From Streptomyces sp. NBC_00224 (lineage in GTDB: Bacteria; Actinomycetota; Actinomycetes; Streptomycetales; Streptomycetaceae), in NCBI RefSeq assembly GCF_041435195.1, contig NZ_CP108106.1, positions 7,515,001 to 7,579,000 on the forward strand: a stretch of 64,000 bases of DNA, written 5' to 3'. This document shows positions 1-64,000 of this stretch, piece by piece; the stretch's first letter is position 1, and every line of letters begins with the position of its first letter. The position numbers and the translations under genes are program-made. The notes below the pieces were generated by a model. It searched no databases. It saw nothing but the letters and a program-made list of their open reading frames with translations, and was not told the DNA's origin.

Positions 1-540
1 AAGGCGCGCCCCGTGCCGACGCACCGGCCCGCCGAGCACCCGCCGACCAAGCACCAGCCGGCCAAGCCGCAGCCCGCGAAGCCCGCGGCCCCGCACAAAG
101 AACCCCCGAAGACGGCCCCGGTCAGCCACAAGACCGCCGGGTTCGCCGCGCCCGTCGACGCCGGCCCCAGCACCCCGTACCACAAGGCCGGTTCGTCCTG
201 GGCGAGCGGTTACCACACGGGCGTCGACTTCCCCGTCTCCACCGGGACCTCGGTGAAGGCCGTGGCCCACGGCAAGGTCGTCGAGGCGGGCTGGGGCGGC
301 TCGTACGGCTACCAGGTGGTGATCCGGCACGCCGACGGCAAGTACAGCCAGTACGGCCATCTCTCGGCGGTGAACGTACGGGCCGGACAGCAGGTCAACG
401 CCGGTCAGCGCATCGGCCGTTCCGGCTCCACCGGCAACGCGACCGGGCCGCATCTCCACTTCGAGATCCGCACCGGGCCCGCGTACGGGTCGGACATCGA
501 CCCGCTGGCCTACCTCAGGGCGGGCGGCGTCAGCCTCTGA
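1..540 (+). CDS. M23 family metallopeptidase, 5' end cut by the window
   Basis: The reading frame is open from base 1, so the true start lies upstream; the GTG at 13 is only the first in-frame start codon in view. The visible part begins with a Pro/Lys/Ala-rich linker (about 50 residues). A LytM/peptidase_M23 domain follows, with the zinc ligands HTGVDFP (HxxxD) and the later GPHLHFE (HxH). Such enzymes are exported zinc endopeptidases that cut peptidoglycan cross-bridges; the missing N-terminus would normally hold a signal peptide and perhaps LysM or coiled-coil segments. The 3' end overlaps the converging transporter gene by 31 bp. Family assignment is secure, substrate is not. Confidence 0.9.
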   Translation, partial: KARPVPTHRPAEHPPTKHQPAKPQPAKPAAPHKEPPKTAPVSHKTAGFAAPVDAGPSTPYHKAGSSWASGYHTGVDFPVSTGTSVKAVAHGKVVEAGWGGSYGYQVVIRHADGKYSQYGHLSAVNVRAGQQVNAGQRIGRSGSTGNATGPHLHFEIRTGPAYGSDIDPLAYLRAGGVSL

Positions 541-1460
541 TCGGACTCGGTGCTCGCGGTGCCCGTGGTGCTCTCGGCGCTCTGGCCGGGCGCCGGGATG
601 CCCGGCAGGGTCTTGTGCTCGGTGCGTGAGCGGCGGGAAGCCGCGCCGAGGCGCTCGGTGGTGAGCAGGATCAGACCGCCCGCCGCCACGACGCCGCTGG
701 CGAGGGCGAAGACGAGACCGGCCGTCCCGTAACGGAACTCCTCGCCGAAGAGGGTGAGCCCGACGGTCGCGGCGACCACCGGGTTGACGACGGTGACGGT
801 CGCCAGCGGCGCCGCGAGCCCGGCGCCCCGGTAGGAGGCCTGGGAGAGCAGCAGACCCGCGGCGGCGAGCACCGCTATGGCCAGCAGGCTGGGCACCTCG
901 CTGAGCTGGAGGCCCGCGTCCCAGTCCTCGGCCACCAGCTTGGTGAAGACCGACGCCATGCCGAAGGAGACACCGGCCGCGGCGGCGAGCAGCACGCTGC
1001 GCAGCACCGGCCCGTGCACCGCGCGCGAGGCGAGGAAGAGCACCGCCATCCCGCCGAAGGTGGCCGCCGCGAGCAGCAGCCGCTGGCCGCCGCCGACCGA
1101 GTCGGCGTCCGCGTCGGTGGTGAGGGCGAGCAGCCCGGCGAGGCCGGCCGTCGCCATGACCGCGCCGCGCCAGGCCGCCGCGCCCGCCTTGCGGCGGACG
1201 AAGACGGCGGCCATCGGCAGCGCGAAGACTATGGTCAGGGCGCCCAGCGGCTGGACGAGGGTGAGCGGCCCGCACGCGAGTGCCACGACGTGCAGCAGGG
1301 CGCCGAGACCGTTGAGTGCCACGGAGACCCACCAGGCGCTTTGGCGGAGGTAGGTGCTGTCGGGGGTGGCCGCGGCCACGCGCTCCTGGACGATCGCCGC
1401 GGCCGCGTAGGCGACGGCGGAGACCAGGGAGAGCAGCACGGACAGGGCAAGGGCACTCAT
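510..1460 (-). CDS. EamA/DMT-family membrane transporter
   Basis: A 316-residue, very hydrophobic protein with about ten predicted membrane helices in two EamA-like halves, typical of drug/metabolite transporters that export small solutes across the inner membrane. The start is the ATG at 1460 (MSALALSVLLSLVSAVAYAA), which opens directly into the first helix; the frame stays open upstream, but those residues are hydrophilic and unconserved in character. The C-terminal 45 residues are a Ser/Thr/Arg-rich cytoplasmic tail. A perfect 18-bp palindrome sits about 70 bp upstream and may be an operator. Substrate unknown. Confidence 0.85.
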   Translation of the reverse strand: MSALALSVLLSLVSAVAYAAAAIVQERVAAATPDSTYLRQSAWWVSVALNGLGALLHVVALACGPLTLVQPLGALTIVFALPMAAVFVRRKAGAAAWRGAVMATAGLAGLLALTTDADADSVGGGQRLLLAAATFGGMAVLFLASRAVHGPVLRSVLLAAAAGVSFGMASVFTKLVAEDWDAGLQLSEVPSLLAIAVLAAAGLLLSQASYRGAGLAAPLATVTVVNPVVAATVGLTLFGEEFRYGTAGLVFALASGVVAAGGLILLTTERLGAASRRSRTEHKTLPGIPAPGQSAESTTGTASTESDQRLTPPALR

Positions 1461-1529
1461 GCATCCACGATCTCTCGCGAATCGCCTTCCGTCGTCGTCC
1501 TTGAGACCGCATTGACACGTACTGCCATA

Positions 1530-1547
1530 GGAGTAGGCGCCTACTCC
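1530..1547. promoter_or_regulatory. Perfect 18-bp palindrome, probable operator
   Basis: GGAGTAGGCGCCTACTCC reads identically on both strands. It lies 70 bp upstream of the transporter start at 1460 and 227 bp upstream of the FhuF-like gene. Length and symmetry fit a dimeric repressor site (TetR-, MarR- or GntR-like); no such regulator gene is adjacent, so the partner is unknown. Confidence 0.5.
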
Positions 1548-1773
1548 AGAAGTCGTCCATACATCGGACATTCGGTACAACTGCTGGTGAGGGTGGGTCT
1601 GTTTGGATCATTTCGGCCAGGCGTGCGACCAGGATGTCCGGTAGTAGTCGTACGTAAGTTCGGTCGAAAATCTGTAAGAATCGCGGCGATCCTGGCGCGG
1701 GCACGTCATGTCTTCGGATGTCTTCCAGGGGTCGGCGCCTGCGGGCGGAAACAAGCGGAAACAAAGGGGACGA

Positions 1774-2469
1774 GTGGTGGATCTGGCGGCGGTGGCATCG
1801 GTGGGCGGGTTCTTCGCGCTGCGCACCGGACCGGCCGATGGCGCGCACCTTCCGCTGGCGCGGCTGTACGCGGGCGAGGGCGGGCCGCTGGCGGCCCGGA
1901 TCGACACCGTCGCGGCCGCCCTGCGCGCGCCCGACCGCCGGACCGCCGCCTCCATCGCCCACCTGGGACTCGTCGCCCGGCTCTGGTCGGTCTCCCTCGG
2001 GTCCGCAGTGCTCCACGGCGAGCTGCCCGACCTCGATCCGCGGGCCCTGTCCTGGGACGGCGGCCGCGGCGCCCCCGACGACCTGGTGCTCGACGAGGTC
2101 CGGGCGCTGCCCGGCACCGCCGAGCGGATCCGCGAGAGCGTCCAGTACGGCCACCTCGTCCCGCTCGCCGAGGCCTTCCGCCGCGACACGCCCGTCTCGT
2201 CCGGCCTGCTGTGGGGGAACGCGGGCTCCGCGCTCGCCGGGGCCGTCCGCGAACTGCACCGCTGGGCGCGGCGCGCGGGCCGCCCCGAAGCGGCCCGGCG
2301 GGCGCTGGAGCTTGGCGGCGAACTCTTCGCCCACCCCGACCTGGCGGGCACCGGCACCCTGCTCCCCGGCCCGGCCTTCCGGCGCCGCAGCTGCTGCCTC
2401 TACTACCGCTGCCCGGGCGCGGGACTGTGCGGCGACTGCGTCTTCGACCGGCCGCCGGCGCGCGGCTGA
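1774..2469 (+). CDS. FhuF-like (2Fe-2S)-binding protein
   Basis: The C-terminus CCLYYRCPGAGLCGDCVF carries the C-C-x10-C-x2-C spacing of the FhuF C-terminal [2Fe-2S] domain. The N-terminal 180 residues are the Ala/Leu-rich helical body usual in the family. FhuF-type proteins act in the cytosol, reducing ferric iron from siderophores. Start choice: AAGGGG at 1764-1769 precedes GTG codons at 1774 and 1777. An in-frame ATG at 1708 is possible but has no ribosome site. No siderophore transporter is next to it, so a role in iron release is inferred from family only. Confidence 0.8.
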   Translation: MVDLAAVASVGGFFALRTGPADGAHLPLARLYAGEGGPLAARIDTVAAALRAPDRRTAASIAHLGLVARLWSVSLGSAVLHGELPDLDPRALSWDGGRGAPDDLVLDEVRALPGTAERIRESVQYGHLVPLAEAFRRDTPVSSGLLWGNAGSALAGAVRELHRWARRAGRPEAARRALELGGELFAHPDLAGTGTLLPGPAFRRRSCCLYYRCPGAGLCGDCVFDRPPARG

Positions 2470-2586
2470 CCGGCGGCCCGGAAGCCCGCGGTTTGGTGTG
2501 CGGCGCCCTCGCTCCGTACGATTCCGCTTTTGGGAACTTCCACTCGCGGGCGAGACCGCACACATGACCGAGGAACGGCGACGGCG

Positions 2587-4113
2587 ATGACGGTGACAGA
2601 GGACATCCAGGACCAGGGGTACGGTCCCGGCATCGGCCAGGAGCCCGGCGAACCCGACGTGGAGTACGGCCCCGGCATCGACCCGGAGCGCCTCGCCGTC
2701 TGCCTCGGTGTGCTGGACGAGCTCGACACCATCGAGGTCGACCACCCGGACGCGATCGCCGTGCGCCGCGCCACCGCCGCGATCTACCGGACCGTGAAGC
2801 AGCGCCGCCGCCAGGAGCGCCGGGCCGCCAAGACCGCCCACGACCGGGCCGTCACGGAGGCCACCGCCACCGGCTCCGCCGAGCGCATCGACGACGAGAC
2901 CGAGGGCATCCTGCCGTCGTCCGCGACCCCCACCGGAGAGATCGCCGGGATACTCCAGCGCCCGCGCTCCTGCTACATCTGCAAGTCGCGGTACGTCGAG
3001 GTCGACTACTTCTACCACCAGCTCTGCCAGAAGTGCGCCGCCGAGAACCGGTTCCGCCGGGACGCCCGCACCGACCTCAGCGGCAAGCGCGCGCTGCTCA
3101 CCGGCGGCCGGGCCAAGATCGGCATGTACATCGCGCTGCGGCTGCTGCGCGACGGCGCCCACACCACCATCACCACGCGCTTCCCCAAGGACGCCATCCG
3201 CCGCTTCAAGGCCATGGACGACTCCGCGGAGTGGATGCACCGCCTCGAAGTCGTCGGCATCGACCTGCGCGACCCGGCGCAGGTGGTCGCCCTGGCCGAG
3301 CAGACCGCGGAGCAGGGCCCGCTGGACATCCTGATCAACAACGCCACCCAGACCGTGCGCCGGCTGCCCTCCGCCTACGCGGCCCTGGTCGACGGCGAGG
3401 GCGCCCCGCTGCCCGCCGGTGAGCTCCCCGCCCACCACGTCATCGGCGCCTTCAACTCCGGCGCGGTTGACGGTCTGGCCGCGCTGCCGCTGGGCACCTC
3501 GGGCCTCGACGCCCAGCGGGTCGCCGACCTCGCCCTGGTCGCGGGCAACGCGAGCATCGCCCGGCACCACGACGGCACCGCCATCGACGCGGGCGGCCTG
3601 CTCCCGGACGTCGTCGACACCAACACCTGGGTGCAGTCCATCGACCAGATCTCCCCGGTCGAGCTGCTTGAAACCCAGCTGTGCAACTACACCGCGCCGT
3701 TCATCCTGATCAGCATGCTCCGCCCGGTGATGGCCGAGGCCGCCCGCAGGGCGCCGAACCGCCGCGCCTACGTGGTGAACGTCTCCGCGATGGAGGGCGT
3801 CTTCGGCCGCGGCTACAAGGGCGCCGGGCACCCCAACACCAACGCCGCCAAGGCCGCCATGAACATGGTCACCCGGACCAGCGGCCAGGAGATGTTCGAG
3901 ACCGACAAGATCCTGATGACCTCGGTCGACACGGGTTGGATCACCGACGAGCGCCCGCACCACGACAAGCTGCGGCTCGCCGAGGAGGGCTTCCACGCCC
4001 CGCTCGACCTGGTCGACGGCGCCGCCCGCGTGTACGACCCGATCGTGCGCGGTGAGGCGGGCGAGGACCTGCACAGCGTCTTCATGAAGGACTACGCGCC
4101 CGGGAACTGGTAG
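2587..4113 (+). CDS. Atypical short-chain dehydrogenase with N-terminal Cys4 ribbon
   Basis: A 508-residue protein, about twice the usual SDR length. Residues 1-105 are acidic then basic helix; about 120-150 hold CYICKSR...LCQKC, a probable CxxC/CxxC zinc ribbon; the Rossmann SDR domain follows with TGGRAKIG (TGxxxxxG cofactor loop), INNAT (NNAG-like) and NVSAM (catalytic Ser region). The usual YxxxK reads TNAAK, so the catalytic Tyr is replaced by Thr, and the Ser-to-Lys spacing is about five residues longer than normal. It may still use NAD(P) but classic chemistry is doubtful. Start ATG at 2587 preceded by GAGGAA. Substrate unknown. Confidence 0.8.
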   Translation: MTVTEDIQDQGYGPGIGQEPGEPDVEYGPGIDPERLAVCLGVLDELDTIEVDHPDAIAVRRATAAIYRTVKQRRRQERRAAKTAHDRAVTEATATGSAERIDDETEGILPSSATPTGEIAGILQRPRSCYICKSRYVEVDYFYHQLCQKCAAENRFRRDARTDLSGKRALLTGGRAKIGMYIALRLLRDGAHTTITTRFPKDAIRRFKAMDDSAEWMHRLEVVGIDLRDPAQVVALAEQTAEQGPLDILINNATQTVRRLPSAYAALVDGEGAPLPAGELPAHHVIGAFNSGAVDGLAALPLGTSGLDAQRVADLALVAGNASIARHHDGTAIDAGGLLPDVVDTNTWVQSIDQISPVELLETQLCNYTAPFILISMLRPVMAEAARRAPNRRAYVVNVSAMEGVFGRGYKGAGHPNTNAAKAAMNMVTRTSGQEMFETDKILMTSVDTGWITDERPHHDKLRLAEEGFHAPLDLVDGAARVYDPIVRGEAGEDLHSVFMKDYAPGNW

Positions 4114-4135
4114 ACCGCACCGGGTTGAGCGAACA

Positions 4136-4166
4136 GTGGCCGGGCTCCCCGCGGGAGTCCGGCCAC
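4136..4166. terminator. Bidirectional stem-loop terminator
   Basis: A 14-bp stem (4136-4149 with 4153-4166, one G-T pair) with a 3-nt loop lies between the converging SDR and HD-domain genes. There is no U tract, as is common in Streptomyces. Confidence 0.75.
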
Positions 4167-4182
4167 CGGTGTGTGGCCCGCG

Positions 4183-4752
4183 TCAGGCGCCCCGCGCGCC
4201 GCCGTGTCGCGCGGCCACCAGCTCCAGGACCGGCCGCCAGTCCTCCATCACGCCCACGTCCAGGCCGACGACCTTGCCGGCGTCGTCGGCCTGGCGCAGG
4301 GTGAGTGCCGCCTCGGCCTCCGGGTCGAGCGCGAAGGCGTCCGCCTCCTCGGGCGTCATCACCCCGCCCTGCGCCCGCAGGGTCAGTTCGCTCTGCGGCG
4401 ACAGCGTCCGGTCGGGCTCGACCGCCGCGAGGTAGCGCTTGGCCGGAACGTGCAGCCGCACCAGCCGGGCCACCCGCGCCCCGAGCAGCGGGCGCACCGC
4501 GTCCGCCGCGCGGTCCGCGTGCCCGGCGTCGTCACCCGGACGGAGCAGATGCCCCAGGTCGTGGACGAGCCCCGCGATCTGGAGCTCCTTGTCACTCGGA
4601 TGGGCGCGCCGCAGCAGATGGGCGGTCTGCAGGGCGTGGTCGTGCAGATCGACCGGATCGCCGCTGCGGTCCGGTGTGTCCCAGGCGTCCCGGCAGGCGT
4701 GCAGCAGGTCCATCAGTTCCGTGACGGACCGAGGCCGGCTCGGCAGGTCCAT
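4183..4752 (-). CDS. HD-domain protein (inositol oxygenase/PhnZ-like fold)
   Basis: A 189-residue protein with the metal-binding pattern of the HD superfamily: DLHDHALQTAHLLRR, then GLVHDLGHLL (HD pair), and further His/Asp residues in LLRPGDDAGHADRAAD. HD proteins of this size are metal-dependent phosphohydrolases or mixed-valent di-iron oxygenases of the myo-inositol oxygenase/PhnZ type. The LVHDLGHLL pattern resembles the latter group, but I cannot decide the reaction. The start at 4752 is supported by GGAGGAG 7 nt upstream. It converges on the SDR gene and diverges from the 56-residue peptide gene. Confidence 0.75.
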   Translation of the reverse strand: MDLPSRPRSVTELMDLLHACRDAWDTPDRSGDPVDLHDHALQTAHLLRRAHPSDKELQIAGLVHDLGHLLRPGDDAGHADRAADAVRPLLGARVARLVRLHVPAKRYLAAVEPDRTLSPQSELTLRAQGGVMTPEEADAFALDPEAEAALTLRQADDAGKVVGLDVGVMEDWRPVLELVAARHGGARGA

Positions 4753-5094
4753 GTGAACTCCTCCCCGGGTGGCGGCCAATGCCGGTCAGCAGATCATGGC
4801 TGGATGAACTCCGTGCTGAACGGGCGGCGAAGGAAAGTTGACGCAAAGGAAATGGCCCCATCGAGCGGGGCCCCGCTCATTTGGTTACTCTGACCCCGAC
4901 GGAAGCCATCAAAGGATCCACCAGTCCTCGATGCCCGTTCCGGGACCGGCCTGCAACCTTGGCCGCACTTCCGACAGAGTGCCGGCGCCACCGCGTCAGA
5001 ACTGCCCCTGCCCCCTGCCCCCTTGAGCGGCCGGCGACCGGGAAGACCGGAGCCGCCAGTACGCCCAGGGTTACGCGACACAGAGGAGTGCGCG
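4753..5094. other. 342-bp divergent intergenic region with a 16-bp palindrome
   Basis: No gene is supported here. It holds the upstream regions of the HD gene (minus) and the small peptide gene (plus). GAGCGGGGCCCCGCTC at 4863-4878 is a perfect palindrome, and GGCCCC/GGGGCC at 4854-4859/4867-4872 could form a competing hairpin. The length leaves room for a structured 5' leader on the peptide mRNA, but I recognise no known riboswitch in it. Confidence 0.45.
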
Positions 5095-5265
5095 GTGACA
5101 CCAGAGATGACAGAACGCGAAGAGCGGACGCCGGAACGCGGCGGCCGGCCGGCCCGGCCCGAAAAGCTCCGCAACCTGGAGGTCTGGGCCCGTTCGGCCC
5201 CGATCCGACTGGCCGGCTACGAGGACGACTTGGCCGAGCCGCACATCCTGCCTGGCATTGACTGA
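5095..5265 (+). CDS. 56-residue charged peptide, function unknown
   Basis: Start GTG at 5095, with GAGGAG 7 nt upstream, gives a 56-residue product. The N-terminal half is Glu/Arg/Pro-rich; the C-terminal half is compact and less charged (LRNLEVWARSAPIRL, then AGYEDDLAEPHILPGID). There is no signal peptide, Cys or membrane helix. A strong terminator follows 12 nt after the stop, so it is an independent transcript. The charged leader-like front and defined tail recall ribosomal-peptide precursors, but no modifying enzyme is adjacent, so this is only a possibility. Codon use is normal for the genome, supporting real translation. Confidence 0.6.
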   Translation: MTPEMTEREERTPERGGRPARPEKLRNLEVWARSAPIRLAGYEDDLAEPHILPGID

Positions 5266-5276
5266 GTGAGTCCGTG

Positions 5277-5314
5277 CGACGTGTGCCCCCTGTTCCGGCA
5301 GGGGGCACACGTCG
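5277..5314 (+). terminator. Strong 16-bp stem-loop terminator
   Basis: Arms 5277-5292 and 5299-5314 pair perfectly over 16 bp around a 6-nt loop (TTCCGG), 11 nt after the peptide stop codon. One of the cleanest intrinsic-type terminators in the window. Confidence 0.85.
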
Positions 5315-5433
5315 TTCCGGCGCGGCGCGCGTGATCCCTCCGGGTGACACGTATGCCGGTCGTCCGCTTGCGGGACCGGCGGACATCCGGCAGACAATAA
5401 GGGATAACTCGGGGCGAAAGGTGGGAGATCTAA

Positions 5434-6651
5434 GTGCGCCCGATCCCGCGCCGGTTCACCCTGGCGGCAGTAGTCATGTCCTTCGGAGTGTTGGTCGCGG
5501 CCTGCGGCGGCGACAGCGGCGGCAACAGCGCCTCCGATCAGAAGGAGCTGTTCCTGCAGCCGGTCGCCGCGTCCGGCCCCGACCCCTTCACGGAGTCGAC
5601 CGCCAAGGCCGCCAAGCCGCTCACGCCCTCGCAGCCGCCGTCGAACGCCCCCAGCAGCCCCACGGCGACCGTGCAGGCCGTCCGCGCCGTGTCGGGCTCC
5701 ACGCCCGGCCTCTACGGCGGCACCCAGTCGGTGGCCAGCTGCGACGTGGAGCAGCAGATCCGCTTCTTCAACGCCGACCGGGTGAAGGCGCGCGCCTTCT
5801 CGGAGACCGCCGGGGTCAACCCGGACGACCTCCCCTCGTTCCTGCGCGGGCTGACCCCCGTGGTGCTGCGGGCCGACACCCGGGTCACCAACCACGGCTT
5901 CAAGGACGGCCACGCCACGGCCTTCCAGTCCGTGCTCCAGGCCGGCACCGCCGTCCTGGTCGACGACCACGGCAGCCCACGCGTGCGCTGCGCCTGCGGC
6001 AACCCGCTGAAGCCGCCCGTCGCCACCCAGGGGGCCGCCTCCCGCGGCCAGTCCTGGCCCGGCTACCAGCCGCAGCGGACCGTCGTCATCAACCGCACCA
6101 CCACGGTCATCAACAGCCTGATCATCGTGAACGTCATCAACAACACCTGGATCGAGCGGCCGACCGGCGACAACGGCACGCGCGACCGCGAGCGGCCCGA
6201 CATCCAGATCGACCCGACGGCGCCGGTGGTCACCGACTCGCCGAGCACGTCGGTGAGCCCGGACCAGTCCAGCCCCGCCGTCTCGCCGAGCGAGTCCACG
6301 CCGTCCACGTCCAGCACCTCCCCGAGCACCAACTGCCCGAGCACCACCCCGACCGTCACCGTGACGCAGTCGCCCCCGACAGTGCCGCCCGGCGGCACCA
6401 CGCCGAGCGCGCCCACGTCCTCGGGCTGCCCGACGGCCACCGTCACCGTCAGCCCCAAGCTGACCTCCAAGCCTCCGTCGACCCCGGCCACGCCGAACCA
6501 GCCGCTGGTGCCGACGCCGTCCACCGAGCTGCCCACACTGCCCTCCGAGCCGGCGCCGGTCTTCCCGCCGGAGCCGTCGGGCGGCGGCCAGATGCCGTCG
6601 GGCACCTCCGACTTCGACACCGAGCCGCCGCTGGACGCCAGCCTCTCCTGA
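5434..6651 (+). CDS. DUF6777-like lipoprotein
   Basis: A 405-residue exported lipoprotein. The signal peptide MRPIPRRFTLAAVVMSFGVL ends in the lipobox LVAAC, with the lipidated Cys near residue 24. A globular part (about 80-190) contains SCDVEQQIRFF and a CAC motif. About 200 residues of Ser/Thr/Pro-rich, low-complexity sequence follow, probably an extended surface spacer. The globular segment matches my memory of Streptomyces DUF6777 proteins, whose role is unknown. Start GTG at 5434. The next gene, a sensory phosphatase, begins 30 bp downstream in the same direction, so a shared transcript and perhaps shared signalling are plausible. Confidence 0.75.
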   Translation: MRPIPRRFTLAAVVMSFGVLVAACGGDSGGNSASDQKELFLQPVAASGPDPFTESTAKAAKPLTPSQPPSNAPSSPTATVQAVRAVSGSTPGLYGGTQSVASCDVEQQIRFFNADRVKARAFSETAGVNPDDLPSFLRGLTPVVLRADTRVTNHGFKDGHATAFQSVLQAGTAVLVDDHGSPRVRCACGNPLKPPVATQGAASRGQSWPGYQPQRTVVINRTTTVINSLIIVNVINNTWIERPTGDNGTRDRERPDIQIDPTAPVVTDSPSTSVSPDQSSPAVSPSESTPSTSSTSPSTNCPSTTPTVTVTQSPPTVPPGGTTPSAPTSSGCPTATVTVSPKLTSKPPSTPATPNQPLVPTPSTELPTLPSEPAPVFPPEPSGGGQMPSGTSDFDTEPPLDASLS

Positions 6652-6681
6652 CGGACGCCCCCGATCGGACCGAGGATCGGA

Positions 6682-8733
6682 GTGACGATGGACGAGTGGC
6701 CCGCGGCCCCGGGTCTCAGCCTCGCCCTCAACCGCATGGGCACCTTCGACTGGGACCTCACCAGCGGGCAGCTGCACATGGACCGGTCGGCGCTCGACGT
6801 CTTCGACATGGAGCCCGAGGAGTACGACGGCCGGCCCGAGACGCTGGGCAGCCGGGTGACCCCGGCCGAGGCGACCCGGCTCGACGCCCTGGTATCGCAG
6901 GCGCTGAAGAACGGCAGCGTCCACTACGGCGCGTACTTCCGCGTCCGGCTGCGCGACGGCACCGCGCGCTGGACGCACACCCAGGGGTACGTGCGGCGGG
7001 ACGCCACCGGCCGCCCGCAGCGCATCATCGGCGTGGTCCGGGACGCCACCCAGGAGCTCACCGAGTACTCCGACCGCCCCGCCGCCGACGACGAGCACCA
7101 CCGCCGCAATACCAGCGTGGTCGACAGCACTACGGCGGCCCTGGCGCACGCCCGTACCGTGCAGGACGTCATCGACGTGCTCAAGGGCTCGCACGGCCTG
7201 GAGCACCTGGGCGCCACCAGCCTGGTGATGGGGCTCCTGGAGGCCGGCCGGATCCATCTGGTGGCCGAGGGCCCCGAGGACAGCTTCGTGCCCGGCACCC
7301 GCTGGACCCGGGTCGACGAGCAGTACCCGATGAGCGAGGTCGTGCGCACCCTGGCCCCCCGGTTCATCCAGACCGCGGACGACTTCGCCAGGTCCTACCC
7401 CCGTCTGTGGCCGCACATCAGCGGCCTCGGCATCACCGCCGCCGCCTATCTGCCGCTGATCGCCCAGGCCCGCCCGATCGGCGCCCTCGGCCTGCTCTAC
7501 AGCGACAAGACCGGGTTCACCGCCGACGAGCGCAACCTCCTGGTGGCGCTGGGCAGTTCCATCGCGCAGAGCCTCCAGCGGGCGGTCCTGTACGAGCAGG
7601 AGCACGACCTCGCCGAGGGGCTCCAGCAGGCCATGCTGCCGCGCCGCATCCCCGAGGTGCCCGGCGCCCAGATCGCCGTGCGCTACCGCTCGGCCCGGCT
7701 CGGCCGGGACATCGGCGGCGACTGGTACGACGTCATCCCGCTGCCCGGCGGCCGCGTCGGCGCGGTCATCGGCGACGTCCAGGGCCATGACACGCACGCC
7801 GCCGCCGTGATGGGCCAGCTGCGGATCGTGCTGCGCGCCTACGCCGCCGAGGGGCACACCCCGGCCACCGTGATGGCCCGCGCCTCGGTGTTCCTGCACG
7901 AGCTGGACACCGACCGCTTCGCGACCTGCACCTACGCCGAGGCGGACCTGTCGACCGGGGTCGTCCAGCTCGTACGGGCCGGACACGTCGACCCGCTGCT
8001 GCGGTACGCCGACGGCAGCTGCCGCAGACTCCCGGTCGAGGGCGGTCTCCCGCTGGGCCTGTCGGCCGAGTTCGGGCGGCTCGAATACCCGGTCTCCACC
8101 ATCGAGCTGGACCCCGGCCAGACCCTGCTGCTGTACACCGACGGCCTGGTCGAGCAGCCCGGGGCCGACCTCGACGACGGGATGCAGCTGCTGGCCGCGC
8201 TGGTGCGGTCGGGGCCCGGCGACCTCCAGGAGCTCGCCGACCGGCTGTGCGACGTGGTCGACGACCGGGCGGGCGACGACGACGTGGCGCTGCTGCTCCT
8301 GCGCCGGCGCGCCCTGGAGGCCCCGCAGAGCGGCGGCCGGCTCCAGCAGCACGTGGCGCAGAACGACCCGGAGGCGCTGAGCTCCTCGCGCCATATGATC
8401 CGGGCCGCGGTGCGGGCGTGGGGCGCCCGGGAGCGGGCCGACGAGATCGAGCTGGCCGCCGACGAGCTGATCACCAACGCGCTGATGCACACCGACGGCG
8501 GCGCCATCGTGACCGTACGGGTCCTGGCCGGGCCCGAGCGGCGTATGCGCGTCGAGGTCGAGGACCGCTCCAGCGCCCTGCCGCGCCGCCGCGAGGCGGG
8601 CGACTCCGGGGTGTCGGGGCGCGGTCTGATGCTGGTGGACCGGCTGGCGGACGTGTGGGGCGTGGAGTCGAGGGGCAGCGGCAAGTGCGTGTGGTGCGAG
8701 TTCATCGTCCCGGAGCGCGCTACTGGACGGTAA
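6682..8733 (+). CDS. PAS-GAF-PP2C(SpoIIE)-HATPase signalling protein
   Basis: A 683-residue cytosolic regulator. Order: PAS-like sensor (about 10-130), GAF (about 155-300), SpoIIE/RsbU-type PP2C phosphatase (about 310-540, with GGDWYDV, GDVQGHD and DDVALLLLR metal-site motifs) and a C-terminal HATPase_c anti-sigma-kinase-like domain (about 560-683, ELITNALMHT N-box and GRGLMLVD G-box). Streptomyces has many such fusions, which combine kinase and phosphatase activity on STAS anti-sigma-antagonist proteins to control alternative sigma factors. Start GTG 6682 (GAGG 6 nt upstream) or ATG 6688 (GGAG 5 nt upstream). Partner proteins are not encoded nearby. Confidence 0.88.
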   Translation: MTMDEWPAAPGLSLALNRMGTFDWDLTSGQLHMDRSALDVFDMEPEEYDGRPETLGSRVTPAEATRLDALVSQALKNGSVHYGAYFRVRLRDGTARWTHTQGYVRRDATGRPQRIIGVVRDATQELTEYSDRPAADDEHHRRNTSVVDSTTAALAHARTVQDVIDVLKGSHGLEHLGATSLVMGLLEAGRIHLVAEGPEDSFVPGTRWTRVDEQYPMSEVVRTLAPRFIQTADDFARSYPRLWPHISGLGITAAAYLPLIAQARPIGALGLLYSDKTGFTADERNLLVALGSSIAQSLQRAVLYEQEHDLAEGLQQAMLPRRIPEVPGAQIAVRYRSARLGRDIGGDWYDVIPLPGGRVGAVIGDVQGHDTHAAAVMGQLRIVLRAYAAEGHTPATVMARASVFLHELDTDRFATCTYAEADLSTGVVQLVRAGHVDPLLRYADGSCRRLPVEGGLPLGLSAEFGRLEYPVSTIELDPGQTLLLYTDGLVEQPGADLDDGMQLLAALVRSGPGDLQELADRLCDVVDDRAGDDDVALLLLRRRALEAPQSGGRLQQHVAQNDPEALSSSRHMIRAAVRAWGARERADEIELAADELITNALMHTDGGAIVTVRVLAGPERRMRVEVEDRSSALPRRREAGDSGVSGRGLMLVDRLADVWGVESRGSGKCVWCEFIVPERATGR

Positions 8734-8787
8734 CTATCCGTTACATGGCTGAGCGAGGAGCTCGCGGGGCTGGTTAATCTGTGAGGT

Positions 8788-9648
8788 ATGCCGGAATTGC
8801 CCGAAGTTGAAGCGCTCCGTGACTTCCTCGCCACGCATCTCGTCGGCCACCGGATCGCCCGCGCGCTGCCGGTCGCGATCAGCGTCCTCAAGACGTACGA
8901 CCCGCCGGTCGGCGCCCTCGGCGGACGGGCGGTCACCGGGGTGGGGCGGTACGGCAAGTTCCTCGACATCGACGCCGACGGCCTCCATCTGGTGGTTCAT
9001 CTGGCCCGCGCCGGCTGGCTGCGCTGGCAGGACGCGCTGCCCACCGAGCCGCCGCGCCCCGGCAAGGGACCGCTGGCGCTGCGGGTCGCGCTGGAGGGCG
9101 GCGCCGGGTTCGACCTGACGGAGGCGGGCACCCGCAAGAGCCTCGCCGCGTACCTGGTCCACGACCCGGGGGAGGTGCCCGGCATCGCCCGGCTCGGGCC
9201 CGACCCGCTCGCCCCGGACTTCGGCCGCGACCGGTTCGCCGGGCTGCTGGCGGGGGAGCGGCGCCGGCTCAAGGGCGCGCTGCGCGACCAGTCGCTGATC
9301 GCCGGGATCGGCAACGCCTACAGCGACGAGATCCTCCACGTGGCGCGGATGTCGCCGTTCAAGCCGGTGGACCGGCTCACCGACGACGAGATCGCCACGC
9401 TGTACGAGGCGGTCCGCGCCACTCTCGCCGATGCGGTGGAGCGCTCGCGCGGGCTCGCGGCGGGCCGTCTCAAGGCGGAGAAGAAGAGCGGGATGCGGGT
9501 GCACGGCCGGACCGGCGAACCCTGCCCGGTCTGCGGCGACACCGTCCGCGAGGTCTCCTTCGCGGACTCCTCGCTCCAGTACTGCGCCACCTGCCAGACC
9601 GGCGGCAAGGTCCTCGCCGACCGCCGGATGTCCAAGCTGCTCAAGTAG
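8788..9648 (+). CDS. Fpg/Nei-family DNA glycosylase/AP lyase
   Basis: A 286-residue protein beginning MPELPEVE, the invariant Fpg/Nei N-terminus in which Pro2 (with Glu3) is the Schiff-base nucleophile after Met removal. The H2TH segment is ALRDQSLIAGIGNAYSDEIL, and the C-terminal zinc finger is CPVCGDTVRE...YCATCQTGG. Such enzymes excise oxidised bases and cleave the strand in base-excision repair. Whether it is MutM-like or Nei-like is unclear; it is one of several paralogues normally present in Streptomyces. A TAATCT -10-like element (8775-8780) ends 7 nt before the ATG, suggesting a leaderless mRNA. Confidence 0.92.
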   Translation: MPELPEVEALRDFLATHLVGHRIARALPVAISVLKTYDPPVGALGGRAVTGVGRYGKFLDIDADGLHLVVHLARAGWLRWQDALPTEPPRPGKGPLALRVALEGGAGFDLTEAGTRKSLAAYLVHDPGEVPGIARLGPDPLAPDFGRDRFAGLLAGERRRLKGALRDQSLIAGIGNAYSDEILHVARMSPFKPVDRLTDDEIATLYEAVRATLADAVERSRGLAAGRLKAEKKSGMRVHGRTGEPCPVCGDTVREVSFADSSLQYCATCQTGGKVLADRRMSKLLK

Positions 9649-9650
9649 CC

Positions 9651-9680
9651 GCGCGACCAGCCACGGGCAGTCCGCAGCCG
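9651..9680 (+). repeat. Dispersed intergenic repeat, copy A (partial)
   Basis: This 30-bp stretch just after the glycosylase stop matches the core of the repeat at 60828-60873 (GCGCGACCAGCCAC, then CCGCAGCCG). The GGGGCGCGGGG front part is missing. Confidence 0.6.
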
Positions 9681-9705
9681 ACGAACCCCGTTTCCGGCGG
9701 GGCGC

Positions 9706-10353
9706 TCACCCAGATCTGGTCAGCGTCGCGAGCCGGGCCCCGTCCTGGGTCCGCACCTCGAAGCGGGAGATGTCGGCGGGCGCCAGCGCCGCGGCCCCCC
9801 GCATCGTCACCTGGGCCCCGTCCCGTACCGCCCAGGTCGCCACCGTGTCCTCCTCGCCGCCGCGCCCCACCGCGACCAGCGTGCACACCGCCGGGCCGCG
9901 CACCCCGCCCACGTCGAGCCCGACGTCGGTGCCGAACCCGGTGGGCGCGGCCGCCAGCGTCGCCGTCACCCCGGGCGCCGACGCGGTCGCCGTCCAGTGC
10001 GGCGCCGCCGGGTCCGCCATCAGGTTCAGGGCGGCGAAGGGCGCGCCCACCACCAGCGCCGCCGCGGCCACCAGCAGCCCGAGCCGCCTTCGGCGCTGGG
10101 CCCGCAGCCGGACGACGACCGCGCCGAGCGCCGAGTGCAGCAGCCCGGGCGACGGCGCGGCGACCGGATCCACCCCGGGGGGCGTCCAGCGGGCGTACGC
10201 GGCGAGCAGCGCCTCCACGCTCCCGAGCTCGTCCAGCAGGCGTGCGCAGTGCGCGCACCCCGCCAGGTGCTCCTCGAAGCGGAAGGTGTCGGCGACACCG
10301 AGCACACCGAGCGCGTACGCCCCGACGTCCCGGTGGAGTTCCAGCGGCCTCAT
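9706..10353 (-). CDS. Zinc-finger anti-sigma factor, membrane-anchored
   Basis: A 215-residue protein. Residues 1-50 hold an anti-sigma zinc-finger domain with the HxxxCxxC signature (EEHLAGCAHC). One membrane helix near 85-110 (LGLLVAAAALVVGAPFAAL) is followed by an extracytoplasmic RskA-like domain. Such proteins bind an ECF sigma factor at the inner membrane and release it on a signal. No sigma gene is in tandem; the nearest is 1.6 kb away on the same strand. Start at ATG 10353; a TTG at 10389 would add 12 residues but has no ribosome site. It diverges from the LytTR regulator. Confidence 0.78.
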   Translation of the reverse strand: MRPLELHRDVGAYALGVLGVADTFRFEEHLAGCAHCARLLDELGSVEALLAAYARWTPPGVDPVAAPSPGLLHSALGAVVVRLRAQRRRRLGLLVAAAALVVGAPFAALNLMADPAAPHWTATASAPGVTATLAAAPTGFGTDVGLDVGGVRGPAVCTLVAVGRGGEEDTVATWAVRDGAQVTMRGAAALAPADISRFEVRTQDGARLATLTRSG

Positions 10354-10439
10354 GCCGTCTGGTACGCAGACGGCGGCCCAATCACTCAAGTCACACGGGA
10401 AGGGACAGTAAGCAGTCGGCGCACCTACAATCCGACCGC

Positions 10440-11201
10440 ATGCTGCGCGTACTGGCCGTCGACGACGAAGCCCCCGCCCTCGAAGAGCTTCTGTACCTCC
10501 TGCGCGCCGATCCGCGGATCCGCAGCGCCGAGGGCGCCACCGGGGCCACCGACGCGCTGCGCCTGATCGGGGGCGCGCTGGACGCCGGGCCGGACGACGA
10601 GCAGGGCGTCGACGTCGTCTTCCTCGACATCCACATGGCGGGGCTCACCGGACTCGACATCGCCCGGCTGCTCGCCGGGTTCGCGCGGCCGCCGCTGATC
10701 GTCTTCGTCACCGCGCACGAGGGCTTCGCCGTCCAGGCGTTCGACCTGAAGGCGGTCGACTACGTACTCAAGCCCGTCCGCAGGGAGCGGCTCGCGGAGG
10801 CGGTGCGCCGGGTGGCCGAGATGACGGGCGACCGCGCCCCTTCGGTCCCGGAGGTCCACGAGTCCCCGGCGGCCCACATAGCCGTCGAGCTCGGTGGCGT
10901 CACCCGGTTCCTGGCCGTCGCCGACATCGCGTACGCCGAGGCGCAGGGCGACTACGCCCGGCTGCACACCGGCTCCGGCAGCCATCTCGTGCGCGTGCCG
11001 CTCTCCACGCTGGAGGACCGCTGGCGCGCGCACGGGTTCGTGCGCATCCACCGCAGCCATCTCGTGGCGCTCGCCGGGATCGACGAACTGCGCCTGGAGG
11101 CGGGCAGCATGACCGTCCGCATCGGCGGGGCCGAGCTCCCCGTCAGCCGCCGCCATGCGCGTACCCTCCGCGACCAGCTGCTGCGTCGCGGCGGTCGCTG
11201 A
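10440..11201 (+). CDS. LytTR-family response regulator
   Basis: A 253-residue two-domain regulator. The receiver (1-120) has the acidic pocket VDDE, the phosphoacceptor Asp in VVFLDIHM, Thr in VFVTAHE and Lys in YVLKPV. The C-terminal LytTR DNA-binding domain spans about 145-250 (YAEAQGDYARLHT and GFVRIHRSHLV). The family binds direct repeats and often controls envelope or transport genes. No histidine kinase gene is adjacent, so this is an orphan here. A TACAAT -10-like box (10426-10431) lies 8 nt before ATG 10440, consistent with a leaderless message. Confidence 0.9.
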   Translation: MLRVLAVDDEAPALEELLYLLRADPRIRSAEGATGATDALRLIGGALDAGPDDEQGVDVVFLDIHMAGLTGLDIARLLAGFARPPLIVFVTAHEGFAVQAFDLKAVDYVLKPVRRERLAEAVRRVAEMTGDRAPSVPEVHESPAAHIAVELGGVTRFLAVADIAYAEAQGDYARLHTGSGSHLVRVPLSTLEDRWRAHGFVRIHRSHLVALAGIDELRLEAGSMTVRIGGAELPVSRRHARTLRDQLLRRGGR

Positions 11202-11231
11202 CGATCCGCCCGCTTACGTTCTGATGGTGCG

Positions 11232-11723
11232 TCAGAACAGATGGATCGCCAGATGCCCGAGCGGCAGGCCGAGTTCCCACGCCGGGGTCCACACCCGCGG
11301 CTCGTCCTCGACCTCGGCCCGCGGGTCGACCCCGCCCGGCACCACCGCGTCCAGGTCCGTGGCCAGCAGCTCGGTCTCCTCCAGCCACCGCCACGCGTCC
11401 CGCGCCAGCGCCAGGTCGGGGCCGGACCCGGCCGCCTCCCGCTCGTGAAGGCGCTCGCGGACCCATCTGTGCCACGGCCGGCCGGCCGCGGTCAGCGAAC
11501 TCCACTCGTCGAGCCGGGCCACCACCCGCGCGCCGCCGACCGCGCCGTCCGACAGGAAGATCGTCAACGCCAAGGCGTTGCGTCCAGCCCTGAATTCGAG
11601 CGTCGTCGGCGGCATCAGATCGCCGGTGCGCAGTAATTCGTCGGCGATGTACTCCGCGTACATCCATGCCATCGGCACCAGCAGCTCTCCACCACTGGTC
11701 CCGTTCGTACCCTCCGGACGCAT
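11232..11723 (-). CDS. Conserved hypothetical protein (163 residues)
   Basis: I do not recognise a family. The protein is soluble, Trp-rich towards the C-terminus (WSSL, WHRW, WRWLEE, WTPAWE), acidic, and ends LPLGHLAIHLF. The start ATG at 11723 has GAGGCGAG upstream; the internal Met at residue 18 is a weaker alternative. It converges on the LytTR gene with a 30-bp gap. Codon use is normal, with GC at third positions, which supports a real gene. No membrane segment or signal peptide. Confidence 0.6.
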   Translation of the reverse strand: MRPEGTNGTSGGELLVPMAWMYAEYIADELLRTGDLMPPTTLEFRAGRNALALTIFLSDGAVGGARVVARLDEWSSLTAAGRPWHRWVRERLHEREAAGSGPDLALARDAWRWLEETELLATDLDAVVPGGVDPRAEVEDEPRVWTPAWELGLPLGHLAIHLF

Positions 11724-11844
11724 TCCGTCTCGCCTCTTTCATCGACTGTCCAGGCGCTCCAGGGAGCTCCAGGGAGCATTGAACCGGGGGCGCGTGCCCG
11801 CCGTGGCCAGAAGGGCAGGATCCGTCGTCCCACACGAGGTGCCC

Positions 11845-12033
11845 ATGCATGTGCGGCAGTTGCTCGGCGCGTACGTCCTCGGCGCCCTCGCGCCGGACGA
11901 GGACCGCCGGGTCGCCGGTCATCTGCGCATCTGCCCCGGCTGCCGCGCGGCCTACCTGGAGGTCGCGGAGGCACCCTCGATGCTTGCCCTGCTCTCCGAG
12001 GAGGACCTGGCGGACGGGCCGCCGGACGAGTAG
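11845..12033 (+). CDS. Small zinc-finger (anti-sigma-like) protein, antisense to sigma 3' end
   Basis: A 62-residue microprotein from ATG 11845 (GAGG 6 nt upstream). It has the zf-HC2/anti-sigma signature HLRICPGC (HxxxCxxC) and the preceding LLGAYVLGALAPDEDRRVAGH, the helix pattern of anti-sigma zinc-binding domains. It stops where a membrane anchor would begin, so it would be cytosolic. Third-position GC is near total. It converges with, and overlaps by 82 bp, the 3' end of the ECF sigma gene on the other strand. Role as its anti-sigma factor is an inference from domain and proximity. Confidence 0.65.
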   Translation: MHVRQLLGAYVLGALAPDEDRRVAGHLRICPGCRAAYLEVAEAPSMLALLSEEDLADGPPDE

Positions 12034-12599
12034 CCCGGCAGGACCCGCGCCAGGGCCCGCAGAGCATAGTACGAACGGGACTTGACGGTGCCGCACGGCA
12101 CCCCCAGGACTTCGGCCGCCTCGGCCACGCTCAGCCCCCGGAAGTAGATCTGCGCCAGCACCGCCCGGTGCTCGGGGCTCAGGGTGCGCACCGCGTCCCG
12201 CACGTCGAGCGCCGCCGTCGACCGCTCGGCGTGGTCGTCCTGCGCCTCCACGCGCGCGTCGAGCACGGCGTCGTGCACCTCGACCGGCCGCGCCTGCCGG
12301 TTCCTGCGGGCGTCGATCGCGAGGCGCCGCGCGACGGTGAACAGCCACGGCCGCATCGAGGCGTACGGGCCCTCGAACGCCTCCGGGTGCTGCCAGGCCC
12401 GTACCAGCGTCTCCTGGAGCAGGTCCTCGGCGCGCTGCCGGTCGCCGTAGGTGAGGCCGAGCAGGAAGTGCATCAGGGCGGGGCCGTGCTCGCGCTGGAG
12501 CGCCGCCAGATCGGGCTCGCGGGTGTACCGCCGCGGCGGCGCCGCACCTCGTGGGGCCGCGTCCGACCGTGGGGCCGCATCCGGGATACCCGTGCTCAC
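11952..12599 (-). CDS. ECF RNA polymerase sigma factor
   Basis: A 215-residue sigma-70 family protein. Region 2 spans about 35-105 (ALMHFLLGLTYGDRQRAEDL, then RAWQHPEAF and MRPWLFTVARRLAIDARR, the -10 recognition and core-binding parts). Region 4 spans about 130-185 (LSPEHRAVLAQIYFRGLS, then AEVLGVPCGTVKSR, the -35 helix-turn-helix). Start GTG at 12599 with AAGGAG 8 nt upstream. The last 25 residues are Ser-rich and lie antisense to the zinc-finger microgene, so they are probably not functional. It faces away from capA across a 208-bp region with nested dyads. Confidence 0.88.
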   Translation of the reverse strand: MSTGIPDAAPRSDAAPRGAAPPRRYTREPDLAALQREHGPALMHFLLGLTYGDRQRAEDLLQETLVRAWQHPEAFEGPYASMRPWLFTVARRLAIDARRNRQARPVEVHDAVLDARVEAQDDHAERSTAALDVRDAVRTLSPEHRAVLAQIYFRGLSVAEAAEVLGVPCGTVKSRSYYALRALARVLPGYSSGGPSARSSSESRASIEGASATSR

Positions 12600-12742
12600 C
12601 GTGGTGCTCCTTCCCGAGAATCCGCAGGCCGCAGCCGTATCCGAGCGCAGCCGGGCGCGAAGGGACAGCCGCCGGACCGCGACATGCGACGAACGGTCGA
12701 ATGGAGCGGCGAATGGTGCGGCGAACGGTTGGGGAATCGGGC

Positions 12743-12779
12743 CAGATATGCATGATGTGGATATCTGATAATCAATCAG
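12743..12779. promoter_or_regulatory. AT-rich nested inverted repeats between sigma and capA genes
   Basis: CAGATAT (12743-12749) pairs with ATATCTG (12761-12767), and CTGAT (12765-12769) with ATCAG (12775-12779). These sit in an unusually AT-rich patch about 30 bp upstream of capA. Immediately before them are the near-direct repeats GCGGCGAATGGT and GCGGCGAACGGT. Likely promoter and regulator-binding region; the binding protein is unknown. Confidence 0.4.
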
Positions 12780-12807
12780 GCATTTCCGACCCGTGGAGCC
12801 CGGTGCC

Positions 12808-14019
12808 ATGACCAGCAGAACGAGCCGGCGGACGGCGGCCGTCGCGGCCCTCGCCCTCGCCGCGACCGCCGGGTGCGCGGCGGAGCACCCCGCCCCCGCG
12901 CGCCTGCCGTACCACCAGGACTCCGAGCGGCCCGGCACTCCGTCACCGGCCGGCGGCTCGGCGACTGCGGGGCCGCGCGCGTTCACGCTGGTCGCGACCG
13001 GTGACGTACTGCCGCACTCCTCGACCATCGAGCGCGCCGCGGCCGACGCGAGCGGGGACGGCTACGACTTCCGGCCGATGCTCGCCGGGGTCAAACCGCT
13101 CATCTCCCGGGCGGACCTGGCGATCTGTCACATGGAGACGGTGTACGGGCCGGACGGCGGGCCCTTCACCGGCTATCCGGCGTTCAAGTCGCCGCCGCAG
13201 GTGGCCGCCGCGCTCAAGGACACCGGGTACGACTCCTGCTCGACCGCGTCCAACCACAGCCTCGACGACGGGGCCGACGGGATCGCCCGGACCCTGCGCG
13301 CCTTCGACAAGGCAGGCCTCAAGCACACCGGTTCGGGCCGCACCGCCACGGAGTCCGCGACGCCCGCCCTGCTGGAGGCGGGCGGCGCCAAGGTCGCCCA
13401 GCTGGCGTACACGTACGACACCAACGGCTATCCGATGCCGGACGGGCAGCCGTGGGCCGTCCACCTCATCGACGAGCAGAAGATCCTCGCGGACGCGCGC
13501 GCGGCCCGCGGGGCGGGGGCCGACGTGGTCGTCGTCAGCCTCCACTGGGGCACCGAGTGGCAGACCGAGCCCGACGAGCAGCAGCTCCAGCTCGGCAGGG
13601 CGCTCACCGCCTCCCGCACCGGCGGCCGCCCCGACATCGACCTGATCCTGGGCACGCACGCGCACATCCCGCAGGCGTACGAGAAGGTCAACGGCACCTG
13701 GATCGTCTACGGCGAGGGCGACCAGATCGCCGGGGAGATGTTCAACAACACCGGCGCGCGCGACCCGCGCGGCAACATGAGCTCCATCGCCCGCTTCACG
13801 TTCGCGCCGCCCGCGCGGGCGGGGGCGCGCTGGGAGGTCACCAAGGCGGAGTTCGTCCCCCAGTGGGTCGACGCGGACCGCGGCCGCGTCGTCAACCTCC
13901 CCGAGGCCCTGCGCACCTCCCCCGACCGGGAGGACTACCGCACGGCCGAAACGGAGATCCGGGAGGCGGTGCTGGGGCGGGGTGCGGCGAGGGACGGGTT
14001 GAGGATGGCGGAGCGGTAG
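12808..14019 (+). CDS. CapA-family lipoprotein
   Basis: A 403-residue exported protein. The signal sequence ends in the lipobox ATAGC (Cys near residue 22). A PGA_cap/CapA metallophosphatase-like domain follows, with VATGDVLPH, CHMETVYG, STASNHSLDD, VVSLHWGTEW and GTHAHIPQ, which together supply the His/Asp/Asn metal ligands of the calcineurin-like fold. CapA proteins are named for poly-gamma-glutamate capsule synthesis, but solitary Streptomyces copies have no known role. Start ATG 12808 has GGAG 9 nt upstream; an in-frame GTG at 12793 is the alternative. Confidence 0.85.
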   Translation: MTSRTSRRTAAVAALALAATAGCAAEHPAPARLPYHQDSERPGTPSPAGGSATAGPRAFTLVATGDVLPHSSTIERAAADASGDGYDFRPMLAGVKPLISRADLAICHMETVYGPDGGPFTGYPAFKSPPQVAAALKDTGYDSCSTASNHSLDDGADGIARTLRAFDKAGLKHTGSGRTATESATPALLEAGGAKVAQLAYTYDTNGYPMPDGQPWAVHLIDEQKILADARAARGAGADVVVVSLHWGTEWQTEPDEQQLQLGRALTASRTGGRPDIDLILGTHAHIPQAYEKVNGTWIVYGEGDQIAGEMFNNTGARDPRGNMSSIARFTFAPPARAGARWEVTKAEFVPQWVDADRGRVVNLPEALRTSPDREDYRTAETEIREAVLGRGAARDGLRMAER

Positions 14020-14058
14020 GGCTGCGCCCCGGACCCCGGTTGGTGTGCGAGCCCCCCC

Positions 14059-14164
14059 GGGGAGCGCGGGGCTGTGACATGTGCGGCTCCGCCGCGATGG
14101 GGGTCCCCCCTGTTCGAGCGAAGCCGAGAGCTTGGGGGAGCGACCAGCCACAGACGGCCCGCAG
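14059..14164 (+). repeat. Composite dispersed repeat, copy B
   Basis: The outer parts (start about 14059; GCGACCAGCCAC to 14164) match the repeat at 59165-59210 and 60828-60873. Its middle is interrupted by a hairpin-forming element, about 14096-14140, that begins TGGGGGT and ends CTTGGGGGAG. The same hairpin class lies inside the aldehyde dehydrogenase gene at 59583-59617. Confidence 0.6.
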
Positions 14165-14182
14165 ACAAAGACCGGGCTGAGG

Positions 14183-14632
14183 CTACGGCACCACCGTCAC
14201 CGGCCACCGCCCCGCCTTCACCAGCCGTACCGCCACCGACCCCACGATCCGGTGCCCCGCCGACTCCGACGCGCCCACCACCACCGCATCCGCCTTCAGC
14301 GAGTCCGCGGCCGTCACCAGGCCCCCGTACGCGTCGCCGCGCAGGGTGTGGAACTCCCAGCGCACGGTCCAGATGTCCCTCACCCGTTCCGCCGCCGCGC
14401 GGATCTCCTCGGCGAGACCCTCGGCGATCTCCCCGGTGGTGTCGGCGACCGGCGCCCCCATCGCGGCGCCCGCGGTCACCAGGGGCTGGACGTAGACCAC
14501 CGCGAGCAGTGCGTGCTGGCGCCGGGCCAGACCGCTCGCGTACGCCGCCGCGCGCAGCGAGGAGTCGGAGCCGTCCACCCCGACGACGATGACCTTGGGA
14601 CCGTCCGTACCGCGTTCGAAGGGTGCTGTCAC
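14183..14632 (-). CDS. Universal stress protein (UspA family)
   Basis: A single-domain 149-residue USP. The N-terminal strand [12 protein letters not shown] carries the Asp of the ATP site, and the C-terminal [19 protein letters not shown] is a variant of the G-x2-G-x9-G-S/T nucleotide loop, followed by the usual PVTVVP end. Such proteins bind ATP or cAMP and are induced by starvation or redox stress. GTG 14632 is chosen because the family motif begins about 15 residues later; the frame continues upstream across the lysX promoter. It diverges from lysX with a 73-bp gap. Confidence 0.85.
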
Positions 14633-14705
14633 ACGAACGAGGCTAACTCCGCGGCGCGCCGCTCCCGACAGGCGGCCCGGCGTGCCGCTCCCTAGAGTGC
14701 AGGGC

Positions 14706-17700
14706 ATGAGTGTCAGCGAGGAGACGCCCATACCGGCACGGGCCCGGACACCCTCGCGGTCCCGGTTCCTGAGCCGGGTGCCGGAGGCCTTCGCGATGTT
14801 CTTCGCCGGGCTCGGGCTGTTCTGCGGGGTCATCGCGCTGGTGCCCGCCCTGCGCAGGTGGCTGCGGCCGGTCTCCTGGTTTCTCGACCGGGTCACCGTC
14901 CCCGTCAGCGCCAACCTCGCCTACGCCGTCTTCCTGCTGCTGCTCGCCGCCGCGATCGGCGCCCGCAAGAAGGTCGCCTGGTGGCTGGTGGTCGGCTACC
15001 TCGGGCTGCTCTTCCTCGCCGATGTGCTGCTCGTCGCCGTCGCCGAGTGGATGTGGGCCGCCAACGGCATCGTGTGCGGCGCCGCGCTCGTCGTGCTGAT
15101 CCTGGCGCGCGGCGAGTTCTACGCCGAGACCCGGCGCGGCGCCGTCCACCGGGCGCTGCTCGTCCTGGTGCTCGGCCTCGCCGCGGGCGTCCTGGCCGGC
15201 TGGGCTCTTGTGGAGATCTTCCCCGGCACGCTCCCGCGCGGCCAGCGGCTGCTGTGGGCCACCAACCGGGTGCTCGGCGGGCTCGCCTCCAGCGGCCAGT
15301 TCGACGGCCGCCCGCCCCGCCCGCTCTACTTCTTCCTCGGCCTTTTCGGCGCGATCGCTCTGCTCAGCGCGGCCACCACGCTCTTCCGCTCGCAGCGCAT
15401 GGAGGCCGCGCTGCACGGCGACGAGGAGCCGCGCATCCGGGCCCTGCTGCGCGCCTACGGCCGGGAGGACTCGCTCGGCTACTTCGCCACCCGCCGCGAC
15501 AAGGCGGTCGTGTTCTCGCCGAGCGGCAAGGCGGCCGTCACCTACCGGGTGGAGGCCGGGGTCGCGCTGGCCAGCGGCGACCCGGTCGGCGACCCCGGGG
15601 CGTGGGGGCCCGCCATCGCCGCCTGGCTGGACGTGGCCAGGAAGTACGCCTGGGCGCCCGCGGTGATGGGCGCCTCCGAGGAGGGCGCCACCGTCTACGC
15701 CCGGCACGGTCTGGGCGCCATGCAGCTGGGCGACGAGGCGATCCTGCACGTCGCGCGGTTCGACCTGGACGGCCGCGAGATGCGGGTCACCCGGCAGGCA
15801 GTGCGCCGCGTCGCCCGCACCGGCGCCACCACCCGCATCCGCCGCCACTCGGCGCTCACCGACGAGGAGATGGGCCAGATCGTCGACCGGGCCGACGCCT
15901 GGCGCGACACCGAGACCGAACGCGGCTTCTCCATGGCGCTCGACCGCCTCGGCGACCCGGCCGACGGCGACTGCCTGCTTGTCGAGGCCTTCGCCGCCGA
16001 CGGCACGCTCATCGCGCTGCTCTCGTTCGTGCCGTGGGGCCCGGACGGCATCTCGCTGGACCTGATGCGGCGCGACCGCAGCGCGCCCAACGGTGTCATG
16101 GAGTTCATGGTGGCCGAGCTCTGCGCGTACGCGCCGAAGCTGGGCGTACGGCGGATCTCGCTCAACTTCGCCGTGTTCCGCTCGGCCTTCGAGGAGGGCG
16201 CCCGGATCGGCGCGGGCCCGGTGCTGCGGCTGTGGCGCAGGCTGCTGCTGTTCTTCTCCAAGTGGTGGCAGCTGGAGGCGCTGTACCGGTCGAACGTGAA
16301 GTACCAGCCGCAGTGGTTCCCGCGCTTCCTCTGCTACGGGGACGCGGGCTCCCTCGCCCGCGTCGGGCTCGCCTCCGGCATCGCCGAGGGCTTCGTCTCC
16401 GTACCCAGTCTGCGCAAGCTGTGGGGCAAGGGGCATCCCAGGGGCGTCACCAGCCCGGGCACCACCGAGGGCCTGCCGTCCATCGAGGCGCTCGGCCTGT
16501 CCGGGCCGGGCGCCGAGGGGACGGGGGAGCGGCAGCTGCCCGACCAGGTGCGGGTGCGCCACACCAAGCTGGAGCGGCTGCGCGCCGAGGGCACCGAACC
16601 GTATCCGGTGGTCATTCCGCCGCGCACGCACACCCTGGCGGAGCTGCGGGAGGCCGGTGCGGGAACGGCCGCCACGGTGGCCGGGCGCGTGATGGCCGTA
16701 CGCGACTTCGGCGGCGTCGTCTTCGCCGTGCTGCGCGACTGGTCGGGCGACCTCCAGCTGGCGTTCACCCGGGACGGCACGGGCGTGGACGTCCTCGACC
16801 GCTTCACCCGCGACGTCGACCTCGGCGACCACATCACCGCCACGGGCACCACCGGCACCACGGTCAAGGGCGAGTACTCGCTCTTCGTCACCGGCTGGCA
16901 GATGACCGGAAAGTGTCTGCGCCCGCTGCCCGACAAACGGCTCGGCCTGGCCGACCCCGAGGCCCGGGTGCGCCGCCGCTACCTCGACCTGGTGGCCCGG
17001 CCCGAGGCCCGCGACGTCGTACGGGCCCGCTCCACCGCGGTCCAGGCGCTGCGCCAGGGACTGCTGGACCGCGGCTATCTGGAGGTCGAGACCCCGATGC
17101 TCCAGCAGATCCACGGCGGCGCCAACGCCCGCCCCTTCACCACCCACATCAACGCCTACGACCTGGACCTGTATCTGCGGATCGCCCCCGAGCTGTATCT
17201 GAAGCGGCTGTGCGTCGGCGGGGTCGAGAAGGTCTTCGAGATGGGCCGCACCTTCCGCAACGAGGGCGTCTCGTACAAGCACAACCCCGAGTTCACGATG
17301 CTGGAGGCCTACCAGGCCTTCGCCGACTACGACGTGATGCTCGATCTGACCCGCGAGCTCATCCAGGGCGCGGCGACCGCCGCGTTCGGCGCGCCGGTGG
17401 CACGCAAGGCCGGTCCCGACGGGCGGCTCGTGGAGCACGACATCTCCGGCCCGTGGCCGGTCAAGACGCTGTACGGGGCGCTCTCCGAGGCGCTGGGCGA
17501 GGAGGTCGGCGCCGACACCGACGAGCGGGAGCTGCGTCGGCTCTGCGACCTGGCCGGGGTCCCGCACACGCCCGAGAACACCCGCGGCGACGTGGCCCTG
17601 GAGATGTACGAACGGCTGGTCGAGGAGAAGACCCAGCTGCCCACGTTCTACAAGGACTTCCCGACCGACGTCTCCCCGCTCACCCGCCAGCACCGCAGTG

Positions 17701-17993
17701 ACCCCCGCCTCGCCGAGCGCTGGGACCTGGTGGCGTTCGGCACCGAACTGGGCACCGCCTACTCGGAGTTGACCGACCCCGTGGAGCAGCGGCGGCGGCT
17801 CACCGCGCAGTCACTGCTCGCGGCGGGCGGTGACCCGGAGGCGATGGAACTGGACGAGGAGTTCCTGGACGCGCTGGAGTACGCCATGCCGCCCACCGGC
17901 GGGCTCGGCATCGGCGTGGACCGGCTCGTCATGTTCCTCACCGGCCTGACGATCCGTGAGACACTGCCGTTCCCGCTGGTGCGGCGCCACTGA
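14706..17993 (+). CDS. lysX: Bifunctional lysylphosphatidylglycerol synthase/lysyl-tRNA synthetase LysX
   Basis: A 1095-residue fusion. An N-terminal membrane part (about 20-235, six to seven helices) is followed by the MprF-like DUF2156 lysyl-transferase domain (about 240-570). The C-terminal half is a class II lysyl-tRNA synthetase: OB fold (about 640-745), motif 2 FRNEGVS and motif 3 [13 protein letters not shown]. The synthetase half charges tRNA-Lys and the transferase half moves lysine to phosphatidylglycerol, reducing negative surface charge and cationic-peptide sensitivity. TAGAGT (14693-14698) ends 7 nt before ATG, so the mRNA may be leaderless. A separate housekeeping LysRS is expected elsewhere. 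Confidence 0.95.
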
Positions 17994-18100
17994 GCCACAC
18001 ACGTCAACGGTCCGCCCCGGGTGCGTCCCAACGGGTGTTTTCGGCCGCGCGGGCGGTGCGCTTCAGCCGCCGGGGCCGTGTGCCGTGCGAGCCATGGGTC

Positions 18101-18955
18101 ATGAAAAAGGATCAGATGCTCCCCGGGCGTCGCACGCTCCTGCGCGTCGGCGCCTGTCTGGGAGCCGCCGCCGCCCTGCGGATGCTGACGGCCGAGGACA
18201 CCGGCGCGCCGGAGGGCGGGGCCACGGGAGCGGCCGCCGGTCCCGCCGCGGGCCCGCAGGCCGCCGCGCCCCGGCTGAAGTCCACCGCGTACCGCCTCGA
18301 ACCGATGACCGCCGAGGCCCCGCCGCAGTACCGCACCGCGCTGCCGCCGGTGCGGCGCCGGCCGTTCCTGAGCATGCCCCAGCTCGGCCCCGACACCATG
18401 GTGCTGACCTTCGACGACGGCCCCGACCCGCGCTACACGCCGGAGATCCTGCGGACCCTTCGCGAGTACGACGTGCGGGCGATGTTCTTCGTCTGCGGCG
18501 AGATGGCCACCGACAACCGCGACCTGCTGCGCGAGATGCGTGACGACGGGCATGTGATCGGCAACCACTCCTGGAGCCACCCGCTGCTCATCAAGATGTC
18601 GCGGGACGCGGTACGCGACGAGATGACCCGCACCAGCGAGGTGGTCGAGGAGGTGCTCGGGGAGCGGCCGCAGTGGTTCCGCGCCCCCTACGGCGCCTGG
18701 AACCGCAACTCGTTCCAGATCGGCGCCGAACTCGGCATGGAGCCGATGGGCTGGACCCTCGACACCCTCGACTGGACGGCGCCCGGCACCGACACGATCG
18801 TGCGCCGGATCCGGGACGGTGCCGCGCCGGGCGTCGTGGTGCTCTCGCACGACGCCGGGGGCGACCGCTCGCAGAGCGTGGCGGCGCTGCGCACCTATCT
18901 GCCCCGGCTGCTCACCTCGGGCTACCACCTGCGCGTACCGCCCAAGCGGCGCTGA
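18101..18955 (+). CDS. Secreted polysaccharide deacetylase (NodB domain, CE4)
   Basis: A 284-residue protein. A twin-arginine-like signal (GRRTLLRVG, then an Ala-rich h-region) and a Pro/Ala linker precede the NodB domain (about 95-280). Catalytic motifs are TFDDGPD (catalytic base and metal Asp), HSWSHP (metal HxxxH), RAPYG and LSHDAGG. These metal-dependent enzymes remove acetyl groups from chitin, peptidoglycan or related glycans outside the cell. Start ATG 18101; ATG 18116, with AAGGA 6 nt upstream, is an equally good start and keeps the twin-arginine signal. Substrate undetermined. Confidence 0.88.
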   Translation: MKKDQMLPGRRTLLRVGACLGAAAALRMLTAEDTGAPEGGATGAAAGPAAGPQAAAPRLKSTAYRLEPMTAEAPPQYRTALPPVRRRPFLSMPQLGPDTMVLTFDDGPDPRYTPEILRTLREYDVRAMFFVCGEMATDNRDLLREMRDDGHVIGNHSWSHPLLIKMSRDAVRDEMTRTSEVVEEVLGERPQWFRAPYGAWNRNSFQIGAELGMEPMGWTLDTLDWTAPGTDTIVRRIRDGAAPGVVVLSHDAGGDRSQSVAALRTYLPRLLTSGYHLRVPPKRR

Positions 18956-18996
18956 GCAGGCGGGGGTTCAAAGACAGGCTCTGAGGCCGGGCCGGT

Positions 18997-19656
18997 TCAG
19001 CGGGTTCCCACCATGCGGGCGAAGACGACGACGTTGCCGTCGTAGCCCTTGGCGCGGGTGAAGCCGCCGCCGCAGGTGATCACCCGCAGCTCCGGGTGCC
19101 CGGTGTCGCCGTACACCCGGGCACCCGGGAAGTTGTTCTTGTCGTAGACCTCGACGCCGTACACCTCGAAGACGGCCACATGCCCGTCGTAGCGGGTCAC
19201 CTCGACGTGGTTGCCCTTCTTGAGCGAGCCCAGGCCGTAGAAGACGGCGGGGCCCCGCATGGTGTCGACGTGGCCGACCATGACGGCGGTGCCGTTCTGG
19301 CCGGGGGAGATCGCGTTCTGGTACCAGCCCGCCAGATTGGGGTCGTCCGGCGGCGGCGCCTGCACCCAGCCGTCCTGGTCGATGCCGACCTCGATGACCG
19401 GGGCGTCGACCTTGATCGCGCCGATCTTGATCCGGGAGGCCGGCGCGTACGCCAGCGGCTCGACCGGGGCGAGGGACGTGGCGGCGACGAACACCTCCGG
19501 CCTGCCCGTCAGCGCGGCGGCCGCCGCGGGCTGCGGGGGGCCCATCGTGACGTCGGCGCCGTTCCGCAGCAGAGCCAGACCGGTGAGCATCACCAGGGCG
19601 AGCGCCCCCCACGGCGACCGCCTCCGATGCTCCGAGCCGCCCTCTTCCTGCCCCAT
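18997..19656 (-). CDS. Class F sortase
   Basis: A 219-residue protein with one N-terminal membrane anchor (WGALALVMLTGLALL) and a sortase domain (about 75-219). Catalytic residues are visible: His in VGHVDT, Cys in VITCGG and the following Arg in FTRAKGYDG. Class F sortases are the actinobacterial group whose substrates are mostly unknown. Start ATG 19656 has GGAGGG just upstream. It diverges from a secreted protein with a C-terminal helix and Arg tail. A paralogue of that protein lies 1 kb away, so both are candidate partners even though neither has an LPxTG motif. Confidence 0.88.
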   Translation of the reverse strand: MGQEEGGSEHRRRSPWGALALVMLTGLALLRNGADVTMGPPQPAAAAALTGRPEVFVAATSLAPVEPLAYAPASRIKIGAIKVDAPVIEVGIDQDGWVQAPPPDDPNLAGWYQNAISPGQNGTAVMVGHVDTMRGPAVFYGLGSLKKGNHVEVTRYDGHVAVFEVYGVEVYDKNNFPGARVYGDTGHPELRVITCGGGFTRAKGYDGNVVVFARMVGTR

Positions 19657-20010
19657 CTCGCTCCCTCCAAAGCCCTCCGTGCCACCTGTAGGCACGGTAA
19701 GGGCGTGATCGCACTCCGGCGATCAGGGAGGTGCGAACGGGTGGTGACGGGGGTGACGGCTCCCTCGGGGCGGCACCAGGGGGGCGGCACCCGCGTGACC
19801 CATCCGTGTCATGGTCCGATAAAAGTTCTGACGGTCTGTGACCTGCAGGTCCGTCAGATCGGCGGACCGTCCACCGGCGTGTCGGCTCACCAGGGTGGAC
19901 CAGCGCGACATGCGAGGTGAAGAGCGTCCGGTGAGGGTTCGTCATGGGAGGCGTACTCGTCGAATTTCCCGGAGCACGGCTTTGGGGCGCCCTCCCTCGG
20001 AGGTTCAACC
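19657..20010. other. 354-bp divergent intergenic region of the sortase cluster
   Basis: No coding sequence is supported. It contains the promoters of the sortase and of the secreted-protein gene, with the nested dyad described at 19828-19857. A secondary ORF on the plus strand lacks the codon bias of real genes. Confidence 0.5.
19828..19857. promoter_or_regulatory. Nested dyad CTGACGG...CCGTCAG
   Basis: CTGACGG (19828-19834) and CCGTCAG (19851-19857) flank the 12-bp palindrome GACCTGCAGGTC (19840-19851). It lies about 155 bp upstream of the secreted-protein start. A compact version, TTGACGGACCGTCAG, precedes another secreted-protein gene at 32492-32506. Probable regulator site. Confidence 0.45.
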
Positions 20011-20490
20011 ATGCGTGCTGCACGCGCTCTCCCGGTGGCCGTGGCCGCCTTCGCGGCGGTGGGGCTCTCGGCCCCGCTCGCCTCCGCCAACTTCGGCCCG
20101 AGCAACGTCACCGTCAACCCGAGCGCGGTCCACCCGGGCTCCACGCTGACGATCACGGCCAACGGCTGCGGCCACGGCGGCATCGTGACGTCGAACGCCT
20201 TCTCCCCGACGTCCCTCTCGGGCGGGGACACCGGATTCGCGACCGCCAGGATCCACGACCACATCACCCCCGGGTCGTACAACCTGTCGGTCCGCTGCAA
20301 CGACAACCCCAGAACGGAGACGCGCAGCTTCACCGTGCTCTCCGGCCGCGGCGCGATGGGCGGGCTCGGCGGCTCCGCCGGTCCGACCCAGACCGAGATG
20401 GCCGTCGGCGGGTCCCTGGTGGCGCTGGCCGCCATCGGCGGTGCCGTGTTCGTGGCACGGCGCCGCCGCACGACCGGCGGGCGGGTCTGA
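20011..20490 (+). CDS. Secreted membrane-anchored protein of the sortase locus
   Basis: A 159-residue protein. Sec signal peptide (MRAARALPVAVAAFAAVGLS, cleavage near ASA-NF), then one Ig-like domain with two Cys (NGCGHGG and VRCNDN, likely a disulfide), a Gly-rich linker and a C-terminal helix (VGGSLVALAAIGGAVFVA) closed by RRRR. That end looks like a cell-wall sorting tail without LPxTG. It is related to the protein at 20621-21163 (same V.P...PG.T pattern, Gly-rich linker and Arg tail). The gene ends at a 54-bp perfect palindrome acting as terminator. Role in the envelope is inferred. Confidence 0.78.
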   Translation: MRAARALPVAVAAFAAVGLSAPLASANFGPSNVTVNPSAVHPGSTLTITANGCGHGGIVTSNAFSPTSLSGGDTGFATARIHDHITPGSYNLSVRCNDNPRTETRSFTVLSGRGAMGGLGGSAGPTQTEMAVGGSLVALAAIGGAVFVARRRRTTGGRV

Positions 20491-20514
20491 CCGGCCGAAC
20501 CTCCCGGACAGAGC

Positions 20515-20568
20515 CGAACCGCCCGCCGCCCCGAGTCCTGGCCAGGACTCGGGGCGGCGGGCGGTTCG
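20515..20568. terminator. 54-bp perfect palindrome, bidirectional terminator
   Basis: Arms 20515-20541 and 20542-20568 are exact reverse complements with no unpaired centre, giving a stem of up to 25 bp with a 4-nt loop. It lies between two converging secreted-protein genes. Unusually long and perfect for this genome. Confidence 0.8.
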
Positions 20569-20596
20569 CGGCTGTTCTCTGCCGGGGAGGCCCTGG

Positions 20597-20631
20597 TTGT
20601 CAGTTGTCAGTTGTCAGTTGTCAGCTGTCAC
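20597..20631. repeat. Heptamer tandem repeat TTGTCAG x4
   Basis: Four exact TTGTCAG units (20597-20624) and a degenerate fifth (CTGTCAC) cross the stop codon of the minus-strand gene. Copy number may vary by slippage, which would alter only the last codons and the 3' UTR. Confidence 0.7.
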
Positions 20632-21163
20632 GGCGGCGCAGATAGAACATGAGGCCGCCGCCGGCCGCGGCGACGAGTGCGAGGCCGATCGCGATCTCGC
20701 CCTTGTCGATGCCCTCCGAGGTGCCGCCGATGCCGCCCCGCACACCGCGCGAGGGCGCGGTGGTGGTGCTGATGGTGGGCCTGATGGTGGGCCGGAGCGT
20801 CTGGATACCGCCGGTGATCGTGAGATCGGTGGTGCCCCGCTCGCCGCCGCACATGAACGTCACGGTGTAGGTGGCACCGCGCTTGGCGTTGAAGTCGACC
20901 TGGGCGGTCGTGGAGCTGTTCGGCGAGATGGTCACCGTGTTGAAGACGCCGGAGGAGGCGGTGGCGGTGGAGGGGCACCCGGTGACGTTCAGCGTGACCG
21001 TACCGCCGGGGGCGATGGTGGAGGGGGTCACGCTGAACCCGAACGACGTGATGTTGCTGCCGTGCGCGCCGCCGCCATCGGCGGCCAGCGCTGCCGCGGG
21101 GGCGGCGACGGAGAGAGCCGCGGCGCCGAGCAATGTGGCGGATGCGATGCGTATCGCGCCCAT
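20621..21163 (-). CDS. Secreted membrane-anchored protein, paralogue of the preceding one
   Basis: A 180-residue protein. Signal peptide MGAIRIASATLLGAAALSVA, Ig-like domain with a Cys pair (TGCPST and FMCGGE), a Thr/Pro/Arg-rich stalk, a Gly-rich linker (GGIGGTSEG), a C-terminal helix and an RRRDS end. Overall plan and linker resemble the 159-residue protein converging on it. Start ATG 21163 has GGAGG 7 nt upstream. Its 3' end carries a tandem heptamer repeat. No LPxTG motif is present; if the neighbouring class F sortase acts on it, the recognition signal must be different. Function unknown. Confidence 0.75.
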   Translation of the reverse strand: MGAIRIASATLLGAAALSVAAPAAALAADGGGAHGSNITSFGFSVTPSTIAPGGTVTLNVTGCPSTATASSGVFNTVTISPNSSTTAQVDFNAKRGATYTVTFMCGGERGTTDLTITGGIQTLRPTIRPTISTTTAPSRGVRGGIGGTSEGIDKGEIAIGLALVAAAGGGLMFYLRRRDS

Positions 21164-21342
21164 GGTCAATCCTCCGGGTCCCCGAGGAGCACTGCGGAAC
21201 CGTTTTCCACAAAAAGCGGGAAATGCACCTCGATGCCCGACACGCTAAGAGCGGGCGGCGCCGGTCGCGATCGCTGTCCGGCGAATGGGGCATTCCCTTC
21301 CCCCACCCGGCGGACCTGTCGGGGTGTCACCGGGGATTTCGG

Positions 21343-22107
21343 TCAGGTGAACAGATCGGGAAAGAGGTCGCGGAACGGCGCCGAGGTGGCCGACAGGCCC
21401 CGGCCGAAGGGGGCGTCGAAGTCCCAGATCAGGAAGAGCAGGAAGGCGATGAGCACGCTGAACAGCCCGGCGAGCAGCAGTTCGCGCCCGGTGCGGCGGA
21501 TCTGGAGCGTGAAGATCAGGCCAACGGTCACCACGGCCCCGGTGATCAGCCCGAACCAGACGACCCCCGGCATCGTGGCCCCGGCCCCGGCACCGCGCGT
21601 GCTGCGGGCGTCGTCGACGGCCGCCACCTGGTCGACCAGCGGCTGGTACGCCTGGCCCTCGTGGTCGGTCTTGGGCTCGTAGTCCGTGACGTCCTTGCGC
21701 AGCTGGGAGAGCAGGACCGACCCCTTGTCGCCGAGCTCGCCCGAGACCTCCATGTGGTGCCACTCGGAGCGGACGACGTAGGTGACGTACGAGTCGACGT
21801 CCGCGCGGATGCGCTCGCGGACCGGGCCCGGGTAGACCTGGACGCGCTCGCTGACCTCGTGGAGCGCCTGCGCCTCCTGGCGGACGGTCTCCGAGGCCGC
21901 GCCCCGGGCCTCCCAGACGCCCGCGATGGCGAGGCCGAGGACGATCGCGTAGATCACTCCCATCATCATCGTCATGTACTCCATGACGTCCGGGGTCTGG
22001 GAGGGGTCGTCGTCCTCGCCGATACGGCGGTGGTTGACGATGACGATGGTCAGCACGACGACGCACGCGGCGGCCATCGCGATGGAGAGGACGATCCAGT
22101 CCTTCAA
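21343..22107 (-). CDS. DUF4239-like membrane protein
   Basis: A 254-residue protein with two N-terminal helices (IVLSIAMAAACVVVLTIVI; MMMGVIYAIVLGLAIAGVW), a central soluble segment of about 110 residues and two C-terminal helices (GVVWFGLITGAVVTVGLIFT; LAGLFSVLIAFLLFLIW). This matches the DUF4239/bestrophin-like layout, widespread in actinomycetes and of unknown role, possibly an ion channel. Translation begins at a TTG (22107) with GGAGG 7 nt upstream, a rare start codon. The proline-rich protein gene lies 73 bp downstream on the same strand, so co-transcription is likely. Confidence 0.75.
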   Translation of the reverse strand: MKDWIVLSIAMAAACVVVLTIVIVNHRRIGEDDDPSQTPDVMEYMTMMMGVIYAIVLGLAIAGVWEARGAASETVRQEAQALHEVSERVQVYPGPVRERIRADVDSYVTYVVRSEWHHMEVSGELGDKGSVLLSQLRKDVTDYEPKTDHEGQAYQPLVDQVAAVDDARSTRGAGAGATMPGVVWFGLITGAVVTVGLIFTLQIRRTGRELLLAGLFSVLIAFLLFLIWDFDAPFGRGLSATSAPFRDLFPDLFT

Positions 22108-22180
22108 GGGGGAACCTCCGACGAGGGTGGAGCGGGAACGGCGCCGCGCGGCGCGGACGGGGCGCGCCGGGGGGCGACGG

Positions 22181-22753
22181 CTAGTTCGAGCGGGGGCGGA
22201 GCACCACGACGGCGACCACCGCGGGCACCGTGATCAGCAGGGTGAGCGTCACCGTCGAGAGCCCCGGCTCGGGCTTCTTCCTCGGCGGCCTGCGGTACGC
22301 GGGCAGCGCGACGGGCCGCAGCCGCGGCGGCGGGGTGGCCGAGGGGCTCGGCGGCACGGGCGCGGGCGGCGGGGGCGCGGGGTTCGCCGGTACGGGTACC
22401 GCGGGCCGCACCGGTCTGGGCTTCGGAGGCTGCGGTTCGGGCGGGGCCGGCGGCGGGGGAGGGACCGGCTTCGGCGGGGCCGGCGGGTGCGCCGGCGGGG
22501 GTTTCGGCACCGGTGGCTTCGGTTCGGGCGGCTTCGGTGGAGGCGGTTTCGGCGTGGGCGGCGGGGGCGACGGCGTGCAGATGCCGCCCCCGGCGACCGC
22601 CACCGCCCAGTCGTCCCCGGCGCCGCCCGAGACCGAGGCGTACGCACAGGCGTCCGCGCGCGCGTACGGCGCGGGGCCGGTCAGCAGCAGGGCCAGGGCG
22701 GCGGCCGAAAGCAGCCGTTGCGCCAAGTGGGGTACGTGCACGCCCAGGATCAT
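22181..22753 (-). CDS. Proline-rich secreted/membrane-anchored protein
   Basis: A 190-residue protein. Signal-like helix (LLSAAALALLLTGPAPYARA), a short Cys-containing segment (DACAYAS...GGGICTP), about 90 residues of Pro/Lys-rich repeats of the PKPP/PPAP type, and a C-terminal helix (STVTLTLLITVPAVVAVVVL) ending in RPRSN. The proline stretch would form a rigid wall-spanning rod between membrane and surface. The start at ATG 22753 is the nearest to the signal peptide; the frame is open upstream. No enzyme domain. It follows the DUF4239 gene. Confidence 0.65.
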   Translation of the reverse strand: MILGVHVPHLAQRLLSAAALALLLTGPAPYARADACAYASVSGGAGDDWAVAVAGGGICTPSPPPPTPKPPPPKPPEPKPPVPKPPPAHPPAPPKPVPPPPPAPPEPQPPKPRPVRPAVPVPANPAPPPPAPVPPSPSATPPPRLRPVALPAYRRPPRKKPEPGLSTVTLTLLITVPAVVAVVVLRPRSN

Positions 22754-22969
22754 CCGGCCCGGCGGGCCGCTCGGCCATGAGACCGGCGCGGATTCGCCTG
22801 ATGGGGGGAGGTTGGCCGGGTTTGCGTTTGGAACCGCCGGGGGCGGTTCGGCGGGGGCGGGAAAATTCTTTCGCAGGCTTTTGAACGCTCCGGGGGCCGC
22901 CACGCGTACCTAGGGCCATGAAAGGCGCACCCAGGCGCAACAACAAACAGAGAACCAACTGGAGTTGAC

Positions 22970-23959
22970 ATGGCAACCTGGCGCAACGCCTCGCTCGCGG
23001 TGACGGCGGCGGCAGTACTGGCACTCACGGCGACGGCGTGCGGCCAGGACAAGGGAAGTGCCTCTCCCAAGGGCCAGTCGGTCGGCAACGCCGCCCAGGC
23101 CGCGGGGAGCGGAAACGGCTACGGATACGGCGACGCGGGCTACGGCTCGGGGTCCGGCACCGCCAATCAGGCGGCCGCCAAGGCGGCCGGACAGCTCACG
23201 GTGTGGGACAGCAAGGAACTGGGCAAGGTGGTCACCGACAGCGCCGGAATGACCCTCTACCGCTTCGACAAGGACACCGCCAGTCCGCCCAAGTCGAATT
23301 GCGACGGCGACTGCGCGAAGCTGTGGCCGGCCGTGCCCGCGGGCAGCGTCACAGCGGCTCCCGGCACCGACGCGAGCCTCATCGGCGAGGTGGCGCGTAC
23401 CGACGGCAGCAAGCAGCTGACGATCGCCGGCTGGCCGATGTACCGGTACACCAAGGACACCAAGGCCGGTGACGCGAACGGGCAGGGCGTGGGCGGCACC
23501 TGGCACGCCTCGGCCCCCGACGGCAAGAAGGCGGCGCCCTCCGCGGACAGCGCCGGGGCCGGGGCGGAAGCGGGGGCGGAGGCGGAGACGCCGAGCCTGC
23601 CGGGTCTGTCGGTCCGTAACGACGCCAAGCTCGGCAAGATCATCGTCGATTCCCGCGGGATGACCGTCTACCGGTTCAAGAAGGACTCCGCCTGGCCCAT
23701 GAAGTCGGCCTGCACCGGGGACTGCCTCAAGAAGTGGCCGGTGGTCGCGCCGGTCGAGAAGAAGGACACCGAGGGCATCATCCAGAAGGGCTTCGTCACC
23801 TTCAACCGGCCCGACGGCATCAAGCAGCAGTCCATCAACTGCTGGCCGATCTACACCTACGCCGGCGACAGCAAGCCCGGTGACACCAACGGCCAGGGCG
23901 TGGGCGGCACCTGGTGGGCAGTCTCGCCCGAGGGAAAGCTGATCGCCACCACCAAGTAG
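22970..23959 (+). CDS. SCO0930-family repeat lipoprotein
   Basis: A 329-residue exported lipoprotein (signal MATWRNASLAVTAAAVLALT, lipobox ATAC). Two long similar halves follow, each with the Lipoprotein_15 pattern: GK(V/I)(V/I)DS.GMT(L/V)YRF.KD, C.GDC...WP, then GWP(M)YRYTKD or CWPIYTYAGD and GD.NGQGVGGTW. Each half has a Cys pair. Such secreted repeats are common in actinomycetes, with no proven function; some are proposed to bind redox cofactors or electron carriers. Ribosome site GGAG before ATG 22970. It lies upstream of the methyltransferase/rmdA pair, the same neighbourhood as SCO0930 as I recall. Confidence 0.8.
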   Translation: MATWRNASLAVTAAAVLALTATACGQDKGSASPKGQSVGNAAQAAGSGNGYGYGDAGYGSGSGTANQAAAKAAGQLTVWDSKELGKVVTDSAGMTLYRFDKDTASPPKSNCDGDCAKLWPAVPAGSVTAAPGTDASLIGEVARTDGSKQLTIAGWPMYRYTKDTKAGDANGQGVGGTWHASAPDGKKAAPSADSAGAGAEAGAEAETPSLPGLSVRNDAKLGKIIVDSRGMTVYRFKKDSAWPMKSACTGDCLKKWPVVAPVEKKDTEGIIQKGFVTFNRPDGIKQQSINCWPIYTYAGDSKPGDTNGQGVGGTWWAVSPEGKLIATTK

Positions 23960-24183
23960 CCCCGCAAGGCCCCCCAAGGCCGTCGGCCCGTCACCGTGTC
24001 CCCCGCGCGGTGGCGGGCTCGACGTACGTTCCGGGGGATGTGACCGAACTTGTGTGTGACCAATAACGGATCGGCATTTTCCGTTTTTACTCGCCCTCCT
24101 GCCTGACGATCAGTAGCCTCAGCTCGAACACTGACCATGCACATGGCCACCACACCCCCCGCGGCGAGCTGTTGGAGACATAG

Positions 24184-24996
24184 ATGGAGCGTCCTGCCTG
24201 GGCCCCTACGGGCATCGACATCTCGGTGCCGAGTGTGTCCCGCATCTACGACTACTACCTGGGCGGCTCGCACAATTTCGAGGTCGACCGGGAAGCCGCG
24301 CGCAAGGCCATGGAGTTCATCCCCGGACTGCCGAAGGTGATGCAGGCGAACCGGGCGTTCATGCGGCGGGCGGTCCGGTTCGCCCTGGATGAGGGAATCA
24401 CGCAGTTCCTGGACATCGGCTCGGGCATCCCGACGTTCGGCAACGTCCACGAGGTCGCCCAGATCGCCGCCCCCGAGGCGCGGGTCGTCTACGTCGACCA
24501 CGACCCGGTCGCCGTCGCGCACAGCAGGGCCGTCCTGGACGGCAACGAGCGGGCGGGCGTGCTCGCCGCCGATCTGCGCAAGCCGCAGGACATCCTCACC
24601 AGCCCCGAGGTCGGCCGGCTGCTCGACCTGGACCAGCCGGTCGCCCTGCTCCTGGTGGCGGTCCTGCACTTCGTCGAGGACGCGGACGACCCGCGCACCG
24701 CGGTCGCCCAGCTGCGCGACGCGCTCGCCCCCGGCAGCCTGCTGATCCTCACCCATGCCGCGTACGAGGGCATCCCGCTCAGCGAGGACCGGGCAGGCGG
24801 CGCGGTGGGCGTCTACCGCAACATCCGCAACCCGCTGGTCATGCGGACGAGCGACGAGATCGCCACGTTCTTCGACGGGTTCGAGATGGTCGCGCCCGGT
24901 CTGGTGCAGATGCCGATGTGGCGCCCGGAGTCCTCGCCGGAGCAGGAAGACCCCTATGCCTTCTCGGGGTTCGCCGGCGTGGGACGTATAGCGTGA
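24184..24996 (+). CDS. SAM-dependent methyltransferase (DUF574/PF04672 type)
   Basis: A 270-residue cytosolic protein with the actinobacterial S-adenosyl methyltransferase pattern: SRIYDYYLGGSHNFEVDR near the N-terminus, FLDIGSGIPTFGNVHEVAQ (SAM glycine loop), VVYVDHDPVAV (acidic loop) and the C-terminal MPMWRP. The family is large in Streptomyces and almost always without known substrate. Its stop codon overlaps the GTG start of the GGDEF/EAL gene (GTGA), so the two are translationally coupled and presumably work together. The 224-bp upstream region holds CTGACGATCAG at 24103-24113, a possible regulator site. Confidence 0.85.
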   Translation: MERPAWAPTGIDISVPSVSRIYDYYLGGSHNFEVDREAARKAMEFIPGLPKVMQANRAFMRRAVRFALDEGITQFLDIGSGIPTFGNVHEVAQIAAPEARVVYVDHDPVAVAHSRAVLDGNERAGVLAADLRKPQDILTSPEVGRLLDLDQPVALLLVAVLHFVEDADDPRTAVAQLRDALAPGSLLILTHAAYEGIPLSEDRAGGAVGVYRNIRNPLVMRTSDEIATFFDGFEMVAPGLVQMPMWRPESSPEQEDPYAFSGFAGVGRIA

Positions 24997-27167
24997 GCAC
25001 CCCGCCCCGGAAGGACGGGCAGCCCGTCGATCCCGACGGCCCCGAATCCAGGCTCAGACGGTTCGCCACGATCTGGAGCAGGGCCATCTTCCCGGTGACG
25101 GCCACGTCGCTGACCCGCCCCGAGTTCGAGCGCCATCTGCTGCCGCTGGCCCGCCGCCTCATCGAGGCGCTGCACCGCCGCCACTTCGACCCGGCGCCCG
25201 CGCACGAGATCGGCGCCGCCCTGGTCGGCGCCCACTGCACCGACCCGGACGCGCTCAGCCGTACGCTCGGCGTGGTCGACTCCTATCTCGTCCTGTACTG
25301 CGGTACGGGCGGCGACCTGCGGGCCGAGGAGGCCCGGGCCCGCTGCGCCCGCCTCCAGCACGCACTGGCCGCCGGGTTCGCCCAGGCGCTGCGCGAGCGC
25401 ACCCTGCGCGAGCAGGAGGCCATCGCCCGCTCCGCGCTCGCCGCGCGCAGCGCCGCCGAGGAGGCCCTGCACACCACCGAGGCCCGGTTCCGCGCGGTCT
25501 TCGAGGGCGCCGCCGTCGGCATCGGGATCGCCGACCTCGAAGGCCGCGTCCTGGAGGTCAACGAGACCCTCACCCGGATGTTCGGCGGCGTCGAGGGGCA
25601 GATCCGCAGCCGCAATGTCAGCGAGTGGGTGCACCCCGAGGACGCGCCGCAGGTCTGGAAGCTCTACGAGGAGCTGGTCCGGGGCGATCGCGACCACTAC
25701 CGGGTCGAGAAGCCGTACTACCGCGGCGACGGCACCGTCCTGTGGACCAATCTGACGGTCTCGCTGCTGCGCGACGCCGAGGGCCGCCCGCAGTACCAGC
25801 TGGCCCTCCTGGAGGACACCACCGAGCGGCGGCTGCTGAATCTGCGGCTGCGCTACGAGGCCACCCACGACGCCCTGACCGGCCTGCCCAACCGCACCCT
25901 CTTCTTCGAGCGCCTGGACAAGGCGCTCGCGGCGGGCCAGGGCAAGCGATTCGGGCTCTGCTACCTCGACCTCGACGGGTTCAAGGCGGTCAACGACAGC
26001 CTCGGCCACTCGGCGGGCGACCGGCTCCTGGTGGAGGTCGCCGACCGGCTGCAGAGCTGTGCGACCGGTCCCGGCGAGATGGTGGCGCGGCTCGGCGGCG
26101 ACGAGTTCGTGGCCCTGACCACCGGCACCGACACCCTGCGCGAGGTCGACGAACTGGCCTCCCGCATCCTCGGCGTGCTCTCCGTGCCGATCCGTCTTGA
26201 GGGCCGCGAGCTCACTGTGCGCGGATCGATCGGTGTGGTCGAGGGCCCGGCGGACGAGCGCGGCCCGGCGGAGGTGCTGCGCAGCGCCGACATCACGATG
26301 TACCGGGCCAAGGCGGCGGGCGGCAACCGCTTCGAGCGGGCCGACCCGGAGGCCGACGCCCGGGCGATCACCCGGCACGGGCTCACCAACGCGCTGCCGG
26401 CGGCGCTGGAGCGCGGTGAGTTCTTCATCGAGTATCAGCCGCTGGTGCACCTGGGCGACGGCAGTGTGCACGGGGCGGAGGCGCTGGTGCGCTGGTCGCA
26501 TCCGCAGCACGGCGTGCTGGGCCCGGACCGGTTCATCCCGCTCGCCGAGCACACCGGTCTGATCGTGCCGCTCGGCCGCTGGGTGATGGCGGAGTCCGTA
26601 CGCCAGGCGAGGTTCTGGCAGGAGCGCCACCCGGGCTCGCGGGCCGGCGGCCCGCTGCGGATCAACGTGAACCTCTCGCCCACGCAGCTGCACCACCCCG
26701 GTCTGGTGGCCGACACGGTGGAGGTCCTGGAGCGGTCCGGCCTGGAGCCGGGCGCCCTGTGCCTGGAGGTCACCGAGTCCGCGCTGATCGGCGCCGACGA
26801 CGATCTCCTGAAGCCGCTGCGCCAGCTCGCGGACATGGGTGTGGACATCGCCCTGGACGACTTCGGCACCGGCTACTCCAACCTGGCGAACCTGCGCAGG
26901 CTCCCGGTGAGCGTGCTGAAGCTGGACCGCTCCTTCACCCAGTCCATGCAGCAGCACCCGGCCGACCCGGTCGACATCAAGATCGTCGAGGGGATCGTGT
27001 CACTGGCCCACAGCCTGCAACTGGCCGTCACCGTCGAGGGCGTGGAGACCGGGGCGCAGGCCGAGCAGCTGCGCGAACTGGGCTGCGACACCGCCCAGGG
27101 CTGGTACTACGCCCGCCCGGGCGCCCCGGACCGCATTCACTCGCTGGCCCTGACCGACGCCGTCTGA
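24993..27167 (+). CDS. rmdA: PAS-GGDEF-EAL cyclic-di-GMP enzyme, RmdA-like
   Basis: A 724-residue protein without membrane helices. N-terminal helical region (1-160), PAS/PAC sensor (about 165-280, FRAVFEGAAVGIGIADLEGR), GGDEF domain (about 285-450, intact GGDEF at about 368-372) and EAL domain (about 460-715, EALVRW at about 496, DDFGTGYSNL and KLDRSF metal sites). All key residues of both halves are present, so it could make and break cyclic di-GMP. In S. coelicolor the PAS-GGDEF-EAL protein RmdA (SCO0928 as I recall) controls aerial development, and the flanking sdh and SCO0930-type genes match that locus. Start GTG overlaps the methyltransferase stop. Confidence 0.82.
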   Translation: MSTPPRKDGQPVDPDGPESRLRRFATIWSRAIFPVTATSLTRPEFERHLLPLARRLIEALHRRHFDPAPAHEIGAALVGAHCTDPDALSRTLGVVDSYLVLYCGTGGDLRAEEARARCARLQHALAAGFAQALRERTLREQEAIARSALAARSAAEEALHTTEARFRAVFEGAAVGIGIADLEGRVLEVNETLTRMFGGVEGQIRSRNVSEWVHPEDAPQVWKLYEELVRGDRDHYRVEKPYYRGDGTVLWTNLTVSLLRDAEGRPQYQLALLEDTTERRLLNLRLRYEATHDALTGLPNRTLFFERLDKALAAGQGKRFGLCYLDLDGFKAVNDSLGHSAGDRLLVEVADRLQSCATGPGEMVARLGGDEFVALTTGTDTLREVDELASRILGVLSVPIRLEGRELTVRGSIGVVEGPADERGPAEVLRSADITMYRAKAAGGNRFERADPEADARAITRHGLTNALPAALERGEFFIEYQPLVHLGDGSVHGAEALVRWSHPQHGVLGPDRFIPLAEHTGLIVPLGRWVMAESVRQARFWQERHPGSRAGGPLRINVNLSPTQLHHPGLVADTVEVLERSGLEPGALCLEVTESALIGADDDLLKPLRQLADMGVDIALDDFGTGYSNLANLRRLPVSVLKLDRSFTQSMQQHPADPVDIKIVEGIVSLAHSLQLAVTVEGVETGAQAEQLRELGCDTAQGWYYARPGAPDRIHSLALTDAV

Positions 27168-27188
27168 CCCGTACCGATGCTGAAGGTC

Positions 27189-27240
27189 GGGGTCCGACCC
27201 CCGGCCGGGCGCGCGTCGTCCGGGCCGGGGGTCAGACCCC
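27189..27240. terminator. Bidirectional terminator, 18-bp stem
   Basis: Arms 27189-27206 and 27223-27240 pair with a single mismatch around a 16-nt loop, between the converging rmdA and LysR genes. The right arm includes the LysR stop codon. Confidence 0.8.
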
Positions 27241-28119
27241 GACGCTGAGCAGGACCCGCTGCAACTCCCGTGCGGCGCGCGGCGGGTCCACGTCGCTGCG
27301 GTGGGCGAGCGCGATCGTGCGGCGCAGGCCCGGGCGGGCCAGCGGGGTCACCCGCAGATCGCGGCCCGCCCGCGCGGCCACCATGCTCGGCACCACCGCG
27401 ATGCCGAGCCCGGCCCGTACGAAGCCGAGCACCGCGTCCATCTCGCCGCCCTCGACCGTGAACACCGGCTCGAAACCCTCGGCGCGGCAGGCCGCCACGG
27501 TGAGCTCCCGCAGGTCGTAGCCGTGCCGGAACATGACGAGCGGTGCGTCGCGCAGATCGCGGATGTGGACCCGCCCGTCGGTGCCGGGGGCGGGTTCGGC
27601 GGCGGCCGAGACCACCACCAGGTCCTCGTGGAGGAGCTCGACGCTGGTCAGCGCGGGGGAGGCGGGCGGCAGCGGGAGGACCACCAGTGCGAGGTCGAGC
27701 GCGCCGCGCGCCAGCGCCCGTACGAGGTCGTGCGAGCCGCCCTCCTCGATCAGGAGCTGGATGCCCGGATGGCGGCCGTGGAAGGCGCGCAGCACGTCCG
27801 GCAGCAGGCCGGTGCACAGGCTCGGGGTGGCGCCGAGCCGGACCCGGCCGCGGCGCAGCTGGGCCAGCTCCTGCACCTCGATCCGGGCGGTGTCCGCGTC
27901 GGCCAGGATGCGGCGGGCCAGCGGCAGCAGCGCCTCGCCCGCGTCGGTCAGCGCGATGTTGCCCCGGGCGCGGCTGAACAGCTCGGCGCCCAGCTCCTTC
28001 TCCAGCGCCCTGATCTGCTGGGAGAGCGAGGGCTGCGAGACGTGGACCTGCTCGGCGGCGCGGGTGAAGTGGCGGGTCTCCGCGACGGCCACGAAGTACA
28101 GGAGCTGCTGGAACTGCAT
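27232..28119 (-). CDS. LysR-family transcriptional regulator
   Basis: A 295-residue LTTR. The N-terminal winged helix (1-60) includes FTRAAEQVHVSQPSLSQQIR, the recognition helix. A linker helix and the periplasmic-binding-like effector domain (about 90-290) follow. Start ATG 28119 (MQFQQLLYF) is the family-typical beginning; the open frame continues upstream through the shared promoter. It diverges from sdhCAB with an 83-bp gap, and the dyad at 28129-28143 sits just before its start, so it probably represses itself and controls the sdh operon. The effector is unknown. Confidence 0.88.
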   Translation of the reverse strand: MQFQQLLYFVAVAETRHFTRAAEQVHVSQPSLSQQIRALEKELGAELFSRARGNIALTDAGEALLPLARRILADADTARIEVQELAQLRRGRVRLGATPSLCTGLLPDVLRAFHGRHPGIQLLIEEGGSHDLVRALARGALDLALVVLPLPPASPALTSVELLHEDLVVVSAAAEPAPGTDGRVHIRDLRDAPLVMFRHGYDLRELTVAACRAEGFEPVFTVEGGEMDAVLGFVRAGLGIAVVPSMVAARAGRDLRVTPLARPGLRRTIALAHRSDVDPPRAARELQRVLLSVGV

Positions 28120-28128
28120 GGACCCACG

Positions 28129-28143
28129 ATAGGCCATGGCTAT
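28129..28143. promoter_or_regulatory. LysR-type operator between lysR gene and sdhCAB
   Basis: ATAGGCCATGGCTAT is a near-perfect dyad (ATAG..CCATGG..CTAT) with the T-N11-A form of LTTR sites. It lies 10 bp upstream of the LysR start and 60 bp before sdhC. Confidence 0.55.
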
Positions 28144-28164
28144 CGAATTGAGCATATTCATGTC

Positions 28165-28195
28165 TTGGACCTCTCGGGACCTCCGGCCCTAGCGT
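28165..28195 (+). promoter_or_regulatory. Putative sdhCAB promoter, leaderless
   Basis: TTGGAC (28165-28170) and TAGCGT (28190-28195) are separated by 19 nt. The -10 element ends 7 nt before the sdhC ATG, which implies transcription starting at or near the A of the start codon. Confidence 0.45.
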
Positions 28196-28202
28196 CTATG
28201 AC

Positions 28203-28910
28203 ATGGCTCTGGCAACGCGGACGGACCGAAAACCGTCCTTGACGCGCACCGTGTGGGACTCGACCGTCGGCAAGAAGGCGGTCATGGCCGTCAGCGGCAT
28301 GATCATGCTGACGTATCTGGCCGTCCACATGTTCGGCAACCTCAAGATCTTCTTCGGGGCGGGCGACTTCAACGGGTACGCGCACTGGCTGCGCACCGTC
28401 GGCGAGCCCTTCCTGCACTACGAGTGGGCGCTCTGGATCATCCGGGTGGTGCTGGTCGCCGCCGTCGTCGCGCACGCGGTCTCCGCGTACCAGCTGAGCC
28501 GCCGCGACATCAGGGCGCGCCCCGACAAGTACGTGCACCGCCGCCCCCGCGCGAGCTACGCCACCCGCACCATGCGCTGGGGCGGCGTCATCCTCGGCCT
28601 GTTCATCGTCTGGCACGTCCTGGACCTGACCACCGGGACCGTGCACACCGGCGGCTTCCAGTCCGGGCACCCCTACCAGAACGTGGTGGACACCTTCTCC
28701 ACCTGGTACGGCAACACCGTCTACATCGTGGCGATGCTCGCCCTCGGCCTGCACGTCCAGCACGGCTTCTGGAGCGCCGCCCAGACCCTCGGCGCCGGCA
28801 GCGCGGCCCGCGACCGGATCCTCAAGACCCTCGCCAACGTGCTCGCGCTGGTGCTGACCCTCGGATTCATCTCCGTCCCCGTCGCCGTCATGACCGGAGT
28901 GGTGAGCTGA
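28203..28910 (+). CDS. sdhC: Succinate dehydrogenase/fumarate reductase cytochrome b subunit
   Basis: A 235-residue inner-membrane protein with five predicted helices and several His residues suited to two haems (LAVHMFGN, YAHWLR, VVAHAVSAY, VWHVLD, GLHVQHGF). This is the single-anchor type B plan that passes electrons between the Fe-S subunit and menaquinone; no separate SdhD gene is present. It is the first gene of sdhCAB, with the next start immediately after its stop. Two sdh operons are usual in Streptomyces; this one resembles the SCO0922-0924 set. The message appears leaderless. Confidence 0.9.
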   Translation: MALATRTDRKPSLTRTVWDSTVGKKAVMAVSGMIMLTYLAVHMFGNLKIFFGAGDFNGYAHWLRTVGEPFLHYEWALWIIRVVLVAAVVAHAVSAYQLSRRDIRARPDKYVHRRPRASYATRTMRWGGVILGLFIVWHVLDLTTGTVHTGGFQSGHPYQNVVDTFSTWYGNTVYIVAMLALGLHVQHGFWSAAQTLGAGSAARDRILKTLANVLALVLTLGFISVPVAVMTGVVS

Positions 28911-30865
<1,955 letters not shown>

Positions 30866-30869
<4 letters not shown>

Positions 30870-31621
30870 AGCTCACCCTGCGCGTCTGGCGGCAGAAGAA
30901 CGCCGACGCCGACGGAGCGATGTCCACCTACGAAGTGGACGGCATCTCGGCCGACATGTCCTTCCTGGAGATGCTCGACACGCTCAACGAGGAACTCATC
31001 CTGGGCGGCGAGGACCCGGTCGCCTTCGACCACGACTGCCGCGAGGGCATCTGCGGCGCGTGCAGCCTGGTCATCAACGGCGACGCGCACGGACCCGAGC
31101 GCACCACCACCTGCCAGCTGCACATGCGGGCGTTCCGGGACAGCGACACCATCGACGTCGAGCCGTGGCGGGCGGCAGCCTTCCCGGTCGTCAAGGACCT
31201 GGTGGTGGACCGCTCGGCCTTCGACCGGATCATCCAGGCGGGCGGCTACATCAGCGCCCCGACGGGAGCCGCGCCCGAGGCGCACGCGACGCCGGTGCCC
31301 AAGCCGGACGCCGACTTCGCCTTCGAGCACGCCGAGTGCATCGGCTGCGGCGCGTGCGTGGCGGCCTGCCCCAACGGCTCGGCCATGCTGTTCACCTCGG
31401 CGAAGGTCAACCACCTCAATGTGCTGCCGCAGGGCGCGCCCGAGCGCGAGACCCGGGTGCTCGACATGGTCGGCCGGATGGATGAGGAGGGCTTCGGCGG
31501 CTGCACCCTCACCGGCGAGTGCGCCACCGCCTGCCCCAAGGGCATCCCGCTGCCGTCGATCGCGGCGATGAACAAGGAGTGGCTGCGGGCGACCAGGAAG
31601 GCGAGGAAGGTCGGCCGCTGA
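30866..31621 (+). CDS. sdhB: Succinate dehydrogenase/fumarate reductase iron-sulfur subunit
   Basis: A 251-residue protein with all three cluster sites. [2Fe-2S] ligands: [15 protein letters not shown] with a later Cys in TTCQLH. [4Fe-4S] and [3Fe-4S] ligands: [15 protein letters not shown] and [17 protein letters not shown]. It carries electrons from the flavoprotein to the cytochrome b subunit. It is the last gene of the operon, overlapping sdhA by 4 bp; a stem-loop terminator follows 20 bp after the stop. No irregularity seen. Confidence 0.94.
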
Positions 31622-31640
31622 GGCGCCGCCGAGGAGTGGG

Positions 31641-31671
31641 GCGTGCCCCGGGCCGTGGGTCCGGGGCACGC
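31641..31671 (+). terminator. Stem-loop terminator of sdhCAB
   Basis: GCGTGCCCCGG (31641-31651) pairs with CCGGGGCACGC (31661-31671) around a 9-nt loop, between sdhB and a converging gene. Confidence 0.8.
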
Positions 31672-31687
31672 TCCTTCGGCGTACGGC

Positions 31688-32560
<873 letters not shown>

Positions 32561-32591
32561 TCACCGGACTTCCAGCGGAGCGCTCAGCGCG

Positions 32592-34955
32592 TCAGCCGTC
32601 GAGGGCGTTCGCCAGATACGGCGCCGTGCGCCCGGCCCCCGCCGAGGCGACCTCGCGCGGCGGGCCCGCCGCCACGATCCTGCCGCCCTCGTCGCCGCCG
32701 CCCGGCCCGAGGTCGACCACCCAGTCCGCGCCCGCCACCACGCTCATGTCGTGCTCGACGACCACCACCGAGTGGCCCGCGTCGACCAGGCCGTGCAACT
32801 GGCGCAGCAGCACCTCGACATCGGCCGGGTGCAGCCCGGTCGTGGGCTCGTCCAGCAGATACAGGGTGTGGTCGCGCCGCACCCTCTGAAGTTCCGTCGC
32901 CAGCTTGATGCGCTGGGCCTCGCCGCCGGAGAGCTCGGTGGCGGGCTGGCCCAGGCGCAGATAGCCCAGGCCCACGTCGAGCAGCGCGGTCAGACTGCGG
33001 GCGGCGGCCGGGGTGTCGGCGAAGAACTCGGCCGCCGCCTCCACCGTGAGGTCGAGCACCTCGGCGATGGTGCGGCCCCGGTGGGTGACCTCCAGCGTCT
33101 CCGGGTTGTACCGGGCGCCGTGGCAGTCCGGGCAGGGCGCGTACGTACTCGGCAGGAACAGCAGCTCCACCGAGACGAACCCCTCGCCCTGGCAGGTCTC
33201 GCAGCGCCCGCCCGGCACGTTGAAGGAGAACCGGCCCGCCTTGTAGCCGCGCGCCCTCGCCTCCTCGGTGGCGGTGAAGAGCTTGCGTACGACGTCGAAG
33301 AGGCCGGTGTACGTGGCGAGGTTGGAGCGGGGCGTGCGGCCGATCGGCTTCTGATCGACCGTCACCAGCCGTTCCACACCCGGGAGTTCCTCGGTGACCT
33401 CGCCCACCAGCGTGGACTTTCCGGAGCCCGAGACGCCGGTCACCGCCGTGAAGACGCCCAGCGGCAGCCCGGCCGTCAGGCCCCGCAGATTGTGCCGGGT
33501 CACCGGGCCGACGTTCAGCCATTCGGACGGCTCGCGCACCTCGCGTACGGGCGCGGGCGCCGTGTCGAAGAGGAAGCGGCGGGTCTGCGACTCGGCCACC
33601 TCGGCCAGCGCGTGCGGCGGCCCGCTGTGCAGCACCTGACCGCCGTGCACACCGGCGAGCGGGCCCACGTCCACCAGCCAGTCGGCGTGCCGCACCACAT
33701 CGAGGTGATGCTCGACGACGAACACCGAGTTCCCGGCCGCCTTCAGCCGGTCGAGGACCGTGAGCAGGGCCTCCGTGTCGGCCGGGTGCAGCCCCGCCGA
33801 CGGCTCGTCCAGGACGTACACCACGCCGAAGAGCCCCGACCGCAGCTGGGTCGCGAGCCGCAGCCGCTGGAGCTCCCCGGTGGAGAGGGTGGGTGCGGTC
33901 CGGTCCAGGCTGAGATAGCCGAGACCGAGCTCGGTGACGGGGTCGATCCGGCTCAGCAGGTCGGCCGTCAGAACCTCGGCCGTGGGCCCGCCGTCGGCCG
34001 AACGCAGCACATCGGCGAGGGAGTTCAGGGGGAGAGCGGCCAGCTCGGCGATGGTGCGGCCCGCGAAGGTGACGGCCAGAGCCTCGGGCCGCAGCCGGCT
34101 GCCGCCGCAGACCGGGCAGTCGGCGGCGGTGAGGAACCGCTCGGCCTTCGTCCGCAGCGTCGGGCTCTTGCTCTCCGCGAACGTCTTCATCACATAGCGG
34201 TGGGCGCTCATGTACGTACCCTGGTACGGGCGTTGGATGCGGTTCGCCTCGCGCACCGGGTGCACGGTGACCACCGGCTGCTCGTCCGTGAACAGGATCC
34301 ACTCGCGGTCCGCCGGGTCGAGCTCGCGCCAGGGCCGGTCGACGTCGTACCCGAGCGTGTCGAGGACGTCGCGCAGGTTCTTGCCCTGCCAGGCGCCCGG
34401 CCAGGCCGCGATGGCGCCGTCGCGGATGGACAGCGACGGGTCGGGGACGAGGAGCTCCTCGCTGGTGCGGTGGACGCGGCCCAGGCCGTGGCACTCGGGG
34501 CAGGCACCCGCGGCCGTGTTGGGCGAGAAGGCGTCCGAGTCCAGGCGCGCGGCGCCCGCCGGGTAGGCGCCCGCGCGGGAGAACAGCATCCGCAGCGAGT
34601 TGGAGAGCGTGGTGACCGTGCCGACCGAAGAGCGAGAGGTCGGTGACGAGCGCCGCTGCTCCAGCGAGACGGCGGGCGGCAGCCCCGAGATCTCCGCGAC
34701 CTTCGGCGCGCCCACCTGGTGGATCAGCCGCCGGGCGTACGGAGCCACCGACTCGAAGTAGCGCCGCTGGGCCTCCGCGTAGATCGTCCCGAAGGCGAGC
34801 GAGGACTTCCCCGACCCGGAGACACCGGTAAAGACCGCCAGCGCGTCCCGGGGGATGTCCACGTCGACCCCGCGCAGATTGTGCTCGCGCGCGCCCCGCA
34901 CCCGTACGTAAGGGTCGTGGGCGCGGTCTTCGGTGGGTCCGGTGGGGCTTTGCAT
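32592..34955 (-). CDS. UvrA2-like excinuclease ATPase
   Basis: A 787-residue tandem ABC ATPase. Each half has Walker A ([22 protein letters not shown]), a signature ([24 protein letters not shown]) and Walker B ([22 protein letters not shown]). UvrA-type zinc modules are visible (CPECHGLGR...[15 protein letters not shown]...CPDCHG). It is about 150 residues shorter than housekeeping UvrA and probably lacks the UvrB-binding domain, as in the UvrA2/DrrC group linked to drug or DNA-damage tolerance. The first signature reads STGE instead of SGGE. TAGAAT lies 6 nt before ATG, so the mRNA is probably leaderless. Confidence 0.88.
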
Positions 34956-34964
34956 ACCGGAATT

Positions 34965-35975
34965 CTAGGCGGGGCCGCCGGTGAGGCCCGCGAGCCGCCG
35001 GTAGGAGTCCAGCATCGCGCCCCGGTCGTACGTACTGGTGGTGACCAGGTACTCGTCGGCCGCGCTGCGCGAGAGCAGCTTCTCCAGGGCGTCCGCGACC
35101 TCGTCCTCGGTGCCGTGGATCTGGCCGCGCTGCGCCTCCTCGAAGAGCGCGCGTTCGCGGTCGGTCATCGGCAGCGCCAGGATCTCCTCGGCGGGGGAGA
35201 GCGGCGGGAACTCGCCCCGGGTGCGCGAGTGCGCCGTCGACCAGGCCTCGGGCAGCAGGATGCGGCGGGCCTCCTCGGTGGTGCCGGCCACGGCGACCGT
35301 GCCGGAGACCACCACGTACGGGCGGTCGTTCCACGCGGACGGGCGGAAGGCGTCGCGGTAGTCGTCGATGGCGCGCAGCATGGCGTCCTCGCCGCGCACA
35401 TTGGCGATGACCAGGGCGAGACCGGCACTGGCGGCGAGCTGCGCGCCCTGTCCGGTGGCGAGGACGAACGCGGGGACCCGGAGGCCCTCGGCGGGGCGGG
35501 CGTGCACCTGGGGGTGGGCCGTCTGCGTACCGTCGAAGTAGCCGAGGAGCTCGGTCAGCCGGTCCGCGAAGTCGTCGGCGTCCTTCTTGTCGCGGCCGAG
35601 CGCCTTGCGGATGCCGTCCGTGAACCCGACCGAGCGGCCGAGGCCCATGTCGATACGGCCGGGGAAGAGGGACTCCAGGACCCCGAACTGCTCCGCCACC
35701 ACGAGCGGTTGGTGGTTGGGGAGCATCACCCCGCCCGTGCCGACCCGGATCGAGGAGGTCGCGGCGGCGACGGCCGCGGCGAGCACGGTCGGCGCGGAGC
35801 CCGCGACACCCGGCACGCTGTGGTGCTCCGAGGCCCAGAAGCGGTGGTAGCCGAGTCGCTCGGCCTCCTGCGCGAAGGCCACGGTGTCCCGCAGTGCCTG
35901 CGGGCCGTCGTGCCCCGCGCGGATGCGGGAGCGGTCCAGGACGGAGAAGCGCGTCGACGCGATCACTGAGCTCAC
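34965..35975 (-). CDS. LLM-class flavin-dependent oxidoreductase
   Basis: A 336-residue luciferase-like monooxygenase (F420/FMN TIM barrel). Typical segments: FSVLDRSRIRAG, RFWASEHHSVPGVAGSAP, RVGTGGVMLPNHQPL, FPGRIDMGLGRS and the C-terminal EYLVTTSTYDR. The family oxidises small organic substrates with reduced flavin or F420; the substrate here cannot be deduced. GTG 35975 is chosen (GAAGG 5 nt upstream); GTG 35966 is possible. The uvrA2-like gene begins 9 bp beyond its stop on the same strand, but that gene has its own -10 box. It diverges from the HAD gene. Confidence 0.85.
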   Translation of the reverse strand: MSSVIASTRFSVLDRSRIRAGHDGPQALRDTVAFAQEAERLGYHRFWASEHHSVPGVAGSAPTVLAAAVAAATSSIRVGTGGVMLPNHQPLVVAEQFGVLESLFPGRIDMGLGRSVGFTDGIRKALGRDKKDADDFADRLTELLGYFDGTQTAHPQVHARPAEGLRVPAFVLATGQGAQLAASAGLALVIANVRGEDAMLRAIDDYRDAFRPSAWNDRPYVVVSGTVAVAGTTEEARRILLPEAWSTAHSRTRGEFPPLSPAEEILALPMTDRERALFEEAQRGQIHGTEDEVADALEKLLSRSAADEYLVTTSTYDRGAMLDSYRRLAGLTGGPA

Positions 35976-36022
35976 ACAACCTTCAACGTCTGTGCCGCGC
36001 CAGGATTCCCTAGGGTGGGCAC

Positions 36023-36511
36023 ATGACGGAGAACAGCAGGCCACTGGCCGTATTCGACCTGGACGGGACGCTCGCGGACAGCGGTCACCGGCAGCACTTC
36101 CTGGAGGGCGCGAAGCGGGACTGGGCCGCCTTCTTCGCCGCGGCCCCGGCCGATCCTCCGCTGGCGGAGGGAATCGCGCTGTGCCTGGCGGCCGCCGAGG
36201 AGTGCGAGGTCGTCTACCTCACCGGCCGCCCCGAGCGCTGCCGCCGGGACACCCGGGCGTGGCTGGCCGCGCAGGGCCTGCCCGACGGGACGCTCCACAT
36301 GCGGCCCAACGCCGACCGCAGGCCCGCCCGGACCACCAAGCTGGAGCTCCTGCGCCGGCTCGGCGCCGGGCGCGAGGTGCGGATGCTGGTGGACGACGAC
36401 GAGCTGGTGTGCGACGCCGCCGAACGGGCCGGGTTCCGGGTCGTACGGGCCCGGTGGGCCGCCCCGTCCGAGGCGCTGAAGGACGCGCAGGAGCGGGAGG
36501 GGCGGACCTGA
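36023..36511 (+). CDS. HAD-superfamily phosphatase (polynucleotide-kinase 3'-phosphatase-like)
   Basis: A 162-residue single-domain HAD protein: motif I FDLDGTLADS (nucleophile and acid Asp), motif II VVYLTGRPE (Thr), Lys in TTKLELL and motif III MLVDDDELVCDAA (paired Asp). The TGRPExxR pattern and short cap resemble phage T4 PseT-type phosphatase domains, so a 3'-phosphate or small-molecule substrate is plausible. TAGGGT (36011-36016) ends 6 nt before ATG, another likely leaderless start. It converges on dodecin. Confidence 0.8.
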   Translation: MTENSRPLAVFDLDGTLADSGHRQHFLEGAKRDWAAFFAAAPADPPLAEGIALCLAAAEECEVVYLTGRPERCRRDTRAWLAAQGLPDGTLHMRPNADRRPARTTKLELLRRLGAGREVRMLVDDDELVCDAAERAGFRVVRARWAAPSEALKDAQEREGRT

Positions 36512-36543
36512 GCGGGTGGGGCGGGGCGGACCCGCCCCGGCCG

Positions 36544-36765
36544 TCACACCTCCTGGTCGTCATCCAGCCGGAAGCCGACCTTCAGACCCACCTGGTAGTG
36601 CTCGATCTGCCCGTCGGCGATCTGGCCGCGTACCTGGGTGACCTCGAACCAGTCGAGATTCCTCAAGGTCTGCGACGCGCGGGCGACGCCGTTGCGAATG
36701 GCCTGGTCGACGCCCTCGGGGGAGGTGCCGACGATCTCGGTGACGCGGTACGTGTGGTTGGACAT
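36544..36765 (-). CDS. Dodecin family flavin-binding protein
   Basis: A 73-residue protein, the standard dodecin size. The beta-alpha-beta-beta plan shows YRVTEIVGTSPEGVDQAI for the first strand and helix, then LDWFEVTQVRG, whose Trp stacks on the flavin isoalloxazine ring, and YQVGLKVGFRLDD. Twelve copies form a hollow shell that stores flavin or coenzyme A derivatives and protects against light-driven radicals. ATG 36765 has GGAGTG about 6 nt upstream. Monocistronic by appearance; a GC hairpin lies between it and the HAD gene (36523-36538). Confidence 0.93.
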   Translation of the reverse strand: MSNHTYRVTEIVGTSPEGVDQAIRNGVARASQTLRNLDWFEVTQVRGQIADGQIEHYQVGLKVGFRLDDDQEV

Positions 36766-37005
36766 GGAGGTGCACTCCTCTTCGTCGCGTCCCTCCACCG
36801 TGCCCCACCTCGCGCCGCTTCGCGAGGCGTCGGGCGGGGCCCGGGTGCGGCCTCGGTTCCGTAACAAGGGTTGACCGGCCCATTGGTACAGACCAAAATC
36901 GGCCGCACCCGAACTAGCCAACTGCGCTTTCCCCCAGAAGAGCCGTCTGCGCTTTCCCCACGTCGGGTCATGACTGCCCGTGCCATGACGCAGAAGGTGA
37001 CCTCC

Positions 37006-38259
37006 GTGAAGAACCGCTACCTCCATGCCCCCGTCGTGCTCGCCACGGCCCTCGCACTCGGCGGCTGCGGCGCGCTGCCGGGCATGGGCGGGGACTCCAC
37101 CACCACCGTCACCGTGTGGCTGATGAAGGACAGCGCCTCCGACGAGTTCATCAAGCGGTTCACCGACGAGTTCGAGAAGGAACATCGCTCGGTCAAGCTG
37201 GACGTACGGATCCAGGAGTGGACCGGCATCGGCCAGAAGGTGACCACCGCCCTCAAGAAGGGCGAGGTGCCCGACGTCGTCGAGGTCGGCAACACCCAGG
37301 TCTCCCAGTACGCGGCGAGCGGCGGGCTGCTCGACCTCACCCTGGAGTCGCTGCGCGACTGGGGCAGCAAGGACTGGCTGCCGGGCCTCGCCGAACCCGG
37401 CAAGGTCGACGGGGTGCAGTACGGCATTCCCTGGTACGCGGCGAACCGCGTCGTCATCTACAACAAGGACCTGTTCGACGCGGCGGGCATCAGCAGGACG
37501 CCGAAGACCCGCGCCCAGTGGCTGAGCGACACGGGCAAGCTCAACACCGGCGCCACCCAGGGCGTCTACCTCGCCGGACAGGACTGGTACACCCTCGCCG
37601 GATTCGTCTGGGACGAGGGCGGCGAGCTCGCCCAGGAGAGCGCCGGGGAGTGGACCGGCACCCTCGCCACGCCCGCCGCGCTGCGAGGCATGGACTTCTA
37701 CCGGCAGCTCCAGGCGCTCGGCGACGGCCCCAAGAACGCCGACGAGGCCACGCCCCCGCAGGCCGAGGTCTTCGCCAAGGGCAGGGTCGCCCAGATCATC
37801 GCCGTCCCGGGCACCGCCAAGGCCATCCAGAAGGCCAACCCCGCCCTCGCCGACAAGCTCGGCTACTTCCCCATCCCTGGCAGGACCGTGGCCCAGCCGG
37901 GCGCGGTCTTCACCGGAGGCTCGGACCTCATCGTGCCCAAGCGGTCCACACACCACACCGAGGCTGTGGAGGTGGTCAAGGCGCTGGCCGGGGAGAAGTG
38001 GCAGCAGGATCTCGCCGCCACCATGAGCTACGTACCGAACAAGCCCGCGCTCGCGGCCGCCGTGGAGAACCAGGCGGGTACCGCCGCGATGGCGCAGGGC
38101 GCGGCCCGGGGCAGGGCCACGCCCAACTCGCCCCAGTGGGCCGCCGTCGAGGCCGACAACCCGATCAAGCCGTACATGACCGCCGTGCTCACGGGGGCCG
38201 ACCCGAAGACGGCGGCCAGGACGGCCTCCTCGCGGATCAGCTCGCTGCTGTTCCCCTGA
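37006..38259 (+). CDS. ABC transporter sugar-type solute-binding lipoprotein
   Basis: A 417-residue extracellular family 1 binding protein. Lipoprotein signal MKNRYLHAPVVLATALALGG with the lipidated Cys at residue 21. The mature body carries TVTVWLMKDSAS, PDVVEVGNTQVSQYAASGGL, PWYAANRVVIYNKDLFDAAG and FTGGSDLIVPK, typical of carbohydrate-binding ABC receptors. Start GTG 37006 is favoured (AAGGTG upstream and a compact signal); ATG 36985 is possible. No permease or ATPase genes adjoin it, so it is an orphan receptor and must use components encoded elsewhere. Its 3' end overlaps egtD by 23 bp, tail to tail. Confidence 0.85.
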   Translation: MKNRYLHAPVVLATALALGGCGALPGMGGDSTTTVTVWLMKDSASDEFIKRFTDEFEKEHRSVKLDVRIQEWTGIGQKVTTALKKGEVPDVVEVGNTQVSQYAASGGLLDLTLESLRDWGSKDWLPGLAEPGKVDGVQYGIPWYAANRVVIYNKDLFDAAGISRTPKTRAQWLSDTGKLNTGATQGVYLAGQDWYTLAGFVWDEGGELAQESAGEWTGTLATPAALRGMDFYRQLQALGDGPKNADEATPPQAEVFAKGRVAQIIAVPGTAKAIQKANPALADKLGYFPIPGRTVAQPGAVFTGGSDLIVPKRSTHHTEAVEVVKALAGEKWQQDLAATMSYVPNKPALAAAVENQAGTAAMAQGAARGRATPNSPQWAAVEADNPIKPYMTAVLTGADPKTAARTASSRISSLLFP

Positions 38260-39235
38260 CCTGGTCGCCCGCCGTCGCCAGCGACAGCGCGAACCGGCCG
38301 TCGGCGTCGGTCCACCAGTGGGTGGCCGTCAGCCCGGCGGCCGCCAGCTCGGCCCGCACGCCCTCGCGGCGGAACTTCGCCGAGATCTCGGTCCGCAGCT
38401 CCTCGCCCTCCTCGAAGCGGACGACGAGATCCAGCTCGGGGATCTTCACAGTGAGGTCGGCGCGGGCCCGCAGCCGCATCTCGATCCACTCGTTGTGGGC
38501 GTCCCAGCGCGCCACGTGCGTGAAGTCGTCGAGGTCGAAGTCCGCGCCGAGCTCGCGGTCGATGACGGCGAGCACGTTCTTGTTGAACTCGGCCGTCACC
38601 CCCCGCGCGTCGTCGTACGCCCGCACCAGGACCGACTCGTCCTTCACCAGGTCGGTGCCGAGCAGGAAGCTGTCGCCCGGCTCCATCATCGCGGCGACCG
38701 AGGCCAGGAACTCCGCGCGCTCGGCGGGCAGCAGATTGCCGATCGTGCCGCCGAGGAACACCACCAGACGCGGCCCCGGGGTGGCGGGCAGGTCGAGCGG
38801 ACGGGTGAAGTCGGCGATCAGCGCGTGCACTTCGAGCTTCGGCCGCTCCTCGATCAGCGCCTTCGCCGCCCCGGCCAGGGCGCTCTCGCTGACGTCGACC
38901 GGGATGTACGTGAGCGGGTCCGGCAGCGCGTCGAGCAGCAGTCGGGTCTTCTCCGAGGAGCCCGAGCCCAGCTCGACGAGGGTGCGGGCGCCGGAGGCGG
39001 CGGCGATCTCGGCGGCCCGACGGGTGAGGATCTCCCGCTCGGCGCGCGTCGGGTAGTAGTCGTCGAGCCGGGTGATCTCCTCGAACAGCTCGCTGCCCCG
39101 GGCGTCGTAGAACCACTTGGGCGGCAGGGTCTTGGGCGTACCCGTCAGCCCGTGCAGCACATCGGCGCGCAGCGCGGCCCCGGTGGTGTCCTCGGGCAGG
39201 GTGCGGGTCAGCTGGAACGGGTGGGACTCGTGCAC
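38237..39235 (-). CDS. egtD: L-histidine N-alpha-methyltransferase EgtD
   Basis: A 332-residue SAM-dependent enzyme that trimethylates histidine to hercynine, the first committed step to ergothioneine. Motifs: PPKWFYDARGSELFEEITRL near the N-terminus, VELGSGSSEKTRLLL (SAM loop), YIPVDVSESAL and LVVFLGGTIGNL, and the C-terminal THWWTDADGRFALSLA. Start GTG 39235 (AAGGAG 9 nt upstream) overlaps the 3' end of egtC by 28 bp. It is the last gene of the egtABCD operon. Length equals the family norm. Confidence 0.94.
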   Translation of the reverse strand: MHESHPFQLTRTLPEDTTGAALRADVLHGLTGTPKTLPPKWFYDARGSELFEEITRLDDYYPTRAEREILTRRAAEIAAASGARTLVELGSGSSEKTRLLLDALPDPLTYIPVDVSESALAGAAKALIEERPKLEVHALIADFTRPLDLPATPGPRLVVFLGGTIGNLLPAERAEFLASVAAMMEPGDSFLLGTDLVKDESVLVRAYDDARGVTAEFNKNVLAVIDRELGADFDLDDFTHVARWDAHNEWIEMRLRARADLTVKIPELDLVVRFEEGEELRTEISAKFRREGVRAELAAAGLTATHWWTDADGRFALSLATAGDQVRGTAAS

Positions 39236-39987
39236 GAGGAAGGCTCCTTGAGGGGGGTCAGTACGAGGTCGGTACGGGTCGCGGACAGCAGGGTGCGGTC
39301 GGGGACCTCGTGCCAGTGCGGATCGTCGTCGTAGGGCTCCGAGGCGACGACCGTGCGGTCGCCCGGCCGGGCCAGGTACCACAGGGTGTCGCCCCAGGCC
39401 GTGGCGGCGATCGTCTCGCCGTCCGTGAGCAGCAGGTTCAGCCGCGAGCCCGGGGCCGCCTCGGCGACCTCGGTCACCGTCTCGGCGAGCGCCCGGCCCA
39501 TCTCGTCGCCCGCCCGCAGCCGGTGAAGCAGCAGGGCCCACACCAGCGCGGAGTCACAGCGCGCCTCCAGACGCAGCAGCTCCTCCGCGGGCAGGGCGGC
39601 GGCCGGCGGGGCCAGCGAGCCGGGCCAGCCCTTGACCGCCCCGTTGTGGCTGAACAGCCAGCGCCCGGCGGTGTAGGGGGCGGCGGCCGCCTCGCCGTCC
39701 GCGCCCGGCTCGGTGGCGTCCCGGACCGCCGCGAGCAGCGCGCCGGTGCGCACCACCCGGGCCAGGTCCGCGAACGACGGGTCGGCCCAGATCGGCCCCG
39801 GGCGGCGGTAGCGGCCCGGCACCGGGTCGCCCTCCGCGTACCAGCCGACCCCGAAGCCGTCGGCGTTGACCGTTCCGTACCGCTGGTGGCGCGGCGCCCA
39901 GGACTGCCGGTACAGCGCGTGCGGCGGGCTGACGAGCAGCTCGCCGAGCGGCAACGGCGCGCCCAGAAAAGCGATATGACGGCACAT
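39208..39987 (-). CDS. egtC: Gamma-glutamyl hercynylcysteine S-oxide hydrolase EgtC
   Basis: A 259-residue class II glutamine amidotransferase-like hydrolase. Cys2 (MCRHIAFLG) is the N-terminal nucleophile after Met removal. NADGFGVGWYAEG and LFSHNGAVKGWP are the conserved pocket segments. It removes glutamate from the gamma-glutamyl sulfoxide intermediate. Its ATG overlaps the egtB stop codon by one base (TGATG), ensuring coupled translation. The C-terminal tail (LKEPSSCTSPTRSS) reads through the egtD start region and is probably unstructured. Confidence 0.93.
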   Translation of the reverse strand: MCRHIAFLGAPLPLGELLVSPPHALYRQSWAPRHQRYGTVNADGFGVGWYAEGDPVPGRYRRPGPIWADPSFADLARVVRTGALLAAVRDATEPGADGEAAAAPYTAGRWLFSHNGAVKGWPGSLAPPAAALPAEELLRLEARCDSALVWALLLHRLRAGDEMGRALAETVTEVAEAAPGSRLNLLLTDGETIAATAWGDTLWYLARPGDRTVVASEPYDDDPHWHEVPDRTLLSATRTDLVLTPLKEPSSCTSPTRSS

Positions 39988-41318
39988 CAGGCATCCCTCG
40001 CGGTCCGGAACCCGGCGAATATCTGCCGCCGCACCGGAAGGTCCCAGTTGCGGAAGGTGCCCCGGCAGGCCACCTGGTCCACCGCGAACGAACCGCCGCG
40101 CAGCACCTTGTGGTCGGGGCCGAAGAACACTTCCGAGTACTCGCGGTAGGGGAACGCCGCGAAGCCCGGGTACGGCATGAAGTCGCTGGACGTCCACTCC
40201 CAGACGTCACCGATCAACTGCCGTACACCCAGCGGGGACTCGCCCGCCGGATAGGCCCCGGCGGGGGCCGGGCGCAGATGGCGCTGGCCCAGGTTGGCGT
40301 GCTCGGAGGTGGGGTCGGCGTCGCCCCACGGGTAGCGCCGGGAGCGGCCGGTGGCGGGGTCGTGCCGGGCCGCCTTCTCCCACTCCTCCTCGGTGGGCAG
40401 CCGCCGCCCGGCCCAGCGGGCGTACGCGTCCGCCTCGTACCAGCTCACATGGAGCACCGGCTCGTCCAGCGGTACGGGCTCGGTCACCCCGAACCGGCGG
40501 CGCAGCCACTCGCCGCCCTCCCGGCGCCAGAACAGCGGAGCCGTCAGCTCGTACTGGCGGACCATGGCCCAGCCCTTGGGCTCCCACCAGCGCTCGTCGG
40601 TGTAGCCGCCGTCCTCGATGAACCGCAGATACGCGCCGCAGGTCACCGGGGAGGTGTCCAGATGGAAGGCCGGGACGATCCGGTGGTGGGCCGGGCGCTC
40701 GTTGTCCAGGGCCCACGGCTCGGCCGAGGTTCCCATGGTGAACGGGCCGCCGGGGACCAGGACTTCGGCGGGCAGGCCCGTGGTGGAGCCCCGCGGCGGC
40801 TCGGGGGCGGCGAGCGCCGCCGGGCCCTTGCGGAGCTGATGGGTGATCAGCATCGTCTCGTCGTGCTGCTGTTCGTGCTGGGCGACCATCCCGAAGGCGA
40901 AGCCCGCGTCGACGAGACGGGGGCCGCCCTCCAGCGGCGCGCTCTCCAGGACGTCCAGGGCCCGGCCGCGCACCTCGGCGGCGTACCGGCGCGCCTCGGC
41001 GGGGGAGAGCAGCGGCAGCGAGGGCCGGGTGGCGCGGGGGTGCTCGAAGGCGTCGTACAGCGAGTCGATCTCCGGGCGCATCGCGTCCCGCCCGGCGACC
41101 GCCCGCAGCAGCCACTGCTCCTCCTGGTTGCCGATGTGCGCTAGGTCCCAGACCAGCGGCGACATCAGGGGCGAGTGCTGGGCCGTGAGGTCGTGGTCGT
41201 CGACGCAGGAGGTGAGCGTGGCGGTGCGCGCCCGCGCGGCGGTGAGCGCCGTCAGGGCGCGCTGCCGCAGCGCCTCCGGGTCGGTGGGGGCCGCTCCGGT
41301 CGGTTCGGGGCCGGTCAT
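39987..41318 (-). CDS. egtB: Hercynine oxygenase (ergothioneine sulfoxide synthase) EgtB
   Basis: A 443-residue non-haem iron enzyme that joins gamma-glutamylcysteine to hercynine using O2. The N-terminal DinB-like four-helix domain provides iron ligands: His in DLAHIGNQEEQW and the pair in HEQQHDE. The C-terminal formylglycine-generating-enzyme-like domain (about 185-440) has PGGPFTMG, PTEEEWEKAAR, GDVWEWTSSDF and the end NWDLPVRRQIFAGFR. ATG 41318 overlaps the egtA stop (ATGA). All expected parts are present. Confidence 0.95.
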   Translation of the reverse strand: MTGPEPTGAAPTDPEALRQRALTALTAARARTATLTSCVDDHDLTAQHSPLMSPLVWDLAHIGNQEEQWLLRAVAGRDAMRPEIDSLYDAFEHPRATRPSLPLLSPAEARRYAAEVRGRALDVLESAPLEGGPRLVDAGFAFGMVAQHEQQHDETMLITHQLRKGPAALAAPEPPRGSTTGLPAEVLVPGGPFTMGTSAEPWALDNERPAHHRIVPAFHLDTSPVTCGAYLRFIEDGGYTDERWWEPKGWAMVRQYELTAPLFWRREGGEWLRRRFGVTEPVPLDEPVLHVSWYEADAYARWAGRRLPTEEEWEKAARHDPATGRSRRYPWGDADPTSEHANLGQRHLRPAPAGAYPAGESPLGVRQLIGDVWEWTSSDFMPYPGFAAFPYREYSEVFFGPDHKVLRGGSFAVDQVACRGTFRNWDLPVRRQIFAGFRTARDA

Positions 41319-42568
41319 GAGGAGGTGTCCTTCCCGGGGGCGAGCGCGAACGAGGTGTCCGCGGGAGAGAGGCCCCGTGCGATGTGGCGGTCCGTGAAGG
41401 CGGCGACCGCCTGCCGGACCTCGGTGGTGGCGCCGAGCCGGGGCAGCGCCTCCAGCGCGGCCGCGAAGCAGAGCTCGGCCGCCTCCCGCAGTTCGGGGTC
41501 GGTGAGCCCGGAGCGGGCCGCCTCGACCCAGAGCGGGTTGCGCGGCGCGGGCAGCGAACCGGCCCTCTCCGCGAGGGATTTGACGGCCCGGTAGGCGGTC
41601 TCGGACGCCTCCTGGTCGTCGAAGAGCGCGGTGGTCACCGCGAGCGGGACGATCCAGCCGTCCTCGCCCGGCTGCGCGTCGATCATGCGCAACTCCAGGT
41701 GCCCGCGCGGCCGCACCGGCGGGAAGAGCGTGGTCAGGTGGTAGTCGAGGTCCTCGCGGGTGGGCCGACGCGGCTCGCCCGTGCGCAGCCACTCGCGGAA
41801 GGTGAGCCCCTCCGGCGCCTCCCAGGGGCCGTCCTCGGACCGGACGCACATCACCGGCGCGTCCAGGACGTGCGCGGCCCAGGCCGCCCGGGGCTCGGCG
41901 TCCAGCGGGGGCGCCAGCGACCGTACCGGGTCGATCGCGGTCCACACCGCCTGCCGGGAGGAGCGCCAGCCGGTGGGTCTGCCCTCCTGCCAGGGGGAGT
42001 TGGCGAACGCGGCCACCAGGACCGCGCCGAGGAGGTGGGCGAGCCGCCAGCGGCGCCCGAAGCCGAGCGGGCCCGGCTCCTCGTATCCGGCGTCGAGGCA
42101 GACCTGGACGGAGGCCGAGGCGCACATCATGGCGCGCCCGGCCGGGCCCGTACGGTCGAAGTGGGCTTCCATGGCGTCGTACCGGGGGTCGTGCAGAAAG
42201 CGGCGCGGCGGCTGCCACGGCTCCTGGCCGAGCCCGGTGAGAGTGAGGTCCCTGGCGCGAAGATCGGCCCGGACGGCCGTCAGATCGGCCGCCACGGAGT
42301 CGATGCACTCCATGAGGGAATCGGCGGGAAGCGAGCTGAGCTCCAGCTGGCCGCCGGGTTCGACGGTGAGTGCCGACCGCAGGGGGAGCGCCCTTAACGA
42401 GGCGTAGGCGGCGGCGAGTCGGTGGTGCTGAACGGGGAGGTGCGGGTCGTGCAGATCATGGACGAGCCACTCCACTTCCACTCCGACGGCGCGAGGCGGG
42501 CCGTTCTTGAAGCAGATACATCGAAGCAGATCGTCTGCTTCCGTTTCTGTGAACTGTTTGGTCAGCAT
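41315..42568 (-). CDS. egtA: Ergothioneine-type glutamate-cysteine ligase EgtA
   Basis: A 417-residue member of the GCS2 carboxylate-amine ligase family that makes gamma-glutamylcysteine for EgtB. Motifs: VGVEVEWLVHDLHDP (metal and glutamate site), TVEPGGQLELSS, ASASVQVCLDAG and HLELRMIDAQPGED. ATG 42568 with a GGGAAGCGA ribosome-site-like stretch begins the operon. The 284-bp upstream region is shared with the divergent GH18 gene. No egtE (PLP lyase) follows, as I recall for other Streptomyces, where the last step is done by an unlinked enzyme. Confidence 0.92.
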   Translation of the reverse strand: MLTKQFTETEADDLLRCICFKNGPPRAVGVEVEWLVHDLHDPHLPVQHHRLAAAYASLRALPLRSALTVEPGGQLELSSLPADSLMECIDSVAADLTAVRADLRARDLTLTGLGQEPWQPPRRFLHDPRYDAMEAHFDRTGPAGRAMMCASASVQVCLDAGYEEPGPLGFGRRWRLAHLLGAVLVAAFANSPWQEGRPTGWRSSRQAVWTAIDPVRSLAPPLDAEPRAAWAAHVLDAPVMCVRSEDGPWEAPEGLTFREWLRTGEPRRPTREDLDYHLTTLFPPVRPRGHLELRMIDAQPGEDGWIVPLAVTTALFDDQEASETAYRAVKSLAERAGSLPAPRNPLWVEAARSGLTDPELREAAELCFAAALEALPRLGATTEVRQAVAAFTDRHIARGLSPADTSFALAPGKDTSS

Positions 42569-42852
42569 GGTCGCTTCCCCAACTCGGGGTCTTTTTCGGT
42601 GCACTGTCCCACCTAAGCCACTGCCATCGTCTCGCACAAGAGTGCCCATCCGGACGGAAAGTATGTTGCGGGAGTGTTGTCCTGGCGTCAACGATGCTAG
42701 ATACGAGTGCACGACTGCGCGACCTAGGGCCTGTCCGGTGGATCTGGTCGGCACGCGGGGGTCTGGCCCTGGGGTGAGTGTCGCCTTCCCGGTTGCGCCG
42801 GACGGCGCAGTGTGCGCTGCCCCGGGGGCGGACGGCGGCCAGGCTCGGGGGC

Positions 42853-43890
42853 ATGATCATCCGAGCCTTCACGGCGCTGCTCGCCGCCCTCCTCGCCGTC
42901 CTCGCCACGCCCCCGCCCGTCTCCGCCGCGGAACCCGCGCCGCCCCGCACCGTCTCCGGCTGGCTGCCGTACTGGGACCAGGAGGGCGCCTACCAGGACG
43001 CCCTGCGCCACGCGGCACAGCTGCACACCGTCAGCCCGTTCTGGTACCAGGCGATCAGCGCCGAGCGCGTCGACGGCCACCCGGGCGCGGGCGCGCAGCG
43101 CATCGTCGACGGGCTGCACGCGGCCGGGATCGCCGTGGTGCCCACCGTCATGGAGACGATGAAGCCCGGCGTACTCGCCGCGATCCTCGCCGACCCGGCC
43201 CGCCGCGCCGCCCACATCACGGCCCTGCTCACGGTGGTGGGCAGCCGTTCCTACGACGGCCTGGACATCGACTACGAGTCGATCGCCCCGACCGGCGACG
43301 CCGGCTACCCCGCGGTACGGGCGGACTACGCCACGTTCATCACCGAGCTGTGCGGGCGCCTGCACGCCCTGGCCAAGAGCTGCGTCAGCACCGTCTCGCC
43401 GCAGACCTCGACCACCGGACGCATCTGGGACTACGCGACGATCGGCCGGGCCGCCGACCGGGTGCGGATCATGGCGTACGACCGGCACTGGTCGGGCGGC
43501 GACCCCGGCCCGCTCGCCGGGGCCGACTGGTACGAGGAGATCCTGCGCCGGGCCACCGCGCTGATCCCGGCCGCCCGCATCGAGATGGCCCTGCCCGCGT
43601 ACGGCTGGGACTGGCCCGCGGGCGGCGGTGGCCGCGCCCGGCACGTCACCATGCGGGAGGCCGAGGCCCTGCGGGTGGCCGAGGGCGCGCCGTACCAGTT
43701 CGACCCCGTGTCGAAGACACCGCACTTCGGCTACCAGGACGGGGACACGGCCCGCGAGGTCTGGTACCAGGACGCGCGCGGCATCGAGGCCGATCTGCCG
43801 GTCCTGGCCCGCTACGGCATCCACCACACCTCCCTCTGGGCCCTCGGCTTCGAGGACCCGGCGGTGTGGCCGGTGCTGGCGAGAACCTGA
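42853..43890 (+). CDS. Secreted glycoside hydrolase family 18-like protein
   Basis: A 345-residue protein. Sec signal (MIIRAFTALLAALLAVLATP, cleavage after VSA) and a GH18 TIM barrel beginning SGWLPYWDQEGA. The catalytic signature YDGLDIDYES supplies the DxDxE acid/base Glu. MAYDRHWSGGDPGP and SLWALGFEDPAVW are later barrel strands. The lack of carbohydrate-binding modules and the SGWLPYW start recall spore-cortex or wall-active members (YdhD/SleL-like) more than chitinases, so peptidoglycan or another beta-1,4-glycan is a likely target. It converges on the exo-glucosaminidase gene. Confidence 0.83.
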   Translation: MIIRAFTALLAALLAVLATPPPVSAAEPAPPRTVSGWLPYWDQEGAYQDALRHAAQLHTVSPFWYQAISAERVDGHPGAGAQRIVDGLHAAGIAVVPTVMETMKPGVLAAILADPARRAAHITALLTVVGSRSYDGLDIDYESIAPTGDAGYPAVRADYATFITELCGRLHALAKSCVSTVSPQTSTTGRIWDYATIGRAADRVRIMAYDRHWSGGDPGPLAGADWYEEILRRATALIPAARIEMALPAYGWDWPAGGGGRARHVTMREAEALRVAEGAPYQFDPVSKTPHFGYQDGDTAREVWYQDARGIEADLPVLARYGIHHTSLWALGFEDPAVWPVLART

Positions 43891-43915
43891 CCGGCGAACC
43901 GGCCACGGGCCCGGT

Positions 43916-46612
43916 TCAGCCGTGGACCGTGGCGGTCGGGGTGTTCCAGCCCGAGATCCGCAGCCGGGGCGCGGACCCGTGCAGGTCGGCGGTCCGGTAG
44001 GCGGCGGTCAGCGTCGTCGTCTCGCCGGGCCAGAGGGTGACCTGGTTGTCGGACCACTGGACGGGCAGGACCGGGGCGCCCTTGGCGTCCACGAGGTGGA
44101 CGTCGGTGAGCAGCGCCGGAGTCCTGCCCGTTCCCGTGTTGGTGAGTGTGACGGTCGTCGTCGAGGTGCCGTCGCCGCCCGTGGCCGTCGTCGCGGTGGC
44201 GGTCACCGTCGCCTTCGCCATCGCGCTCAGGCCCTTCAGATCGGCGTAGGCGGTGGTGGGGGTGTAGTACCAGTCGGTGTGCGCGTAGTCGAGGACGTCC
44301 GCCTTGGTGGAGAGCCAGTACACATTGCGGCCGACCTCCTTGCCGGTGGCGTCGGTGAGCAGCAGCCGGGCGAGATAGGTCGTGGAGAGGCCGCTCACGC
44401 TCGCCGGGACGGTGAGCGCGGTCGTCCTCGCCCCGTCGCCGCCCACTCCCACCCCCGTCGCCGTCCTGTCGTACTTCTGCGTCCCGTCGGTGTTGAACAG
44501 CGTCACCCGGGCCGTGAGACCGGACACGGGCGTGTGCCTGCCGTTCACCACGGCGACCGAGCGGTCGTCGTAGGAGTACTGGATGTGCAGCGGCTCGTTC
44601 GCCTTCTTCGCGCCGAAGTACGCGCCGCCCTGGTCCAGGTAGCGGTCCGTCAACTGCCAGTGCAGAGAGGTCCAGCCGCTGTTGAACATCCAGTGGACGA
44701 CCCCGGTCGCGGGCTTCGAGGCGTCCTTGGCGTTGCGGGCGTACGCCTCGTACTGGGCGCGCACGTTCTCGTACTGGGCGAGCTGCGCCTTGCGTACATA
44801 GTCGTCCAGACCGGCCGGGGCACCGTAGCGTCCGGCCAGGGCCGCGTCGTAGAGGGCGAGGGTGGCGAAGGTCGAGGAGGGGGAGCGGTGGTACTGCTTG
44901 GCCGACGGGCTCTTCCAGAGCGTCTCCAGCTCGGCCGGTGACATCATCCGGCGCAGGGTGTCCAGGGTGGGGATGTCGGGGCCCGCGCTGGTCTCGGAGT
45001 TGAAGCCGGTGGCCCCGCCCTCCTGCTTGTTGTACCAGTAGTTGGGCGGCACCCAGTCGTACGGGCCGGTCATCTTCATGCCCGAACTGCCGGTGATCGG
45101 CGAGGACTTGTCGGACGCGGCGGCCACGATCGGGGTCTGCCAGTCGGCCGCCCGCAGTGCGTCGACATAGTTCTTCTCGATCGTCTTGTCCGGGGCGAAG
45201 TCGCTGCCGATCAGGAACGAGATCACACTGGGGTGGTCGCGTAGCCGGGCCGCCTCGGCGGCCATCGACGCCTTCGCGACCGGGTAGTCCGCCGCGGTCC
45301 ACTTGTCGCCCGGCTCGCTCCCGTTGACCTGGCCCTCCCACTTGTCGCAGCACTCCCAGCCGGGGAGCGTGAGGATGCCGTACCGGTCCGCGAGGTCGAA
45401 GAACTCGTCCGGCTCGATGTGCCCTTCGAGCCGGATGGTGTTGAGGCCCAGATCGAGCGCGTACTTGAGCCGGTCCTCCACATAGGTGCGGTCCCAGCGC
45501 AGGTACTCGTCCGGCGACCACCCGCCGCCCTTGATCAGCAACGGGCGGCCGTTGACGGAGTACTGGCGGGCGCCGTCCGCGTTGAGCGGTGCCTTCACGT
45601 CGCGGATGCCGAACGACTCGTGCACGGTGTCGGAGGTGGTGCCGGAGACCGACGCGGTCAGGTCGAGCCCGTACAGCGCCTGCTCGCCCATCCCGGCAGG
45701 CCACCACACGCGCGGCGAGGCCAGATGGAGCTGGGGGTGGGCGGCCGGGGTGAAGGTGACCGTCCTGGTCTCGTGCGCGGCGAGCGTGACGTCCTGGCTG
45801 AAGGAGGCCGTGCCGATCGTGCCGGAGACGGTCGTGGTGACCGTGCTCGCCGAGTCATTGCGTGCCTGCGCCTTCACCGTCAGGTCGGCGGTCGACAGGG
45901 ACGGCACGGCGAGTGCGGTGACGACGTGGGCGTCCCGCAGCGCGACCGGACCGCCGCGCCGGACCAGCACATCCCGGACGATGCCCATGTTCTCGTCGGG
46001 CGGCGGCTGCAGCCAGTCGATCCACCCCATGGTGAGGTTCTTCCTGGGGGCATTGGGCTGGACGCGGAACGCGACGGTGTTGGTGCCGGACCTCACCGCC
46101 GAGGTGATGTCCAGCTCATGGCGGGTGTACGCCCCGGTGACCGCACCCTTGTCCGCGACCTGCTGCCCGTTGACGAACACATCGGCGGCCGAGACGACCC
46201 CGCTGAAGTCGAGATACGTACGCGAGGAGGTGTCCGCGACGGTGAAGTCCGAGCGGTACCACCAGGGCACCGCGAAGTCGGCGGTGGGGATGTTCTTCTG
46301 GTTGGTGGAGTAGAAGGGGTCGGCGTACTTGCCGGCGGCGAGCAGCGCCGCGAGGACCGTGGAGCGGGGCCCGGCCGGGTACCAGCCCGCCGCCGGATAG
46401 CCGGGGCTGGAGACGGCCGCCGCGGAGTCGGTGACCTTGGCGGTGGACTGGATGGCGTAGGTGGAGAGCGCCGCTGTGGAGGGGACAACGGCCGTGTGGG
46501 CGGCGGGAGTTGCCTGCTGGACTCCCGAGGCGAGGGCGAGCGTCAGGGTGAGGGCGACGGCCGCGGCGGTCCTTCGGCGGACGAAAGGTCGGCGGTAGAG
46601 ACGGTAGAACAC
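43916..46612 (-). CDS. csxA: Exo-beta-D-glucosaminidase (GH2, CsxA-like)
   Basis: An 898-residue secreted enzyme. Long signal peptide with RRPFVRRRTAAAVAL, then GH2 sugar-binding jelly roll, Ig-like domain, TIM barrel and C-terminal beta domains. Within the barrel, GSDFAPD (about 466-472) and FNSETSAGPDIPT (about 536-548) match the catalytic acid Asp and nucleophile Glu regions of CsxA. The enzyme releases glucosamine from the non-reducing ends of chitosan oligomers. Start GTG 46612 with GGGAG 6 nt upstream. An operator-like sequence at 46644-46665 lies just upstream, facing the ROK repressor gene, so induction by glucosaminides is likely. Confidence 0.88.
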   Translation of the reverse strand: MFYRLYRRPFVRRRTAAAVALTLTLALASGVQQATPAAHTAVVPSTAALSTYAIQSTAKVTDSAAAVSSPGYPAAGWYPAGPRSTVLAALLAAGKYADPFYSTNQKNIPTADFAVPWWYRSDFTVADTSSRTYLDFSGVVSAADVFVNGQQVADKGAVTGAYTRHELDITSAVRSGTNTVAFRVQPNAPRKNLTMGWIDWLQPPPDENMGIVRDVLVRRGGPVALRDAHVVTALAVPSLSTADLTVKAQARNDSASTVTTTVSGTIGTASFSQDVTLAAHETRTVTFTPAAHPQLHLASPRVWWPAGMGEQALYGLDLTASVSGTTSDTVHESFGIRDVKAPLNADGARQYSVNGRPLLIKGGGWSPDEYLRWDRTYVEDRLKYALDLGLNTIRLEGHIEPDEFFDLADRYGILTLPGWECCDKWEGQVNGSEPGDKWTAADYPVAKASMAAEAARLRDHPSVISFLIGSDFAPDKTIEKNYVDALRAADWQTPIVAAASDKSSPITGSSGMKMTGPYDWVPPNYWYNKQEGGATGFNSETSAGPDIPTLDTLRRMMSPAELETLWKSPSAKQYHRSPSSTFATLALYDAALAGRYGAPAGLDDYVRKAQLAQYENVRAQYEAYARNAKDASKPATGVVHWMFNSGWTSLHWQLTDRYLDQGGAYFGAKKANEPLHIQYSYDDRSVAVVNGRHTPVSGLTARVTLFNTDGTQKYDRTATGVGVGGDGARTTALTVPASVSGLSTTYLARLLLTDATGKEVGRNVYWLSTKADVLDYAHTDWYYTPTTAYADLKGLSAMAKATVTATATTATGGDGTSTTTVTLTNTGTGRTPALLTDVHLVDAKGAPVLPVQWSDNQVTLWPGETTTLTAAYRTADLHGSAPRLRISGWNTPTATVHG

Positions 46613-46643
46613 GGTGGTCTCCCGGCATCCAAGTCAGGCATTC

Positions 46644-46665
46644 AAGTTAGGAAGCTTTACTAACT
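46644..46665. promoter_or_regulatory. Probable ROK-repressor operator upstream of csxA
   Basis: AGTTAG (46645-46650) and CTAACT (46660-46665) flank AAGCTT, 33 bp upstream of the csxA start and beyond the ROK 3' end. The reverse complement of 47943-47961 matches it at 15 of 19 positions. Confidence 0.65.
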
Positions 46666-46699
46666 CGCACCCCGAAGGTAGAGACCTGAGGAAGTCATG

Positions 46700-47887
46700 T
46701 CAACGACCGGAGTCGCCGGAGCGGGTCCGCCGCTCGAACGTCACGTCCCGCGCCGTCCCCAGCGCCGTCGCCACCGCGCCGAGCAGCACCGCGTCCTCGC
46801 CGAGCGAGCTCGCCGCCACCTTCGGGCGCAGCGGCGTCAGGGTGCGCAGGGTCTCCCGTACGGTCCGCAGCAGCAGATCCGCGCTGTGGCCCACGCCCCC
46901 GCCGAGCACGACCAGATCCGGGTCGAGCACCGCGGCGACGGCCGCCACGGTGTGGGCCAGGCGCTCGCCCTCCAGCTCAACAGCCTTGACAGCGGCGGGA
47001 TTTCCGGCCCGCGCGGCGTCGAAGACGTCCTTCGCGGTGAGGGGCCCGGACATGCCGTGCGAGCGTGCCGCCGCCACCACGGCGTCGCCGGAGACCACGT
47101 CCTCAAGGGTGTCCGGCTTCTGCCGTCCGGGCCAGGGCAGGAAGCCGATCTCGCCGGCGCCGCCGTGCGCGCCGGTGAAGAGCCGGCCCTCGCTGACCAC
47201 GCCCATACCGAGGCCGGTGCCGATCATCACGTACACGAAGAGGCGGCTGCCCGAGCCGACGCCGAAGGTGTACTCGCCGAGCGCCGCCAGATTGGCGTCG
47301 TTGTGCACCGCCAGCGGCATCCCGAGCCCGTCGCGCATCCGGTCGAACAGGCCAGGGCGGCCCCAGCCCGGCAGGTGCTGGGCATAGCGCACCCGCCGCT
47401 TCTCCGCGTCGTACACACCGGGTGTGCCGACCACCGCCTGGGCGATCTTGTCCGCGTCCACCCCGGATCCGGCGACGAGTTGACGGGCGGTGGTGACCAC
47501 CAGATCGGCCATGGTGCCCGAGGTGCGGGCCTGGTTGCGGACCTCCGAACGGGCCACCACCGCGCCGTCCAGATCCGCGAGCGCGACCCGCAGCCAGGCC
47601 CGCCCGATGTCGATGCCCAGCGCGTATCCGGCGGTCGGGTCGGGGGCGTAGAGCACCGCGGACCGGCCGCGCTCGGGCGTGTGCGTGCCCGCCTCACGGA
47701 CCAGGCCGGTGGCGGCGAGCGCGGCCAGCGCGCTGGAGACCGTGGGCTTGGACAGGCCGGTCTCGCGGGCGAGCTGGGCCCGCGACGAGGGGCCGCCCGC
47801 GCGCAGCCGGGCGAGCAGCAGCCGCTCGTTGCTGCTGCGCTGGCGCTGTGGGTTCCAGGGCTGTTCACCCTCGTCGCTGCTGGTCAT
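46700..47887 (-). CDS. ROK-family transcriptional repressor
   Basis: A 395-residue regulator: N-terminal MarR-like winged helix (SSRAQLARETGLSKPTVSSA, about 32-51) and ROK sugar-kinase-like domain (about 90-385) with LGIDIG, GTGLGMGVV and AHGGAGEIGFLPW. The usual ROK zinc motif (GHxxxxPxGxxCxCGxxGC) is largely missing, which suggests no zinc-dependent kinase activity. It lies between csxA and the permease gene, with matching operator-like sites at both promoters. The arrangement resembles CsnR, the ROK repressor of chitosanase genes in S. lividans; equivalence is inferred. Confidence 0.85.
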   Translation of the reverse strand: MTSSDEGEQPWNPQRQRSSNERLLLARLRAGGPSSRAQLARETGLSKPTVSSALAALAATGLVREAGTHTPERGRSAVLYAPDPTAGYALGIDIGRAWLRVALADLDGAVVARSEVRNQARTSGTMADLVVTTARQLVAGSGVDADKIAQAVVGTPGVYDAEKRRVRYAQHLPGWGRPGLFDRMRDGLGMPLAVHNDANLAALGEYTFGVGSGSRLFVYVMIGTGLGMGVVSEGRLFTGAHGGAGEIGFLPWPGRQKPDTLEDVVSGDAVVAAARSHGMSGPLTAKDVFDAARAGNPAAVKAVELEGERLAHTVAAVAAVLDPDLVVLGGGVGHSADLLLRTVRETLRTLTPLRPKVAASSLGEDAVLLGAVATALGTARDVTFERRTRSGDSGR

Positions 47888-47932
47888 CGCATCATTCTCA
47901 CGTATCGCTCCGGACGGTTTCCCGGCGACCTC

Positions 47933-47961
47933 TTGACGCTCAAAGTAAAGGTACTTAACTT
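47933..47961 (+). promoter_or_regulatory. Permease promoter overlapped by ROK operator
   Basis: TTGACG (47933-47938), 17-nt spacer, TAACTT (47956-47961) is an excellent -35/-10 pair. The operator-like AAGTAAAGGTACTTAACTT at 47943-47961 covers the spacer and the -10 box, so a bound repressor would block RNA polymerase. Confidence 0.65.
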
Positions 47962-48057
47962 GAGCACGCCCGGCGCCGGGGCGCACCCCCGCTCTGGCCA
48001 AGAACCGCCGCTCGCACCGCCGTTACCAGCGTCCCCCAAGCCCCAGGGAGGTCCTTC

Positions 48058-49478
<1,421 letters not shown>

Positions 49479-49506
<28 letters not shown>

Positions 49507-50663
49507 TCATCCAGGTCGGCCACCCAGCCCTCGTGGCGCCACGGCCGCAACTCCTGCCGTGCCCGCCGCAACCGGATCGCCGGGACCCGCCCGCCGGTCG
49601 CCGAGGCCGACACGACGCACTGGTGCAACAGCTCGGCTGCCGAGCGCGGATCGTTCATACGGATCCGGGCCAGCGCCTGGTCCGTCGTGACGATCGCCCG
49701 CTGCACCTGCTCGCGCGGCGCCACAAGCGCGTCGGCCGAGACCGCGAAACGCTCGTGCGCGGCAGCTGGGTCACCGACATACAGCTCACATACGCCCTCG
49801 AAGCCCCGCAGGTGGCCCGCCGTGAACGACGTCATGCTCGGATCCCGCTGATGGCTGCGCTCCATGTCGTACCGGGCCAGCCCCAGAGCGGCCTGCGCCT
49901 GCCGCTCCTGGCCCGCCCGCGCCGCGATCTCGGCCTGGAGGGCGTGGGCCAGTGCGCGCACGACGGCGCTGCCGCTATTGCGGGCATCGCACACGGCGGC
50001 ATCCACGAGTGTCCGTGCCCCGTCGAGGCCCTGTGTCGAATACAGCGTGACCAGGGCGTGGCTCATGTGTACGACGGGGCGCCGCCACGGATCCGGCAGC
50101 AGGCTCGCTTCCCGGGCGGCGGCCGTGTACAGGCTGCGGGAAGCCACGTCATCCCGGGTCTCGAAGGCGAGGCGCCCCGCGAATGTGTGGGTGGCGACCG
50201 CGACCGCGCGCAGGTGTGGCAGCAGCGGTTCGGGCACGGGCCCGATGGCCAGCTGTCGGCAGGCCTCCAGCGCGGGGGCGAGCATCAGCTGGAGCCGTAC
50301 GAAAGGGAGGCTGCCGACCTGTGAATTGACGTCGGACACCACGGCGGACAGCGCGGCCACCGCGTGTTCATCCGTCAGGGACGGGTCGGCCATCGTCGCA
50401 GCGAGGGCGGACTGCGCTGCCGTCGACAGCAGCGCCAGCATCCCGCCGCCCTGGTCAGTCGCGGCCTGCACGAGCACCGACCGCAGCTCCGCCAACTGGC
50501 GGGCGGATTCCCCGAGATGGGCCAGCGCGTCGATCAGCTCAGCGAAGTCGGAGCCGGGGCCGAGCGCGATCTGGCCGGTCGGAGTGCGCGCGTACAGGTG
50601 GGCGAGGAGGAGTTGGTGGCGTTCGTCCGGCCGGGGCGGGTGGGCGGATTCCCAACGCGCCAC
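49479..50663 (-). pseudogene. TPR-type regulator lacking its DNA-binding N-terminus
   Basis: The readable product starts at about GTG 50663 with VARWESAHPPRPDERHQLL, the segment that normally follows the helix-turn-helix of XRE/TPR regulators. It continues with about 370 residues of TPR-like helices (AAREASLLPDPWRRPVVHMS, GFEGVCELYVGDPAAAHERF). The helix-turn-helix itself is missing: the DNA upstream encodes the SLOG protein in another frame. GGAG/GAGGA before the GTG might still allow translation, coupled to the SLOG gene by a 130-bp overlap. Best read as a 5'-truncated regulator joined to another gene by deletion; a functional headless TPR protein cannot be excluded. Confidence 0.6.
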
Positions 50664-51088
50664 TTCCTCTGCTCCGCCGTGTAGTCGAGGGTCTGCCACG
50701 TGCCCGTCGACGGCTCGATGGCGTGCGGGAAGCCGATGGTCATCGAGGCGTGGTCGACCATCCACCGGTTCCGCGCGTGATAGGCGGGGGTCCCCAGTTC
50801 CGTGGCCTTGAGCTCGACGACCTGCTTGATGCGGTCCCTCGCGCGGGCGATGGCCTGCCGGGCGTCAGCCGGCTGTTGGTCGACCGTGCCCGGCACGACG
50901 ACGGTGAGCTCTGCCGCGGTGTTCCCGGCCAGCCACACCAGGGCCATTGAGTCGATGCCGCTGGCGCCTCCGATGAAGAAGTGAGCATCGTCGGCGAACG
51001 GGCCCAGATAGGTCATGAACAGGTCGCCGTACGCGTCCAGGCTGCGGTGGCCGGTCGAGCGCGTTCCGGTAATGGCTACCTGACGCAT
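50534..51088 (-). CDS. SLOG-fold nucleotide-binding protein, C-terminus altered
   Basis: The first about 150 residues form a DprA/LOG-like Rossmannoid domain: RQVAITGTRSTGHRSLDAY, FFIGGASGIDSMALVWLAG (GGxxGID phosphate loop), LTVVVPGT and RNRWMVDHASMTIGFP. After LDYTAEQ the frame runs on into Arg/Pro/Ser-rich sequence that is the regulator gene in a wrong frame, so the natural C-terminus is lost. SLOG proteins bind nucleotides or nucleotide-derived signals and often occur in defence or stress loci. ATG 51088 has GGAG 7 nt upstream; 51115 is a possible earlier start. Function unknown. Confidence 0.65.
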   Translation of the reverse strand: MRQVAITGTRSTGHRSLDAYGDLFMTYLGPFADDAHFFIGGASGIDSMALVWLAGNTAAELTVVVPGTVDQQPADARQAIARARDRIKQVVELKATELGTPAYHARNRWMVDHASMTIGFPHAIEPSTGTWQTLDYTAEQRKWRVGNPPTRPGRTNATNSSSPTCTRALRPARSRSAPAPTSLS

Positions 51089-51186
51089 GATCAACTCCGT
51101 GTCATAGGTTGTCATATCCCCCTTGCCCTCGCGTATTGGGATCGTCTCCACATGGACACCGACCTGCGGAAACTCGCGGGCCGAAC

Positions 51187-51261
51187 ACCGGCGGCGACCA
51201 CACCAGCTACGCGCACGCCGACTGCGCCGAGGCGGCCGGAGCCGAGGTGATCACGCCGTGA
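51187..51261 (+). pseudogene. 3' fragment of the Cys/His microprotein gene
   Basis: This stretch encodes the end of the protein at 53772-53936 (GGDHTSYAHADCAE...EVITP), with a four-residue insertion (AAGA) and a changed frame upstream. The N-terminal CEVC motif and start are gone. It still ends in the TGATG overlap with the following gene, as the intact copy does. Confidence 0.6.
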
Positions 51262-51764
51262 TGGACCAGAACAGCAGAGCCATCATCGACTGGCTCGCCT
51301 CCGCGCACCCCGTGCCCACGCAAGCCCGACGCGAATTCGACGTGGGTATCGCCCTCGTGCCGACCGGGACCAAGTTCGACGCGATCCGCCTGCCCGCCGA
51401 CGTCGTACACGCGGCGGCGGGCAGCGAAGACCCGGACGCCGTCGGCGTCTGGTGCTACGCACTCGTACCGCCAGGCACGTACGCCGATTGGCGAGTGCCG
51501 GGCGTGGAGTGCCTGCGTCCAGGGACCTGGCTGGGTGTGCCCCGCCCCGACCTCACCGCACGGCCCGGCCCGCACTGGGTCCTGCCACCCCGCGCGGCGG
51601 GCAGTGTCTGCGCGGCCAAAGCCCTCGCCGACCTGGTGGCGCTTGGGCAGACCAGACCCCGGTTCCTGGTTCCGGCGGGTCCAACTCCGCACCGTCCGTG
51701 TCGCACTCGGCAGCATGTCCTACGCTTTCACCATGATCCGCGCAGTGGCCTTCGACGTCGGTGA
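51261..51764 (+). pseudogene. Damaged copy of the 164-residue unknown protein
   Basis: From ATG 51261 the sequence follows the intact gene at 53936-54430 at about 90 percent nucleotide identity. It lacks an exact 60-bp in-frame block (20 codons, AAFLAKTLPGG onward) after EDPDAV. From about 51655 it diverges and runs over the start of the HAD gene, replacing the C-terminus with unrelated Arg/His-rich residues. The upstream partner gene is only a fragment. It is most likely a decaying duplicate, though a product of 167 residues could still be made. Confidence 0.6.
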
Positions 51765-52371
51765 AACCCTGGTGCGCGACGACCGCTACTGGGCTTCCTG
51801 GGCCGACTGGCTCGACGCCCCCCGGCACACTGTGGCCGCTCTGGTCGGCGCCGTGGTCGCCCAGGGGCGGGACAACGCGGACGCGCTGCGGCTCATCCGG
51901 CCGGACATCGACGTCGCTGCGGAGTACGCGGCTCGTGAGGCTGCCGGGCTGGGCGAGTTCCTGGACGAATCCGATCTGTACCCGGACGTACGCCCCGCCC
52001 TGACGGCCCTGCGCGAGCGGGGCGTACGGGTCGTGATCGCCGGGAACCAGACGGCTCGCGCGGCCGAACTCCTGCGGGCACTGGACCTGCCCGCCGACGT
52101 GATCGCCACGTCCGGCGAGTGGGGCGTGGCGAAGCCCTCGGCCGCCTTCTTCGCCCGAGTCGTCGAGGCCGCGCGGACCGCGCCGGGCGAGACGCTGTAC
52201 GTCGGCGACCACCCGGCGAACGACGTCGGTCCCGCCCTCGCCGCGGGCATGAGGACCGCACACCTGCGGCGGGGTCCGTGGGGCCATCTGTGGGCGGACA
52301 CGGCGGAGGCGGCAGCGGCGGACTGGCGGATCGACTCCCTGGACGACGTTGTGCGGATCGTCACCGGGTAG
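51733..52371 (+). CDS. HAD-superfamily hydrolase
   Basis: A 212-residue phosphatase-like protein: motif I FDVGETLV (the second Asp is replaced by Glu, as in some family members), an alpha-helical cap, motif II VVIAGNQT, Lys in WGVAKPSAAFF and motif III YVGDHPANDVGPALAAGM. Close in layout to haloacid dehalogenase/phosphoglycolate-phosphatase types with small soluble phosphates as substrate. ATG 51733 opens directly into motif I; ATG 51715 is an alternative. It lies inside the duplicated accessory stretch and overlaps the damaged gene before it by 32 bp. Confidence 0.82.
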   Translation: MIRAVAFDVGETLVRDDRYWASWADWLDAPRHTVAALVGAVVAQGRDNADALRLIRPDIDVAAEYAAREAAGLGEFLDESDLYPDVRPALTALRERGVRVVIAGNQTARAAELLRALDLPADVIATSGEWGVAKPSAAFFARVVEAARTAPGETLYVGDHPANDVGPALAAGMRTAHLRRGPWGHLWADTAEAAAADWRIDSLDDVVRIVTG

Positions 52372-52418
52372 GCCGAGGCGAACGGCCCCAACTCGGGCTC
52401 CGGGGACGGGTCGTTCAC

Positions 52419-52467
52419 GTGCGCACAGCGCGCACGCATGGGTACGGTTCGGAGTGCAGCCCCGAAC
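52419..52467. promoter_or_regulatory. Two dyads upstream of the XRE regulator
   Basis: GTGCGC/GCGCAC (52419-52424 and 52430-52435) and GTTCGG/CCGAAC (52447-52452 and 52462-52467) lie 10-60 bp before the XRE start. They are candidate autoregulatory sites. Confidence 0.4.
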
Positions 52468-52477
52468 GGAGTTCAGT

Positions 52478-53680
52478 ATGCCCGCCGACCGTGCACGCGA
52501 GGTGGGGCAGCGCATCGCAGCCACTCGCCACTCCCGCCGTATGACACAACAAGATCTCGCCCGCGCTTCCTTCGTCTCCCTCGCCATGGTCAAGGCCGTC
52601 GAGCGAGGCGCCCGTATGCCGAGTGATTCGTCCCTCGACGCCTTGGCGGACAGCCTCGGCGTGGACCCGTCCGCGCTGCGCACCGGCTATGCGAGGACTG
52701 AGCGTCGTGTGCACCGGGCTCTGCCCGCGATCTCCGCCGCGCTGGCCGCGTACGACGCCCCGGAGGGGCCACCGGCCCGGACGTTGCCCGAGCTGCGTGC
52801 GGCGATGGACGAAGCCGTGAACTGGCGCCTGGGTGCCCAGTACGGCCGCATCTCGCAGGTGATCCCGGGCCTTCTTGAGGACAGCCTCCGCGCCCTGCAT
52901 GGGGAACGGGGCGCCCAGGAGCGCCGCGCCGCCGCGCTGGTCGTCTCCGCCGCGCGGACCGCCGATGCCGTGGCGTTCAAGTTCGGCGCCCACGACCTCT
53001 CCGCCCGTCTGGTGGACCTGATGAGATGGGCCTCGCTTCTGGCCGAAGAGCCGCTGCTGGCTGCTTCGGTCGCGTACGTGCGGACGGAGACGTTCTTCGT
53101 CGCCCGCGCCCACACGGCAGGTCTGCGCGCTCTGGAGGCGGCCATCGATGCCAGTCCGGCGCCCGATCGGGGCAGCGCAGGTGCCGCCCGGGGATCCCTT
53201 CACATGCGGGCAGCCGTCATCGCCGGGCGGGCCGGAGACCCGGAGGCGGCTGACAGCCACCTCGATGAGGCACTGCGACTGGCTGATCAACTCCGAGAGG
53301 ATGTCTACGACGGCACTGCCTTCGGTCCCGACTCGGTCCGCGTTCACGAGGTGTCGGTGGCCGTGAGTCTGGGCGGCGACCACGTCGAACGCGCCCTGAG
53401 CGCCGCCCGCGACTGGGAGCCGCCGAGCGGCATGCCCGCTGAGCGGCGCTCCGGCTTCTCCATCGAACTGGCCCGCGCCCAGTTGTGGGCCGGCCTCATG
53501 GACGATGCCTTCGAGTCGCTGAAGGTTGCTCGCCGCATCGGCCCACAGCACACGCGTGAGCACCCCTGGGCCCGTGAGACAGCGGCAACGCTACGCCGGC
53601 TGAAGCGGGCCGACGACGAGTCGTTGACGCGTTACGCGGAATGGATCGGCGCGATCGAGCAACCCCTTCGAGGGATCTGA
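52478..53680 (+). CDS. XRE-family regulator with TPR-like domain
   Basis: A 400-residue protein. The helix-turn-helix spans about 8-62 (VGQRIAATRHSRRMTQQDLA, recognition region SFVSLAMVKAVERGARMPS). About 330 residues of paired helices follow (TPR-like, AAVIAGRAGDPEAADSHLDE, ARAQLWAGLMDDAFESLKVA). Streptomyces has many of these; they are thought to sense small molecules or peptides through the TPR part. It heads the cluster of three small genes, separated from them by 91 bp containing two inverted repeats, so it probably controls that unit. The remnant at 49479-50663 is the body of a regulator of similar TPR architecture. ATG 52478 chosen because it begins just before the helix-turn-helix. 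Confidence 0.83.
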   Translation: MPADRAREVGQRIAATRHSRRMTQQDLARASFVSLAMVKAVERGARMPSDSSLDALADSLGVDPSALRTGYARTERRVHRALPAISAALAAYDAPEGPPARTLPELRAAMDEAVNWRLGAQYGRISQVIPGLLEDSLRALHGERGAQERRAAALVVSAARTADAVAFKFGAHDLSARLVDLMRWASLLAEEPLLAASVAYVRTETFFVARAHTAGLRALEAAIDASPAPDRGSAGAARGSLHMRAAVIAGRAGDPEAADSHLDEALRLADQLREDVYDGTAFGPDSVRVHEVSVAVSLGGDHVERALSAARDWEPPSGMPAERRSGFSIELARAQLWAGLMDDAFESLKVARRIGPQHTREHPWARETAATLRRLKRADDESLTRYAEWIGAIEQPLRGI

Positions 53681-53686
53681 AGGGAT

Positions 53687-53760
53687 ACAAGCTGTAGCAC
53701 TTGTGCCCCTTCCACGAGTCCACCATCTGCCGTGTCCACATGACATGACCTGGCAGATGG
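53687..53760. promoter_or_regulatory. Inverted repeats upstream of the small-gene unit
   Basis: ACAAG (53687-53691) and CTTGT (53700-53704) frame CTGTAGCA, a compact operator-like dyad just after the XRE stop. CCATCTGCC (53723-53731) and GGCAGATGG (53752-53760) form a 9-bp stem around 20 nt directly before the microprotein start. The first is a likely XRE site; the second may be a leader hairpin or operator. Confidence 0.5.
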
Positions 53761-53771
53761 GAGTCCGAAGC

Positions 53772-53936
53772 ATGAGCGACACCAACGAAGCCGCAGGCTT
53801 GGCGCAGTACCGGCGTTGCGAGGTCTGCAAGGAGCCGGGCGCCGACACCATCACCCGTATGTTCGTCGCCGAAACGGGCGGCGGCGACCACACCAGCTAC
53901 GCGCACAGCGGCTGCGCCGAGGTGATCACGCCGTGA
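53772..53936 (+). CDS. Cys/His microprotein (54 residues), probable zinc ribbon
   Basis: A 54-residue soluble protein with RRCEVCKEPGAD (CxxC) and, 25 residues on, TSYAHSGCAEVI (H-x2-C), a treble-clef-like or ribbon zinc site. ATG 53772 follows a leader hairpin. Its stop overlaps the ATG of the next gene (TGATG, one base), so translation is coupled. A broken copy exists at 51187-51261. No known family recognised; size and metal site suggest an adaptor or nucleic-acid-associated partner for the downstream protein. Confidence 0.68.
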   Translation: MSDTNEAAGLAQYRRCEVCKEPGADTITRMFVAETGGGDHTSYAHSGCAEVITP

Positions 53937-54430
53937 TGAACCAGACCGGCAGAGCCATCATCGACTGGCTTGCCTCCACGCACCCCGTACCCGCCCAAGC
54001 CCGACGCGAATTCGACGTGGGTATCGCCCTCGTGCCGACCGGCACCAAGTTCGACGCGATCCGTCTGCCCGCCCCCGTCGTCCACGCGGCCGCAGGCGGC
54101 GAAGACCCCGACGCCGTCGCCGCGTTCCTCGCCAAAACCCTGCCCGGCGGGGCCGTCATCCACGATGCGTACGGCGTCGGCGTCTGGTACTACGCACTCG
54201 TACCGCCAGGTACGTACGCCGATTGGCGAGTGCCGGGCGTGGAGTGCCTGCGTCCAGGGACCTGGCTGGGCGTGCCCCGCCCCGACCTCACCGCACGGCC
54301 CGGCCCGCACTGGGTCCTGCCACCCCACACAGCAGGCAGTGTCTGCGCGGCCAAAGCCCTCGCCGACCTCGTGACGCTCGGGCAGAACAGTCCGCGCCAG
54401 ATGCCGACGACGCCGGAGCGGACGCCATGA
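53936..54430 (+). CDS. Conserved protein of unknown function (164 residues)
   Basis: Starts RAIIDWLASTHPVP, continues ARREFDVGIALVPTGTKFDA and YYALVPPGTYADWRVPGVEC, then GTWLGVPRPDLTARPGPHWV and a helical end. Similar Streptomyces proteins resemble, from memory, the N-terminal primase/polymerase-like fold seen beside XRE regulators, but I see no convincing acidic catalytic triad, so the function is open. Its ATG overlaps the microprotein stop and its own stop overlaps the next start (ATGA). A damaged duplicate lies 2.7 kb upstream. Codon bias is normal, so the gene is well adapted. Confidence 0.7.
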   Translation: MNQTGRAIIDWLASTHPVPAQARREFDVGIALVPTGTKFDAIRLPAPVVHAAAGGEDPDAVAAFLAKTLPGGAVIHDAYGVGVWYYALVPPGTYADWRVPGVECLRPGTWLGVPRPDLTARPGPHWVLPPHTAGSVCAAKALADLVTLGQNSPRQMPTTPERTP

Positions 54431-54690
54431 GGTCCGTGATCCGCTACGCGGAATGGACCCTCGGCGCCGACACAACCCCCGGTGCCGCCGGGCCGATCCA
54501 CGTGATGGAGTGCACCACCTGCCTCGACACCTCCCCACCCTCCGACACCCGCGACGGGCCGGAGGACTGGGCGATCCGGCACACCGCACGGCACCACGAT
54601 CACGCCGGATTCCGGGCCGTCGTGACGTCGTTCAGCCGGATCACTCCGGCGCCGGGCAACCCGTTGTACGAGCAGCCGTCGCCTCGTTGA
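54427..54690 (+). CDS. DUF7848-like small Cys/His protein
   Basis: An 87-residue protein: RSVIRYAEWTLGADT, then MECTTCLDTSPPSD (CxxC) and IRHTARHHDHAGFRAVVTSF (His-rich helix), giving a C2H2-type metal site. It resembles proteins that I recall being labelled DUF7848 in Streptomyces, often beside XRE regulators. The ATGA overlap with the preceding stop makes it the third coupled gene of the unit. No membrane or export signal. Role unknown; it may bind DNA or one of the partner proteins. Confidence 0.7.
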   Translation: MRSVIRYAEWTLGADTTPGAAGPIHVMECTTCLDTSPPSDTRDGPEDWAIRHTARHHDHAGFRAVVTSFSRITPAPGNPLYEQPSPR

Positions 54691-54801
54691 GCGCCCGCCC
54701 TCGTGTCCCCTGCCCCAGACGGTATATCCGGTCTCCGCCGTACCGACTTCGGCCAACCGCCGGACCGGGACACCGGTGGTTCTGCAAGGATGCCGAACGC
54801 G

Positions 54802-55833
54802 ATGAGCGATATAGCGAAGCAGCCGCAGCAGCCCGCCGACCGGCCCGTCCCGACCAGTGCCGACGTGGCCCGACTGGCCGGCGTCTCGCGCGCGACGGTG
54901 AGCTACGTACTCAACAACACCTCGGCCGTACGCATCAGCGAGCCCACCCGGGTACGGGTGCGGGAGGCCGCCCAGGAGCTGGGTTACGTGCCGCACGCCG
55001 CGGCCCGCAGCCTGCGCGCCGGACGCACCCGGATCGTGCTGCTGCCCAGCGGGCACATCCCGGTCGGGCCGCTCTACAGCCGCTTCCTCAACGAGCTGCA
55101 AGGGGCGCTGCGGCGGCTCGACTACACGGTCGTGCAGTACGGCAGCCTCGGCCTGGGCGCCGACGACGCGGCCCGCGCCTGGGCCGAGCTGCGCCCGGTC
55201 GCTGTCATCTCGCTGGGCGAGACCGAGCTGACCGCCCAGGGCGTCGAGCTGCTGAAGCGGTCGGGGGCGCGGGCGGTCGTCACGCTCGGTCCGCAGCGCG
55301 TCGAGGGCGCGCACTCGCTGCTGATGGACCAGCGAGAGATAGGGCGTTGCGCGGTCGGCCACCTGCTGGAGCGCGGCCATCGCCGCATCGGCGTCGTGGT
55401 GCCGGCCGAACCGGGCCTGGAGCTCTTCTCCACACCCCGCCTTGCGGGCGCCCGCAAGGCCGTCGCGGGCACGGACGCGGTGGTCGAGCCGCTGGAGCTG
55501 GCGTACGAGGAGGAGTCGGCGGCAGGGCTGGCCCGGCGCTGGCGAGGGCTCGGTCTCGACGCGGTGTTCGCGTACAACGACGAGTACGCGATGCTCCTGA
55601 TACGCGCCCTCCAGGACGCGGGCATAGAGGTTCCCGCCGAGGCGGCCGTGGTCGGCGCCGACAACCTCCTCCTCGGCAAGCTTCTCCGCCCCCGCCTGAC
55701 CACGGTCAACATAGACATGATCGCGGGCCGCCACCTGGCAGAACTGGTGGACGCGGCGGTACGCGACCCGTCGGCGGTGGGGGAGCGGAGGGACTTGATG
55801 GGGGCGACCTTGGTGAGGCGGGAGTCGAGCTAG
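54802..55833 (+). CDS. LacI-family transcriptional regulator
   Basis: A 343-residue regulator. The N-terminal helix-turn-helix is PTSADVARLAGVSRATVSYV with a hinge helix at AAARSLRAGR. The ligand-binding domain is periplasmic-binding-protein-like (VVLPSGHIP-type start, SLLMDQREIGRCAVGHLLER, GLDAVFAYNDEYAML, LTTVNIDMIAGRHLAELV). It presumably represses a sugar or nucleoside catabolic set, but no such genes adjoin it. Start ATG 54802, with AAGGA 11 nt upstream; ATG 54790 is possible. A repeat with strong dyads follows its stop and may terminate it. Confidence 0.85.
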   Translation: MSDIAKQPQQPADRPVPTSADVARLAGVSRATVSYVLNNTSAVRISEPTRVRVREAAQELGYVPHAAARSLRAGRTRIVLLPSGHIPVGPLYSRFLNELQGALRRLDYTVVQYGSLGLGADDAARAWAELRPVAVISLGETELTAQGVELLKRSGARAVVTLGPQRVEGAHSLLMDQREIGRCAVGHLLERGHRRIGVVVPAEPGLELFSTPRLAGARKAVAGTDAVVEPLELAYEEESAAGLARRWRGLGLDAVFAYNDEYAMLLIRALQDAGIEVPAEAAVVGADNLLLGKLLRPRLTTVNIDMIAGRHLAELVDAAVRDPSAVGERRDLMGATLVRRESS

Positions 55834-55862
55834 GTAATAGGTGCGTGGACTTTCCGTCCTCC

Positions 55863-55965
55863 GTCCGTTGTGGGCACAACGGACCACCGGCCCGCAGCTG
55901 ACACGAGAGCCGCCCTGCTGAGGGCTTTCGGGAAGGGGCGGGGTGGGGGAAATTTCCGCCCCCAC
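55863..55965. repeat. Dispersed-type hairpin repeat/terminator after the LacI gene
   Basis: GTCCGTTGTG (55863-55872) pairs perfectly with CACAACGGAC (55875-55884). Further on, GTGGGGG (55943-55949) pairs with CCCCCAC (55959-55965) around AAATTT. The GTGGGCACAAC and GTGGGGGAAA pieces recall a repeat class I have seen between Streptomyces genes; here it also serves as terminator. Confidence 0.5.
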
Positions 55966-56016
55966 GAGCGGAGTGGCACCCCGCACCCTCCACCCCCACC
56001 CCCCTACCGTCCCCCC

Positions 56017-56274
56017 ATGCACCCCTCCCGCTTCGTCATCCTCCTCGTCCCCTCCCACGTGGAAACCCGCGGCACCGCCTCCGTGGCCGACAGCGCCGTC
56101 CGCTCCGCCCTCGTCGAGGCGACGGGCGAGACCGGTGAGACGGGCTACCCCCGCTACGCCGGCCACGGCATCGTCGCCGACGTGGACCCCCGGACCCGTA
56201 CCGTGGAGGGCATCCTCGTGGACGGCGCGGAGCTCGACTACGGCCTCACCGCGCTCATCGCCCCCGAGGGGTGA
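56017..56274 (+). CDS. Small conserved hypothetical protein (85 residues)
   Basis: A compact soluble protein: MHPSRFVILLVPSHVETRG, then a mixed acidic part (GHGIVADVDPRTRTVEGILV, DGAELDYGLTALIAPEG) suggesting a small alpha/beta domain. There is no ribosome site (a C-rich run precedes ATG 56017), so translation may be weak or leaderless. Codon bias is good. Its last 37 bp overlap the converging IclR gene. I do not recognise a family. Confidence 0.55.
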   Translation: MHPSRFVILLVPSHVETRGTASVADSAVRSALVEATGETGETGYPRYAGHGIVADVDPRTRTVEGILVDGAELDYGLTALIAPEG

Positions 56275-57803
56275 CCGGGCACGCCCGACAAACCCGGCAC
56301 CCCCAGCACCCCCAGATCCGCCGAGATCCCCGCGCCCGCCGCCCGCAGCGCCGGAAGCAGCGTCCGCAGCATCTCCTCCGGCGTCCCGCGCCGCGCGTGT
56401 TGCGCCACGTTCACCGCCGCCACCACCCGCCCGTCCGCCCCGTGCACCGGCACGGCCAGCGAGCGCAGCCCCTCCTCCAACTCCTCGGCCACCAGCGCGT
56501 ACCCGTCGGCCGCGCACCCCTCCACGATCCGGGCCAGCTCGGCCGCGGACGTCACCGTGTTCGGGGTGAGGGCGGGCAGCCCGTCGGGCAGCGGCGGGCG
56601 TTCCCCCGGCGTGAGACCGGCGAGCAGCACCCGCCCCATCGACGTCGCGTACGCCGGGAACCGCGTCCCCACCGTGATGTCGATGCTCATGATCCGTACG
56701 GTCGGGACGCGTGCCACATAGCGGATGTCGGCCCCGTCGAGCACCGCCATCGACGCCGACTCACCGGTCCGGGCCACCAGGCGCGCCAGGTGCGGCCGGG
56801 CGACCTCGGCGAGCCCGAGCGCCGAGAGCCGGGCACAGCCCAGTTCGAGGACCCGGGGGAGCAGCCGGAAGTGACGCCCGCCGGGGCCGCCGCACTCCAC
56901 GTACCCCAGGTGCGCGAGCGTGAGCAGCGAGCGCCGCACGGTGGCCCGGGCCAGGCCGGTCGCCTCGGAGACGGCCGTGAGCGTCAGCCCCTCGCCCCGG
57001 TCCGCGCCCAGTGCGCACAGCACCGCGAGGCCACGGGCGAGGGACTGCAGAAAGTCCGGCCCGAGCTCCCGCTTGAGCCCGGCGGAGGCGTCGACCTTGA
57101 GTCCGGCGGACGCGTCGACGAGGGACCCCGCCACGGGGTCGACCACGGCCGACGGACACGGCCCCGCGAGCGCCGCCTCCATCGCACCCCCCGCCTCCCG
57201 CAGCCGAGGCAGCACCGCCTCCCGCAGGGACTCCGGGGTGTGCCTGCTCGTGTGGCTCGCCACGCTCACCGCGCACACCGTCGAGCCCGCCGCGTCACGT
57301 ACGGGCACCGCCACCGCGATCAGCCCCGGCTCGATCAGCTCCTCGTCGACCGCCCACTCCAGCGTGCCGTCGGCGAAGAGCGCGCCCGGCGCGCAGCGGT
57401 CGGCGGGCAGGAGGTCGCCGATGCGGAAGGCGAGCGACATCGTGCGGCGGCGGGCGGCGGTCTGGAGGACGACGCGGGCGCCCGCCCCGTCGGGCACGGC
57501 CACCGAGACGGACTCGTCCAGCTCGTCCGCGAGCCTTCCCACGAGCGGGCCGAGCGCCGCCGGAATCCCGCTGCCGCGCAGATACGCGCCGGACAGCGCC
57601 ATCAGGCGCGGTGCGAGCGCGACTCCCCGGCCGTCGGCGCGGACCAGGCCGAGCCGGTCCAAAGTCGCCACCACCCGGTCGACCGTCGCCCGGGCGAGCC
57701 CGGTGGACCGTACGAGCGCGCCGCGGTCCATGTCGTGTGCGGCGAGCGCGCGAAGCACCGCGAGGCCGCGTTCCAGCGGGCCGACCGACATGTCGTGGGA
57801 CAC
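56238..57803 (-). CDS. Tandem IclR-family regulator fusion
   Basis: A 521-residue protein made of two IclR units. First unit: helix-turn-helix GALVRSTGLARATVDRVVAT and effector domain to about 225. Second unit: LTAVSEATGLARATVRRSLL with a full effector domain (about 345-500; SIDITVGTRFPAYATSMGRV and LVAEELEEGLRSLAVPV). A single chain thus mimics the IclR dimer. GTG 57803 is preceded by GGAGG. It diverges from the thiolase across 151 bp containing the dyad GTGAACcaaaGTTCAC, probably its operator. Such pairs control beta-ketoadipate-type aromatic catabolism, as in PcaR/PcaU. Confidence 0.82.
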   Translation of the reverse strand: MSHDMSVGPLERGLAVLRALAAHDMDRGALVRSTGLARATVDRVVATLDRLGLVRADGRGVALAPRLMALSGAYLRGSGIPAALGPLVGRLADELDESVSVAVPDGAGARVVLQTAARRRTMSLAFRIGDLLPADRCAPGALFADGTLEWAVDEELIEPGLIAVAVPVRDAAGSTVCAVSVASHTSRHTPESLREAVLPRLREAGGAMEAALAGPCPSAVVDPVAGSLVDASAGLKVDASAGLKRELGPDFLQSLARGLAVLCALGADRGEGLTLTAVSEATGLARATVRRSLLTLAHLGYVECGGPGGRHFRLLPRVLELGCARLSALGLAEVARPHLARLVARTGESASMAVLDGADIRYVARVPTVRIMSIDITVGTRFPAYATSMGRVLLAGLTPGERPPLPDGLPALTPNTVTSAAELARIVEGCAADGYALVAEELEEGLRSLAVPVHGADGRVVAAVNVAQHARRGTPEEMLRTLLPALRAAGAGISADLGVLGVPGLSGVPGHPSGAMSAVRP

Positions 57804-57860
57804 GGGTCCTCCAAGGGCCGTTGACAGCGCGCCGGGGCGGGCCGAGACTCGGCATTGATT

Positions 57861-57876
57861 GTGAACCAAAGTTCAC
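57861..57876. promoter_or_regulatory. IclR operator candidate
   Basis: GTGAAC-CAAA-GTTCAC is a perfect 6-bp inverted repeat between the IclR fusion gene and the thiolase gene, 59 bp from the regulator start. Confidence 0.6.
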
Positions 57877-57954
57877 TGGGCGAACAGAGTGCGTCGGACC
57901 GAATGCGTCGCGCACCACGCGGGCACGGCCGACCGAGCAGCGGGAGAGAAACCG

Positions 57955-59139
57955 ATGAGCATCCGGGACGTGTACATCGTCGACGCCGTGCGCACCCCCA
58001 TCGGCAAGTTCGGGGGCGCGCTCGCCCGGGTGCGGCCCGACGACCTGGCCGCGCACGTGGTGAAGTCGCTCGTCGGCCGCTCCCCGCAGCTCGACCCGGC
58101 CCGCATCGACGACGTCTACTTCGGCGACGCCAACGGCGCCGGCGAGGACAACCGCGATGTGGCCCGGATGGCCGTGCTGCTCGCCGGGCTGCCGGTGTCG
58201 GTCCCCGGCGTCACCGTCAACCGCCTGTGCGGTTCCGGCCTGGAAGCCGTCATCCAGGCGGCCCGCGCCATCGCGGTCGGTGACGCGCACATCGCGGTCG
58301 CGGGCGGTGTGGAGTCGATGTCCCGCGCCCCATGGGTGATGCAGAAGCCCGAGCGCGCCTTCCCGGCCGGTCACCAGCAGCTCTGGTCGACCACGCTCGG
58401 CTGGCGGATGACCAACCCGAAGATGCCCGCCGAGTGGACGGTCGCGCTCGGCGAGGGCGCCGAACTCATCGCGGACCGGCACGCGTTGACCCGTGAGCGG
58501 CAGGACGCGTTTGCCCTCGACAGCCACCGCAAGGCCGCCGAAGCCTGGGCGAAGGGGCTGTACGACGACGAGGTCGTCCCGTACGAGGGCGTCGATCTCG
58601 TCCGTGACGAGTGCATCCGCGAGTCGTCCTCCATGGAGGCGCTCGCCCGGCTCAAGCCCGCCTTCCGCGAGGGCGGTTCGGTGACCGCGGGCAACTCCTC
58701 GCCGCTCAACGACGGCGCCGCCGCTCTGCTGCTCGTCGACGAGGAGGGGCTGCGCGCCACCGGCCGCGAGCCGCTCGCCCGGATCCGTACGTCAGCGGTC
58801 ACCGGGATCGAGCCGCAGCTCTTCGGTCTCGGCCCGGTCGAGGCGGTGCGCACCGCGCTGGCCAAGGCGGGCAAGGGCCTCGGGGACCTGAGCGTCTTCG
58901 AGCTCAACGAGGCGTTCGCCGCGCAGTCGTTGGGGTGTCTGGCCGAGTGGCCGGAGCTGGATCCCGCCGTGGTCAACCCGCGTGGCGGCGCCATCGCCAT
59001 CGGCCACCCGCTGGGCGCGTCGGGCGCCCGGCTCGCCGGGGCGGTGGCCCACCAACTGGCCGCGGCGGGCTCGGGCGTGGGGCTTGCCGCGCTCTGTATC
59101 GGCGTCGGCCAGGGGCTCGCGCTGGTCCTGGAGCGCTAG
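57955..59139 (+). CDS. Thiolase (acetyl-CoA C-acyltransferase; beta-ketoadipyl-CoA thiolase-like)
   Basis: A 394-residue thiolase. Active-site Cys is in VNRLCGSGLEAV (near residue 90), His in FELNEAFAAQ to AIGHPLGASGAR, and the second Cys in LAALCIGVGQG. It cleaves or forms 3-ketoacyl-CoA with CoA. The divergent IclR pair and following aldehyde dehydrogenase favour a PcaF/PaaJ-like catabolic role rather than a biosynthetic one, but sequence alone does not settle the substrate. ATG 57955 begins MSIRDVYIVDAVRTPIGKF, the standard family start. Confidence 0.88.
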   Translation: MSIRDVYIVDAVRTPIGKFGGALARVRPDDLAAHVVKSLVGRSPQLDPARIDDVYFGDANGAGEDNRDVARMAVLLAGLPVSVPGVTVNRLCGSGLEAVIQAARAIAVGDAHIAVAGGVESMSRAPWVMQKPERAFPAGHQQLWSTTLGWRMTNPKMPAEWTVALGEGAELIADRHALTRERQDAFALDSHRKAAEAWAKGLYDDEVVPYEGVDLVRDECIRESSSMEALARLKPAFREGGSVTAGNSSPLNDGAAALLLVDEEGLRATGREPLARIRTSAVTGIEPQLFGLGPVEAVRTALAKAGKGLGDLSVFELNEAFAAQSLGCLAEWPELDPAVVNPRGGAIAIGHPLGASGARLAGAVAHQLAAAGSGVGLAALCIGVGQGLALVLER

Positions 59140-59164
59140 GCGCTCCGCTGGAGGGGCAGTTGGT

Positions 59165-59210
59165 CGGCTGCGGGCCGTCTGTGGCTGGTCGCGCAGTTCC
59201 CCGCGCCCCT
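59165..59210 (-). repeat. Dispersed intergenic repeat, copy C (inverted)
   Basis: A 46-bp element whose reverse complement matches copy D (60828-60873) at 42 of 46 positions by eye. The two lie on opposite sides of the aldehyde dehydrogenase gene in inverted orientation. Confidence 0.75.
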
Positions 59211-59349
59211 GTAGGGCACCCGGTACCGCACCGGACCTCCGCAGACATTTGTTCGTGCAGCCCCACTAGGATGCCGCACGGAACTTCCCCGCGATCATGG
59301 CTTCCCCTCGGTCATCGCTCTCGATCACGCGTGAGACTGGAGATCCTTC

Positions 59350-60816
59350 ATGACCCTGCTCGACCCCAAGACCTGGCAGGCGCGGACGCTGTCGGGGGGT
59401 GAGTACGAGGTCACCGAACCCGCCACCGGAGAGGGCCTGGGCGCGCTCACCCTGGCTACCGCGGACGACATCGCGGCGGCCGTCGCGGCGGGCCGCGCGG
59501 CACAGCCCGGCTGGGCCCGCACCCCGCACTTCGCCCGCGCGGCCGTACTGCGCCGCGCGGGCGACCTGTTCACGGAGTGCGCTGGGGGCACCTCCCAGGC
59601 TTTCGGCTCTGGGGGAGAGCTGCGCGAATGGCTCGTACGGGAGTCCGGCTCGATCCCCGGCAAGGCCGACTTCGAGCTGCACGTGGCCGCCCAGGAGTGC
59701 TACGAGGCGGCGGCGCTCGCCTCCCGGCCGCTGGGCGAGGTGCTGCCCAGCGAGGAGCCGAGACTCAGCTTCACCCGGAGAGTGCCGGTCGGCGTGACCG
59801 GGGTCATCGCCCCGTTCAACGCCCCCCTCATCCTCGCCATCCGCTCGGTCGCGCCCGCCCTCGCCCTCGGCAACGCCGTGGTCCTGAAGCCCGATCCGCG
59901 CACCGCCGTCTGCGGCGGTCTCTCGCTCGCCGCGGTCTTCGAGGAGGCCGGGCTGCCCGAGGGCCTCCTTCACGTACTGCCGGGCGGCGCCGAGGCCGGA
60001 CAGGCCCTGGTCGCGGACCCCGGCATCCCCGTGATCTCCTTCACCGGCTCGACCGCCGCCGGGCGCCGGGTCGGTGAGGCCGCCGGGCGTCTGCTCAAGC
60101 GCGTCCACCTGGAGCTCGGCGGGAACTCCGCGCTGGTCGTCCTGGAGGACGCCGACATCGAGGGCGCGGTGGCGCAGGCCTCCTGGGGCTCCTTCTTCCA
60201 CCAGGGCCAGATCTGCATGACCACCGGCCGCCACCTCGTCCACGCCTCGCTGTACGAGGAGTACGTGGAACGGCTCGCCGCCAAGGCCGACGCGCTGGCC
60301 GTGGGCGACCCGTACCGCGAGCGGGTGCATCTCGGGCCGATCATCGACCGGGCCCAACTCGCCAAGATCCACGGCCTGGTGGAGGGCAGCACCGCCCGCG
60401 GCGCCCGGCTCGCCGCGGGCGGCACCCACCAGGAGCTGTTCTACCGGCCGACCGTCCTCGCGGACGTCGACGACCACACCCCGGCGTATACGGAGGAGGT
60501 CTTCGGACCGGTCGCGCCCGTACGGCCGTTCCGCACCCTGGACGAGGCCGCCGCACTGGCCGCCGACGGCCCGTACGGGCTCTCCCTCGGCATCGTCACC
60601 CGCGACACCGCGCTCGGCCTTGAGCTCGCGGACCGCATCCCGACCGGCATCGCCCACATCAACGACCAGACGGTCAACGACGAGGCGGTGGCGCCCTTCG
60701 GCGGCGTGGCGGCGTCGGGGACGGGCGCGAGGTTCGGCGGCGCGGCGAATCTGGAGGCGTTCACGGAGCTGAGGTGGACGACGGTACGGCGTACCCCGCC
60801 GAGCCATGCGTTCTAG
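59350..60816 (+). CDS. Aldehyde dehydrogenase (benzaldehyde/vanillin dehydrogenase-like)
   Basis: A 488-residue NAD(P)-dependent enzyme. [14 protein letters not shown] and VLKPDPRTA (cofactor site), [25 protein letters not shown] (general-base Glu), [13 protein letters not shown] (catalytic Cys) and [13 protein letters not shown]. Overall it resembles benzaldehyde/vanillin dehydrogenases, fitting an aromatic-catabolic role with the thiolase upstream. Odd point: about 10-12 extra residues ([13 protein letters not shown]) near residue 80 are encoded by a dispersed hairpin repeat inserted in frame. They fall in the surface helix before REWLVRESG, so activity may survive. Confidence 0.9.
59583..59617 (+). 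repeat. Hairpin repeat element inside the aldehyde dehydrogenase CDS
   Basis: TGGGGGCACCTCCCAGGCTT through CTGGGGGAG belongs to the same hairpin class as 14096-14140 (TGGGGGT...CTTGGGGGAG). Its insertion keeps the reading frame and adds a Gly/Ser-rich segment to the protein. Confidence 0.65.
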
Positions 60817-60827
60817 CGGAGCCTTTT

Positions 60828-60873
60828 AGGGGCGCGGGGAACTGCGCGACCAGCCACACACAACCCGCAGCCG
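60828..60873 (+). repeat. Dispersed intergenic repeat, copy D
   Basis: AGGGGCGCGGGGAACTGCGC, then GACCAGCCAC and CCCGCAGCCG. Starts 11 bp after the aldehyde dehydrogenase stop and ends 38 bp before the AEC gene; inverted relative to copy C. Confidence 0.75.
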
Positions 60874-60911
60874 CACGACGGCATTCGCACCCCACCACCT
60901 AGTCTGAGCCA

Positions 60912-61841
60912 GTGAACGCAGTGATCAGCGGCTTCCTGCCCATCTGGGCACTCACCGCCTGCGGCTGGGCCGCCGGGCGCTACAACGTGCTCGGCGCCCA
61001 GGCGCAGGCGCAGCACGTGCTGGGAAGGTTCGCGTTCACCTTCGCGATGCCGTCGCTGCTGTTCCTCACGATGTCGCGCTCGCACCCGGGCGATCTGGCC
61101 CGGCCGGGCGTGGCCGTCTTCGCCGCGAGCCTGGTCACCGTGTTCGCGGCCGGGCTGCTCGTCAGCCGCTGGATGTTCCGGCGCAAGCGCGGGGAGCAGG
61201 CGATAGGCGCGATGGCCGCGTCCTATGTGAACTCCGCGAACCTCGGCATCCCGGTCGCCGTGCACGTCCTGCACGACACCTCGTTCATCGTCGCCGCGGC
61301 CCTCTTCCAGATGCTCTTCATCACGCCGCTGATCCTGGTCCTGATCGAGCTGGACGTACGCCGGGCCGGGCGCGAGCGGTGGACGCGGATCCTCCAACTC
61401 CCCTTCCGCAACCCGGTGATCGGGGCGTCAGCGCTGGGGCTCGTGGTCGCCGGGACCGGGCTGCGGCTGCCCGACGAAGTGGTCTCGCCGCTCCAGATCC
61501 TCGGCGGCGGCGCCGTCCCGTCGGCGCTCTTCGCGCTCGGCATGTCGCTGAACGCGCGCGCCCGGCCCGACGCCGACGGCCGGACCGAGCGGTTGATCCT
61601 GGTGGGGCTGAAGGTCGTGGCGCAGCCCCTGCTCGCCTACGCGCTGGGGCGCTGGCTCTTCGGGCTCGACGGGCACGCGCTGTTCGCGGTGGTGCTGTGC
61701 GCCGGGCTGCCGACCGCGCAGAACGCGTTCATCTTCGCGTCGGAGTACTCCCTGGACACGGAACTGCCCAGGGACACCGTGCTGCTTTCGACGCTCCTGT
61801 CGATGGTGTCCCTGTCGCTCATCGCCTGGCAGTTGGGCTGA
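60912..61841 (+). CDS. AEC-family (auxin efflux carrier-like) transporter
   Basis: A 309-residue inner-membrane carrier with ten predicted helices in two inverted halves (FLPIWALTACGWAAGRY; AASYVNSANLGIPVAVHVL; ALGLVVAGTGLRLPDEV; VLCAGLPTAQNAFIFASEY). The NSANLGIPV and GLPTAQNAFIFA segments are the conserved unwound-helix regions. Bacterial members carry malate, malonate or similar organic acids; the substrate is unknown here. GTG 60912 lies 6 nt after TAGTCT (60900-60905), suggesting a leaderless message. It converges on the thioredoxin gene. Confidence 0.87.
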   Translation: MNAVISGFLPIWALTACGWAAGRYNVLGAQAQAQHVLGRFAFTFAMPSLLFLTMSRSHPGDLARPGVAVFAASLVTVFAAGLLVSRWMFRRKRGEQAIGAMAASYVNSANLGIPVAVHVLHDTSFIVAAALFQMLFITPLILVLIELDVRRAGRERWTRILQLPFRNPVIGASALGLVVAGTGLRLPDEVVSPLQILGGGAVPSALFALGMSLNARARPDADGRTERLILVGLKVVAQPLLAYALGRWLFGLDGHALFAVVLCAGLPTAQNAFIFASEYSLDTELPRDTVLLSTLLSMVSLSLIAWQLG

Positions 61842-61855
61842 GCCGCGGGGCCGCC

Positions 61856-62224
61856 CTACTCGGCCTTCTCGGCCTCGGCGACCGACTTGCGGACCTCGTC
61901 CATGTCGAGGGCGCGCGCCTGCCCGATCACGTCCTCCAGAGCGGCCTCCGGCAGTGCGCCGGGCTGCGAGAAGATCGCCACGTTGTCGCGGACGATCATC
62001 AGGGTGGGGATCGAGCGGATCTCGAACGCCGCCGCCAGCTCCTGCTGGGCCTCGGTGTCCACCTTGGCGAAGACCAGGTCCTCGTGGCGCTGGGAGGCCG
62101 CCTCGTAGACGGGGCCGAACTGCCGGCAGGGACCGCACCAGGAGGCCCAGAAGTCGATCAGGACGAAGTCGTTGTCCGACACGACCTGGTCGAAGTTCTC
62201 CTTGGTCAGCTCCACAGTCGCCAT
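61856..62224 (-). CDS. trxA: Thioredoxin
   Basis: A 122-residue protein with the redox centre FWASWCGPCRQF, the cis-Pro loop IRSIPTLMIV and the buried Asp in VLIDFW. It reduces cytosolic disulfides with electrons from thioredoxin reductase. The C-terminus is about 15 residues longer than E. coli Trx (DMDEVRKSVAEAEKAE), as in several actinomycete paralogues. ATG 62224 chosen; GTG 62227 would add one residue. It is divergent from a flavin disulfide oxidoreductase 137 bp away, a suggestive but unproven redox pairing. Confidence 0.93.
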   Translation of the reverse strand: MATVELTKENFDQVVSDNDFVLIDFWASWCGPCRQFGPVYEAASQRHEDLVFAKVDTEAQQELAAAFEIRSIPTLMIVRDNVAIFSQPGALPEAALEDVIGQARALDMDEVRKSVAEAEKAE

Positions 62225-62361
62225 CACGCACTCCTTCTTCCTGGCCTCACCGTGAAGCCGCTTCGCACAACGGCGGCCGCCGTCGTGGTATTCCGTGTGT
62301 TTTCCGCTGACTCACGGCTGCCCCTGTGGCTCCGAGGTACTCCCCGCACCAGACTGTGCGT

Positions 62362-63795
62362 ATGACGGAAGCCCTGGAATACGACGTGGTGGTGCTGGGA
62401 GCGGGGCCGGTCGGCGAGAACGTCGCCGACCGGGTGCGGGCGGCGGGCCTGAGCGCCGCCGTGGTGGAGAGCGAACTCGTCGGCGGCGAGTGTTCGTACT
62501 GGGCGTGCATGCCCAGCAAGGCGCTGCTGCGGCCGGTGATCGCTCGCTCGGACGCGCGCAAGGTGCCCGGGCTGCGCGGCAGCGTGGAGGGCCCGCTGGA
62601 CGTGCCGGCGGTGCTCGCGCACCGCGACAGTTACGTCTCGCACTGGAAGGACGACGGCCAGGTGCGGTGGCTGGACGGCATCGGCGCCCACCTCTACCGC
62701 GGCCACGGACGCCTCTACGGCACCCGCAAGGTCAGCGTCACCAGCCCCGAGGGCGAGCACCACGTGCTGACCGCCCGGCACGCGGTCGCCGTCTGCACCG
62801 GCAGCCGCGCCATCGTGCCCGATCTGCCCGGCATCGCCGAGGCCGGGCCCTGGACCAGCCGCGAGGCCACCAGCGCGCAGGAGGTGCCGGGCCGGCTCGT
62901 GGTCGTCGGCGGGGGAGTGGTCGGCGTCGAGATGGCGACGGCCTGGCAGGCGTTCGGCGCGCAGGTGACGGTGCTGGTGCGCGGCGACGGGCTGCTGCCG
63001 AAGATGGAGCCGTTCGCGGGCGAGCTGGTCGCCGAGGCACTCAAGGAGGCGGGCGCCTCCGTACGTACGCACGTGTCCGTGTCCGAGGTCGTACGGGAGG
63101 GCAGCACCGGACCCGTCACGGTCGTCCTGGACGACGGCGGGCGCATCGAGGCGGACGAGATCCTCTTCGCCACCGGCCGGGCCCCGCGCACCGACGACAT
63201 CGGCCTGGACACCATCGGCATGGAGCCCGGCTCCTGGCTGCCGGTCGACGACTCCTGCCTGGTGGCGGGGAGCGACTGGCTGTACGCGGTGGGCGACGTC
63301 AACCACCGGGCGCTGCTGACCCACCAGGGCAAGTACCAGGCGAGGATCGCGGGCGCCGCGATCGCCGCGCGCGCGGCGAAGGTCCCGCTCCTGGAGACCG
63401 ACTCCTGGGGCGCCCACGCGGCCACCGCCGACCGTGCCGCCGTCCCCCAGGTCGTCTTCGCCGACCCCGAGGCCGCCTCGGCGGGGCTGACGCTCGCCGA
63501 GGCGGAGGCGGCCGGGCACCGCGTCCGGGCCGTCGACTACGACCTGAGCGGCGTGGCGGGCGCGGGCCTGTACGCCGACGGCTACCGGGGCCGCGCCCGG
63601 ATGGTCGTCGACCTGGACCGCGAGGTCCTGCTCGGCGTCACCTTCGTCGGCCCCGGCGTGGGCGAGCTCATCCACTCCGCCACGGTCGCGATCGCCGGCG
63701 AGGTCCCGATCGGGCGGCTGTGGCACGCGGTACCGGCGTACCCGACGATCAGCGAGGTGTGGCTGCGCCTCCTGGAGACGTACCGCGACCAGTAG
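62362..63795 (+). CDS. Pyridine nucleotide-disulfide oxidoreductase
   Basis: A 477-residue FAD protein of the dihydrolipoamide/mercuric/mycothione reductase group. FAD fold VVVLGAGPVGENVADRVRAA, redox pair in GGECSYWACMPSKALLRP (C-x4-C), NAD(P) fold LVVVGGGVVGVEMATAW, FAD motif LYAVGDVN and the C-terminal dimer domain with HAVPAYPTISE (catalytic His-Glu). The CSYWACMPSK variant differs from the CxNxGCxPSK of lipoamide dehydrogenase, so a different disulfide or quinone may be reduced. ATG 62362; the preceding 36 bases are open but lack a ribosome site. Confidence 0.88.
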   Translation: MTEALEYDVVVLGAGPVGENVADRVRAAGLSAAVVESELVGGECSYWACMPSKALLRPVIARSDARKVPGLRGSVEGPLDVPAVLAHRDSYVSHWKDDGQVRWLDGIGAHLYRGHGRLYGTRKVSVTSPEGEHHVLTARHAVAVCTGSRAIVPDLPGIAEAGPWTSREATSAQEVPGRLVVVGGGVVGVEMATAWQAFGAQVTVLVRGDGLLPKMEPFAGELVAEALKEAGASVRTHVSVSEVVREGSTGPVTVVLDDGGRIEADEILFATGRAPRTDDIGLDTIGMEPGSWLPVDDSCLVAGSDWLYAVGDVNHRALLTHQGKYQARIAGAAIAARAAKVPLLETDSWGAHAATADRAAVPQVVFADPEAASAGLTLAEAEAAGHRVRAVDYDLSGVAGAGLYADGYRGRARMVVDLDREVLLGVTFVGPGVGELIHSATVAIAGEVPIGRLWHAVPAYPTISEVWLRLLETYRDQ

Positions 63796-63804
63796 GCGCC
63801 CGTG

Positions 63805-63837
63805 TGGAGGTCGCCGTCAGCTGGAGGTCGCCGTCAG
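63805..63837. repeat. 16-bp direct repeat near the window end
   Basis: TGGAGGTCGCCGTCAG occurs at 63805-63820 and again at 63822-63837, separated by one base. The second copy spans the stop codon of the minus-strand gene. Probably a small tandem duplication. Confidence 0.6.
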
Positions 63838-64000
63838 TGCTCCTCGAAGACGAGGTTCTCCGGCGGCTCGGTCATCCGGACGGTCTGCTCGGCGACCTCC
63901 ACGACTGTCGACAGGGTGGTGAACTGCCCCTTCGACACGATCAGGACGCGGTCGGGGCGCTGGTCGAGAAACGCCTTGAACCCGGCGAGCGAGGGGTCCC
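63834..64000 (-). CDS. C-terminal part of an unidentified protein, cut by the window
   Basis: On the minus strand a frame is open from base 64000 to the TGA at 63834-63836, giving 55 residues: DPSLAGFKAFLDQRPDRVLI, VSKGQFTTLSTVVEVAEQTV, then MTEPPENLVFEEH at the end. Codon bias is typical, so it is real coding sequence. Too short to assign a family; soluble and acidic. The gene continues beyond the window. Confidence 0.6.
   Translation of the reverse strand, partial: DPSLAGFKAFLDQRPDRVLIVSKGQFTTLSTVVEVAEQTVRMTEPPENLVFEEH

Follow-up and report, generated by a model that had tools for sequence, protein, structure and literature searches.

The window, a 64,000-nucleotide stretch of Streptomyces sp. 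NBC_00224, carries at positions 52478-54690 a compact unit made up of the gene of an XRE/TPR regulator and, after it, three successive small genes that overlap at their ends and encode proteins of 54, 164 and 87 residues, with inverted repeats lying in between (Table 1). The stop of the 54-aa gene and the start of the 164-aa gene share the motif TGATG at 53934-53938, and the 164-aa and 87-aa genes overlap at ATGA (54427-54430). With start codons as set by our own gene caller, a 1- or 4-nt overlap recurs in all ten loci that have a related small gene directly 5' of the 164-aa gene, and a 4-nt overlap in all six loci with a called DUF7848 gene directly 3' of it, the window included in both counts. 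The order of a regulator and three coupled small genes described in the initial annotation is confirmed. An in-frame GTG at 53933 lies ahead of the 53936 start of the 164-aa gene. The two inverted repeats reported before the small genes, here termed IR-A and IR-B, are likewise present and occupy the same positions in orthologous loci. Those reported before the regulator do exist, at 52418-52436 and 52380-52416, but by eye they are unconserved in two orthologous loci (L076 and L079) and were rejected as conserved operators.

Table 1. Genes and repeats of the unit and of the decayed module beside it.
Start	End	Strand	Feature
49479	50765	-	NsdA-like TPR regulator belonging to the decayed module and lacking its N-terminal HTH part
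50534	51115	-	SLOG/DprA-like reading frame, overlapping the NsdA-like regulator gene in another frame
51189	51661	+	Decayed copy with the end of one small Cys/His gene and an internally deleted 164-aa gene
51715	52371	+	HAD-family hydrolase, conserved partner upstream of the regulator
52478	53680	+	XRE/TPR transcriptional regulator, 400 aa
53682	53700	+	IR-A, imperfect 19-nt dyad, proposed regulator operator
53723	53760	+	IR-B repeat, adjoining the first small gene's Shine-Dalgarno region and start
53772	53936	+	54-aa CxxC/HxxC protein
53936	54430	+	164-aa protein, degenerate primase-polymerase (predicted) fold, catalytic motifs lost
54427	54690	+	87-aa protein, Pfam DUF7848 (PF25232), C-x2-C ... 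H ... H

The regulator matches the Pfam families HTH_31 (7.6e-8) and HTH_3 (6.7e-7) above cut-off and PHROG 5823 at 1.3e-78, and 46 of 295 Streptomyces genomes contain a match to it at E<=1e-60. The TPR part gave sub-threshold matches only (PF13424, E 0.2; NF047558, 0.0042), so that, of the features that mark an RRNPP-type HTH-TPR receptor (HTH, TPR repeats and a cognate peptide gene), the HTH was recognised above cut-off and the TPR below it. We compared 47 places where the regulator occurs, 30 of which form a rule-making set and 17 a later set, one of the latter (G054) having been seen beforehand. A HAD hydrolase (PF00702, 4.8e-18) lies just 5' of the regulator in every locus of the first set, 68-79% identical to that of the window in the 29 others, and upstream of it in 15 of the 17 further loci; the two genes appear to form a standing pair.

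IR-A (GGGATACA-AGC-TGTAGCAC) lies directly behind the regulator gene, and its copy in the window carries arm mismatches. In orthologous loci, the sequence of the dyad at this position co-varies with the recognition helix of the regulator. Across 40 loci, helix and dyad distances gave a Mantel r of 0.66 and a partial r of 0.50 given the TPR part, with 0 of 5000 permutations as high as the partial value; this test is free of class rules, pools the rule-making and later sets, and relies on an automatic dyad picker whose choice was a neighbouring palindrome in two loci (L193, L235) and an improbable one in another (L231). Within the rule-making set, helix class equals dyad class in 27 of 27 classifiable loci, under rules that were written after the data had been seen and a class-B dyad pattern loosened to admit the imperfect site of the window. 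The frozen operator rules performed below forecast on the 17 new loci, where both classes were defined in only two, agreeing in both, since the helix patterns had been drawn too narrowly; judged by eye and after the fact, the later loci with intact helix and dyad look compatible with the classes. The dyad classes are largely clade-bound, with six changes on the tree and a possible minimum of four. From these sequence comparisons we propose IR-A as the operator of the regulator; together with IR-B it would make up a dual operator.

IR-B (CCATCTGCC-N20-GGCAGATGG) has perfect 9-bp arms. A fuzzy form of the pattern was found in 21 of 30 regulator loci, compared to 1 of 149 control regions and 0 of 600 shuffles that, like those of the dyad-flank analysis, preserve base composition only; the later set gave 7 of 17, compared to a forecast of about 70%. 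In 19 of 21 loci, the CTTG/GTTG flank of the dyad and IR-B are separated by a constant distance. The spacer of IR-B is 20 nt in the window versus 12-16 nt in the 20 other fuzzy matches, and this spacer together with the imperfect dyad suggests that the operator copy of the window may be weakened. An exact scan of the 295 genomes revealed 14 sites in 13 genomes, seven directly behind a regulator orthologue and seven elsewhere, six of which, all but the G034 site, were inspected. In 16 of 21 loci the first gene 3' of the operator encodes a small Cys protein, which in 15 of these 16 differs in type from that of the window.

Among the three small proteins, all initially taken as part of one set of small Cys/His proteins, candidate metal sites are found in the 54-aa and 87-aa proteins and none in the 164-aa protein, for which the metal-site reading was rejected. 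Searches of Pfam, NCBIfam, PADLOC and PHROGs assigned the 54-aa protein to no family, and genes related to it sit 5' of four other 164-aa paralogues. The 87-aa protein exceeds the gathering score of PF25232 (93.7 bits versus a cut-off of 24.5; 7.8e-27). Of the residues that could serve as ligands in a putative C2H2-type zinc finger, C29 and H59 are invariant in 27 sequences and H52 nearly so, which does not hold for C32. The AF2 model of this DUF7848 protein (pLDDT 90.3, pTM 0.65) returned weak matches only in a structure search.

The AF2 model of the 164-aa protein (pLDDT 92.9) presents a degenerate Prim-Pol fold; its best 11 listed matches among solved structures are Prim-Pols, and at the level of predicted structure it belongs to the AEP fold. 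In a 'viral' structure library, no match reached E<=0.001. Named Prim-Pols stand among the best rows of that search, all above E 0.001. At the sequence level, Pfam gave no PF09250 match for the window protein, and 1 of 72 family members matches it at E 0.045. The family is linked to Prim-Pols only via small proteins of Prim-Pol type (hhalign 91%, E 1e-6). Of the 14 other neighbour families, 13 reached at most 3.3%, and the match of the remaining one lies on a fused DUF6415-type extension; direct alignment to catalytic Prim-Pols gave 0.1%. The catalytic motifs of Prim-Pols are DxD/E, sxH and a third acidic residue, a set that is not found here: FDAIRLP replaces the DxD strand and with it the catalytic Asp pair, and motif II has no His. 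Arg43, in turn, is invariant across 72 relatives. Compared to Prim-Pol/AEP proteins (PF09250) such as ORF904 of pRN1, the 164-aa protein thus lacks the catalytic carboxylates and the motif-II His, stands alone and falls below Pfam detection. Overall, it looks like a catalytically dead protein of predicted Prim-Pol fold. This fold is the only pointer to the role in DNA metabolism considered initially, which it suggests with its catalytic residues gone.

Cassettes related to this one are spread over many Streptomyces species and exchange parts with each other. Co-occurrence of the four genes in the same order, put forward as a check on the initial reading, is not a general rule, and the exact set is rare. 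Within about 1.5 kb downstream of the regulator, a 164-aa relative is found in 6 of 30 loci (window included), followed by DUF7848 in two of the 30, the window and G205; conversely, a 164-aa relative precedes DUF7848 in 7 of the best-scoring 30 DUF7848 loci. Strict four-gene co-occurrence was rejected on these counts. Of 68 loci, 61 have an XRE-family gene no more than two genes 5' of the 164-aa gene, compared to 4 of 28 and 2 of 24 for the two controls, as counted with profiles built from neighbours of that gene and with Prim-Pol control loci of only about 3 kb, whose length can understate the control count. The 68 loci are what remains of 75 after removal of seven that had no called 164-aa gene; 15 of the 75 come from the genome of the window, the window itself and S. 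melanogenes, and the 60 outside loci are the top of the list of relatives with a few passed over, not a random sample. Together with the regulator/operator co-variation, the XRE count supports the view of a single unit with a dedicated regulator.

The cargo and the regulator are exchangeable between cassettes. In S. melanogenes the same site retains the small genes but carries another regulator; the cassette is multicopy, with two copies on contig C2, and relatives are found in 21 plasmid records. A contig scan with too narrow a query gave matches in S. melanogenes only. An acetyltransferase-HTH-164-aa arrangement is present in phage TurkishDelight. The regulator swap, the multiple copies and this phage arrangement bear out the earlier claim that the unit moves or recombines.

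Streptomyces genomes are rich in small regulatory cassettes of obscure purpose, the whiJ/bldB type being the one that has been studied. Two reports (PMC10294661, PMC4255298) describe WhiJ/BldB (DUF397)/AbaA or IosA clusters as many paralogous cassettes per Streptomyces genome, with plasmid copies too, and WhiJ9 as binding repeats adjoining its own gene. The window cassette shares with them an XRE regulator beside small genes, a very small partner protein, a varying third gene, many paralogues and plasmid copies. It differs in its HAD partner, TPR-type regulator, Prim-Pol-fold protein and DUF7848, and its three small proteins match neither DUF397 nor HATPase. A WhiJ-like action on the repeats beside its own gene may be read from the co-variation of regulator and dyad. 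The cassette also resembles the Scr1/Scr2 XRE-DUF397 pairs in that an XRE gene is followed by a small-protein gene, and an HTH-DUF5753 regulator is present at part of the loci of the 164-aa family, L023 among them; unlike the XRE-DUF397 pairs, the window unit has no DUF397. Our searches of the open-access PMC literature turned up no description of the cassette.

We tentatively propose that the unit is a cis-acting regulatory module, or accessory cassette, that works like WhiJ/BldB with its small proteins co-regulating. The regulator would bind the 19-nt dyad directly 3' of its own gene and would therefore control the promoter of the co-translated operon, whose start lies at IR-B. The products, two small Cys/His proteins and a probably dead Prim-Pol-fold protein, may jointly form a complex that co-regulates or serves as an effector without being enzymatic, for which the BldB-type partners of WhiJ-type regulators would be the model; perhaps this complex senses a nucleotide or nucleic acid as its putative ligand. 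The regulator and cargo would pass between cassettes by homologous recombination. A second cassette type now stands beside whiJ/bldB, with a recognisable anatomy, a named candidate operator and a predicted fold for one orphan protein; should the dead Prim-Pol sense nucleotides or nucleic acid, the nucleic-acid state would be linked to gene control in antibiotic-making bacteria. The operator classes would in addition supply ready-made orthogonal regulator/site pairs. A wider reading, which we consider rather unlikely as a whole, is that exchangeable cassettes make up a widespread system of combinatorial control, with the non-catalytic Prim-Pol as a co-regulator that senses nucleotides or nucleic acid. 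Its HTH regulators and 19-nt operators would co-diverge into specificity classes, so that related cassettes would be insulated and able to take new cargo.

The 164-aa protein and the regulator might instead be a switch that fronts natural-product gene clusters, here those of ribosomal peptides (RiPPs), the cassette of the window having lost or never had the peptide genes, which we regard as unlikely. Members of four RiPP-type neighbour clusters lie at most four genes 3' of the 164-aa gene, on either strand, in 13 of 68 loci, and graspetide (ATP-grasp RiPP) gene clusters follow that gene at some loci; representatives match the ATP-grasp maturase TIGR04187 (435.6 bits, cut-off 350) and the precursor TIGR04186 (68.1, cut-off 25), and one source (PMC13097080) reports a possible co-occurrence of DUF397-DUF5753 regulator pairs with two groups of graspetides. 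However, 55 of the 68 loci have none of the four clusters there, the methyltransferase representative falls below cut-off and the radical-SAM representative reaches the cut-off of no listed model. The eight window proteins scanned matched no RiPP family and include no graspetide gene.

Somewhat less probable still is a toxin-antitoxin or anti-phage module, in which a co-translated toxin and its partners would be held by the regulator. Small overlapping genes, many copies including those on contig C2, a decayed copy, the plasmid records and the phage arrangement would all fit, and XRE-DUF397 pairs were proposed as toxin-antitoxin systems (PMC10364602). Yet the three small proteins have no PADLOC match to type II toxin-antitoxin or known defence systems, which leaves the defence role raised initially without support from that source; the regulator has weak matches there over its HTH region (best 27 bits), and searches of Pfam, NCBIfam and PHROGs revealed no known toxin family.

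Quite improbable, too, is that IR-B acts as an RNA hairpin hiding the ribosome-binding site, with control at translation and IR-A alone belonging to the regulator. Of the 20 loci with a called start, 19 have the pattern ending 0-11 nt ahead of the start codon and one 18 nt ahead of it, and folding of the window and L214 leaders is better than that of most shuffled sequences (z -2.4 and -2.1). Nevertheless, the arms are conserved in sequence beyond mere pairing, and a dyad at this position fits a DNA site equally well. A selfish or decaying regulatory relic of little function, to which the decayed neighbour module, the imperfect window operator and the swaps between sites might point, is very unlikely given that the window unit has its frames intact and its overlaps conserved, that 262 of 295 genomes contain relatives of the 164-aa family when weak ones are counted, and that the operator co-variation implies selection.

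The decayed copy retains 87-88% DNA identity, with 60 nt deleted in frame, and has neither the CxxC half of the small gene nor the DUF7848 gene. The SLOG/DprA-like frame beside it matches PF02481 at 0.0022, below cut-off. The copy aligns to a module of S. melanogenes (L022) at 79-85% DNA identity, and the NsdA-like regulator of the decayed module (NF053720, 4.1e-23) is 74% identical to L022_6 from residue 44 of the latter on.

The regulator and operator part of the cassette is well supported by computation. Of 295 genomes, 46 hold matches to the XRE/TPR regulator at E<=1e-60, at 47 places in all. A HAD hydrolase gene lies just upstream in 30/30 of the places fetched first (window counted), with 68-79% identity to the window's HAD in the other 29, and in 15/17 further regulator loci for which the rules had been frozen beforehand. 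On the 3' side of the regulator gene follow a dyad of 17-19 nt, the proposed operator, and then the inverted repeat IR-B, with only a few bases separating its end from the start codon of the first gene. A fuzzy IR-B pattern occurs at 21/30 regulator loci, compared to 1/149 control regions and 0/600 shuffles, and IR-B was present in 7/17 further loci under the frozen rules. A gene-blind scan of the 295 genomes for the exact pattern revealed 14 sites in 13 genomes; the reversed pattern matched in 3 genomes. Seven of these 14 sites sit directly behind a regulator orthologue (the window's genome G000, G205, G054, G068, G183, G040 and G266), and among the other seven, the six that were read (all but the G034 site) have no orthologue within the fetched 3 kb. 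Exact IR-B-like repeats were seen within a 369-aa gene of G020 and G111, with no neighbouring regulator beside them.

The dyad varies in sequence among orthologues (GGGATACA..TGTATCCC, GTGACACA..TGTGTCAC, TACCCC..GGGGTA and TGACCC..GGGTCA), and its class tracks that of the recognition helix in 27/27 classifiable cases among the 30 loci where the rules were made. With the class rules frozen, helix and dyad were both defined in only two of the 17 further loci, agreeing in both; the forecast for these 17 was written beforehand, one locus (G054) having been seen earlier. A rule-free distance test on 40 loci from both sets gave a Mantel r of 0.66, and a partial r of 0.50 given the TPR part (0/5000 permutations). 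Placing the dyad labels on the TPR-part tree requires six changes against a minimum possible of four, and dyad-class events are thus few and mostly clade-bound. In the window itself the dyad is imperfect and the IR-B spacer exceeds those of the other loci in length, features that may mark a recent recombination.

In 15 of the 21 fuzzy-IR-B loci the first gene encodes a small Cys protein with the pattern LHG-x-AC-x2-CG, and the first gene behind IR-B in the window is its own CxxC/HxxC type. A 164-aa relative comes first in three (L207, L214, L217) and another gene in one; at L203 the rule gave no start, nevertheless a 164-aa relative follows IR-B. The four-gene order described in the initial annotation is no general rule: G205 keeps a small Cys protein, unrelated to the window's, followed by a 164-aa relative and DUF7848, yet the flanks of the 30 regulator loci contain a 164-aa relative in only six and DUF7848 in two, both counts including the window.

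The regulator, three small genes, two overlaps, repeats and decayed copy all lie where first described, in a host genome of 9.18 Mb in three contigs (the window being C1 7515001-7579000, and C2 having 220,250 bases). Gene overlap is a recurring feature: a related small gene immediately upstream overlaps the 164-aa gene by 1 or 4 nt in 10/10 loci (window counted), and a called DUF7848 immediately downstream overlaps it by 4 nt in 6/6. Among 75 loci examined, the 164-aa gene was called in 68. An XRE-family gene stands within two genes upstream in 61/68, compared to 2/24 distal genes and 4/28 Prim-Pol genes, whose shorter loci can understate the frequency. A member of ten accessory clusters lies within three genes upstream in 43/68. 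We named these clusters HAD, CYTH and flavoprotein (representatives backed by Pfam cut-offs), HD and GNAT (sub-threshold NCBIfam matches), and DUF6879, CutA, 2H, SLOG and NUDIX (our own reading). RiPP-type genes occur within four genes downstream in 13/68. A family matching a DUF6415-type extension comes after the 164-aa gene in 9/68 loci (for example L090), and DUF6415 is fused to the 164-aa protein in L017 and in protein P0033.

The 164-aa protein has 12 matches in its own genome: the window gene, the decayed copy in two pieces, and nine more places, of which two are on C2 and two give no more than a remote match. The CxxC/HxxC protein has five intact places there, all upstream of a 164-aa gene, plus a decayed remnant, and DUF7848 directly follows a 164-aa gene in 4/4 matches. 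Across the genus, the 164-aa family matches at E<=0.001 in 262/295 genomes, many matches being weak and maybe small Prim-Pol-type relatives, and its best E is <=1e-20 in 81/295 by hand count; DUF7848 is present in 176/295. Seven of the 30 best-scoring DUF7848 loci (L117, L118, L127, L130, L133, L134, L142) have a distant 164-aa relative directly before DUF7848 (E 8e-6 to 0.004, searched in a small protein set), and all seven carry two further genes, one divergent and of HTH type, the other ~140 aa long and resolvase-like by eye; the latter precedes the distant 164-aa relatives. A similar-looking PF00239 resolvase-N-like domain is fused to, or replaces, the small Cys protein in L013, L014, L015, L117 and L118, its matches being sub-threshold in L014 (E 0.014) and L015 (E 0.005).

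That the unit moves or recombines is borne out by the S. melanogenes locus L020, which occupies the same chromosomal site and keeps the small genes behind another regulator. Its HAD stretch is 92.7% identical in DNA, and identity is 89.8% from inside the first small gene through the downstream genes. In the interval between, the place of the window's regulator is taken by three genes, one of the flavoprotein family, one coding for a CYTH protein and one a divergent XRE gene. The CYTH-XRE-small-164-aa-DUF7848 stretch of L020 is in turn 85% identical to L011, another locus of the window's genome. The decayed left module aligns with S. melanogenes L022 (83% across the TPR regulator), and its regulator has lost the N-terminal part. 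A SLOG/DprA-like frame overlaps this truncated regulator in a different frame, an arrangement that looks like two genes brought together by recombination. In addition, 164-aa relatives occur in 21 plasmid records. Streptomyces phage TurkishDelight (L188) carries an acetyltransferase, an HTH regulator and a divergent 164-aa relative, and this type of arrangement is found in chromosomes too.

Coordinates of features in the window and at comparison loci
Feature	Sequence	Position	Strand
Truncated TPR regulator	window	49479-50765	-
SLOG/DprA-like frame	window	50534-51115	
Decayed small and 164-aa genes	window	51189-51661	
XRE/TPR regulator	window	52478-53680	
RYAEW-coding stretch, regulator	window	53620-53645	
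Dyad	window	53682-53700	
IR-B	window	53723-53760	
L020 homology resumes (in small gene)	window	53809	
IRYAEW-coding stretch, DUF7848	window	54432-54457	
IR-B-like repeat in 369-aa gene	G020:C7	116405-116439	
IR-B-like repeat in 369-aa gene	G111:C1	197124-197158	
DUF6415-type family example	L090	5536-6039	
L188 genes	phage TurkishDelight	36178-42576	

The best functional parallel is WhiJ/BldB/AbaA, Streptomyces XRE systems with small partners. The repeats bound by WhiJ9 adjoin the whiJ9 gene itself, and BldB shows no DNA binding while its loss leads to WhiJ9-dependent activation (PMC10294661). We would therefore class the cassette beside known XRE/small-partner systems, with an unexpected component; the role of its small proteins is one that we infer. 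A [YF][AS][EQDG]W motif is present at the regulator's C-terminus in 32/40 orthologues, and the window's version, RYAEW, recurs where the DUF7848 protein begins (IRYAEW). The two coding stretches also form an 81% DNA repeat, and the sharing could reflect either chance or a docking motif.
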